Source: an uncultured Agathobaculum sp.
GTDB taxonomy: Bacteria; Bacillota; Clostridia; Oscillospirales; Butyricicoccaceae
NCBI RefSeq assembly: GCF_944384695.1
Contig: NZ_CALWUQ010000017.1
Location: forward strand, 1 to 34,987
Direction: 5' to 3'
DNA length: 34,987 bases
In this document: positions 1-34,987 of the stretch, in pieces
How positions within the stretch are numbered: the first letter of the stretch is position 1
Layout of the letters: each line of letters opens with the position of its first letter
The notes under the pieces: generated by a model
What the model saw: only the letters and a program-made list of their open reading frames with translations
Databases searched by the model: none
What the model was told of the DNA's origin: nothing
Made by a program: the position numbers and the translations under genes

Positions 1-273
1 GGTCTGGCGTCCGATGTGCTGAATACGGACGGTACAATCAGCGAGGAGCAGGTACAGACCGCCCGCGACATCGTGGAGCAGACCGGCGCCAACTACCTGC
101 ATTTGCTGCCCTCCGAGGACCTGTACGGCGTTTTGGGGCAGATTTCCGCCGTGCCGACCACGTTTTTTGTCGACAATGAAGGCGCGCAGGTTGGCTCCGC
201 CATTGTCAGCGCACAGAGCAAGGATAAATGGACGCAGACCATTGATGAAATGCTGGCCGAGGTGCAGGGATGA
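1..273 (+). CDS. TlpA-like thioredoxin-fold protein, C-terminal part
   Basis: The reading frame is open from the first base, so only the last 90 codons are visible. The cis-proline segment AVPTTFFVD is typical of TlpA/ResA-type thiol-disulfide oxidoreductases. It is followed by a beta strand and a C-terminal helix, as in the thioredoxin fold. The catalytic CXXC would lie upstream and cannot be checked. The stop overlaps the start of the next gene (ATGA), and a membrane 4Fe-4S protein follows, so the three genes probably form one envelope redox operon. The family usually acts outside the membrane, reducing or forming disulfides. The exact substrate is unknown. Confidence 0.8.
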   Translation, partial: GLASDVLNTDGTISEEQVQTARDIVEQTGANYLHLLPSEDLYGVLGQISAVPTTFFVDNEGAQVGSAIVSAQSKDKWTQTIDEMLAEVQG

Positions 274-416
274 GCTTTTTCCGCCGCAACCGCGCTGCTG
301 TGATGACGCTGGCGGTGGCCGTGCTGTTTTTGGCGCAGGGCGTACTGCGCGAAGAAACGCAAATCGTGTTCCGCAAGGCGGTCAATATCTGTATGGAGTG
401 TATCGGCCTTGGGTAA
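270..416 (+). CDS. CD1871A-family small CXXC membrane protein
   Basis: This 48-aa protein overlaps the preceding stop by ATGA and overlaps the next gene by 8 bases, which implies translational coupling. Residues about 10-26 form one hydrophobic helix after a basic N-terminus (SFFRRNRAA). It ends in CMECIGLG, a CXXC motif at the very C-terminus. I recognise this as the clostridial CD1871A-type family, which sits between TlpA-like and 4Fe-4S membrane proteins. The function is not established. Its position suggests a thiol or metal relay between the two neighbours (inference). Confidence 0.75.
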   Translation: MSFFRRNRAAVMTLAVAVLFLAQGVLREETQIVFRKAVNICMECIGLG

Positions 417-1278
417 GCTGCGCGACCATGCCCGCACGCTGGTGCAGCTGCTTTTCACCGCTCTGACAAACGGTTACGCCGCCGGATTTGCCAAGGGGGG
501 TATCTATAAAGGCGCAAGCAAGCTGGTTTGTGTGCCCGGCCTGAATTGCTATTCCTGTCCGGGTGCGCTCGGCTCCTGTCCGATTGGCTCATTTCAGGCC
601 GTCATCACCAGCCGAACAAACAAATTCACCTTTTATGTGATTGGCTTTTTTCTTTTATTCGGAGCGTTGTTCGGCAGATTGGTCTGCGGCTGGCTTTGTC
701 CGTTCGGGTTGGTGCAGGATTTGCTGCACAAAATCCCCTTTCCCAAAAAGCTGCGCCGCCTGCCGGGGGAACGTGTGCTCAAATATCTGAAATACGTCAT
801 TTTGGTCGGCTTTGTCATTGTTTTGCCGCTGACCGTGCTGGATATCGTCGGGCAGGGCCAACCGTGGTTCTGCAAATACATCTGTCCATCCGGCACATTA
901 TTTGCCGGGATTCCGCTGATTGCGTCCAATCCGCCGCTGCGCGCCGCGCTGGGGTGGCTGTTCACATGGAAAGCAGCGATTCTTGTCGTATTGCTGGTGC
1001 TGAGCGTGGCGGTATATCGCCCGTTCTGCCGCTATTTGTGCCCGCTCGGCGCGATTTACGGGTTTTTCAACCCGATTGCCCTGTACCGGTTCCGGATTGA
1101 CGCGGAAAAATGTACCCAATGCGGCGCCTGCCGGCACGCCTGCAAGCTGGATATTTCCGTCTGGCAAACGCCGAACAGCATGGAATGCATCCGCTGCGGC
1201 GATTGCCGGCGCGCCTGTCCGCATGGCGCCATTGATACGGTCAATCCTTGCCCTGCACGGCAGAAAAAAGACGCTTAA
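409..1278 (+). CDS. 4Fe-4S binding polytopic membrane protein (NapH/YccM-like)
   Basis: A TTG start at 409 fits, because no ATG occurs in frame near the N-terminus and the gene overlaps its predecessor. The 289-aa protein has about four membrane helices. Cysteine motifs CVPGLNCYSCPGALGSCPIG and CGWLCPFG, then CKYICPSG and CRYLCPLG, are of the Fer4_5 type. Two C-terminal ferredoxin motifs follow, CTQCGACRHAC and CIRCGDCRRACP. This architecture (NapH/MauN/YccM/RnfD-associated proteins) passes electrons across or along the membrane. With TlpA-like and CD1871A neighbours it probably feeds reducing power to an extracytoplasmic thioredoxin (inference). Confidence 0.85.
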   Translation: MGKLRDHARTLVQLLFTALTNGYAAGFAKGGIYKGASKLVCVPGLNCYSCPGALGSCPIGSFQAVITSRTNKFTFYVIGFFLLFGALFGRLVCGWLCPFGLVQDLLHKIPFPKKLRRLPGERVLKYLKYVILVGFVIVLPLTVLDIVGQGQPWFCKYICPSGTLFAGIPLIASNPPLRAALGWLFTWKAAILVVLLVLSVAVYRPFCRYLCPLGAIYGFFNPIALYRFRIDAEKCTQCGACRHACKLDISVWQTPNSMECIRCGDCRRACPHGAIDTVNPCPARQKKDA

Positions 1279-1321
1279 AACCTGCCGCATGCATTTTTTC
1301 GCCGCAGGGGGAGAAAGATAA

Positions 1322-1351
1322 TTGTCAACCTCTGCTGCCTCGTGGTATAAT
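1322..1351 (+). promoter_or_regulatory. sigma-A type promoter for the Sfp gene
   Basis: TTGTCA (1322-1327) and a perfect TATAAT (1346-1351) are separated by 18 bp, about 60 bp ahead of the TTG start at 1411. Confidence 0.6.
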
Positions 1352-1410
1352 AAGTGTATCATTTACTGCAACGCATCACACCAATACGCAAATCTTTAGG
1401 GGGAGTTTTC

Positions 1411-2067
1411 TTGACTGCTGTTTATGCCATTCCGGTATCCGCCGTGAATCCGGACGACGGCGCATCCCGCGCCCGATTATCCCGCGGCCGTCTGGAACAG
1501 CTTGACCGACGTCGCGGTGCGGCCAGAGCACAGGGCTTTGCGGCATCGCTCTTGCTTGAATATGCGGTTTCGCAGCAGTATCCATGGGTGGTTCACCCGC
1601 TTGCCATTTCGATTGCCGAAGGCGGCAAACCGTATCTGGTTTCCGAACCCGGCATCCATTTCAGCCTGTCCCATTCGGGCGACTGGGCTGTGTGCGCGCT
1701 CAGCGACCGTCCGGTTGGCGTGGATATTGAGCGCTGCGAGCCGGGCCGGCGTGACATTGCCTCCCGTTTTTTCCATCGTGAGGAGGTGCGTTATCTCAAT
1801 ACGGTTTTGCCCTCCGCGCGGGACGACGCATTCTATAAGCTCTGGACCCTCAAGGAAAGTTTTGTAAAATCGACCGGACGCGGCCTTGATTTGCCGCTGC
1901 GCAGTTTCTGGGTTGACATTCACCGGATGCCGCCGCGGCTGGACTGCGATGAGGTCACCGGCAGCTATTCGCTGTTTTTGCCCGAATTTGCCGACCGCAA
2001 TTACCGCCTTGCGGTATGCGTGGAGAAGGCGGGCGCAGAGCAGCCGGTCTTGCACATCATGAAATAA
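1411..2067 (+). CDS. Sfp-type 4'-phosphopantetheinyl transferase
   Basis: The start is taken as TTG at 1411, because a strong ribosome-binding site AGGGGGAG lies at 1398-1405, five bases upstream. The 218-aa protein carries the family signatures: a substrate-binding HFSLSHSGDW segment, VGVDIE with the magnesium-binding Asp and Glu, and FYKLWTLKESFVKSTGRGL with the catalytic WxxKE-like motif. It transfers phosphopantetheine from CoA to acyl, aryl or peptidyl carrier proteins. No synthase gene lies nearby, so the partner is not identified here. It has its own promoter and ends at a bidirectional terminator. Confidence 0.9.
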   Translation: MTAVYAIPVSAVNPDDGASRARLSRGRLEQLDRRRGAARAQGFAASLLLEYAVSQQYPWVVHPLAISIAEGGKPYLVSEPGIHFSLSHSGDWAVCALSDRPVGVDIERCEPGRRDIASRFFHREEVRYLNTVLPSARDDAFYKLWTLKESFVKSTGRGLDLPLRSFWVDIHRMPPRLDCDEVTGSYSLFLPEFADRNYRLAVCVEKAGAEQPVLHIMK

Positions 2068-2083
2068 CACATCCAACGAAAAA

Positions 2084-2111
2084 GGGCGATGCAAGCTGCA
2101 TCGTCCTTTTT
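2084..2111. terminator. bidirectional intrinsic terminator
   Basis: A 10-bp stem (GGGCGATGCA with TGCATCGTCC, one G-T pair) has a 3-nt loop, flanked by an A-run and a T-run. It sits between convergent genes and serves both strands. Confidence 0.8.
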
Positions 2112-2112
2112 G

Positions 2113-2373
2113 TTATGCCTTTTTCTGTTCGTATGCGGTGCGTACCGCGGTTGCCAGCTGATCCGAGCAGCTGGTGCCCTTGCCGCCGCAGGAAATGCCC
2201 TTGAAATAGCCTTCGATTTGCTCGACGGTCATGCCTTCCACCACGCGGCTGATGGCTTGTAAATTGCCATTGCAGCCGCCCTGAAAGGAAACGTTGTGTA
2301 CCTTATCGCCTTCTAAATCGAAGGAAATGCGCATCGGGCAGACCCCACGCGGTTTGTAATCAAAATGCTGCAT
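2113..2373 (-). CDS. TSCPD-domain protein (TIGR03905-like)
   Basis: This 86-aa protein starts at the ATG at 2371-2373, because AGGAGGA (2384-2390) lies ten bases upstream. It matches the small TSCPD family: an N-terminal HFDYKPRGVCP, a GGCNGNL motif, and a GISCGGKGTSCSDQLA ending with paired cysteines. Related domains occur at the C-terminus of vitamin-B12-dependent ribonucleotide reductases and are thought to bind metal. The function of stand-alone forms is unknown. It is the last gene of a reverse-strand group after TIGR01440 and HAD proteins. Confidence 0.8.
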   Translation of the reverse strand: MQHFDYKPRGVCPMRISFDLEGDKVHNVSFQGGCNGNLQAISRVVEGMTVEQIEGYFKGISCGGKGTSCSDQLATAVRTAYEQKKA

Positions 2374-2389
2374 TGTTATGTTGTCCTCC

Positions 2390-3094
2390 TCACAGCAGCG
2401 TGCGGACATAGTCCGCCGCCTCCAGAAATGTCTCCGCCTGATGATACGGACGGTCGTCCTGCGGCTGGGGCAGTCCGCTCCAGTTGAGCCAAACGCCTGC
2501 TATGCCGACGTCCATCGCGCCCTGTACATCATGTCGGAAATTATCGCCCACCATCACGGCCTCATGCGGCAGGCAGCCGCATTTTTGCAGCGCCAGCCAG
2601 AAAATCGGCGCGCCCGGTTTATCCATGCCCGCCTCCTCGCTCGAAACCAGATAGTCCACCCGGTCCGCGAGACCGAGATACTCCAGCTTTTCCATCTGGA
2701 TGTCCGCCAGCATATCCGTACAGACGGCGGTCTTGACGCCGGCCTGCCGCAAATCGTCCAGCAGCTCGGTCACGCCCGGACGCAGCTCCATTTTTTCCAG
2801 CACTGCATCCCAGTAAACCCGATGCGCCTTGCGCGCATAGCGGATGGCGTTGCAGCCAAGCCGCTCGAGCGCGCCCTGCGCAAACAGCACGCGGTCGTGC
2901 ACCGGCGGCATGCCGGGTTGCTGCCGTCCCAGCCGATGGCGGTTTACGCGAAACGCTTGCGCAAAGTCCGCGCCGGGAATGCCCAGCTCTTGCTCCGCCC
3001 AGCCGGCGAGCCGCTCATACGCATAGGCGTCGCACGCCCCGAAGCTGCCGTACAGCGTATCATCCAAATCAAAAAGTACCGCTTTCAGTCCCAT
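2390..3094 (-). CDS. HAD-superfamily hydrolase (subfamily IA)
   Basis: The 234-aa protein starts at the ATG at 3092-3094, preceded by GAGGG. HAD motif I is DLDDTLYG (nucleophile first Asp), motif II lies around VCTD, motif III is the Lys in DKPGAPIF, and motif IV is MVGDNFRHDVQGA. A cap region between motifs I and II fits the phosphatase subfamily IA (YjjG-like). Substrates are probably small phosphorylated metabolites such as nucleotides, but the sequence does not decide this. It starts 7 bp after the TIGR01440 gene ends, so the two are almost certainly cotranscribed. Confidence 0.85.
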   Translation of the reverse strand: MGLKAVLFDLDDTLYGSFGACDAYAYERLAGWAEQELGIPGADFAQAFRVNRHRLGRQQPGMPPVHDRVLFAQGALERLGCNAIRYARKAHRVYWDAVLEKMELRPGVTELLDDLRQAGVKTAVCTDMLADIQMEKLEYLGLADRVDYLVSSEEAGMDKPGAPIFWLALQKCGCLPHEAVMVGDNFRHDVQGAMDVGIAGVWLNWSGLPQPQDDRPYHQAETFLEAADYVRTLL

Positions 3095-3101
3095 AAATCC
3101 C

Positions 3102-3662
3102 TCACAACAGTTTCTCGTTATACACCGCGCGGCTGCCGCCGACGAATTTGGCCCGACGGCGCGCGCAAAGCAGGATAGCCTCGCCAATGTGCTTGACCTC
3201 GATGCGCAGCGGCACGACGACCGGCTTGATGTGCATGCCAATCAGGGTTCCGCCCACATCCATGCCTGCGGATGCAGACTGCTTGAGGTTTTCCACTGCG
3301 ACCGGGTCGGCAAACCGCTTGTAAGCGGTCGTTGCGAACGAGCCGCCCGCCTTGGGCTGCGGGATGACGTTGACTTCATCGAGTCCGAACCGCTCGCACG
3401 CCGCCCGCTCAACCACAAGCGCGCGGTTGAGGTGCTCGCAGCATTGCGCGGCCAGATAGATGTCGCGCTCACGCAGTACGCTGTAAATGCCGTCAAACAC
3501 CGCCTCGGCTACCTCGACGCTGGAATGCGTGCCGATTTTTTCGCCGCATACCTCGCTGGAGGAGCAGCCAACCACAAACAAATCTCCTGCGCGCAGCTTT
3601 GCCGCGTCGCATACCAAAGCCGCAGCCTTGGCGCTCTGTTCTCTGATTTCAGAAAGCTCCAT
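3102..3662 (-). CDS. TIGR01440 family protein (UPF0340, YwlG-like)
   Basis: The 186-aa protein matches the YwlG/UPF0340 family: VVGCSSSEVCGEKIGTHSS near residue 30, AAQCCEHLNRALV in the middle, NVIPQPKAGGSFAT, then a C-terminal AKFVGGSRAVYNE. No biochemical role is established for the family. The start is supported by AAAGGAGG just upstream and by an extended -10 promoter. It is the first gene of a three-gene reverse-strand operon with the HAD and TSCPD genes. Confidence 0.85.
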   Translation of the reverse strand: MELSEIREQSAKAAALVCDAAKLRAGDLFVVGCSSSEVCGEKIGTHSSVEVAEAVFDGIYSVLRERDIYLAAQCCEHLNRALVVERAACERFGLDEVNVIPQPKAGGSFATTAYKRFADPVAVENLKQSASAGMDVGGTLIGMHIKPVVVPLRIEVKHIGEAILLCARRRAKFVGGSRAVYNEKLL

Positions 3663-3687
3663 GTTTCATGCCTCCTTTGATAGTTAC

Positions 3688-3716
3688 AGTATACCACAGT
3701 TTATCCGTGCTTTCAC
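3688..3716 (-). promoter_or_regulatory. promoter for the TIGR01440-HAD-TSCPD operon
   Basis: On the reverse strand, GTGAAA (3711-3716) and TATACT (3688-3693) are 17 bp apart. TGG directly before the -10 makes it an extended -10. Confidence 0.5.
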
Positions 3717-3733
3717 CGTCTTTTTTCCTGCGG

Positions 3734-3741
3734 CATACACT
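3734..3741 (+). promoter_or_regulatory. candidate sigma-E -10 element of the cotJ operon
   Basis: CATACACT fits the mother-cell sigma-E -10 consensus CATACANT and lies about 48 bp before cotJA. The -35 region 14-15 bp upstream is only a poor match, so the call rests on the -10 and on cotJ being sigma-E-controlled in Bacillus. Confidence 0.4.
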
Positions 3742-3788
3742 GAAATTGAGGCAAGACCTCAAACCGACAAACAAGGAGCAACCTGCAT

Positions 3789-3986
3789 ATGAATACGACC
3801 AACCCTTCGGGCGATCAGGCGCTGCCTGCGGACAGCATTGATCCCCGTCTGCTTTCGCTGGCCATGGCGTTTGTGCCGGCGCAAAGCTTTGATACGCCGT
3901 ATGAACCCGCGCTTGCCTTCAGCCGTGGGACCATTTTTCCGGCGCTCGATAAACCCTTCCTCGGAGAGGAGGCCGTTCCGCAATGA
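3789..3986 (+). CDS. cotJA: spore coat-associated protein CotJA
   Basis: The 65-aa protein has the CotJA signature: LAMAFVPAQSF, then YEPALAFSRGTIFPALDKPF. AAGGAG at 3774-3779 supports the start. CotJA is part of the cotJABC operon, whose products enter the spore coat and localise the catalase-like CotJC. Its stop overlaps the cotJB start (ATGA). It is complete and normal, unlike cotJC downstream. Confidence 0.9.
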   Translation: MNTTNPSGDQALPADSIDPRLLSLAMAFVPAQSFDTPYEPALAFSRGTIFPALDKPFLGEEAVPQ

Positions 3987-4240
3987 CCGAACGCGAAAAA
4001 CTGCTCAGCCGTGTGCGCATGTATGATTTTGCGCTGGTGGACGTCATCCAGTACCTGGACGGACACCCGAAAAATGCTGCGGCACTGGCCTATTACAGCA
4101 AAATGCGCACCGCATTTGATAAAGCTGCAGCGGAATACGAGGATGCCTTCGGCCCGCTGACCGCCCGCGAGGTAGATACCCGCGTTGGTAACTGGCGCTG
4201 GATTGACGACCCGTGGCCGTGGGAAGGAGAGGATAACTAA
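3983..4240 (+). CDS. cotJB: spore coat protein CotJB
   Basis: The 85-aa protein fits CotJB: an N-terminal MTEREKLLSRVRMYDFALVD helix, LDGHPKNAAALAYY, and a C-terminal tryptophan-rich WRWIDDPWPWEGE. It overlaps cotJA by four bases and its TAA overlaps the cotJC ATG by one base, so translation of all three is coupled. It is needed for coat assembly together with CotJC in Bacillus. Confidence 0.9.
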   Translation: MTEREKLLSRVRMYDFALVDVIQYLDGHPKNAAALAYYSKMRTAFDKAAAEYEDAFGPLTAREVDTRVGNWRWIDDPWPWEGEDN

Positions 4241-4500
4241 TGTGGTCATACGATAAACGCTTACAATACCCTGTTAACATCAAAAACCCCGATCCGCAGA
4301 CCGCAAAAATTGTTATTACACAACTTGGCGGACCAGATGGTGAAATCGGTGCAGCGATGCGCTATCTCAACCAGCGCTATGCCATGCCGTACAAAGAGGG
4401 CAAGGCAATTCTGACCGACATCGGTATATTGTTTTCTATAATGCACCTTATCGGGCGAACCAGTGCGTTGCCGAGCATCAAGAAACATCACAACTTATAA
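4240..4500 (+). CDS. cotJC: CotJC, 5' part, interrupted by a mobile element
   Basis: Residues 1-61 are CotJC (WSYDKRLQYPV, then GGPDGEIGAAMRYLNQRY and ILTDI) and hold Glu35, a likely first manganese ligand of the catalase fold. From base 4425 the frame continues into element DNA and adds about 24 foreign residues (ILFSIMHLIGRTS) to a stop at 4498. This truncated 86-aa product lacks Glu65, His68 and the later ligands. The missing part lies at 12186-12657. Joining 4240-4424 to 12186-12657 gives an open frame of 218 codons. In the inserted state the operon cannot make functional CotJC. Confidence 0.93.
   Translation: MWSYDKRLQYPVNIKNPDPQTAKIVITQLGGPDGEIGAAMRYLNQRYAMPYKEGKAILTDIGILFSIMHLIGRTSALPSIKKHHNL
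4423..4449 (+). other. left attachment site, element half (attL)
   Basis: The GG crossover candidate (4423-4424) is followed by 14 nt and then the arm TAATGCACCTT (4439-4449). The same arm is found inverted at the right end at the same distance. The host half lies to the left within cotJC. Confidence 0.8.
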
Positions 4501-6094
4501 TTTGGGTACGGTAGCTATCGAGTTTTCCGGTTGAAACATACTTTAACCGAAACACAAGCGGAATATCTTTCAGATAGACTTCGACGGTATGCCCCTCATA
4601 TACTATAATTTTCTCCAGAACGGTTCCCAGCATAGTTTCTGCTTCTTCCTTCTCAAAACGCAGCAAATTTTCCGCTTCTGCCAAGATTGTCTGGATGCGT
4701 TTGTTTTGAGAGGCCCCCTTCTCCGCTCTGTCTTTCAAGTCAGAAAGCCGCTCTTTTAAGGTAGAAATCTCTTCATCTATGCTGTCTTTTTGCATTTTTA
4801 ATTCCTCTGAAGTGATTTCATCCGCCAAACGCAAATCAATCAGCTTCACTTTTTTGCTTTCTAAGTCATTGATTCTCGCTTCCACCTCACCAAGATGATC
4901 AGATCTGGCTGGTTCTTGTGTCATACGCTTGATTTCATTGTGTATCTCACGCAAAATGGATTCCTTATCCTGTATCAGCAGACCCAGTACATATAGCACA
5001 CACGCTTTTAAGCTCTTATCGCTGGCCCATTCGCTCATACTGCACTCCGCAACCCGAAAAGCAGCTGCTTTTGCGTGCGTAGAACACGCCCATGCCCTTG
5101 TCACACCCAGAGACGTATTCTTTTTGCGGCCAAGGAACCGCTCTCCACATACGCCGCAGAACACCTTGCCGCTCGCCCAGTATCGGTTGCTGTGTTTGGC
5201 TTTTTGTTCCGGTGTCGAACTCCGGCGTTCCAACTCTTTCTGCGTTTCTTCCCAAGTCTCCCGATCAACAATCGCAATATCTGGATGGTGGTCTTTGATA
5301 TAGACCATATCCTCTTCGCCGCGATTGTAGCGTTTTTTATGATCCAAAAAACTTTTGGTCCAGGTTTTTTTCTGGCATAGGTCGCCCACATACTTCTCGT
5401 TTCTCAATATCCGCAGAATCACCGTATTGGACCAGTCATTTTTGAATTTCTTGTGCCCGTCAGGCCGGTAAGGCATAATACCCGCTTCCTTTAACTCACG
5501 CGCAATCACGTGCGTCCCTTTTCCCTCCACAAGGTATTTATGAAAAATCAATCTGACAATACGTGCTTCTTCTTCCACAAGATATAATTTACCGCCCTCT
5601 ACCTGATAGCCCAGCATAGAGCGGCCGAAAACAACGCCTTTCTCCATTTGCCTTTTCTGACCCCACTTCACACGTTCCGAAGTTTTCCGGCTTTCTTCTT
5701 GTGCCAAAGCCGACATAAACGTCAGCCGCAGCTCTGCATCAGCCTGTTCGGTATCGATGCCGTCAAGCACGAACCGGATATAAACACCATGATCTCGCAA
5801 CTTTCTGGTATATGCTATGGAATCCAGTACGTTACGAGCGAAGCGTGAGACTTCCTTTGTTATGATAAGGTCAATTTTACCCGACAGCGCATCCGCAATC
5901 ATATCATTGAACCCTTGACGTTTTACGGTTTGCGTCCCCGATATCCCTTCGTCAGCATATATTTTGACCAACTCCCAGCCGTCCTCACGGTCTATGTACG
6001 ACTTGAAATAACTCACCTGTGACTCAAACGAATTTGTCTGATCGTCTTTATCAGTACTTACACGCGCATACGCAGCAACTCTTTTCTTCATCAT
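4478..6094 (-). CDS. large serine recombinase (element integrase/excisionase)
   Basis: The 538-aa protein starts at ATG 6092-6094 or the adjacent ATG at 6089-6091, behind AAAGGAGG. The N-terminal resolvase domain (about 1-150) begins AAYARVSTDKDDQ, with nucleophile Ser13, and has the conserved arginines in KEVSRFARN and ESRKTSERV. A recombinase domain follows (about 155-290, FGRSMLGYQVEGG), then a zinc ribbon around 310-355 with CGVCG and two later cysteines, and a coiled coil around 385-450. This is the full large-serine-recombinase layout. The gene ends only 54 bp from the left crossover site and reads toward it. It is the obvious enzyme for integration into, and excision from, cotJC. Confidence 0.93.
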   Translation of the reverse strand: MMKKRVAAYARVSTDKDDQTNSFESQVSYFKSYIDREDGWELVKIYADEGISGTQTVKRQGFNDMIADALSGKIDLIITKEVSRFARNVLDSIAYTRKLRDHGVYIRFVLDGIDTEQADAELRLTFMSALAQEESRKTSERVKWGQKRQMEKGVVFGRSMLGYQVEGGKLYLVEEEARIVRLIFHKYLVEGKGTHVIARELKEAGIMPYRPDGHKKFKNDWSNTVILRILRNEKYVGDLCQKKTWTKSFLDHKKRYNRGEEDMVYIKDHHPDIAIVDRETWEETQKELERRSSTPEQKAKHSNRYWASGKVFCGVCGERFLGRKKNTSLGVTRAWACSTHAKAAAFRVAECSMSEWASDKSLKACVLYVLGLLIQDKESILREIHNEIKRMTQEPARSDHLGEVEARINDLESKKVKLIDLRLADEITSEELKMQKDSIDEEISTLKERLSDLKDRAEKGASQNKRIQTILAEAENLLRFEKEEAETMLGTVLEKIIVYEGHTVEVYLKDIPLVFRLKYVSTGKLDSYRTQIISCDVS

Positions 6095-6126
6095 CGTTTC
6101 CTCCTTTTAACCCGCATTCTACCGCG

Positions 6127-6276
6127 TCAGCCTTCTCTTTTCCGCTGCCATTCTGCCAGAATTTGCAGTTCTGCACTGGTTAAAAGGCCCTGCTGGAATA
6201 ATTCTTTATAGATGCCTGTTTTTAATTTATTGATAAACTTTTCCCTGTCTTCTGCACTTAATTGCACTATATTCAT
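6127..6276 (-). CDS. small protein upstream of the serine recombinase
   Basis: The 49-aa frame begins MNIVQLSAEDREKF at ATG 6274-6276, six bases after AGGGTGGG. An alternative start at 6282 adds two residues. The helical sequence KTGIYKELFQQGLLTSAEL resembles short SHOCT-like domains. It is charged and probably cytoplasmic. It lies 32 bp upstream of the recombinase on the same strand and behind a candidate sigma-E promoter. Small proteins beside large serine recombinases can act as recombination directionality factors (SprB in SPbeta), so this is a reasonable candidate, though only by position. Confidence 0.6.
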   Translation of the reverse strand: MNIVQLSAEDREKFINKLKTGIYKELFQQGLLTSAELQILAEWQRKREG

Positions 6277-6297
6277 AGGCATCCCACCCTTTTTACA

Positions 6298-6326
6298 GGT
6301 GTATGCCCCTTTCTCTTGCACTATCA
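6298..6326 (-). promoter_or_regulatory. candidate sigma-E promoter for small ORF and recombinase
   Basis: On the reverse strand, TGATAGT (6320-6326) and CATACACC (6298-6305) are separated by 14 bp. The -10 matches CATACANT in seven of eight bases and the spacing is that of sigma-E promoters. The -35 shares only the ATA core. The predicted transcript would start just before the ribosome-binding site. Confidence 0.4.
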
Positions 6327-6328
6327 CC

Positions 6329-6365
6329 ATATAAGCAAACCCCCATGAAATCGATTTGCTTATAT
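6329..6365. repeat. inverted repeat upstream of the recombinase operon
   Basis: ATATAAGCAAA (6329-6339) is perfectly inverted at 6355-6365, with a 15-nt spacer. It sits immediately upstream of the candidate sigma-E promoter and could be a regulator-binding site. Confidence 0.5.
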
Positions 6366-6451
6366 CCGCCCAACTGTCGCTGTTTATGTTATTTTTCTGT
6401 CTTTTATGTTCTGTTTCAAAAATTTCTGTGTTAGCCTACTGCAAAAAGCTG

Positions 6452-6500
6452 TAAAAAAAATTAGAACAGTTAAGCGCACCGGCTTAACTGTTCTAATTTT
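6452..6500 (-). terminator. terminator of the tyrosine recombinase gene
   Basis: A perfect 19-bp stem (6457-6475 with 6482-6500) has a 6-nt loop. On the reverse strand it is followed by a run of T, right after the tyrosine recombinase stop. Confidence 0.85.
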
Positions 6501-7083
6501 ATGTTGGAAGAACAATGTGTTTCTGCAAAGCCTGCTCGACGAGCTTCGGCTCTACGCTCAGATAATGTTGCGTTACCGCCACCGATGAATGCTGCAAAAG
6601 TGTTCGCACCAGTTCTACGTTAAAATCATTCTCTGTATAAATGCTTATCGCAAAAAATTTACGAAACGAATGCGTCCCTACCCCAGTTAAATTCAGGTAT
6701 TGACATACCTTTTGCAAATGCAGCTGAACCGCACGCACCGTAATAGGGAACAATCGTTGTGTATCCTTTAATCCGTTTTGAATGGCATACCGCTGTAAAT
6801 ATATGAAAATGTCTGCCGGTACCGTAAATGTACGCAATTTCTCTGTTTTTTGTTCTATGATATTTAGGTGATACCGGCCACTCTCAAAAAGAATATCCGC
6901 TAAACGCAACCGAACAATATCCCCGATTCGCAGCCCTAAATTGGCTTCCAGAATCAACGCTGCCGCAATACGTACATTCGGTCTGACACACTCTCCATTG
7001 GGCAGTATAAACCCGGTACGGATCGTCTCTATGATTTTTTCAAATTCTTCCCGGTTAATTGCCCTGGTCCTCTTGTTTGCCAT
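6499..7083 (-). CDS. short tyrosine recombinase (catalytic domain only)
   Basis: The start is the ATG at 7081-7083, behind AAGGGG. The protein is 194 aa and lacks the usual N-terminal arm-binding and core-binding domains. Catalytic residues are all present: Arg52 in GLRIGD, a candidate Lys in EQKTEK, His138 and Arg141 in THSFRK, His165 in LLQHSS, and Tyr174 in TQHYLS. It is therefore probably active. Single-domain enzymes of this kind resemble phase-variation or plasmid/element resolution recombinases. Its target is not evident. It ends in a strong terminator. In an element already carrying a serine recombinase it may resolve multimers or invert a segment (inference). Confidence 0.85.
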   Translation of the reverse strand: MANKRTRAINREEFEKIIETIRTGFILPNGECVRPNVRIAAALILEANLGLRIGDIVRLRLADILFESGRYHLNIIEQKTEKLRTFTVPADIFIYLQRYAIQNGLKDTQRLFPITVRAVQLHLQKVCQYLNLTGVGTHSFRKFFAISIYTENDFNVELVRTLLQHSSVAVTQHYLSVEPKLVEQALQKHIVLPT

Positions 7084-7195
7084 ACCCGCACCCCTTTTCA
7101 AAAAAACTTCCTTAAACCATCAACTCACTTTTCGCTCTTTTCTTCCGGTGAAACTTCCTCCACCGCCACGACTACAATTTTCTTTTTTGCAATAT

Positions 7196-7768
7196 TTAAC
7201 GAACGGAAGAACCCGCATTCCCCGAATCTTCCGTTTGTTCTTTGAGCGCCCTGTATAAAGTAGACTTGCTCACGCCGGTCAGCAACGCAATCTGACGGAT
7301 CGTGTAGTCGCTGTTCCAGTACAAGTCCATTGCCTGCTCGATCTCTTTCTGCTTGACTGCCGGCCTGCCTACTCTGCCCTCCTCGCACGCCTTTTTATAG
7401 CCTGCCTGCTGCTTTTTCTTCTGAAAAAGCACATAGAGCTGCGTGAACTTTGTAACTATGTCCAAGTAGTCCTTACCTGACAGGAACGCTTCCTCACAGT
7501 CACATAAAGATACCTGTTTCTCTGCTAATGTTTGAAATACACGGATTAAATCCATAACATCGTCTGCCAAATCTGCAACACTACGGACGATCAGGATGTC
7601 CTCCTCGTCCAAACTTTCTAAAAGTTTGCATAATTCAGGCCTGTCCTCTGCCTGTTCAAACACAATCTGCTCATCCGCAACGCCGACCTTTTGGATCAGC
7701 TCAAAAACCGGCTGGTTGCTGTGTTCCTCAGCACCAAACCTGTTTTCCATTACATACGCCCATACCAT
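7196..7768 (-). CDS. resolvase-like protein lacking catalytic residues, with HTH
   Basis: The ATG at 7766-7768 follows AAGGAGGA by eight bases and gives 190 aa. The layout is that of a small serine recombinase (Tn3 resolvase type): a DRPELCKLLESL segment, DEEDILIVRSVADLADD where active enzymes have SLDRLGRN, a long helix, then GRPAVKQKEIEQAM and a C-terminal helix-turn-helix IRQIALLTGVSKSTLYRAL. The N-terminus reads VWAYVMENRF where ARVST with the nucleophilic serine would be, and the key arginines are missing. It probably binds DNA without cutting, as a regulator or accessory factor. Confidence 0.75.
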   Translation of the reverse strand: MVWAYVMENRFGAEEHSNQPVFELIQKVGVADEQIVFEQAEDRPELCKLLESLDEEDILIVRSVADLADDVMDLIRVFQTLAEKQVSLCDCEEAFLSGKDYLDIVTKFTQLYVLFQKKKQQAGYKKACEEGRVGRPAVKQKEIEQAMDLYWNSDYTIRQIALLTGVSKSTLYRALKEQTEDSGNAGSSVR

Positions 7769-7784
7769 ATAGAATTTCCTCCTT

Positions 7785-8107
7785 ACTATTATTTTGAAAA
7801 TTACCGTATTCCCCGCAAATGGAAACCGCTCCAAAATCTCATGAGATTTTGAATTTATGACCGCTTTCCCAATGGATTTTGGAACAAATTCAAAAAATAT
7901 GCTCTGCATTTGCAGTAGACCAATTTCACTCCTATAAATCGTGGAAAACCAACGCTTAAACAATCCAAATACAAAATAATTTGTATCGAATTCCAAAGAA
8001 TACGGTAAATTTTTTATTCCTACATTCGCTCGTTCCGGCTATCAGCAAAAATTGCACCGAAACCCCGAGGGATTTTTATACTTTCCCGTAACCCTATCAT
8101 TCTGGGA
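7785..8107. promoter_or_regulatory. gene-free region with several palindromes
   Basis: This 323-bp stretch upstream of the resolvase-like gene holds a perfect 20-bp palindrome (7832-7851), a near-perfect 18-bp palindrome (7969-7986), and an 11-bp inverted pair, TTACCGTATTC at 7801-7811 and its complement at 7998-8008. These could be operators or recombination sites for the DNA-binding proteins of the element. No coding region is supported. Confidence 0.45.
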
Positions 8108-8422
8108 TCAAACGCCGGAGCGTAAATACCGAATCCGAATCTTGAAACATTCGGTCAGGAAATTTTCAAACTCTAAATACTCTATCCCGTCTTTACAAAT
8201 CTGGCTGGGGGAGTAAATCAGCAAAGTGTCGAAACGACCTTTTGCGTCAAGCGCTTTCACTTCCCGCAGAATGTCTTTTGCACCGCCAAACGTCACGATA
8301 CACTCCACCACTTGAATATCGCTTTTCAACGCCTGCGCACAGAGTTGACACGCCTGATAAATGGCTGTTTTGATGCCCGCCTTATCATTTCTGACCTTTA
8401 ATGCAATGACTGCTTTCTCCAT
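8108..8422 (-). CDS. small protein resembling a recombinase catalytic fold, no active serine
   Basis: The 104-aa frame starts with ATG at 8420-8422, preceded by AAAGGGA. The order of elements fits the N-terminal resolvase domain: a first strand EKAVIALKVRNDK, a helix, IQVVECIVTFGG, then KGRFDTLLIYSPSQICKDGIEYLEFENFL and a final strand IRIRYL. Active enzymes have YDLSRLSR where this has YSPSQICK, and the first strand lacks the serine. It ends before any DNA-binding domain. It may be a decayed recombinase or a partner that pairs with another one. The assignment is by fold pattern only. Confidence 0.55.
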   Translation of the reverse strand: MEKAVIALKVRNDKAGIKTAIYQACQLCAQALKSDIQVVECIVTFGGAKDILREVKALDAKGRFDTLLIYSPSQICKDGIEYLEFENFLTECFKIRIRYLRSGV

Positions 8423-8458
8423 AAAATCACGTTCCCTTTCCTATCTTTATCACACGTC

Positions 8459-8499
8459 GTACCGATAGAATTTCGTTTGCTACGAAAATCTATCGGCAC
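8459..8499. repeat. 17-18-bp imperfect inverted repeat
   Basis: Arms at 8459-8476 and 8482-8499 share CCGATAGA and TTTCGT and have a 5-nt loop. It lies between two reverse-strand genes. No T-run follows on that strand, so an operator or recombination site is as likely as a terminator. Confidence 0.55.
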
Positions 8500-8510
8500 G
8501 AACTTTTCCT

Positions 8511-8834
8511 TCATATCACCGTGAGGCGTTGTACCGCAGTATATGCCAAAACCAGCTCTACCTCTTCGGGGTCGATAAATACACTGTCAAAAAACTCTAC
8601 ATTTTTATTCTGCAAAGCATTCACTCCCAAGAGTTCAAAATTGTTCAGCGAAATCCTAAAATCCTCTCCGGCGCATTCAAACGAAATACAATTTTCTTTC
8701 CAGTCGATATGCGGAGAAACAACCTCTTGTAACGCACATCCGCCCCCTAAAACCGATAGCGGAATCCTCACATAAAAACTATCAACCAGCTTCCCGATTC
8801 CATATTCCATAAAATGTAATATTTTATAACCCAT
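8511..8834 (-). CDS. unknown 107-aa protein
   Basis: The ATG at 8832-8834 is well supported by AAGGAGGG six bases upstream. The protein starts GYKILHFMEYGIGKLVDSFYVRIPLS and is rich in beta strands. It contains a phenylalanine- and acid-rich C-terminal half (NVEFFDSVFIDPEEVELVLAY). There is no signal peptide or membrane segment and I recognise no family. It is the first of the AT-rich reverse-strand genes of the element and directly follows the 1-kb gene-free region. Confidence 0.6.
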   Translation of the reverse strand: MGYKILHFMEYGIGKLVDSFYVRIPLSVLGGGCALQEVVSPHIDWKENCISFECAGEDFRISLNNFELLGVNALQNKNVEFFDSVFIDPEEVELVLAYTAVQRLTVI

Positions 8835-9122
8835 AGTGAGCCCTCCTTAAATATATTTTCTCTCAACGAAAGTAAACGGGCGAACCGTTTTCACTTCTTT
8901 ATGTAACATAGTAACGATTTATGTTCTTTTTCTCTTATAACTGTCATTATTTTTTCTTTTTTACCTTAAATTTTTTCTTATCTGTGTGAAATACTGATTA
9001 ACTCTGATTTCGTCTGATTTTGACGCATGGTTTATAAAACACGCAGCACTTTTTATAAAACTTCTGCAATTCGTTATAAACGACTGAACTGTGTATGTCT
9101 GGTTATATTCGGAACAACAAAA

Positions 9123-9158
9123 AGCGTATTCTGAACGATCACCGTTCGCGAATACGCT
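9123..9158. repeat. strong hairpin in the gene-free region
   Basis: AGCGTATTC and GAACG (9123-9137) pair with CGTTC and GAATACGCT (9143-9158) around a 5-nt loop, with only a small internal bulge. Confidence 0.6.
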
Positions 9159-9320
9159 TCCATTTTCGAACGATAAGCCGCACCGCGCGTTGTCGGCACG
9201 GTTATCGCTCCATATTATGTTGTGAAAGGCCACCTACCCCCGACCACCACCCCTCGGTACCACGACGATCTATCCACTCTGCAAGGGATGAATGATTTAA
9301 CCACTACCAACAATCCATGT

Positions 9321-9352
9321 ATTCTTGTATTCTTGTATTCTTGTGTTCTTGT
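9321..9352 (+). repeat. four tandem copies of an 8-bp unit
   Basis: ATTCTTGT occurs three times in a row, followed by GTTCTTGT. It is a simple repeat in AT-rich DNA and may be slippage-prone or iteron-like. Confidence 0.7.
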
Positions 9353-9451
9353 TTTCTCTTTTTCATTTTTTCTTATCAAACATATTGTATTGATTGACTT
9401 TTTTGTTATCTATATATACTTCTTCTCATTATATATATCGTAACATGAATC

Positions 9452-9528
9452 CATTTATGTCTATTTTGGAAATTCAAAGCATATTTTTTTCGATTTATGT
9501 CTTATCCATTTTGATTCATGTCTATTTT
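9452..9528 (+). repeat. three spaced copies of an ATTYATGTCTATTTT-like motif
   Basis: Copies at 9452-9467, about 9492-9505 and 9513-9528 share the core ATTYATGTCT. The middle copy is partial. They are direct repeats in very AT-rich DNA. Confidence 0.5.
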
Positions 9529-9786
9529 ATTTTTGAAAAACGGATAAACGCCCGCCAGACGGCAGTTTTAATATGACCATTACCGCATATAACCGGCTGA
9601 CGCCTCTCACGCTTCCAATATCACCTTCAAAACCTGATTCCGGTCAAATCCTCAAAATCCCTTACAGGATAAAGACAAAACACCGCTCAAATTTTTATGA
9701 TCCTCTCAATATGTTTTTCCCTTGTCTTATCTGCATTTTTTATTTTGTCGAAATAAATATTTGCTGATTTTTACCACTAAAAATAT

Positions 9787-9812
9787 CGGAGACCGCCCTT
9801 AGGTGGTCTCCG
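9787..9812 (-). repeat. GC-rich hairpin, possible second terminator
   Basis: CGGAGACC and GCC pair with GGT and GGTCTCCG around CTTA. On the reverse strand it is followed by ATATTTTTA, so it could back up the terminator at 9855-9889. Confidence 0.5.
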
Positions 9813-9854
9813 GCTGCTTAATCGTCAAAAATCTTAAAATTTTGTATTCAAAAG

Positions 9855-9889
9855 AAGGATGGGTACTCCCTACGAGAATACCCGTCCTT
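9855..9889 (-). terminator. terminator after the SLH cargo gene
   Basis: AAGGATGGGTA (9855-9865) pairs with TACCCGTCCTT (9879-9889), with one mismatch in the arms. T-rich DNA flanks both sides. It lies 17 bp beyond the SLH stop. Confidence 0.65.
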
Positions 9890-9905
9890 TTTATATATCC
9901 GTATG

Positions 9906-10568
9906 TTATGCTTTTTGATGAACGCGATAGATCAGCAAAATGCTCTGCTCTACCGTGCAAGCGTTTTTCGGAGAAGCGGTTGTGGCGGATGTGCCTTTCA
10001 TAATATCGTTTGCCGCCAGCTTGCCAACGCCTTCTGCTGCCCAGCTGGAAATGCTTGCTTTATCCGTAAACCCTTCAATACTGCCTGCATTGGGGGTCAG
10101 ATTTTCCCCTGTTTGCTCTGCAAGATACTGCGTCGCACGGTAAATCATGGTTGCGATCTGTTCGCGGTTGGTGGTGTTCTTCGGCGCAAATTTTCCTTCG
10201 CCAACGCCGGTGATGATGCCGGCTTCATAGGCTTTCAGCACCGCAGTATTAGAGGAATCGGTGAATGTATCGATTGGCGCAGCGCCCAGACTCTTTCCTA
10301 GCACCTTTTCCACCATGTTCACGATCAGCTCAGCGAACTGCTCCCGGGTGATATTGCCGGTAAAGGCGGGCTGATCTGTGAGGGGAGGCACCAGACCAAG
10401 GGAATCGGCCATGTCAAACTCCTCTCTCGCCCAGTCAGAGACACGCTCCTGTTCAATCACCTCAGGCGCAAACAAATCCTCCACGGTAACCTGCTCAAAG
10501 GTAAACGCCATAGCCTGCGTACTCAGCACCGCCATGAGCAACACTGCACTTAAAAAGCGTTTCATCAT
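9906..10568 (-). CDS. exported SLH-domain protein (element cargo)
   Basis: The start is placed at ATG 10566-10568, six bases after AGGGGGAG (10575-10582). An ATG at 10574 would add two residues but abuts the ribosome-binding site. A signal peptide (MKRFLSAVLLMAVLSTQAMA) is followed by about 200 aa with S-layer homology repeats: DMADSLGLVPPL with NITREQFAELIVNM, AYEAGIITGVGEGKFAPKNTTNREQIATMIYR, and a third around KLAANDIMKGTS. Such domains bind secondary cell-wall polymers. It follows the WG-repeat gene by 15 bp, so the two are cotranscribed. Base composition is host-like. Confidence 0.85.
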   Translation of the reverse strand: MMKRFLSAVLLMAVLSTQAMAFTFEQVTVEDLFAPEVIEQERVSDWAREEFDMADSLGLVPPLTDQPAFTGNITREQFAELIVNMVEKVLGKSLGAAPIDTFTDSSNTAVLKAYEAGIITGVGEGKFAPKNTTNREQIATMIYRATQYLAEQTGENLTPNAGSIEGFTDKASISSWAAEGVGKLAANDIMKGTSATTASPKNACTVEQSILLIYRVHQKA

Positions 10569-10583
10569 TTCCATCTCCCCCTG

Positions 10584-11651
10584 TTATAGACCAAAATTCT
10601 GCCGCATCCACGCTGCGGCGCGGCTGCTGTCCACAATGCGATCTTCGCCCTCAGTCTGCCCCTGTTCCTCGGCAAAAGGCACCGCCGTACTGAAAGACTG
10701 CATTTCTTGCTTGCTGTCAAACTTGACCCATAAGAACGAATATTTGCCGCGGGTCAGCCCGGAAAACGCCGAACTGAACGCATACTGCCGGCTTTCGCCG
10801 GCGCCCAGATCAATCTCAAAGAAAAAAACCTGTGTTCCAGATTTCGATTGATCCGGCGTATAGGAGACCAGCGCATAGTATTCGTTCAGCGGCTCGGTGG
10901 TGTTGTTGGTGGCCTGCGCCGCATACGCCGCGCCATTTTGAAACACATAATTGCCATCATCCAGCGGGTCACCCGCGCCGATGCCCGTATAATTAACAAT
11001 CTGCAGCGTCAGCGGCTCTTCTACCACGGGGATCTCAACCGCATCGGGCATATAGCCGTTGTCGCCGATCAGGTACAACCCGACCAGATCGTCGGTGCCC
11101 CAGGTGCTGGCGTTGCTCTTGGCGCCGCTCTTGTTGATCTCTGCAACCTGCGCGCCATTCACAGACCCAAACGCATCACTGACAAATACCGTCGCCTTGC
11201 CATCGTGGAAATAGCCCACATATACACTGCCCATCGCATCAAAGGCGCTAAACTGACAAGGAATGACCAGCTTGCCAGTAGTGTCGATATAACCCACCTT
11301 CATCGTGTCCTTATCCATGACCGCGGCCAGACCCTCGAAAAAGTCGAACACATACATAAAACGTCCGCGGTTCAGGTCAACGACCTTGCCTTGCTCATTG
11401 ATGTAATTCCACTGGTCCCCCACCAGCACGGGCATCAATCCCTCCCGGAATGGGCGCTCGCCGTACTGAAAAATGTCTTGCGACAACAGTTTATCTCCAT
11501 TTTCCTGCCAAAATTGGTCGGCGTTTACCGCACAAACCATCGGGGCATACGCCGCATCGTCAGGGAATACCCCATCTGCTGCAAAAGCAGGAATTGTCAG
11601 GCAAGACGCCAGGGTCAGTGCGGCCAGCAGGCCACTTAGAAATTTTTTCAT
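10584..11651 (-). CDS. exported WG-repeat protein (element cargo)
   Basis: The 355-aa protein starts at ATG 11649-11651, behind AGAGGAT. A signal peptide (KKFLSGLLAALTLASCLTIPAFA) leads to WG-type repeats: FREGLMPVLVGDQWNYINEQGKVV and FFEGLAAVMDKDTMKVGYIDTTGKLVIP. A C-terminal beta-rich region without recognised domain follows (about 210-320). A cysteine sits in the signal peptide region, but the following residues do not make a clear lipobox. It is probably secreted or wall-associated together with the downstream SLH protein. Its function is unknown. Confidence 0.75.
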   Translation of the reverse strand: MKKFLSGLLAALTLASCLTIPAFAADGVFPDDAAYAPMVCAVNADQFWQENGDKLLSQDIFQYGERPFREGLMPVLVGDQWNYINEQGKVVDLNRGRFMYVFDFFEGLAAVMDKDTMKVGYIDTTGKLVIPCQFSAFDAMGSVYVGYFHDGKATVFVSDAFGSVNGAQVAEINKSGAKSNASTWGTDDLVGLYLIGDNGYMPDAVEIPVVEEPLTLQIVNYTGIGAGDPLDDGNYVFQNGAAYAAQATNNTTEPLNEYYALVSYTPDQSKSGTQVFFFEIDLGAGESRQYAFSSAFSGLTRGKYSFLWVKFDSKQEMQSFSTAVPFAEEQGQTEGEDRIVDSSRAAAWMRQNFGL

Positions 11652-11750
11652 TGCGTTTATCCTCTCTTTTTAATTTGTTGGCATGGGAAATGCTGCATCC
11701 GTTTTTTCACTCACTCCAATCTTGTTTTTATTTTGTAAAACCTCGTAAAC

Positions 11751-11767
11751 ACTAACTTGTACTTAGT
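11751..11767. promoter_or_regulatory. candidate operator between divergent genes
   Basis: ACTAA and TTAGT arms flank CTTGTAC. The site lies between the WG gene and the divergent XRE gene, so it is a plausible binding site for the XRE regulator. Support is weak. Confidence 0.3.
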
Positions 11768-11837
11768 TTATCCTGATTGTACCATATAAATATTTTCGGT
11801 GCAAGCCCGTACAATATTCTTTGGAGGAGCTTGCGCT

Positions 11838-12080
11838 ATGAAAAACGAAAACATCAGTAAATACCGGGACGAGTTTGTGGCCGTTGGTCTGAAAATTGGA
11901 TATTTGAGAAGGCAAAGGGGAATGACGCAAGAGCAGCTTGCAGAAAAGGCAGGGATTTCCCTGGGTTTCCTCAGCCAGATTGAAGCCCCCAACCTGAGTG
12001 TCGGAATTTCTCTGGCTACGCTGTTTTCCATTGCGGAGGTGCTGCAAGTGCCTCCCTCGAAGCTGTTAGAATTTGATTGA
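11838..12080 (+). CDS. XRE-family helix-turn-helix regulator
   Basis: The ATG at 11838 follows GGAGGAGC. The 80-aa protein is essentially one HTH_3 domain: LKIGYLRRQRGMTQEQLAEKAGISLGFLSQIE, then SLATLFSIAEVLQVPPSKLLEFD. Small regulators of this type act as repressors of element or phage operons. It is the only forward-strand gene in the element, divergent from the WG-SLH pair, and ends at a strong terminator about 100 bp from the right crossover site. It may repress the cargo operon or the recombinase (inference). Confidence 0.88.
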   Translation: MKNENISKYRDEFVAVGLKIGYLRRQRGMTQEQLAEKAGISLGFLSQIEAPNLSVGISLATLFSIAEVLQVPPSKLLEFD

Positions 12081-12110
12081 TTTTCTATTGAAATCCACTA
12101 CACTAAATAT

Positions 12111-12147
12111 AACACGGGTTGCCGGTGCCGGCAACCCGTGTTTCTGT
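12111..12147 (+). terminator. terminator of the XRE gene
   Basis: A perfect 15-bp GC-rich stem (12111-12125 with 12128-12142) has a tiny loop and is followed by a T-rich stretch. It insulates the element from the 3' part of cotJC. Confidence 0.8.
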
Positions 12148-12158
12148 TTATTCTTAAA

Positions 12159-12185
12159 AAGGTGCATTACCGATGCGCATGTAGG
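12159..12185 (+). other. right attachment site, element half (attR)
   Basis: The arm AAGGTGCATTA (12159-12169), then 14 nt, then GG (12184-12185). It is the mirror image of the left end. CotJC coding sequence resumes at 12186. Confidence 0.8.
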
Positions 12186-12657
12186 CACAGAGGAGCTTGC
12201 GCATCAGGAGATGATTGCCGCAATTGTCTACCAGTTGACCCGTAACCTGACGCCTGAGCAAATCAAGGAGGGCGGCTTTGACGCCTACTTCGTTGATCAC
12301 ACAACCGGTATTTATCCGCAGTCCGCAGCGGGTATCCCGTTTTCTGCCTCTGCGCTGCAAAGCAAGGGCGACCCGATTACCGATTTGTTTGAAGATTTGG
12401 CAGCAGAGCAAAAGGCACGCACGACGTATGACAACCTGTTGCGCCTGATTGACAATCCGGATGTACGCGAACCGCTCAAGTTCCTGCGCGCACGTGAAAT
12501 CGTGCACTTCCAGCGCTTTGGCGACGCACTGCGTGTCGTGCAGGATCATCTGGACAGCAAAAACTACTATGCGTTCAATCCCGCGATTGACCTGCGCAAG
12601 TCTGCGCGCAAAACCGCGGCATCTGCGGAGACGGACACCGCCACTGCGTCAGACTGA
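12186..12657 (+). CDS. cotJC: CotJC, 3' part, separated from its start
   Basis: This fragment has no proper start of its own. It begins TEELAHQEMIAAIVYQL, which continues CotJC residue 62 when the halves are joined (GG plus C gives Gly62). It supplies Glu65 and His68, then REIVHFQRFGDAL with further likely ligands, of the manganese-catalase fold, and a family-typical ILVDHTTG-like region (YFVDHTTGIYPQ). The C-terminus is an alanine- and threonine-rich tail. The frame is intact over 156 codons with no decay, which argues that the gene is still under selection and therefore is rejoined at some stage. Confidence 0.93.
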
Positions 12658-12703
12658 TGGAATATATGCAAACGTGGAAAGCGCGGCGTAAAGCATAAAT
12701 CGA

Positions 12704-12734
12704 AGGGTGCTGATGTAATATCAGCACCCTTTTT
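12704..12734 (+). terminator. terminator of the cotJ operon
   Basis: An 11-bp stem AGGGTGCTGAT (12704-12714) with its complement (12720-12730) has a 5-nt loop, followed by a T-run. Confidence 0.85.
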
Positions 12735-12810
12735 GGCTTGCAATATGGGAGAAGCCGTGCGGTTCGGACCTACAGAACAGGAAAACTTCGGTTTCACGTT
12801 CGCACTGGAC

Positions 12811-12852
12811 TTGACAGGCAGGAGACAGCGGACTATAATGAACAATGTTCAT
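12811..12852 (+). promoter_or_regulatory. consensus promoter with overlapping operator, TetR gene
   Basis: A perfect TTGACA (12811-12816) and perfect TATAAT (12834-12839) are 17 bp apart. A 15-bp palindrome ATGAACAATGTTCAT (12838-12852) overlaps the -10 and the start of transcription. It is a natural operator for the TetR protein encoded directly downstream. Confidence 0.75.
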
Positions 12853-12866
12853 ATTGAGGTGACAAG

Positions 12867-13424
12867 ATGAATATTGTCGTAACATCCAAAGAAGAAATCC
12901 TGAAAGCAAGCCGGGAGCTGGTGCGGCAGCAGGGCTGGTCAGCGGTCAATATCCGCACAGTGGCGGCTGCCTGTGGTGTGTCGGTCGGCTCTATTTATAA
13001 TTATTTTGATTCCAAAGCGGAATTGGTCGGCACCGTTGTAGAAAGTATCTGGTGTGAGATTTTTCATCGTCCAGAAGGTGAGACGGCTTTTCGCGATACA
13101 CAGGCATGCATTTGCTGGATATACGAACGCATGGCGGATGGCTGCAAGCAATATCCCGATTTTTTTGCACTGCACTCCCTCGGCTTCATGCGGGAAGATA
13201 AATTGGATGGGAAACGGCGGATGCAGCAAACATGGCAGCATATTTTGGACGGATTGTGCACGGTATTGAAGCGTGATGTTAAAATCCGCGCCAATGCCTT
13301 CGATGAACGGTTCACGGCAGAGAAGTTTGCTGATATCCTGTTCTCCCTGATGCTGTCTGCGCTGCTGCGGCAGGAGTATGACCCCTCGGCTGTTTTGGAA
13401 ATCGTCCGCAGGACGTTATATTGA
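12867..13424 (+). CDS. TetR/AcrR-family transcriptional regulator
   Basis: The 185-aa protein starts at ATG 12867 after GAGGTG. The N-terminal helix-turn-helix is clear: ILKASRELVRQQGWSAVNIRTVAAACGVSVGSIYNYFDSKAELVG. The rest is the helical ligand and dimer domain. The consensus-strength promoter overlapped by a palindrome implies autorepression. A small membrane protein gene follows at 65 bp in the same direction and is probably controlled with it. The ligand is unknown. Confidence 0.88.
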   Translation: MNIVVTSKEEILKASRELVRQQGWSAVNIRTVAAACGVSVGSIYNYFDSKAELVGTVVESIWCEIFHRPEGETAFRDTQACICWIYERMADGCKQYPDFFALHSLGFMREDKLDGKRRMQQTWQHILDGLCTVLKRDVKIRANAFDERFTAEKFADILFSLMLSALLRQEYDPSAVLEIVRRTLY

Positions 13425-13489
13425 AATGCCATTATACAGAAGAATGCCCGCCATCAACCAACCGATGTTTCAGCGAAAGGAAACAAAAT

Positions 13490-13951
13490 ATGAAAGTCAA
13501 ACGCAATACATTGCTGCTCATCGCCTGTCTGGTGTGGTGCGTAGCGGGGTTTAATATTTTCCGCATCGGCGTTCTGGCCTATCCGACCTATGTCACGATA
13601 TGGAACCTGCTGCTGTCCGTGCTGGTGTTCGCTGTTTTTCAAAAGTTCATTTTCGGCAGACTGGTGCGCAAGCACACTGCGCGCATCAAAGGGTACGCTG
13701 AGGAACGGCAGTTCTTTCTGAAATTTTTTGACGGAAAAGCCTTCTGCATCATGGCGGTGATGATGTTGGGCGGAATCGGTCTGCGGGCATCCGGAATCGC
13801 ACCGGATCGGTTTATCGCTGTGTTTTATTCCGGACTGGGCGCCGCGCTGCTGCTGGCCGGTATTTGGTTTGGCTGCAATTATGGCAAAGCGGCCGTGGCT
13901 GCGGCTACCATGCCGGGGAAAGCCGACGGTGAAGATGCCAAAGAAGCATAA
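13490..13951 (+). CDS. unknown membrane protein with four predicted helices
   Basis: The ATG at 13490 has GAAAGG nine bases upstream. The 153-aa protein shows hydrophobic segments near residues 7-25, 36-54, 84-103 and 108-128, a basic loop (GRLVRKHTARIKGYAEERQ) and a short acidic tail. I do not recognise the family. Its place behind a TetR gene suggests inducible expression in response to a small molecule, for example a toxic compound. This is inference only. Confidence 0.65.
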   Translation: MKVKRNTLLLIACLVWCVAGFNIFRIGVLAYPTYVTIWNLLLSVLVFAVFQKFIFGRLVRKHTARIKGYAEERQFFLKFFDGKAFCIMAVMMLGGIGLRASGIAPDRFIAVFYSGLGAALLLAGIWFGCNYGKAAVAAATMPGKADGEDAKEA

Positions 13952-13958
13952 TAAAAAA

Positions 13959-13987
13959 CGGCATAGCGCAAGCTATGCCGCTTTTAT
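13959..13987. terminator. intrinsic terminator
   Basis: CGGCATAGC and GCTATGCCG (13959-13967, 13972-13980) form a stem with loop GCAA. An A-run lies before it and a T-rich stretch after it, so it may work on both strands. Confidence 0.8.
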
Positions 13988-14040
13988 TTGTTTTGTGATG
14001 ATTCCGCCGGGGAGACACTTTACAAAGCCCCATTTTGCAT

Positions 14041-14769
14041 TCAGTTGAGGATTTTCAGGAACAGCTCGCGGTTAAATTGTTTGTGGAACTGCTCAATCTG
14101 GTCGGCAATGCTTTCGCAGCATTGCTTGACCTCGGGATTGGCCGTACCGTTGGCATTGCGCTCCTTAAAGACATGTCCCCATTCGGTCAGGTCAATCTTA
14201 AAAATGAAATTGCTCGGGATGCTCAGCATATACAGCCCGCGTTTGACATCCGCATTGTCTGCCATATCTTCGCGGATATACCCGTTGACCGCTTTGACGT
14301 ACTTGACGCCGTCGTGCTCAATGGTCTGTGGTACTGTAAGCCCAAGCTCCTGCAAGGCCAGGTCGGTCGGCAAAATCTTACCCTGATACCATGCCGACAT
14401 TTCATAGGAAAAGGAAGCCAGACGTGTGCTGGAGCGGATGATGCGGTTGTTGAAGCGTTTGGCATGCGCGTCCCAGTCATCCTGACCGGCGCGGTGAAGG
14501 CCTTCCACGGTGATTGACATATCAATAAACCGCAGCATCGTGGTATGCTTCCAGCCCCATTTGGTGAGCTTGTCCATCCAGTCTGCAAATTCGGAAAAGG
14601 CATCGGATTGCGTGCTGTCATATTCCCGCAAGCCGCCGTCCGCGCGCAATACCGTGCGGCAAATTTCACGAATATGCAATTCCTTTTCGCGCGTCCACGA
14701 CCGCTTGCTCATAAACATGGAAACGATGGCATCGTCGATTCCCGAAATCTGATTCAAATACGTTTTCAT
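14041..14769 (-). CDS. unknown 242-aa protein
   Basis: The start is the ATG at 14767-14769, seven bases after GAGGG. An ATG at 14775 is too close to that site. It reads KTYLNQISGIDDAIVSMFMSKRSWTREKELHIR and has no signal or membrane segment. The middle, KHTTMLRFIDMSITVEGLHRAGQDDW, then RFNNRIIRSSTRLASFSYEM, recalls the spacing of flavin-dependent thymidylate synthases (ThyX), but the RHR signature is missing and I do not claim the activity. It has its own promoter and stands alone between convergent and parallel neighbours. Confidence 0.65.
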   Translation of the reverse strand: MKTYLNQISGIDDAIVSMFMSKRSWTREKELHIREICRTVLRADGGLREYDSTQSDAFSEFADWMDKLTKWGWKHTTMLRFIDMSITVEGLHRAGQDDWDAHAKRFNNRIIRSSTRLASFSYEMSAWYQGKILPTDLALQELGLTVPQTIEHDGVKYVKAVNGYIREDMADNADVKRGLYMLSIPSNFIFKIDLTEWGHVFKERNANGTANPEVKQCCESIADQIEQFHKQFNRELFLKILN

Positions 14770-14795
14770 CGGCATTCCCTCGCTTTTTTACGTTG

Positions 14796-14824
14796 ATTAT
14801 AGCATGTTTGTCACAGCGCTGCAA
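14796..14824 (-). promoter_or_regulatory. promoter for the unknown 242-aa gene
   Basis: On the reverse strand, TTGCAG (14819-14824) and a perfect TATAAT (14796-14801) are 17 bp apart, about 27 bp before the ATG. Confidence 0.6.
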
Positions 14825-14926
14825 TATTAAGCCGGGATAAAACCATACGCCAGCCGGCAATGCCCCTGCTGTGATGCGGTTATAGCACACCACGGCGGGG
14901 GCTGCCACGGTACAGTGGTATATGGC

Positions 14927-15625
14927 CTATGCGTTCTCCTTGAGCGCATCACGCAGCTTTTCCAGCGCCCGCTTTTCGATGCGGGATACATACGACCGTG
15001 AAATGCCGAAGCGTTTGGCAATCTCGCGCTGCGGCAGCGGTGCAGCCAGACCAAGGCCGTACCGAAGCCGTATGATTTCCCTTTCGCGCGGGGACAGCGA
15101 TGCGGCGAGCGCGCGATGCATGGCGAGGTAGCGGTCGTGTTCTTCCACGGCGGCCAGACTGTCATCTTCGCAGCAGATGACATCCTGCAATGCCAGCGCA
15201 TTGCCGTCACCATCGGTTTCCAGCGTGTCGGACAGCGACAGCTCGCCCGCGTTTTTCCGTTTTTGCCGGAAGTGCATCAGCAGCTCGTTTTGAATGCATT
15301 TGGAGGCATAGGTCGCCAGACGGATGCTTTTATCCGGACGGAAGGTGTTGACCGCTTTGATCAGTCCAATCGTGCCAATGGAAATCAGGTCATCCTGCTC
15401 GGCGCTGGAGGCATAGTATTTCTTTACAATGTGCGCCACCAGCCGCAGATTGTGCTCAATCAGCTGCGTACGGGCTTTTTCATCGTTTTCCTGCTGCATT
15501 TTTCGAAGCAGCTCGGCTTCCTTGTCCGGCGGCAGCGGTTTGGGAAACGACCCATCCGCGCCCTGCACGCGCAGGACCAGAAAAAAGAATGCGCCGCCCA
15601 GCGCAAACAGGGCGGGAAACAGCAT
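14927..15625 (-). CDS. sigK: sporulation sigma factor SigK, uninterrupted
   Basis: The 232-aa protein has a short hydrophobic N-terminus (LFPALFALGGAFFFLVLRV) as in pro-sigma-K, then FPKPLPPDKEAELL. Sigma region 2 is IEHNLRLVAHIVKKYY with DLISIGTIGLIKAVNTF, and region 4 is REIAKRFGISRSYVSRIEKRALEKL. These are SigK hallmarks. Sigma-K directs late mother-cell transcription, including coat genes. In several sporeformers the gene is split by the skin element; here it is intact. The start is supported by GAGGTG eight bases upstream. Confidence 0.92.
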   Translation of the reverse strand: MLFPALFALGGAFFFLVLRVQGADGSFPKPLPPDKEAELLRKMQQENDEKARTQLIEHNLRLVAHIVKKYYASSAEQDDLISIGTIGLIKAVNTFRPDKSIRLATYASKCIQNELLMHFRQKRKNAGELSLSDTLETDGDGNALALQDVICCEDDSLAAVEEHDRYLAMHRALAASLSPREREIIRLRYGLGLAAPLPQREIAKRFGISRSYVSRIEKRALEKLRDALKENA

Positions 15626-15658
15626 GCAAACGCACCTCGCTTTTTTCAGGATATCGTT

Positions 15659-15689
15659 ACGGTATGCGTACCCGGGGCTGTCCTATGAC
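15659..15689 (-). promoter_or_regulatory. candidate sigma-E promoter for sigK
   Basis: On the reverse strand, GTCATAGG (15682-15689) and CATACCGT (15659-15666) are 15 bp apart. The -10 starts CATAC as sigma-E sites do, and sigK is sigma-E-dependent in Bacillus. The match is partial. Confidence 0.35.
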
Positions 15690-15703
15690 GGAGAAAATAG
15701 GGC

Positions 15704-15732
15704 TTGTAATTTGCATGGGAATCCATTATAAT
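15704..15732 (+). promoter_or_regulatory. promoter of the yajC-SCIFF operon
   Basis: TTGTAA (15704-15709) and a perfect TATAAT (15727-15732) are 17 bp apart, 41 bp before yajC. Confidence 0.65.
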
Positions 15733-15773
15733 ATGGTAGTATTCATGGCTAAATGCACGAGGAGGTGTAAGCA

Positions 15774-16106
15774 ATGCCAAGTGCGCAGCAATACCTGACG
15801 GTGATCGGTCAGTTCGCGCCGCTGGTTGTCCTGATCGTTTTGTTCTATTTTCTGCTGATCCGTCCGCAGCGTAAGCGTGATAAGGCCGAACGCGATATGC
15901 GCAATTCGATTGAAGTGGGCGATGAGATCTCCACAATCGGCGGATTTATCGGTCGCGTCGTCAACATTAAGGATGATGTGCTGATTATCGAGACGTCGAA
16001 TGATCGTACCAAGCTCAAGATTTACCGCTGGGCGATCCGCGGTAAGGAGGCTCCGGCGACCGAAACAGTCGAAGCGCCCAAGGAAGCGGATAAGAACGCA
16101 AAGTAA
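15774..16106 (+). CDS. yajC: preprotein translocase subunit YajC
   Basis: The 110-aa protein has one N-terminal membrane helix (FAPLVVLIVLFYFLLIRPQRKRDK) and then the YajC domain, VGDEISTIGGFIGRVVNIKDDVLIIET. The C-terminus is an acidic and lysine-rich tail. YajC associates with SecDF in the inner membrane during protein export. GAGGAGGTG upstream supports the start. It opens the clostridial arrangement yajC, TIGR04086, SCIFF, SCIFF maturase. Confidence 0.93.
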   Translation: MPSAQQYLTVIGQFAPLVVLIVLFYFLLIRPQRKRDKAERDMRNSIEVGDEISTIGGFIGRVVNIKDDVLIIETSNDRTKLKIYRWAIRGKEAPATETVEAPKEADKNAK

Positions 16107-16167
16107 TAAACCGGTTTCTTGCCGAATAGGATAAAGCAAAATCATTCGGCGGGAGGATGCGTAAGTT

Positions 16168-16581
16168 ATGAGAAAAACCAATGAAGGACCTTCGCCCGTC
16201 GGCGTGTTGCTGCCGTCGGCAGCGGTCGGCCTGTTGGCGACGCTGCTGCTGATGCTGGTCGGTGCGATATTCGTACATCGCCGTGTGTTGGCGGAACAGG
16301 CAATCGCGCCGTGCGCGCTGATTTTTTTAGCGGTCGGCTGTGCGCTGGCGGCGCTTATTTCGGCAAAGCGTGCTCCGGGAGGGAAATTCCTGTGGGCGAT
16401 GGGTGCGGGCATCCTGGTTTTTCTGGTTCTGCTGTTGGTGAGTGTGGTTCCGCTCGCCCAGCCGGTCAATGTTGTGCGTATGGCGGTCAGTCTGCTTTGT
16501 GCGCTGGCGGCTTCGGCGCTCGGCGGTTTTGCCGGCGCCAATATGCGTAAACGGAAAAAATATCGTCATTTAAAAAAGTAG
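16168..16581 (+). CDS. TIGR04086 family membrane protein
   Basis: The 137-aa protein has four hydrophobic segments, beginning VGVLLPSAAVGLLATLLLMLV and ending in a glycine-rich helix (ALGGFAGANMRKRKK). The family is defined by its constant place beside yajC and the SCIFF genes in Clostridia. GGGAGG precedes the ATG. Its stop overlaps the ribosome-binding site of the SCIFF gene, so they are translated together. The role is unknown; export or handling of the SCIFF product is a guess from context. Confidence 0.85.
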   Translation: MRKTNEGPSPVGVLLPSAAVGLLATLLLMLVGAIFVHRRVLAEQAIAPCALIFLAVGCALAALISAKRAPGGKFLWAMGAGILVFLVLLLVSVVPLAQPVNVVRMAVSLLCALAASALGGFAGANMRKRKKYRHLKK

Positions 16582-16594
16582 GAGGGAAATTTCC

Positions 16595-16738
16595 ATGAAG
16601 CATGTTTCTACCCTGACCTCTGCAACCCTGAAGCAGACCGCTGCCCACGGTGGCTGCGGCGAGTGCCAGACTTCCTGCCAGTCTGCGTGCAAGACCTCTT
16701 GCACGGTAGCCAACCAGAAGTGCGAGCACGCGAAGTAA
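16595..16738 (+). CDS. scfA: SCIFF ranthipeptide precursor
   Basis: The 47-aa peptide starts MKHVSTLTSATLKQT, the usual leader. It carries six cysteines (21, 24, 28, 32, 36, 43) in CGECQTSCQSACKTSC and a last NQKC. This is the six-cysteines-in-forty-five-residues family found in nearly all Clostridia. The radical SAM maturase encoded next forms thioether links from cysteines to neighbouring residues. GGAGGG overlaps the upstream stop. SCIFF products have been linked to cell-density signalling in some clostridia. No dedicated protease or exporter is evident nearby. Confidence 0.95.
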   Translation: MKHVSTLTSATLKQTAAHGGCGECQTSCQSACKTSCTVANQKCEHAK

Positions 16739-16762
16739 TCGCGGGTTTTATGAAGTCAATCG

Positions 16763-16797
16763 CAAGGCGTGCCGGTTGCGGCGCGCCTTGTTTGTTG
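16763..16797 (+). terminator. hairpin between scfA and scfB, possible attenuator
   Basis: An 11-bp GC-rich stem (16763-16773 with 16780-16790, one G-T pair) has a 6-nt loop, followed by TTTGTTG. It would let most transcripts end after the peptide gene, so that precursor exceeds enzyme. Confidence 0.55.
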
Positions 16798-16819
16798 CGT
16801 ATCGGAGGAAGATGAAAAA

Positions 16820-18190
16820 ATGATTCATCGTTATCAAAAAAACGGTTTGAATTTTGTACTGGATGTCAATTCGGGCGCGGTGCATGTGCTGGACGATATC
16901 AGCTATGCGGTCTCCGGTCTGATTGACGAGAATATGGCGGATACCTGCCCGCAGCAGATTGTGGATGCGCTGCCGCAGTACCCCGCAGATGAGGTGCGCG
17001 AGGCATACGGCGAGCTGGCGGAGCTGAAAAAGGCGGGCCAGCTGTTCGCGGAGGACGATTACATCGACGTGAGCAAGTACATTCCGGTCGGTGCGCCGGT
17101 CAAGGCGCTGTGCCTGCATGTCGCGCATGACTGCAACCTGCGCTGCAAATACTGTTTTGCGTCCACGGGCGATTTTGGACAGGGCCGCAAGATTATGCCG
17201 CCGGAGATTGCCAAAAAAGCGATTGACTTTGTCATCGCGCGCTCGGGCAAGCGGCACAATATCGAAGTGGACTTTTTCGGCGGCGAGCCGCTCATGGCGT
17301 GGGATACGGTCGTGCAGACGGTCGATTATGCGCGCAGCCTGGAGGAGAAGTTCGATAAGAAATTCCGCTTTACCATCACGACCAACGGCCTGCTGCTCGA
17401 TGCGGACAAGCGTGCCTACATCAACGAAAATATGGATAACGTCGTGCTGTCGCTCGACGGCCGTCCCGCGGTCAACGACGAGTTCCGCAAGACCGTGTCG
17501 GGCGCGGGCAGCTACGATGTCATCGTGCCCAATTTCAAGGCGTTGGTCGATGCGCGCGACCCGCAGAAGGATTACTATGCACGCGGCACGTTCACCTCGC
17601 ATAATCTGGATTTTGCCGACGATGTGGTGCATATCGCGGACGCGGGCTTTGACCGGCTCTCGGTCGAGCCGGTGACGGCCGACCCCGGCTGCGGCTACGA
17701 CCTCACCGAGGACGACCTGCCCAAAATCGAAGCCGAGTACGACCGCCTGACCGAGATTATGCTCGAGCGCAGAAAGGCGGGGAAGCCGTTTACGTTCTTC
17801 CACTTCATGGTCGATTTGGAGCAAGGCCCGTGTGTGGTCAAGCGTCTGCGCGGCTGCGGTGCGGGCTACGAATATGTGGCCGTCACGCCGGACGGCGATA
17901 TCTATCCCTGCCACCAGTTTGTCGGCAAGGAGGAGTTCAAGCAGGGCAGCGTGCTCGACCAGTCGTTCGATATGGCGATTGCGACGAAATTCGCGGGCAT
18001 GAACATTTATACCCGTCCCAAGTGCCAGAAGTGCTGGGCGAAGTTCTATTGTTCGGGCGGCTGCTCGGCGGCGAATTACAACATGAATCACGATATGAAT
18101 GATTCGTATGACCTCGGCTGCGAGATGGAGCGCAAGCGATTGGAGTGCGCAATTTATCTAAAGGCGGCAGAGAAAATTTGTGCAGATTAG
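16820..18190 (+). CDS. scfB: SCIFF peptide maturase, radical SAM/SPASM enzyme
   Basis: The ATG at 16820 follows GGAGGA; an upstream in-frame extension has no such site. The 456-aa protein starts with a peptide-binding region (IHRYQKNGLNFVLDVNSGAVHVLDD, RRE-like). It then has the radical SAM CX3CX2C in CNLRCKYCFA (about residue 111), the FFGGEPLM motif, and a C-terminal SPASM region with many cysteines (RGCGAG, YPCHQF, CQKCWAKFYCSGGC). It uses SAM to install thioether bonds in the SCIFF precursor encoded just upstream. Confidence 0.95.
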   Translation: MIHRYQKNGLNFVLDVNSGAVHVLDDISYAVSGLIDENMADTCPQQIVDALPQYPADEVREAYGELAELKKAGQLFAEDDYIDVSKYIPVGAPVKALCLHVAHDCNLRCKYCFASTGDFGQGRKIMPPEIAKKAIDFVIARSGKRHNIEVDFFGGEPLMAWDTVVQTVDYARSLEEKFDKKFRFTITTNGLLLDADKRAYINENMDNVVLSLDGRPAVNDEFRKTVSGAGSYDVIVPNFKALVDARDPQKDYYARGTFTSHNLDFADDVVHIADAGFDRLSVEPVTADPGCGYDLTEDDLPKIEAEYDRLTEIMLERRKAGKPFTFFHFMVDLEQGPCVVKRLRGCGAGYEYVAVTPDGDIYPCHQFVGKEEFKQGSVLDQSFDMAIATKFAGMNIYTRPKCQKCWAKFYCSGGCSAANYNMNHDMNDSYDLGCEMERKRLECAIYLKAAEKICAD

Positions 18191-18229
18191 TCATTGTGAC
18201 AAAAATATATCAAGAAACCGTAAAAGGCG

Positions 18230-18259
18230 TTGCGGAGTGCCATCAGACTGCCGTATAAT
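18230..18259 (+). promoter_or_regulatory. promoter for the Rossmann-domain gene
   Basis: TTGCGG (18230-18235) and a perfect TATAAT (18254-18259) are 18 bp apart, followed by a GAGGAG-type ribosome-binding site. Confidence 0.5.
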
Positions 18260-18301
18260 GACTACTGTATTTTCAATGTCCCGTTGTGAGGAGATGATGA
18301 T

Positions 18302-18793
18302 ATGCCGCAGAACATACTGGTATCCGTGCTGGGTGAGGGAGAGTATTTGCCCCATCTGGTTCGTGCCATTCTGGAAAAAGAGGTAATCCCCGCGCGCAAC
18401 CTGTTCCTGTCCTCCAAAAATGAGGTGGCTTGTCAGGCGGCCGAGGGGTATGACGTGCGCCTCTGTGAGGACGACATTTCCGCAGTCATCAAAAGTGAGA
18501 TTGTTTTGGTGACGGCGTCCAAGCGTGAAATGCCGACCCAGTTGGCCATGATCTCCAGCAGCTCGCAGAAGCGTGTGGTCGTGACCGTGTGCGACAGCGA
18601 AAAGGTTGATTTGGCCTATGTATCCGACCGTATCGTTGCCGCGACCGAGCTGATTGCCGCCGTGCTGCATCGGGATGAGAATGGAAAGCTGTACGCCACG
18701 TATGAGATTAGCCAAAAGGCGCGTTTGTTTTTGCATCAGCCGTGCCGCGATTTGGTGAACGCCATGTGCGACCGAATCAATGAGCAGGGCTGA
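18302..18793 (+). CDS. orphan Rossmann-like protein resembling the ProC N-terminal domain
   Basis: The 163-aa protein reads NILVSVLGEGEYLPHLVRAILEKEVIPARNLFLSSK, then YDVRLCEDDISAVIKSEIVLVTASKREM. This follows the plan of the NAD(P)-binding domain of pyrroline-5-carboxylate reductase (GxGxM, then PENIYVSDR, then ADIIFLAVKP). The glycine motif is degenerate and the C-terminal catalytic domain is absent. It may be a regulatory relative or a decayed enzyme. A membrane protein gene follows at about 60 bp. Confidence 0.6.
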   Translation: MPQNILVSVLGEGEYLPHLVRAILEKEVIPARNLFLSSKNEVACQAAEGYDVRLCEDDISAVIKSEIVLVTASKREMPTQLAMISSSSQKRVVVTVCDSEKVDLAYVSDRIVAATELIAAVLHRDENGKLYATYEISQKARLFLHQPCRDLVNAMCDRINEQG

Positions 18794-18853
18794 GTTCTAA
18801 AACGGTGAAACCGGGAATATGCTGTATCATGACCTTCCACGAGGGGGAGACGG

Positions 18854-19393
18854 ATGAACAAGCAGCATATTCTCGGTTTTTTTGATGATTTGGTGCGCAC
18901 GCCCGCATTCCTGTTTTTGTGCGCGATGTTTTTGTGCGGTGCGGTGGCGGGCGGCCTGACTGGTCTGCGCGCCAGCGAAGGGGACAGCGCGGTGGAATTG
19001 ACGGCGTTTCTGGCACAGCTGCCGGGACAGGCACTGAAAAGCGTGCTGTGCGCGCTGCTGTGGATTGTGCTCGCGCCGCTGTGCGCGCTGCTGCGCCCTG
19101 CGCCGCTGTTCCTGTCCGCTGTGGTAGCCGCACGCGGCTTTGTGCTGGCACTGACCATGGCGGTCGGGCTGGGGCAGGAAGAAGGGGCGCTGCTGTCCCT
19201 TGGCATGGCGGCACTGCCTGCGATGCTGGGCGTGCCCGCGCTGCTTGCGGCCTGTTCGATGGTCTGGCAGAGCGGGGAAGCGATGGGGCGGTATTCGCTG
19301 CGCGCCTGCCGCGCGCCGTTTGCGGTGTGTCTGCTGCTGGCAGCAACGGGTGCACTGCTGCGCGTGACCTTTGCCATGCTGTGGAACATATAA
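18854..19393 (+). CDS. unknown polytopic membrane protein, possibly SpoIIM-like
   Basis: The 179-aa protein starts at ATG 18854 behind GAGGGGGAG. It has an N-terminal FFDDLVRTPAFLFLCAMFLCGAVAGG, several alanine- and leucine-rich helices, and a C-terminal helix. Hydrophobic segments number about five. The length and the TPAF/GxxxG start recall stage II sporulation protein M or DUF95 proteins, but no decisive motif is visible. It ends in a perfect terminator shared with thiH. Confidence 0.6.
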   Translation: MNKQHILGFFDDLVRTPAFLFLCAMFLCGAVAGGLTGLRASEGDSAVELTAFLAQLPGQALKSVLCALLWIVLAPLCALLRPAPLFLSAVVAARGFVLALTMAVGLGQEEGALLSLGMAALPAMLGVPALLAACSMVWQSGEAMGRYSLRACRAPFAVCLLLAATGALLRVTFAMLWNI

Positions 19394-19427
19394 CAAGAGA
19401 CGGACGCATGTGCGTCCGTCTCTTGTT
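19392..19427. terminator. bidirectional terminator
   Basis: A perfect 17-bp stem (19392-19408 with 19411-19427) lies between convergent genes, just after the membrane-protein stop and 55 bp from the thiH stop. The T-tract is short (TTGTTCATTT). Confidence 0.75.
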
Positions 19428-19481
19428 CATTTGACTGGGCAAAACCGCGGGGAGAGAAGCGCCGCGCCTGCCGGGGGATTG

Positions 19482-20672
19482 TCACACATACAGGTAGTCT
19501 GCCATGACGGGCTGTAAGCCGTGCGCCTCAATGGCCTGATACACTTGGTCGACCGAGCGGCCGTCCGAAATCTCGAACTGCTCGTCCCCCTTATCCTCGC
19601 CGGAGTGGCCGCCGATACCGACATCCACGCCCGCGGAAATCTTGGTCGCAGCGATGCCGATGATGTTGTCGCGGAAGCCTGCGCGCTCGCGCGTGGAGAT
19701 GGTGATGGATGCAAACGGCATGAAGATGCGGTAGGCGCACACGACCTGCAACAGCTGCGGCTCATGCACGTCCTTGGGATTGATTTTGTCGTTGTTGATA
19801 ATCGGACGCAGACGCGGGCAGGAGAACGCAATCTCCGCGTGCGGATACTTGCGCTGGAGGAGATAAGCGTGCAGACCGGTGGCAAAGGCGTCCTTGCGGA
19901 AGTCGGACAGGCCCAGAAGCGCCGCAAAGCCTACACCGCGCATGCCGCCCATCAGGGCGCGCTCCTGCGCGTTCAGACGGTAGGGGAAAATGCGCTTGTG
20001 TCCGCCCAAGTGCAGGGTCTGGTACTTCTCCGCATCATAGGTCTCCTGAAACACGGTGACGTAATCCACGCCGCATTCATGCAGGTAGGCGTACTCGTCG
20101 ACGTTGAGCGGATAGATTTCAATGCCGATGACGCGGAAGTACTTGCGCGCGTGCTTGACCGCTTCGCCAATGTATTCCACCGGCGACATGGTGCGGCTCT
20201 CGCCGGTCAGCAGCAGGATTTCCTGTAAACCGGTCGCGGCAATGGCCTGAAGCTCCTGCTCGATTTCGTCCATATCGAGCTTGGCACGCCGGATTTTGTT
20301 GTGGCAGTTAAAGCCGCAGTAGACACAGTAATTTTCGCAGTAGTTGGCGATGTACAGCGGTGTGAACATCTGCACCGAGTTGCCAAAGTGCTTGCGCGTC
20401 TCCATCTGCGCGCGCTGCGCCATCTGTTCGAGGAACGGCGCGGCGGCAGGGGAGAGCAGCGCGGCGAAGTCCTCGGGCTGCAAAACGTCGCGGGTTAAGG
20501 CGCGCTGCACATCGGCTGCGGTGTAGGAATCTGCATCGTAGGCGTTCATGCGGGCGATGACCTCGTCCTGAATGTCCGAGCCGATGTTGTCCATGCCGGG
20601 CTGATAGGCCATGTGGTCGGTTTCGGCGGTGATATATTTTGCGGAGATGACCTCCGATTTGTTTTCATACAT
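19482..20672 (-). CDS. thiH: 2-iminoacetate synthase ThiH
   Basis: The start is ATG 20670-20672, behind AAAGGA; a longer upstream frame has no support. The 396-aa radical SAM enzyme has CX3CX2C in NYCENYCVYCGFNC, then LLLTGESRTMSPVEYIG, and the C-terminal radical SAM-associated region (ISTRERAGFRDNIIGIAATKISAG). It cleaves tyrosine to dehydroglycine (2-iminoacetate), which enters thiazole synthesis together with ThiG and the ThiS thiocarboxylate. It is the last gene of thiSFGH. Confidence 0.93.
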   Translation of the reverse strand: MYENKSEVISAKYITAETDHMAYQPGMDNIGSDIQDEVIARMNAYDADSYTAADVQRALTRDVLQPEDFAALLSPAAAPFLEQMAQRAQMETRKHFGNSVQMFTPLYIANYCENYCVYCGFNCHNKIRRAKLDMDEIEQELQAIAATGLQEILLLTGESRTMSPVEYIGEAVKHARKYFRVIGIEIYPLNVDEYAYLHECGVDYVTVFQETYDAEKYQTLHLGGHKRIFPYRLNAQERALMGGMRGVGFAALLGLSDFRKDAFATGLHAYLLQRKYPHAEIAFSCPRLRPIINNDKINPKDVHEPQLLQVVCAYRIFMPFASITISTRERAGFRDNIIGIAATKISAGVDVGIGGHSGEDKGDEQFEISDGRSVDQVYQAIEAHGLQPVMADYLYV

Positions 20673-20742
20673 GACAATAATCCTTTCTTGGTTTGTGCTT
20701 CCCCCAAGGCAGTGCGGGCAATGCCGCTGCGCGCGGCGGGCG

Positions 20743-20781
20743 CACAAGAAGGAGACAACCTGCGGTTTTCCCCTTCTTGTG
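20743..20781 (-). repeat. hairpin in the thiG-thiH spacer
   Basis: CACAAGAAGG (20743-20752) pairs with CCTTCTTGTG (20772-20781). A second inner pairing, AACC with GGTT, is possible. The 226-bp spacer (20673-20898) holds no gene. The structure may stabilise or process the mRNA between the two genes. Confidence 0.5.
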
Positions 20782-20898
20782 AATCAACCGCTTTCCCTTA
20801 GGGCGCGCTGCGCGCGCAAAGCGGGGTTCTGGCCTCCGGTTGCCGCCCGGTTGTCTTTTCGCAACAGCAAGGGCGGCTGTCCCCCCAGAGGAGGTGCC

Positions 20899-21663
20899 TC
20901 AGTCGCGCAAAAAGCCCGTCAGCGGGGAGGATGCCGAGGCGCTCTCGCGCACGCGGCCCAGACCGGACAGGTAGGCCGTGCGCCCAGCCTCAATCGCTTT
21001 TTTGAATGCCTCGGCCATTGCCGGGATATCGCCCGCCGTAGCGATGGCGGTGTTCGCCATCACGGCGGCCGCGCCCATCTCCATTGCCTCGCATGCCTGC
21101 GACGGACGGCCGATGCCGGCGTCCACGATGACCGGCAATTCGATTTCGTTAATCAGGATTTGAATGAACTCGCGCGTGGCAAGTCCCTTGTTGGTGCCGA
21201 TGGGCGCGCCGAGCGGCATCACGCAGGCCGCGCCCGCGTTGACCAAATCGCGCGCAACGTTCAGGTCGGGATACATGTACGGCATAACGACAAAGCCCTC
21301 TTTTGCGAGGATTTCGGTCGCGCGGATGGTTTCCTGATTGTCCGGCAGCAGGTACTTGCTGTCGCGCATGATTTCGATTTTGACAAAGTCGCCGCAGCCG
21401 ACCTCGCGACTCAGCCGCGCGATGCGCACCGCCTCGTCCGCGTTGCGCGCGCCCGAGGTGTTGGGCAGCAGGGTGACACCCTGCGGGATGTAGTCGAGGA
21501 TGTTCGCCGTGCCGCCTTCGTTGGCGCGGCGCAGCGCGAGCGTGATGATTTGCGCGCCCGCATTGTGCACGGCGGCGTTGATTAAATCGAGCGAATATTT
21601 GCCCGAGCCCAGAATAAAGCGGGAGGTGAATGCATGCCCGCCCAGAATCAGCTTATCTTCCAT
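20899..21663 (-). CDS. thiG: thiazole synthase ThiG
   Basis: The 254-aa protein starts at ATG 21661-21663, behind AAGGAGA. Family motifs are clear: [34 protein letters not shown], the catalytic lysine in [38 protein letters not shown] and [11 protein letters not shown]. ThiG condenses 1-deoxyxylulose 5-phosphate, 2-iminoacetate and sulfur from ThiS thiocarboxylate into the thiazole of thiamine. It lies between thiF and thiH in the operon. Confidence 0.95.
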
Positions 21664-21698
21664 TGTGTTATTCTCCTTTTGTGCGTTATGTTTTGCGT

Positions 21699-22334
21699 TT
21701 ACGGCTCGGTGTGGCCGAGCAGCAGCCGCAGCACCATGGTGGCCTGCTGCGCGGCGCAGACGGCAACGCGCGGCGCCATCAGGCCGACGCCGTCCGCGAT
21801 GTCGCTCGTCCCGTCTCCGCAGACGTACAGCCGCCCGAAGCGGCGCTCGGTGCGCATGAGGTTGGCCGAGCCATAGCCTGCCATGCCGCTGCCGGAAACA
21901 ATAGGCGTGTCCGGCAAACACTCCAGCAGTGTTTCAATCAGCATGGCCTTCTGCTCGGCGCGGTCGAATGCTTCGCAGACCACGTCGCAGCCTGCGAACA
22001 GCGAAGCGGCGTTTGCCGGGATGATACGCTCGGTATGCGGTTCGTATTGCAGATAGGGGTTGATTTCTTCGAGCTGTTCGAGCAGCGCCAATGTTTTGGG
22101 CACGCCGATGTCCTTCATCGTGTAGTGCTGCCGGTTGAGGTTGCTCACCTCGACCGTATCGAAATCGACCAGCACCAGCCGCCCCACGCCCAGCCGTGCC
22201 AGATGCACGGCGATATTGGAGCCGAGTCCGCCCAAGCCCGCGATGCCGACCGCAGCGCGGTCGAACCTTTGCTGGATGTCCGCGCCGTGGCGCTCCACCA
22301 ATGCGGCGTGCAGTTGTTTCTGTGTCAAACGCAT
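21699..22334 (-). CDS. thiF: ThiS adenylyltransferase ThiF
   Basis: The 211-aa protein starts at ATG 22332-22334, four bases beyond the thiS stop, behind GGAGG. It has the ATP-binding [42 protein letters not shown] of the E1/MoeB/ThiF family. It adenylates the C-terminal glycine of ThiS before sulfur transfer. The zinc-binding CXXC pairs of longer ThiF/MoeB proteins are not seen, as is usual in the short clostridial form. Confidence 0.92.
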
Positions 22335-22338
22335 GGAC

Positions 22339-22533
22339 TCAGCCTCCGCCGACAAACTGCACGATTTCGATTGCATCGTCTTCATGCAGCGGCTCTTCTG
22401 CAAACCGTGCGCGCGGCACGATTTGCCCGTTTTTCTCGACCGCAACGCGCTGCGGGTCGTGTCCGCGCTGCTCCAGCAGCAACAGGACGGTCAGACCCGG
22501 AGAGCAGGCGCACGCTTCCCCGTTTATCTTCAT
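22339..22533 (-). CDS. thiS: sulfur carrier protein ThiS
   Basis: The 64-aa ubiquitin-like protein begins MKINGEACACSPGLTVLLLLEQRG and ends DAIEIVQFVGGG. The terminal Gly-Gly becomes the thiocarboxylate that donates sulfur to ThiG. AAGGGA precedes the ATG (22531-22533). It is the first gene after the TPP riboswitch and its terminator. Confidence 0.92.
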   Translation of the reverse strand: MKINGEACACSPGLTVLLLLEQRGHDPQRVAVEKNGQIVPRARFAEEPLHEDDAIEIVQFVGGG

Positions 22534-22547
22534 AAAATCCCTTCTTT

Positions 22548-22592
22548 CAGGCAATAAAAATACCCCGGTTTCACCATGCGGTAAAACCGGGG
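22548..22592 (-). terminator. riboswitch-controlled terminator
   Basis: CCCCGGTTT pairs with AAACCGGGG (22563-22571, 22584-22592), followed on the reverse strand by TATTTTTATT. It lies between the TPP aptamer and thiS, so it is the expression platform. Confidence 0.85.
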
Positions 22593-22616
22593 CATTGAGG
22601 CTTTTGCGATGCGACA

Positions 22617-22698
22617 GCTTCCCTACGATGGTGCTAACCAACAGGTTCAAAAGGTTAGGCTCTCGCCCTCTCAGCCGCTCATCACGGCACCCTTGCTT
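22617..22698 (-). promoter_or_regulatory. TPP riboswitch (thi box)
   Basis: The reverse strand holds the conserved parts in order: GGGTGCCGTG, GGCTGAGAGGG, GAACCTGTTGGTTAGCACC, and CGTAGGGAAGC. These form the TPP aptamer. It is followed by an intrinsic terminator and thiSFGH. Binding of thiamine pyrophosphate should favour the terminator and shut the operon off. Confidence 0.95.
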
Positions 22699-22706
22699 GC
22701 AAATCC

Positions 22707-22735
22707 AGTATAGACCTGTCAAAAGTGGTTGTCAA
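22707..22735 (-). promoter_or_regulatory. promoter of the thi operon
   Basis: On the reverse strand, a perfect TTGACA (22730-22735) and TATACT (22707-22712) are 17 bp apart, just before the riboswitch. Its -35 overlaps that of the divergent dinB promoter. Confidence 0.8.
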
Positions 22736-22757
22736 GATGCAGATTTTCTGCTACAAT
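22729..22757 (+). promoter_or_regulatory. promoter of dinB
   Basis: TTGTCA (22729-22734) and TACAAT (22752-22757) are 17 bp apart. The -35 shares its bases with the reverse-strand TTGACA of the thi promoter. Confidence 0.7.
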
Positions 22758-22761
22758 TTTA

Positions 22762-22775
22762 GAAAACAAATGTTC
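22762..22775 (+). promoter_or_regulatory. candidate LexA (SOS) box of dinB
   Basis: GAAAACAAATGTTC contains AAAC-N4-GTTC, close to the firmicute LexA half-site pattern GAAC-N4-GTTC. It lies just after the -10 box. The identical 14-mer precedes pcrA at 27166. Confidence 0.5.
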
Positions 22776-22790
22776 GATAGGGGGATTCGC

Positions 22791-24020
22791 GTGGAGCGCA
22801 CCATTTTGCATTGCGATTGCAATTCGTTTTATGCCTCAGTCGAGACATTGCTTGACCCGACGCTGGCCGATGGGCCGAGTGCGGTCTGCGGCGACCCGGA
22901 AAGCCGCCATGGCATCATCCTTGCCAAAAACGAAAAGGCCAAGGCGTTTGGCGTGCAGACAGCGGAAACCATCTGGCAGGCCAAACGCAAATGTCCCGAT
23001 TTGCGGCTGGTCGCGCCGCACCGTGAGCAATACGTCAAATATTCGCGCCGCTGCAACGAGCTGTATCTGCAATATACCGATTTGGTCGACCCGTTCGGGA
23101 TTGACGAATCCTTCCTCGACGTGACCGGTTCGATGCACCTGTTCGGCACGGGAGAGCAGATTGCGGATGCGCTGCGCCGCCGCATGCGCGAGGAGGTCGG
23201 ACTGACGATTTCGGTCGGCGTGTCGTTCAACCGCGCGTTCGCCAAGCTGGGCAGCGATTACAAAAAGCCGGACGCGACGACCGTCTTTTCGCGCGAGAAC
23301 TTTCGGGAACGTGTCTGGCCGTTGCCAGTCAATACGCTGCTGTACGTCGGCAAGCGCGCCGCAGCACGGCTTGACGGGCTGGGGGTGCATACGATTGGCG
23401 ACTTAGCCGCGTGTGAGCCTGCATTTGTGCACGGCATTTTCGGCAAGCAGGGCGATATGCTGCTGCGTTATGCCCGCGGTGAGGACGATGAGCCGGTGCG
23501 CTCGTTCTACGCCGAGCGCGAGGTCAAGAGCGTGGGCAACGGCATGACCTTTGCGCACAATCTGCTGGGCGAGGAGGCGTGCCGCATGGGGCTGACGGCG
23601 TTGTGCGACAACGTCGGCCGTCGTTTGCGGGCGCGCGGGATGGTGTGCCAGACCGTGCAGATTGGCATCCGTGACCCGGAATTTCACAATCGCTCGCGTC
23701 AGATGACGCTGGCGCAGCCGACCAACTCCACCCGTGTGCTCATTGAGACTTCGCTTGCGTTGCTGCGTGCGCATTGGCCAATGGATAAGCCGGTGCGTCT
23801 GCTTTCGGTCACGGCGGCAAATCTGCTGCCGGAAAATCAGGCCTGCGAACAGCTTTCCCTGTTTGACAGCCCGCAGCAGATGCAGACACGCCAAAAGCAG
23901 AAGGACCTTGACCGGACCGTGGATGCGCTGCGGCAGCGGTTTGGAAACCGCTCGGTGATGTTTGCAAACTCGGTGCGCAAAAATGAGAAAACCGAACAGA
24001 AAGAACAAAAGAAGCCGTGA
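22791..24020 (+). CDS. dinB: Y-family DNA polymerase IV
   Basis: The start is GTG at 22791, because AGGGGGA lies five bases upstream; earlier in-frame codons have no such site. The 409-aa protein has HCDCNSFYASVE with the first catalytic aspartate, VDPFGIDESFLDVTGS with the catalytic Asp-Glu pair, ISVGVSFNRAFAKLGSDYKKP, and a helix-hairpin-helix region (LGVHTIGDLAACE). The C-terminal QLSLFD is a likely beta-clamp-binding motif. It performs error-prone translesion synthesis. A candidate LexA box overlaps its start region. Confidence 0.93.
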   Translation: MERTILHCDCNSFYASVETLLDPTLADGPSAVCGDPESRHGIILAKNEKAKAFGVQTAETIWQAKRKCPDLRLVAPHREQYVKYSRRCNELYLQYTDLVDPFGIDESFLDVTGSMHLFGTGEQIADALRRRMREEVGLTISVGVSFNRAFAKLGSDYKKPDATTVFSRENFRERVWPLPVNTLLYVGKRAAARLDGLGVHTIGDLAACEPAFVHGIFGKQGDMLLRYARGEDDEPVRSFYAEREVKSVGNGMTFAHNLLGEEACRMGLTALCDNVGRRLRARGMVCQTVQIGIRDPEFHNRSRQMTLAQPTNSTRVLIETSLALLRAHWPMDKPVRLLSVTAANLLPENQACEQLSLFDSPQQMQTRQKQKDLDRTVDALRQRFGNRSVMFANSVRKNEKTEQKEQKKP

Positions 24021-24040
24021 AGATGTTCACGGCTTCTTTT
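24007..24040. terminator. bidirectional terminator overlapping both stop codons
   Basis: A perfect 15-bp stem AAAAGAAGCCGTGAA (24007-24021) with its complement (24026-24040) has loop GATG. It contains the dinB stop (24018-24020) and the MocR stop (24027-24029). Confidence 0.85.
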
Positions 24041-25436
24041 CGCTCCACGCTTGCCGCAGCAAGGCGGCGGCTTCGCCAATTTGCGGCTCGGTCAGGCCCG
24101 CATAGCCCAGCACGAGCGTGGCCTTGGGCGGTTTGACCGGCGGGGTGTAGTAGGCCGAAAGGCCGTATACCCGCACGCCCATGGCTGCAGCCCGGTCAAT
24201 TAATTCGCGTTCCAGCATGCCGTTTCGCATGTGCAGCAGCAGGTGCAGGCCCGCCTCCGAGCGGGATATCTCATGCGGCAGGTCGGCCAGCTCGCGGTCC
24301 AATGCCGCCAGCAGTGCGTCGCGCCGCGCCTGATATACCTTGCGGCTGCGGCTGATATGCCGCTCAAAGGCGCCGGTGCGCAGAAAGGCCGCCAGCGTAT
24401 GCTGCTCGAAGCTGGGCACGGTCGAGGAGTAGAGCGAGAACCGCTCGCGGTAGCGTGCCATCAGCGCATCCGGCAGCACCAGATAGCCAATGCGCAGGCC
24501 GGGCGCAAGGCTTTTGGCAAAGGTGTTGACGTAGACCACCCGCCCCGCGTGGTCAAGCTCGCCCAGCGCGGGAATCGGGCGTGAGGCATAGCGGAACTCG
24601 CTGTCGTAATCGTCCTCGATGATATAACGGTCGGGCGCATCGGACGCCCAGCGCAAAATCTCGAGCCGCCGCGCGACCGGCATGACCGTGCCGAGCGGGA
24701 AGTGGTGCGAGGGGGTGAGATACACGACCGATGCGTCGGATGCGGCCAGCGCGTCTGCGCGCAGACCGCTTTTATCCAGCGGCAGCGGACGTACTGCTGC
24801 GCCGCCTACAGCGAAAATCTGATACAGCTTGCGGTAGCCCGGGTTTTCCAATCCATACACACGGTCGCGGCCCAAAAGCTGGATGACCAGCTGCATCAGA
24901 TATTCCGAGCCTGCGCCGACCAGAATGTTGTCGGGCGAGACGTTGATGCCGCGGAAATCGTATAAATACCGCGCGATTTGCTCGCGCAGCTCCGGTGCGC
25001 CGCACGGGTCGGTCGCGCGCAGCAGCCGGTCGGAGTATTCGCTCAGCACGCTGCGGCTGAGCCGCGCCCATGTGGAGAAGGGAAAGCAACCGTTGTCGAC
25101 AATGTTGGTGCGGAAGTCGTAGAGATAGTGCTTTTCTTCCGTGGTGGATGGCTGCACCGCGGCGCGGGGCGCCTGCGCCTGCGCGGGCACGGCAAGCTGC
25201 CGCTGCACGAAATAGCCGCGTCGCGGCGCAGAGGCGAGATACCCTTCGGCCAGCAGTTGCCCGTAGGCGGTTTCCACCGTGATTTGGCTGACATGCAGGT
25301 TGGCTGCAAGCTGCCGTTTGCTGGGCAAACGGTCGCCGCCTGCGAGCGCGCCGGACATGATATCCGCGCGCACCGCGCGGTATAACTGCTCATACAGCGG
25401 GGTCTTGCTGTGCGGGTCAAGATGATAGGTGAGCAT
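24027..25436 (-). CDS. MocR-type regulator (GntR HTH plus aminotransferase domain)
   Basis: The ATG at 25434-25436 has GGAGGA seven bases upstream; a longer frame runs through the duplicated leader and is rejected. The 469-aa protein joins an N-terminal GntR winged helix (YEQLYRAVRADIMSGALAGGDRLPSKRQLAANLHVSQITVETAYGQL) to a PLP-dependent aminotransferase fold. PLP motifs include YLTPSHHFPLGTVMP, DDYDSEFRY and the likely lysine in NTFAKSLAPGLRIGYLV. Such proteins often control PLP or amino-acid metabolism and usually bind direct repeats. Possible operators lie in its own leader. Confidence 0.92.
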   Translation of the reverse strand: MLTYHLDPHSKTPLYEQLYRAVRADIMSGALAGGDRLPSKRQLAANLHVSQITVETAYGQLLAEGYLASAPRRGYFVQRQLAVPAQAQAPRAAVQPSTTEEKHYLYDFRTNIVDNGCFPFSTWARLSRSVLSEYSDRLLRATDPCGAPELREQIARYLYDFRGINVSPDNILVGAGSEYLMQLVIQLLGRDRVYGLENPGYRKLYQIFAVGGAAVRPLPLDKSGLRADALAASDASVVYLTPSHHFPLGTVMPVARRLEILRWASDAPDRYIIEDDYDSEFRYASRPIPALGELDHAGRVVYVNTFAKSLAPGLRIGYLVLPDALMARYRERFSLYSSTVPSFEQHTLAAFLRTGAFERHISRSRKVYQARRDALLAALDRELADLPHEISRSEAGLHLLLHMRNGMLERELIDRAAAMGVRVYGLSAYYTPPVKPPKATLVLGYAGLTEPQIGEAAALLRQAWSEKKP

Positions 25437-25442
25437 GATGCA

Positions 25443-25607
25443 TTCCTCCGTGATGATGCAAGCTCGCGGGAGAAAGAGAAATCCCTCTAAACAGCAATGC
25501 CAGTTTGGAGGGATTTCTCTTTCCTCCGTGATGATGCAAGCTCGCGGGAGAAAGAGAAATCCCTCCAAACTGGCATTGCTGTTTTTACAATACCAGTATG
25601 GAGGGAT
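25443..25607. repeat. duplicated leader with long inverted repeat, MocR gene
   Basis: A 50-bp block at 25443-25492 is repeated at 25521-25570 with one mismatch. A perfect 35-bp inverted repeat (25489-25523 with 25550-25584) overlaps it, with a 26-bp loop. The 15-mer CCAGTWTGGAGGGAT occurs at 25500-25514 and 25593-25607, and inverted at 25559-25573. Everything lies in the MocR leader, and the gene's ribosome-binding site is inside the first block. It may be the MocR operator, an RNA switch, or both. Confidence 0.8.
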
Positions 25608-25611
25608 AATG

Positions 25612-26562
25612 TCAAATCAAACCTGCTGTACGCAGGATAAACAGGATGGCGGTCAGCGTGACGGCGCTCAGCGCCGTGCTGAGCACGACGATGGATGCCG
25701 CCAGCACATGGTCCCCGCCCATATTTTTTGCCATCACATAGCCGGAAACCGTGCTGGGTGCGCCGCACAGGATGACCAGCGCGACCATTGCTTGGTCGCG
25801 GAAGCCCATCCACGCCGCAATGGGCAGGAAGATGATTGGCAGCAGAATCAGCTTGATAAAGGTGGCGGCGCACGTCGGCGCGAGTTTTTTGATTGCCTTG
25901 GCGCCTTCAAAGCCCGCTCCGATGCTGATGAGCGCGACCGGCGTAGCGCAGGAAGCCAACATATCCAGCCCCTTGGACAACATGGGCGGGAAATCCACTT
26001 GCAGCAGTGAAAACGGCAGGCCCGCCAGAATACCCAGAATGATTGGGTTGGTGATGATGCCGCCCAGTGTGCGCGACACAACGCCCTTGTGCTGGGCGTT
26101 TTTGGCGTCCGGTGCGGTGACGGTCAGCACCAGCACCGAAAAGATGTTGTACAGCGGCACACTTGCCACAATCATCAGCGGCACCAGCCCCGCGTCCCCG
26201 TACAGGTTCTGCACGAATGCGACGCCCAGAATCGCCTGTGAGCCGCGGAACGCACCCTGCGTGAACGCACCGACCATGTTTTTATCCGGCAGCAGCTTTG
26301 CCGCGCCCAGCCAGATGGCGAAGAAGTACACCACCGTAACGCCCGCGCAGAACAGGAAAAAGCGCAAGTCGAACTGTTCGGTGATGCGTCCCGCCGCGAT
26401 ATCGCGGAACAGCAGGACAGGCAGCAGCACCTTGAACGACAGCCGGTCGAGGTCGGTCAGCGTTTGCTGCGAAAAAAAATGACGGCCGCGCAGCACGCGG
26501 CCCAGCAAAATGATTGCAAAAATCGGGACGGTTGCGTTCAGGCAGAAAATCAGATTATCCGT
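25612..26562 (-). CDS. AEC-family transporter, apparent ACG start
   Basis: The protein has about ten membrane helices and the AEC (auxin efflux carrier) pattern: DNLIFCLNATVPIFAIILLGRVLRG at the start, GAFRGSQAILGVAFVQNLYG, IITNPIILGILAGL, and a C-terminal GAPSTVSGYVMAKNMGGD. AEC proteins export organic anions or similar metabolites. The family normally begins M-x-NLIF; here the matching codon is ACG (26560-26562), six bases after GGGAGGGG. The nearest ordinary start, TTG at 26629, lies within the MarR gene and has no such site. The length from ACG, 316 codons, is typical. Translation is probably coupled to MarR. Confidence 0.8.
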   Translation of the reverse strand, partial: TDNLIFCLNATVPIFAIILLGRVLRGRHFFSQQTLTDLDRLSFKVLLPVLLFRDIAAGRITEQFDLRFFLFCAGVTVVYFFAIWLGAAKLLPDKNMVGAFTQGAFRGSQAILGVAFVQNLYGDAGLVPLMIVASVPLYNIFSVLVLTVTAPDAKNAQHKGVVSRTLGGIITNPIILGILAGLPFSLLQVDFPPMLSKGLDMLASCATPVALISIGAGFEGAKAIKKLAPTCAATFIKLILLPIIFLPIAAWMGFRDQAMVALVILCGAPSTVSGYVMAKNMGGDHVLAASIVVLSTALSAVTLTAILFILRTAGLI

Positions 26563-27019
26563 TGTATTCCCCTCCCACGGCGGATTCCTCCTGCCGGAAG
26601 AAGTCCTGCAATTTTTCCAGACTTTGCGCAAGCACCGTTGCCTGCTCAGGCGACAGCGTTTCCATCACGGACGCAATCATGCGCTCGTGGAACGCCTTGT
26701 GGTATTCATAGGCCGCGCGGCCCTTGGGCGTGAGCGTGATGTTGACCACGCGCCGGTCGGCGCTGCTGCGCGCGCGGCTGACCAGCTCCTTGGCCTCCAG
26801 CTTGTCGCAGGCGACGGTCAGCGTGGCGAGCGTGACGCCGATAGACTTGGCGACCTCGCTCATGCGTACCGGCTCCATCGCGCCGATTTTTTCGATGATA
26901 TGGATTTCGGTAATCGAAATGGCGCTGCCCAGACCGCCCGCCATGGCGCGCTCTTCGATTTTGTTGATGCGGCCGAATACATCGACCAGAAAGGAGTTGA
27001 GTTGTTCCGCGCTGGCCAT
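26555..27019 (-). CDS. MarR-family transcriptional regulator
   Basis: The 154-aa protein contains a winged helix: ISITEIHIIEKIGAMEPVRMSEVAKSIGVTLATLTVACDKLEAKELVSRARSSADRRVVNITLTPKG, with the DRR wing typical of MarR. It resembles FabT-like members (an N-terminal FLVDVFGRINKIEE). Its stop overlaps the AEC gene. A 31-bp palindrome in its promoter implies autoregulation of the regulator-transporter pair. Confidence 0.9.
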   Translation of the reverse strand: MASAEQLNSFLVDVFGRINKIEERAMAGGLGSAISITEIHIIEKIGAMEPVRMSEVAKSIGVTLATLTVACDKLEAKELVSRARSSADRRVVNITLTPKGRAAYEYHKAFHERMIASVMETLSPEQATVLAQSLEKLQDFFRQEESAVGGEYNG

Positions 27020-27045
27020 ATCCGCACCGCCTTTCCGATAATTCG

Positions 27046-27076
27046 CTAAGCTAATCTAAATATTAGCATAGCTAAG
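27046..27076 (-). promoter_or_regulatory. MarR operator palindrome
   Basis: A 31-bp imperfect palindrome (outer arms CTAAGCTA and TAGCTAAG, inner CTAA and TTAG) lies 27 bp before the MarR gene. A candidate promoter on the reverse strand (TTGCTT, 17 bp, TAATAT) ends inside it. Confidence 0.7.
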
Positions 27077-27133
27077 TGAAAAAAGCAATAAAAAGCCGCC
27101 TGCTTGTGCGGCGGAGCGGGTTTGCTTTTTATA

Positions 27134-27179
27134 TTGAGCGCAGCGGCAATCCATTGTATAATAAAGAAAACAAATGTTC
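27134..27179 (+). promoter_or_regulatory. promoter and candidate LexA box of pcrA
   Basis: TTGAGC (27134-27139) and a perfect TATAAT (27157-27162) are 17 bp apart. GAAAACAAATGTTC (27166-27179) follows, identical to the site in front of dinB and in the same position relative to the -10. Confidence 0.6.
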
Positions 27180-27197
27180 TGTAAAGGAGTGGGGGAC

Positions 27198-29351
27198 ATG
27201 ACGGATTTGCTGCAAGGACTGAATCCGGCCCAGCGGGAGGCGGTCACCGCGACGGAGGGCTTTGTGCGCGTCATTGCGGGGGCCGGTTCGGGCAAGACCC
27301 GCGCGCTGACCCATCGGTTTGCCTTTCTGGTGGGTGAGCTGGGCATCCTGCCGGGGAATATCCTGTGCGTCACCTTCACGAACAAATCTGCGGCCGAGAT
27401 GCGGCAGCGCATCCATCAGTTGACCGGAGACAATGACACGGGATTTATCAACACCTTTCATGGGTTCTGCGTTTCGGTTTTGCAGGAGGATAGCCATGCG
27501 GTGCAGTATCCCAAGAGCTTTCTGGTGCTGGATAACGCGGATATTGACGCGATGCTGCAAATCATCTATGAGGAACGCGGGCTGACGCTGCGCAACATGA
27601 CCTTTTCCGCCGCGCGGGACATGATAGAGATACGCAAGCTGTTCAAGGACCCGACGTATTACGAGGATATGATTACCTTGCCGCTGGACACCCTGCGGGA
27701 GAAGTACGAGCGGGCGACCTCCACCACGGATATCATTTTCTACGGCTATTTGTATCAGGAGAAAAAGTGTTTCGGACTGGATTATAATGATTTAATCAAG
27801 TTTTCACTCTATATCTTCCGAGAGCATGCGGATATCCGCCATAAATGGCAGCAGCGGCTGGAATACATTATGATTGACGAGTTTCAGGACATCGACCAGC
27901 TGCAATATGAGCTGATGGAGGTGCTCTGCGGATATCACAAAAACCTGTTTATCGTGGGCGACCCCGACCAGACGATTTACACTTGGCGCGGCGCCAATGT
28001 GAAATATCTGCTGGATTTTGACAAAGCGTTTCCGGGCACGAAAACCATTATGATGATGCAGAATTACCGCTCCACGCCGCAAATTCTGGCGGCCGCCAAC
28101 GCTTTGATTGATAAAAACCGTTTTCGCATCAAGAAGGAGCTGCGGGCCACGCTGCCGGACGGCGCGCCAGTCCTTTGTCATTTCGCGCAGACGCAAGAAG
28201 CGGAAGCCACGTGGATAGCAGGGGAGATGCAGCGTCTGCACGAAGAGGGCACGGCGTACCGGGATATGGCGGTGCTGTATCGGGCGCATTACGTGACGCG
28301 CGCGGTGGAGGAAGTGCTGCTGCGGGAAAAAATCCCGTACACCATTTACAGCGGCGTGCAGTTTTTCAGCCGTATGGAAATCAAGGACGCGCTCAGCTAT
28401 TTGCGCATGATAGTCTATCAGGATGATTTGTCCTTCCGGCGCATTGCCAATGTGCCCAAACGCAATTTGGGCAAGCGGCGCATGGCTTTTTTGCAGGAGT
28501 ATGCGCAGCAGCACGACTGCACGCTGTATCAGGCCCTGCAGGACAATGTGGAAGATGCGCTGTTCAAGGGCACGCGCGCGCGGCAGTTTATATCGCTCGT
28601 GCAGTCCTTTGCCGAGGGGTATGAGGGGCGGCCCGTGTCCGAGGTGCTGTCGGCGGTGCTCAACGCAAGCGGCTATGAGGCCATGCTGCGCACCGAAGGC
28701 AGTCAGGAGCGGCTGGATAACTTAGCGGAGCTGAAGCAGTCGGTTTATCTGTATGAAACCACCTGCGGCGAGGAATGTACGTTGGAGCACTATCTGTCCC
28801 ATGTGGCGCTGCTGACCAACAGCGATACGGCGGAGCAGGGCGACAAGGTCAAGCTCATGACCGTGCATGCAGCCAAGGGGCTGGAATTTCCCTATGTGTT
28901 CCTGTGCGGCATGAATGAGGGGATTTTCCCCTCGCGCAAGGTGCGCACGCTGCCGGGGATGGAGGAGGAGCGCCGGCTGGCATTCGTGGCGCTCACGCGC
29001 GCGGAACGGCGGCTGTATCTTTCCGAGGCGGACGGGCGCAACTTCGACGGTTCGCCGCGGTACCCGTCGCGGTTTGTGCTGGATATCGAGCGGGATTTGC
29101 TGGCCTTTACCCAGCCGCCGCAGGAAGGGCTCATCCGCGAAGCGGAGGACTACATCGCGGCTACGCAGCGCTTTTTCCCGGCAGAGGACAGCGACACGGT
29201 TTTCGCCGTTGGTCAGCGGGTCCGGCATCTGATGTTTGGGGAGGGAACCGTGCTGGAGGTGGATAGGGAAAACGGGGCGCATCTGGTACAGTTTGACGAT
29301 ATGCCGACCCCGCGCAAAATTTCCTTCCGGGCAAAGCTGGATTGCTGCTGA
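27198..29351 (+). CDS. pcrA: UvrD/PcrA-type superfamily 1 DNA helicase
   Basis: The 717-aa protein starts at ATG 27198 behind AAAGGAG. Helicase motifs appear in order: Walker A GAGSGKTRA, LCVTFTNKSAAEM (Ia), Walker B IDEFQDIDQLQY, VGDPDQTIYTWRGA (III), MMQNYRS (IV), MTVHAAKGLEFPYVFLCGMNEGIFPS (V) and AFVALTRAERRLYLSEA (VI). The C-terminal FGEGTVLEV is the Tudor-like domain that contacts RNA polymerase. Such enzymes unwind DNA in repair and remove stalled polymerase. Whether it is the main PcrA or a paralogue cannot be decided from this window. Confidence 0.92.
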   Translation: MTDLLQGLNPAQREAVTATEGFVRVIAGAGSGKTRALTHRFAFLVGELGILPGNILCVTFTNKSAAEMRQRIHQLTGDNDTGFINTFHGFCVSVLQEDSHAVQYPKSFLVLDNADIDAMLQIIYEERGLTLRNMTFSAARDMIEIRKLFKDPTYYEDMITLPLDTLREKYERATSTTDIIFYGYLYQEKKCFGLDYNDLIKFSLYIFREHADIRHKWQQRLEYIMIDEFQDIDQLQYELMEVLCGYHKNLFIVGDPDQTIYTWRGANVKYLLDFDKAFPGTKTIMMMQNYRSTPQILAAANALIDKNRFRIKKELRATLPDGAPVLCHFAQTQEAEATWIAGEMQRLHEEGTAYRDMAVLYRAHYVTRAVEEVLLREKIPYTIYSGVQFFSRMEIKDALSYLRMIVYQDDLSFRRIANVPKRNLGKRRMAFLQEYAQQHDCTLYQALQDNVEDALFKGTRARQFISLVQSFAEGYEGRPVSEVLSAVLNASGYEAMLRTEGSQERLDNLAELKQSVYLYETTCGEECTLEHYLSHVALLTNSDTAEQGDKVKLMTVHAAKGLEFPYVFLCGMNEGIFPSRKVRTLPGMEEERRLAFVALTRAERRLYLSEADGRNFDGSPRYPSRFVLDIERDLLAFTQPPQEGLIREAEDYIAATQRFFPAEDSDTVFAVGQRVRHLMFGEGTVLEVDRENGAHLVQFDDMPTPRKISFRAKLDCC

Positions 29352-29401
29352 CCAATGCCGCGTCGCGTGGCTGGACAGGTGGGAAAGCAGCTGAAAACAA
29401 C

Positions 29402-29430
29402 AAAAAAAGGGGGCAAGGCCCCCTTTTTTT
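29402..29430 (+). terminator. terminator of pcrA
   Basis: GGGGGC and GCCCCC form a 6-bp stem with a 3-nt loop, extended by an A-run and a 7-nt T-run on both sides. Confidence 0.85.
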
Positions 29431-29444
29431 ATTTGCATGAGAAA

Positions 29445-29476
29445 AGGAGTGGCGCTGCTTACGCTGCGCCACTCCT
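29445..29476 (-). terminator. terminator of the SLH surface-protein gene
   Basis: An 11-bp stem AGGAGTGGCGC with its complement (29445-29455, 29466-29476) has a 10-nt loop. On the reverse strand TTTTCTC follows. Confidence 0.75.
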
Positions 29477-29503
29477 CTGGAAAGGGATAGCTAATGCTTT
29501 GTG

Positions 29504-29535
29504 CTGTATCGTACCGTTTCACCGGTACGATACAG
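29504..29535 (-). repeat. hairpin in the 3' region of the SLH transcript
   Basis: A 13-bp stem (29504-29516 with 29523-29535) has loop TTTCAC and no T-run. It may protect the mRNA end. Confidence 0.6.
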
Positions 29536-29564
29536 AACACAATGGGAATATCCTTGCCTTTTTG

Positions 29565-31538
29565 TTATTTTGCGATGTTCTCGCAGAAACGCATCAGAAT
29601 CGTTGCAACCTCTGCACGGGTAGCATTGCCCGTGGGATTCAGCGTCGTGGTGGTGTTGCCAGTGATCAGGCCTTCCGCATTTGCCCACTGCATAGCGGTG
29701 GTTGCGTAAGAGCTGATATTGGCAGCATCCGTGTAGGCGCTCAGGTTGTTGGACGCCGATACATCGTAGCCCTTGTACTGCGCATAGCGGTACAGGATAG
29801 TTGCCATCTGCTCACGGGTGATAGCGGTATTGGGTGCAAAGCTGGTTGCGGTGATACCGTTAACGATGCCGTTTGCAGCTGCCCAGTTAACTGCATCTGC
29901 GTAGTAAGAGCCAGACACAACGTCCGTGAAGCTGGAAGCGGCAGCAGACGGAGTGTTCTCCAGACGGTGCAGGATGGTAACGAGCATTGCACGGTTGGTG
30001 GTTGCGTTCGGGCTGAACTCAGTATCCGAGGTGCCGTTCATCATACCGTTCTTGTAAACGTAGCGAACAGCGTCTGCATACCAAGCAGAAGAGGAAACAT
30101 CGGTGAACGGCAGATTGGTGCCGAATTCAACGAAAGTAGCCTTAATCGTTACACGGGATTCCGGCATGGTGAAGGTGTACTTGCCGTCGCCTTCGTCCTT
30201 GACAGCGATGGTGTTGCCATCTTCATCCGTTACGATCAGCTCATCCAGCTCATAGCCTTCATCCGGAGTTACGGTAACAGTAACGGTGGTGCCCGGAACT
30301 GCATTCTTCGGGGAAACGGATACGGTGCCGTTCTCTGCGGTTGCTACGCTGACAGAGTAGCTGCCGGCAGCACCGCCGCCGCCACCGCCGCCACCGCTGG
30401 TGCTGTGGCTTTCTTCAGCATAGTTTACAACCAGCGAAGTCGCTTCAGCGGGCATATCGCAGGTAAAGGTGTTGTTTTCTACCAGCTGCATGCCGTTGAT
30501 TTCGCCCAGGCCGCTGAGCCCGTTTATATACCAGATCGATTTTACATAAAAACCTGCATCCGGAGTGACATTCGCTACCAGCTTAGCACCGGTGTCAGCG
30601 CGTACACTGTACAAATTGCCAACCGGGTCGGTGCCATACGCGCCCATGTCGGTTGCCGGGATTACACGGGAATCCGCATCCAGCGAGTAAATCTCTACGG
30701 TGCCGTGGCTTTCGCCATTGGGATATACGGCAATCAAGCGATACGTGGTTGCGCCAATCTGAGTGTCGGTGATGGTAGCGTTTTCGCCAATCGTGATGGT
30801 ATCAGCGGTTGCACCTTCCGGCAGTTTGAGGGTCTCAACCGTACCGTTGATTTCTACAGTAGCGCCTTCCTCAACCGTAACGGTCTCAACCTTACCGTTG
30901 ATTTCTACATCAGCGCCTGCCTCAACCGTAACGGTCTTAACAGTGCCTGCCACCGTCAAAATAGCGCCGCTCTGAGCGACAACAGCACCGTCGACCTTAG
31001 CCTCTGCCGGTACGGTGGCTTCAACACCGGTACCAACCGTTACAGGCTCCGTGTAAGTGCCGCCGTTAATGGTGACCGTACCGTTGTTAATGGGGGTAAC
31101 AGTTGCGCGGCTGATGAGTGCTTTCTGCGTAGCCGCAGTGTCGGGAGTGAGCTTATAGATCTGAACCGGGCTGTTATAAGCAACATCGGAACCCAAGGTC
31201 AGCTGGCCATCCACCTTGAAGGTGATAGCTTCTGCATCTGCAGATGCCTCAACAGAGCCACCCTCCTTACCCTGAAGGGTCAGACCGCTATCCTTACCTA
31301 CGTTAATGGTACCAACCGTCAGCATATGGGTATCCACATCAATGGTGTAAACGGTGTTGGTATCAGCGTTGATTTCATATACGTCTTTCAAAGTGGTATC
31401 ACTACCGAGCGTATATGTATTGCCAGTCCACTCGATGTTTTCAGTAACATCGGAGTTGGCATCCGCTGCGAATGCTACAGGCGCCATTGTCAGCACCATG
31501 GATGCAGCCAGCAGTGCTGACAACATTCTTTGTCTCAT
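29565..31538 (-). CDS. large SLH-domain surface protein
   Basis: The ATG at 31536-31538 lies after AAGGAGG. The 657-aa protein has a signal peptide (RQRMLSALLAASMVLTMAPVAFA) and then a beta-helical region of about 350 aa with short self-similar units (VETVTVEEGATVEINGTVETL). A glycine linker of eight or more residues follows, then a Flg_new/InlB-like repeat domain (VSVATAENGTVSVSPKNAVPG). Three C-terminal SLH repeats begin FTDVSSSAWYADAVRYV, FTDVVSGSYYADAVNWA and YTDAANISSYATTAMQWA. It is probably an abundant cell-wall protein. It has a strong promoter and stands alone. Confidence 0.92.
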   Translation of the reverse strand: MRQRMLSALLAASMVLTMAPVAFAADANSDVTENIEWTGNTYTLGSDTTLKDVYEINADTNTVYTIDVDTHMLTVGTINVGKDSGLTLQGKEGGSVEASADAEAITFKVDGQLTLGSDVAYNSPVQIYKLTPDTAATQKALISRATVTPINNGTVTINGGTYTEPVTVGTGVEATVPAEAKVDGAVVAQSGAILTVAGTVKTVTVEAGADVEINGKVETVTVEEGATVEINGTVETLKLPEGATADTITIGENATITDTQIGATTYRLIAVYPNGESHGTVEIYSLDADSRVIPATDMGAYGTDPVGNLYSVRADTGAKLVANVTPDAGFYVKSIWYINGLSGLGEINGMQLVENNTFTCDMPAEATSLVVNYAEESHSTSGGGGGGGGAAGSYSVSVATAENGTVSVSPKNAVPGTTVTVTVTPDEGYELDELIVTDEDGNTIAVKDEGDGKYTFTMPESRVTIKATFVEFGTNLPFTDVSSSAWYADAVRYVYKNGMMNGTSDTEFSPNATTNRAMLVTILHRLENTPSAAASSFTDVVSGSYYADAVNWAAANGIVNGITATSFAPNTAITREQMATILYRYAQYKGYDVSASNNLSAYTDAANISSYATTAMQWANAEGLITGNTTTTLNPTGNATRAEVATILMRFCENIAK

Positions 31539-31662
31539 CTTCGCATTTGCCTCCTTATAAAATTGTAAATTCATACTTTGCAAGGGTTTGCTATCCCACC
31601 CCTTTCGAAATAATAAAAGTTGCACTTAATTGAGATTACAGCAAGGATAAGCACCCACGAAA

Positions 31663-31691
31663 ATAATACTACCAAAAGTAAGTTTTTTCAA
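31663..31691 (-). promoter_or_regulatory. promoter of the SLH surface-protein gene
   Basis: On the reverse strand, TTGAAA (31686-31691) and TATTAT (31663-31668) are 17 bp apart, leaving an untranslated leader of about 120 nt. Confidence 0.65.
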
Positions 31692-31765
31692 GTGTTTCCT
31701 TGAACTTTCCTTGACTATTTTTTCCCATTTCTAAAAATATGGCATGCTCCAAAGAAAAATGCAGG

Positions 31766-31790
31766 GAAAAATTCGCATTTTTTATGCGAA
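31766..31790 (-). terminator. terminator of the phosphatase operon
   Basis: TTCGCAT (31772-31778) pairs with ATGCGAA (31784-31790) around a 5-nt loop, with TTTTT after it on the reverse strand. It lies about 80 bp beyond the phosphatase stop. The rest of 31539-31867 holds only the SLH promoter and leader. Confidence 0.7.
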
Positions 31791-31867
31791 ATCATGGCTT
31801 TCACGTGGGCAAATGCGCCGTGTTGCAAGGAAAGCGAAAACTGCATACTCTGTGCCATGCCGCTCCG

Positions 31868-33478
31868 TCATGTTGCATTCGGCTGAGCCGCCCCATGCAT
31901 CGGCTCCCTGTATTCCAAGCAAAGCATGGTGATATCGTCAAACTGCGGCGATTCGCTCACAAAGGCGTCAATATCCGCTTTGACCGCCGGAAGAAGCTCC
32001 ATCGGGGGACGGTCCGCATTTCTGCAAAGGATGTCGGTCAGGCGTTCCATCCCGTAAAGCTCATTGTTTGCATTCATGGCTTCGGTCACACCGTCCGTAT
32101 ATTGAAAGATTTTATCGCCCGGCGACAGCTGTATGCTGCCGGATTCATAGGTTATCCCGTCCAAGCCCGCCAGTACAAACCCCGGACGGATTTGATAGAG
32201 CTCAAATTTGCCGCCTTTTTTGTAGATGAACGGCGGCTCATGTCCTGCGTTGACAAACAGGAATTCCCCTGTCTCCATATCCAAAACGCCTTCAAACGCA
32301 GTGATGAATAAATTCTCGCTGTTGGATTCGCACAGCAGATGATTGACCTCGGCAAATACCTCGCCCAAGTCCCGGCCCGGCTGGGTGTGGTCCTTGATGA
32401 GCGTTTTACCGATGACCATAAACAGTGCTGCGGGAACGCCTTTGCCGGATACATCCGCCATGACAATGGCAATGTGCTTTTCATCCACCATGAAAAAGTC
32501 GTAGAAGTCGCCGCCGACTTCTTTTGCCGGGTTCATGGTCGCATAAATATCAATTTCTTTGCGGTCCGGAAAGGCCGGGAAGATGCATGGCAGCATGGAG
32601 GACTGAATTTGTGTCGCAACGCTGAGCTCCGTACCGATGCGCTCTTTTTCCGCGGTCACTTCGGATAGCCGATGGATATAATCGCGGACCTCGGAATCCA
32701 TACACTGGAACGCTTCCGCAAGCTCCTGAATTTCGTCTCCCGTATGGATGTCGATATCAAAGGTGGTTTCATGCTCCAGATTGCCAACCATTTTCTGGCT
32801 GGCGATGTTCAATTGGTTGATTGGTTCCACCACTCTTTTCTTGACCAAGCCGTAAAACACTGCGATGGAAACACTGATGACCCCTATCACACTCAGAACA
32901 ATCGTGATGATAAAACGGAAAAGCTCCCGCTCGATTCTCGGCATGGACAGGTCCACGCCGACTACCGCTACCGGTTCTCCTGCGCTGTTAAAAATCGGAG
33001 AATAGGCAGAGGCGATATAGCCATATACCTCATCCTTCGCAATGGATATCTCTTCGGGGGGATTCTGCTTGTAAATCTTCGCTACCGCTTCCTTGCCGCC
33101 CTCCATATATGCTTCGTGATATCCCAGCGCACGCGCGCCCTCATGCTTATCCGCATCCCATACATAGACCAAATCATCCTCATATGGAACAAACACATAA
33201 TAATATTTTACATCGGTCTGTTCCTGTGTGATGTTCAGGAAATCCTGCACCTGATGATAATAATCGTCCTGCACGCCGGTTTCCACATAGGTCAGCACCT
33301 TGTCCCCGTCGATAAAGTCCACTGCTGTTCTGGCATAGGAAAATGCAAGGTCATTGTACTCGCTCATTCTGCCTTTCCAGTACTGGAGGCTGCATGTTAT
33401 GCAAATGCATAATATCAGAATAATGGCCAGAAGGAGAAAACCTATCAGCACCTTTGTTCCCAATTTATATTTTTTCAT
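31868..33478 (-). CDS. membrane-bound SpoIIE-type (PP2C) serine phosphatase with HAMP
   Basis: The 536-aa protein has a first membrane helix (VLIGFLLLAIILILCICITC), an extracytoplasmic sensor region (about 35-185, Cache-like), and a second helix (FRFIITIVLSVIGVISVSIAVFYGLV). A HAMP domain follows (VVEPINQLNIASQKM), then a short coiled coil (LSVATQIQSSMLP) and a PP2C/SpoIIE domain with GGDFYDFF, VMADVSGKGVPAALFM, NAGHEPPF, YTDGVTEA and FDDITML. Proteins of this type dephosphorylate anti-sigma antagonists in response to a signal. The target is not nearby. Confidence 0.9.
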   Translation of the reverse strand: MKKYKLGTKVLIGFLLLAIILILCICITCSLQYWKGRMSEYNDLAFSYARTAVDFIDGDKVLTYVETGVQDDYYHQVQDFLNITQEQTDVKYYYVFVPYEDDLVYVWDADKHEGARALGYHEAYMEGGKEAVAKIYKQNPPEEISIAKDEVYGYIASAYSPIFNSAGEPVAVVGVDLSMPRIERELFRFIITIVLSVIGVISVSIAVFYGLVKKRVVEPINQLNIASQKMVGNLEHETTFDIDIHTGDEIQELAEAFQCMDSEVRDYIHRLSEVTAEKERIGTELSVATQIQSSMLPCIFPAFPDRKEIDIYATMNPAKEVGGDFYDFFMVDEKHIAIVMADVSGKGVPAALFMVIGKTLIKDHTQPGRDLGEVFAEVNHLLCESNSENLFITAFEGVLDMETGEFLFVNAGHEPPFIYKKGGKFELYQIRPGFVLAGLDGITYESGSIQLSPGDKIFQYTDGVTEAMNANNELYGMERLTDILCRNADRPPMELLPAVKADIDAFVSESPQFDDITMLCLEYREPMHGAAQPNAT

Positions 33479-34596
33479 TTGCGCCCCCTAAATATCTTGT
33501 TTTTCCAGCTGTTTGACCAAAAATGTGCAATGAAAATGGATGCTACGCTGATGCTCAGGCCAAGCGCCAGCGTGAGCGACACGGGCAGTTCCTGCGTACC
33601 CCGTGCGATGTAAAGGATAACGTAAATGCATATGGCAAGAATTACCCAATGCACACAATAGATGACGTTGATGTTGCGGCTCATGTCGCGTATACCGGCC
33701 ATCACTTTTTCCGGGATATATCGAGCCAATACAAAATAGACGCCGAGCAACCCGACCGTCAGGGCCAGACAGATTATGGAATCCAAGGTGCCCATATGGT
33801 AATAGCAATTTTGCCCTTCGCCAAACATGCCGAGTCCATTTCTGATTGCGATTGGGAAATAGACGAGGGTAATCAAAAGCCCGATAGGGGATAGGATGGC
33901 GTAAAAATAGGTTTTATTTTTTACATGCAAAAGATTTTTTCCGAAAACATAGCCACTCACCGGTATAATCATCCAGTTAAGCAGTGGAAAATCAGAAAGC
34001 ACCTGACCTATCGCATCTTCCGTTCCGATGAGATAGCCAAGAAAGATGTTCCCGAGCGGGTTTCCCACATTCATGCCTTTCAAAAGTGTTCCGGCCACGG
34101 ACATCCCCAGACAGATGAGAAGCATGGCCCAATTCGAAAGACGCAATTTCGTGAACAGAGCCATAAGTATCATGGCAAGGCCGGCAAATTGCAAAATATC
34201 ATTGCTGAAAAAGCGGTATGGCAATGGGGTGATGTATTGGTTGTAGTCGCGGGTAATCCAATAGCCCACAAGGGAAGGAAGCAAAAACCGGCAGACATTT
34301 AGGGCATATCCCACGATTTCTATTTTGATGCCTCTTCTGAAAAAATCGCCGGGGGAGTGCTGGATGGTGTATGTCATTCCAATTCCCATGGCAAACATGT
34401 ACATCGGCGCGCTAAACGGGCCGCCAATGATGGTATCGAATAAGTAGGGTATCCCGTGAGCAAGCTGAGATTCGGGTGTACAGGCTATGATGCAGTGTAT
34501 AAACGCCAGAAAGAAGAGCATAACCGCTTTTGCGATATCCAGTTCTTTTTGCCGTCCGGAGTTGACAATGTCATTGGAAAAAATCTTTTTCTTCAT
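33475..34596 (-). CDS. acyltransferase-3-like integral membrane protein
   Basis: The 373-aa protein has about ten membrane helices. The N-terminal RQKELDIAKAVMLFFLAFIHCII fits the acyltransferase 3/DUF1624 pattern, where an Arg-x-x-x-x-Asp and a His in the first helix are conserved. The C-terminal SRNINVIYCVHWVIL matches the final family helix. Such enzymes move acyl groups onto cell-surface sugars. It overlaps the phosphatase gene by 4 bases, so the two are translated together. Confidence 0.75.
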   Translation of the reverse strand: MKKKIFSNDIVNSGRQKELDIAKAVMLFFLAFIHCIIACTPESQLAHGIPYLFDTIIGGPFSAPMYMFAMGIGMTYTIQHSPGDFFRRGIKIEIVGYALNVCRFLLPSLVGYWITRDYNQYITPLPYRFFSNDILQFAGLAMILMALFTKLRLSNWAMLLICLGMSVAGTLLKGMNVGNPLGNIFLGYLIGTEDAIGQVLSDFPLLNWMIIPVSGYVFGKNLLHVKNKTYFYAILSPIGLLITLVYFPIAIRNGLGMFGEGQNCYYHMGTLDSIICLALTVGLLGVYFVLARYIPEKVMAGIRDMSRNINVIYCVHWVILAICIYVILYIARGTQELPVSLTLALGLSISVASIFIAHFWSNSWKNKIFRGRK

Positions 34597-34643
34597 GTTG
34601 TATCTCTTCTTAGTTTCTGCATAATGCGGTACAGTTTTTGTTT

Positions 34644-34672
34644 ATTTTATCAAAATTCATCCATATTTTCAA
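34644..34672 (-). promoter_or_regulatory. promoter of the acyltransferase-phosphatase operon
   Basis: On the reverse strand, TTGAAA (34667-34672) and TAAAAT (34644-34649) are 17 bp apart. Confidence 0.6.
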
Positions 34673-34841
34673 GTGCGGGCGCAGGCTCACGGCGAAGGAA
34701 AAAGATAGTCCGATATGGCAGAACAAAAGGCCGCTGTGGTCTTTCAACTGCCCCCATTTGTTAGACAGGATATACTTTTGATATGCTCCCTTTATGAGAG
34801 ACAGTGAAATAAACGCTGTCAATCATGGAGGGGGCATTTCT

Positions 34842-34916
34842 ATGTCACAAAAGTCAAAAGTAAGTATTGAGGAAAAGACAAAGATGGTTCGTATGTATCT
34901 GGCAGGCAAGATATGG
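34842..34916 (+). pseudogene. OrfA-like transposase N-terminus, cut by a second insertion
   Basis: ATG 34842 follows GGAGGGGG. The frame reads MSQKSKVSIEEKTKMVRMYLAGKIW, which matches the start of helix-turn-helix transposase OrfA proteins (usually KxxIVRxYLxGE). From about codon 26 the frame stays open but no longer resembles the family. Confidence 0.45.
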
Positions 34917-34977
34917 AGTGATACAATAAAACCGTACACCCAAGGTGATATAATGAATCCAAGAAAGGGTGTAGTAG

Positions 34978-34987
34978 ATGGGACGGA
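34978..34987 (+). CDS. possible transposase start, cut by window end
   Basis: ATG 34978 with AAAGGG upstream begins M-G-R/T-type codons (ATG GGA CGG). Transposases of several families start this way. Only three codons are visible. Confidence 0.25.

What the first reader, a model, noticed from the sequence alone, without database searches (positions are those of the whole stretch)
4240..12657. Spore gene cotJC split by an excisable-looking element
The two halves of cotJC lie 7.76 kb apart in the same frame. Joining them at a shared GG dinucleotide restores the family sequence DIGTEELAH and an open frame of 218 codons, including metal ligands Glu35, Glu65 and His68. Neither half shows decay. 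The element carries its own large serine recombinase next to one end. This is the arrangement of skin in sigK and SPbeta in spsM, where excision in the mother cell rebuilds a sporulation gene and the loss is harmless because the mother cell dies. I cannot tell whether a cotJC element has been described before.
Basis: partly seen in the sequence, partly recalled or inferred. Interest (0 to 1): 0.93.

Follow-up and report, generated by a model that had tools for sequence, protein, structure and literature searches.

The report
Spore-coat gene spliced at DNA level
In this bacterium a spore-coat gene is cut in two by a 7.8-kb DNA element that likely cuts itself out during spore formation and rejoins the gene, and relatives across the same bacterial order have this one gene cut at up to five fixed places, each beside its own family of recombinase genes.

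Summary
cotJC is split by a 7,761-bp element; the halves share GG (4423-4424, 12184-12185), join to 218 codons, and the element ends form an 11-bp inverted repeat equally spaced from GG, as in serine-integrase attP sites. Relatives (genus Agathobaculum by matching contigs) have cotJC split at the same positions: 31 of 72 genomes in the family and at least 72 of 297 sampled in the order. There are five sites. Genome G023 has all five filled: six pieces, one only three codons long, about 83 kb of inserts. Sixty-eight adjacent large serine recombinases fall into five clades, one per site. Three of the five families have a conserved small protein just upstream (predicted directionality factor), preceded by sigma-E-like promoters more often than controls. 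SpoIVA is unsplit in 69 of 69 genomes. Excision was not observed; it is inferred. It works like skin in sigK; a five-site, order-wide version in one sporulation gene did not appear in my literature searches.

The parts
3711..3741 (+). putative promoter of the cotJ operon (TTTCACCG ... CATACACT; -10 like sigma-E/sigma-K)
   Evidence: conserved by eye in related genomes; its motif score alone was not above shuffles (48 of 200 reach it)
3789..3986 (+). cotJA-like gene
   Evidence: position and motif GTIFPALDKPF, name from memory; no NCBIfam match
3983..4240 (+). cotJB
   Evidence: Pfam CotJB E 1.6e-25
4240..4422 (+). cotJC, 5' piece (codons 1-61)
4423..4424 (+). shared GG, left junction (attL core)
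4425..4449 (+). left element arm of the inverted repeat
4478..6094 (-). large serine recombinase, S2a clade
   Evidence: Resolvase, Recombinase, Zn_ribbon_recom; tree
6127..6330 (-). 67-aa protein, predicted recombination directionality factor
   Evidence: homologues directly upstream of the recombinase in G032, G077, G106; no NCBIfam or PHROG match
6499..7101 (-). tyrosine recombinase
   Evidence: Phage_integrase E 2.3e-14
7196..7996 (-). resolvase/invertase-like gene
9906..10574 (-). SLH-domain protein (cargo)
10584..11651 (-). WG-repeat protein (cargo)
11799..12080 (+). HTH_3 regulator
12159..12183 (+). right element arm of the inverted repeat
12184..12185 (+). shared GG, right junction (attR core)
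12186..12657 (+). cotJC, 3' piece with stop
14927..15625 (-). sigK, uninterrupted
   Evidence: NF004471 259.6 bits, cut-off 252; TIGR02846 250.9 bits, below its cut-off 298.65

Best explanation
The 7,761-bp element between the two halves of cotJC carries its own large serine recombinase and likely excises in the mother cell during sporulation, which would rejoin the halves at the shared GG into an intact 218-codon spore-coat gene. The recombinase is predicted to pair attL with attR and exchange strands at GG; the 67-aa protein encoded just upstream is predicted to switch it from integration to excision, and sigma-E is predicted to drive the two genes. The spore would keep the interrupted chromosome and the mother cell dies, so the loss would not be inherited. 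The window is one filled site of five: the same gene is entered at S1 (codons 30-31), S2a (62), S2b (65-66), S3 (134-136) and S4 (173-175), and the recombinases beside each site form one clade per site. Shown from sequence: the split, cores, arms, collinearity, restored frames, clades by site, empty sites in relatives. Inferred: excision, its cell and time, and what the small protein does.
For: Cores and arms. 29 of 31 split genes of the family rejoin without a stop. 27 of 27 same-contig pairs collinear in the family, 33 of 36 in the order set. Three-codon exons between S2a and S2b elements in G023 and G082; the six pieces of G023 read 228 aa. Five recombinase clades for five sites, 68 rows, SH-aLRT 100 each. 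Small upstream proteins conserved in S2a, S3, S4. Sigma-E-like promoters before them: sum 301.4 against shuffled maximum 283.5, 0 of 100; 43% of 23 reach 13.5 against 10% of 63 AT-matched controls, p 2.7e-5. Purifying selection: window branch 24 synonymous to 0 non-synonymous. S4 recombinases diverge about as much as cotJC in one genus. Empty versus filled site in near relatives G004/G005, four synonymous differences. SpoIVA control: 69 of 69 in one piece. SpoIVA and sigma genes present in the window's genome.
Against: No excised product was seen; pattern scans for a free attP in viral contigs found none with arms. Time since insertion is unknown, so much of the selection signal may predate it. 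The window's own promoter match is weak (8 of 100 shuffles reach it), the cotJ promoter score is not above shuffles, and motif weights were set from memory. No consistent small protein for S1; S2b was not searched separately. Relatives of the S2a recombinases also lie outside cotJC. Most genomes are metagenome assemblies; whether this species sporulates is not known.
Confidence: 0.8

Rival explanations
1. cotJC is only a favoured landing site for parasitic elements; insertion switches off a dispensable coat gene and nothing rebuilds it.
For: C. difficile coat catalase mutants have little coat defect (PMC11222575 passage). G005 carries a decayed extra 3' copy, so loss is tolerated in places. 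Excision not observed.
Against: 29 of 31 split genes keep every frame, even in four to six pieces. Split branches do not show relaxed selection: 317 synonymous to 50 non-synonymous in 13 split genomes (G006 left out) against 332 to 101 on the intact branches. S4 elements appear co-inherited while cotJC keeps few non-synonymous changes. Sigma-E-like promoters precede the small-protein and recombinase genes.
Confidence: 0.1
2. The elements excise, but on general stress or at random, as ordinary mobile elements or by reversible lysogeny in growing cells, not as part of sporulation.
For: Some elements are large (up to 52 kb) and IMG/VR and phage records hold cotJC junctions. The yin element in yabG is seen excised at all time points (PMC10747680 passages).
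Against: Five unrelated recombinase clades chose the same coat gene. Promoter enrichment is for the sigma-E type. The window element has no phage structural gene (PHROGs; its only tail and lysis hits fall on the SLH region).
Confidence: 0.08
3. Assembly artefact, or a gene that has become two separately made subunits.
For: Many genomes are fragmented and some pieces lie on different contigs.
Against: Splits in single-contig genomes G005, G216, G255 and in two-contig G001 and G233. SpoIVA shows none in 69. A three-codon piece cannot be a subunit.
Confidence: 0.02

Closest known systems
skin element in sigK (B. subtilis; C. difficile)
   Same: Large serine recombinase element in a mother-cell gene; in C. 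difficile a directionality factor (CD1234) under sigma-E and SpoIIID gives excision (PMC5025042 abstract and passages).
   Different: One site in a sigma-factor gene; here a coat gene with five sites, and sigK of the window is whole.
gin element in gerE (B. cereus)
   Same: Non-phage element with three recombinase genes and a 42-aa directionality factor GirX (PMC5595907: abstract, introduction, start of results and passages).
   Different: 28.6 kb, one site, another gene; in the window the three recombinase genes are one large serine, one tyrosine and one resolvase-like.
SPbeta in spsM, vfbin in spoVFB, vrin in spoVR, yin in yabG
   Same: Elements in mother-cell sporulation genes that rejoin on excision (PMC4191935 and PMC10747680 passages).
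   Different: Described as one element per gene in the passages seen; none is in cotJC.
Heterocyst gene interruption elements of cyanobacteria
   Same: Several elements in one developmental gene, recombinases related by position; record four in Rivularia PCC 7116 nifD (PMC4874684 passages). XisF is the best NCBIfam model for the window recombinase, far below its cut-off (116.1 of 375 bits).
   Different: Other phylum and cell fate; G023 cotJC has five elements and a three-codon exon.

Membership tests
Sporulation gene-intervening elements (skin type) | Interrupts a gene made in the mother cell | tested here: inconclusive
   Gene is cotJC in a cotJ operon; mother-cell expression is recalled from B. 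subtilis, promoter seen by eye only
Sporulation gene-intervening elements (skin type) | Carries its own site-specific recombinase | tested here: met
   4478-6094(-)
Sporulation gene-intervening elements (skin type) | Halves join precisely at a short shared core | tested here: met
   GG core, 218 aa
Sporulation gene-intervening elements (skin type) | Relatives with the empty site | tested here: met
   Seven whole genes in the genus
Sporulation gene-intervening elements (skin type) | Directionality factor in the element | tested here: inconclusive
   Conserved 67-aa neighbour; no activity test
Sporulation gene-intervening elements (skin type) | Excision during sporulation in the mother cell | not testable with these tools
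   Needs cultures or reads
Large serine recombinases | Resolvase, Recombinase and zinc-ribbon domains | tested here: met
   Three Pfam matches over cut-off
Prophage | Phage structural genes | tested here: not met
   Nine window-element proteins against PHROGs: integration and regulation families; tail and lysis hits only on the SLH protein

The most novel reading that the evidence does not exclude
cotJC is a gene in pieces across a whole bacterial order: five families of serine-recombinase elements, each tied to its own position in one gene of about 650 bp and run by mother-cell promoters, turn the making of one coat protein into up to five DNA splicing events. In one genome six exons, one only three codons long, are joined after 83 kb is removed: a bacterial counterpart of ciliate DNA splicing, carried out in a cell that is about to die.
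Probability: 0.7. Interest if true: 0.95.

Novelty: new variant of a known kind. Interest (0 to 1): 0.88.

Why it matters
The sporulation gene-intervening elements in the passages I saw are single-site cases in Bacilli and a few Clostridia. Here one coat gene is the shared target of five recombinase clades in at least 72 of 297 sampled genomes of an order. This makes open questions testable: why genes of a terminal cell attract such elements, whether the elements time expression, and whether several excisions occur in a set order. It also offers 68 recombinases beside a known integration point, three of the five families with predicted directionality factors, and warns that cotJC may be annotated as broken or missing in many gut genomes.

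Tried and rejected
Free attP in viral contigs: the S3 pattern gave 4 hits, none with arms; the S1 pattern gave none. Sigma-E motif at cotJA: not above shuffles in most genomes tested. A common small protein for S1: 3 of 23 loci only, all from other families. 'Intact second copies' in G004 and G005 are 36%-identity paralogues. First S2 grouping: one recombinase (G082) fell outside; junction positions and more DNA split S2 into S2a and S2b, so those labels were partly drawn after seeing the sequences. In one search I labelled 16 recombinases 'elsewhere'; G037 and G048 proved to be in cotJC, G022 and G024 had too little flank to tell, and 12 show other flanks; with those labels S2 needed 5 changes. 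Inverted-repeat scores used one codon frame for S2a and S2b, which lowers the S2b scores. Rejoining used crossover codons that I set by hand from the shared cores; G082 was not rejoined with its micro-exon. Census: the script counted 30 split and 33 whole of 72; G073 counted as whole because its match ran on into the element, so I give 31 and 32. Before the counts I dropped 19 rows and 8: paralogue rows, decayed copies in G005 and G085, odd pieces in G012 and G016. The 56 genomes were picked by hand from the 297 as split-looking, so 72 of 297 (21 in the family by the script, 51 others) is a lower bound; G174 was taken out, G327 (one pair in reversed order) and G227 (opposite strands) are irregular. 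The tree left out recombinases under 400 aa; one search also those over 400 bp from a junction (G048, G113); G032's S2 recombinase, 2.2 kb away, was kept by hand.
Full report
What is there. The window holds a cotJA-like gene (3789-3986), cotJB (3983-4240) and the first 61 codons of cotJC, then a 7,761-bp element, then the rest of cotJC to 12657. The two pieces are the only Mn-catalase matches in the genome. Joined at the GG they share they give 218 aa. The excised form would read AAGGTGCATTACCGATGCGCATGTA-GG-TATATTGTTTTCTATAATGCACCTT: an 11-bp inverted repeat at the same distance on both sides. Its score is reached by 12 of 2,287 cross-site pairs and 5 of 5,000 random pairs.

Relatives. G010 and G020, of the same genus, have contigs of the same length as records titled Candidatus Agathobaculum pullicola and uncultured Agathobaculum; the family name Butyricicoccaceae is from memory. 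Of 25 genomes of the genus, 7 have cotJC whole, 15 have complementary pieces and 3 have partial pieces only. In the family 87 genomes were searched, 75 had a match, and 72 kept cotJC rows after I removed paralogues and odd rows: 31 split, 32 whole, 9 partial only (G073 moved by hand). One site is filled in 19, two in 7, three in 3, four in 1 (G082), five in 1 (G023), counting the micro-exons. All 27 same-contig pairs that the script formed are collinear on one strand. In the order 297 genomes were searched, and at least 72 are split at the same positions, among them the single-contig genomes G216 and G255; 33 of 36 same-contig pairs there are collinear. Controls in the family: SpoIVA has a match in 69 of 87 genomes and is one piece in 69 of 69. 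cotJB has a match in 65; in G001 it stops at position 71 of 76 and lies 25 kb upstream of cotJC, and G012 and G088 have an extra partial match.

The five sites. S1, codons 30-31 (core GGnCC); S2a, codon 62 (GG); S2b, codons 65-66 (GAACT-like); S3, codons 134-136 (GCAGCAGA); S4, codons 173-175 (TTTGGYGA). Element ends form inverted repeats: 49 pairs, mean score 10.1, against 5.1 for 2,287 cross-site pairs. In G023 and G082 an S2a and an S2b element lie in tandem with GGTACAGAAGA or GGTACCGAAGA between them, an exon of three codons. G023 thus has six pieces; joined they read 228 aa without a stop, and the intervals are 7.3, 15.4, 33.7, 12.4 and 14.0 kb.

Recombinases. A large serine recombinase lies within 160 bp of a junction in most cases, at the left or the right end, its 3' end facing cotJC in nearly all (exceptions: G006 at S2, G078 at S4, G255 at S2). 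In the final tree 68 recombinases fall into five clades that coincide with the sites (S1 15, S2a 19, S2b 8, S3 16, S4 10; SH-aLRT 100 each; 4 label changes, the minimum; 0 of 200 shuffles as low). They were collected by their nearness to cotJC, so exclusivity is not shown: of 16 further hits to the window recombinase, 12 have other flanks, 2 are in cotJC and 2 could not be placed.

Directionality factors. Directly upstream of the recombinase lies a small protein conserved within families: S2a (4 in the window's group, 5 in a second group), S3 (9, and 3 in a second group), S4 (6). None was consistent for S1; S2b was not searched separately. The window's 67-aa protein matches no NCBIfam or PHROG family. 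By analogy with GirX (42 aa) and CD1234 it is a predicted directionality factor.

Timing. In 23 upstream regions the best sigma-E-like matches sum to 301.4 against a shuffled mean of 275.4 and maximum of 283.5 (0 of 100). They beat the reverse strand in 19 of 23, and 43% reach 13.5 against 10% of 63 AT-matched control genes (p 2.7e-5). The motif weights come from memory of the B. subtilis consensus and the elements are related to each other, so p is optimistic; the window's own match is weak (8 of 100 shuffles). Sporulation genes: SpoIVA in 7 of 8 genomes tested, the window's included; sigK whole at 14927-15625.

Selection. Window gene against G010: 62 synonymous, 2 non-synonymous; on the window branch 24 to 0. 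Summed over 13 split genomes of the genus (G006 left out because its last codons come from the element) 317 to 50, against 332 to 101 on the intact branches; with G006, 351 to 85 against 347 to 108. G004 (whole) and G005 (two elements) differ by four synonymous sites. S4 recombinases of G032, G076 and G077 diverge about as much as cotJC (dS 1.16, 0.76, 0.57 against 0.97, 1.08, 0.36), which suggests inheritance together, and hence selection on an interrupted gene; repeated transfer is not excluded.

Literature. Ten searches of the PMC library listed no element in cotJC and no sporulation gene with several elements; I saw listings and, for nine papers, passages or parts, not whole texts. Subscription papers and preprints are not held. 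The nearest precedent for many elements in one gene is cyanobacterial: 10 genes with multiple elements, four in Rivularia nifD (PMC4874684 passages).

Verdict. The feature is real and works, by inference, like skin. The five-site, five-clade, order-wide form in one coat gene is a new variant. Excision, its timing and the role of the small protein await a junction and circle assay in a sporulating isolate.

Noticed in passing
L252 near 1269-1540 and L060 near 2190-2250 (G001 C2 1007768-1033250): cotJB of G001 is itself interrupted near its 3' end, about 25 kb before cotJC, with inverted arms (GACACACGGCATACC / GGTATGGCGCGTGTC); no large serine recombinase was found at its ends.
   Followed up: partly
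G082 C33:91126-103721: sigK is in two pieces about 12 kb apart (positions 2-70 and 66-226), like skin.
   Followed up: no
L027, L033, L036, L037, L038: Relatives of the window recombinase lie directly upstream of a gene that reads like spo0A (name from memory) in five Agathobaculum genomes.
   Followed up: no
Within one recombinase clade the gene sits at the left end in some genomes and at the right end in others, so elements may insert in either orientation; unexplained.
   Followed up: no
L179 (G005 C1:1028287-1028624): A decayed extra 3' copy of cotJC lacking about 49 codons, on the opposite strand to the split gene.
   Followed up: no
MT839280.1, MT837874.1; IMG/VR loci L231, L236, L237: Faecal phage and viral contigs carry cotJC pieces beside related recombinases; the phage records have no annotation.
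   Followed up: partly
L211, L215, L227, L228, L229: Minimal elements of about 2.8 to 3.7 kb in other families carry the recombinase or resolvase genes plus cargo that reads like a nucleoside phosphorylase, superoxide dismutase or ABC transporter (names by eye).
   Followed up: no
G327 C50, G227 C3: Pieces in changed order or on opposite strands, a possible rearrangement or misassembly.
   Followed up: no
L208 (G012 C37) and L046 (G016 C211): Extra cotJC 5' pieces ending at S1 beside another cotJC copy; the G016 one is only 54% identical and may be contamination.
   Followed up: no
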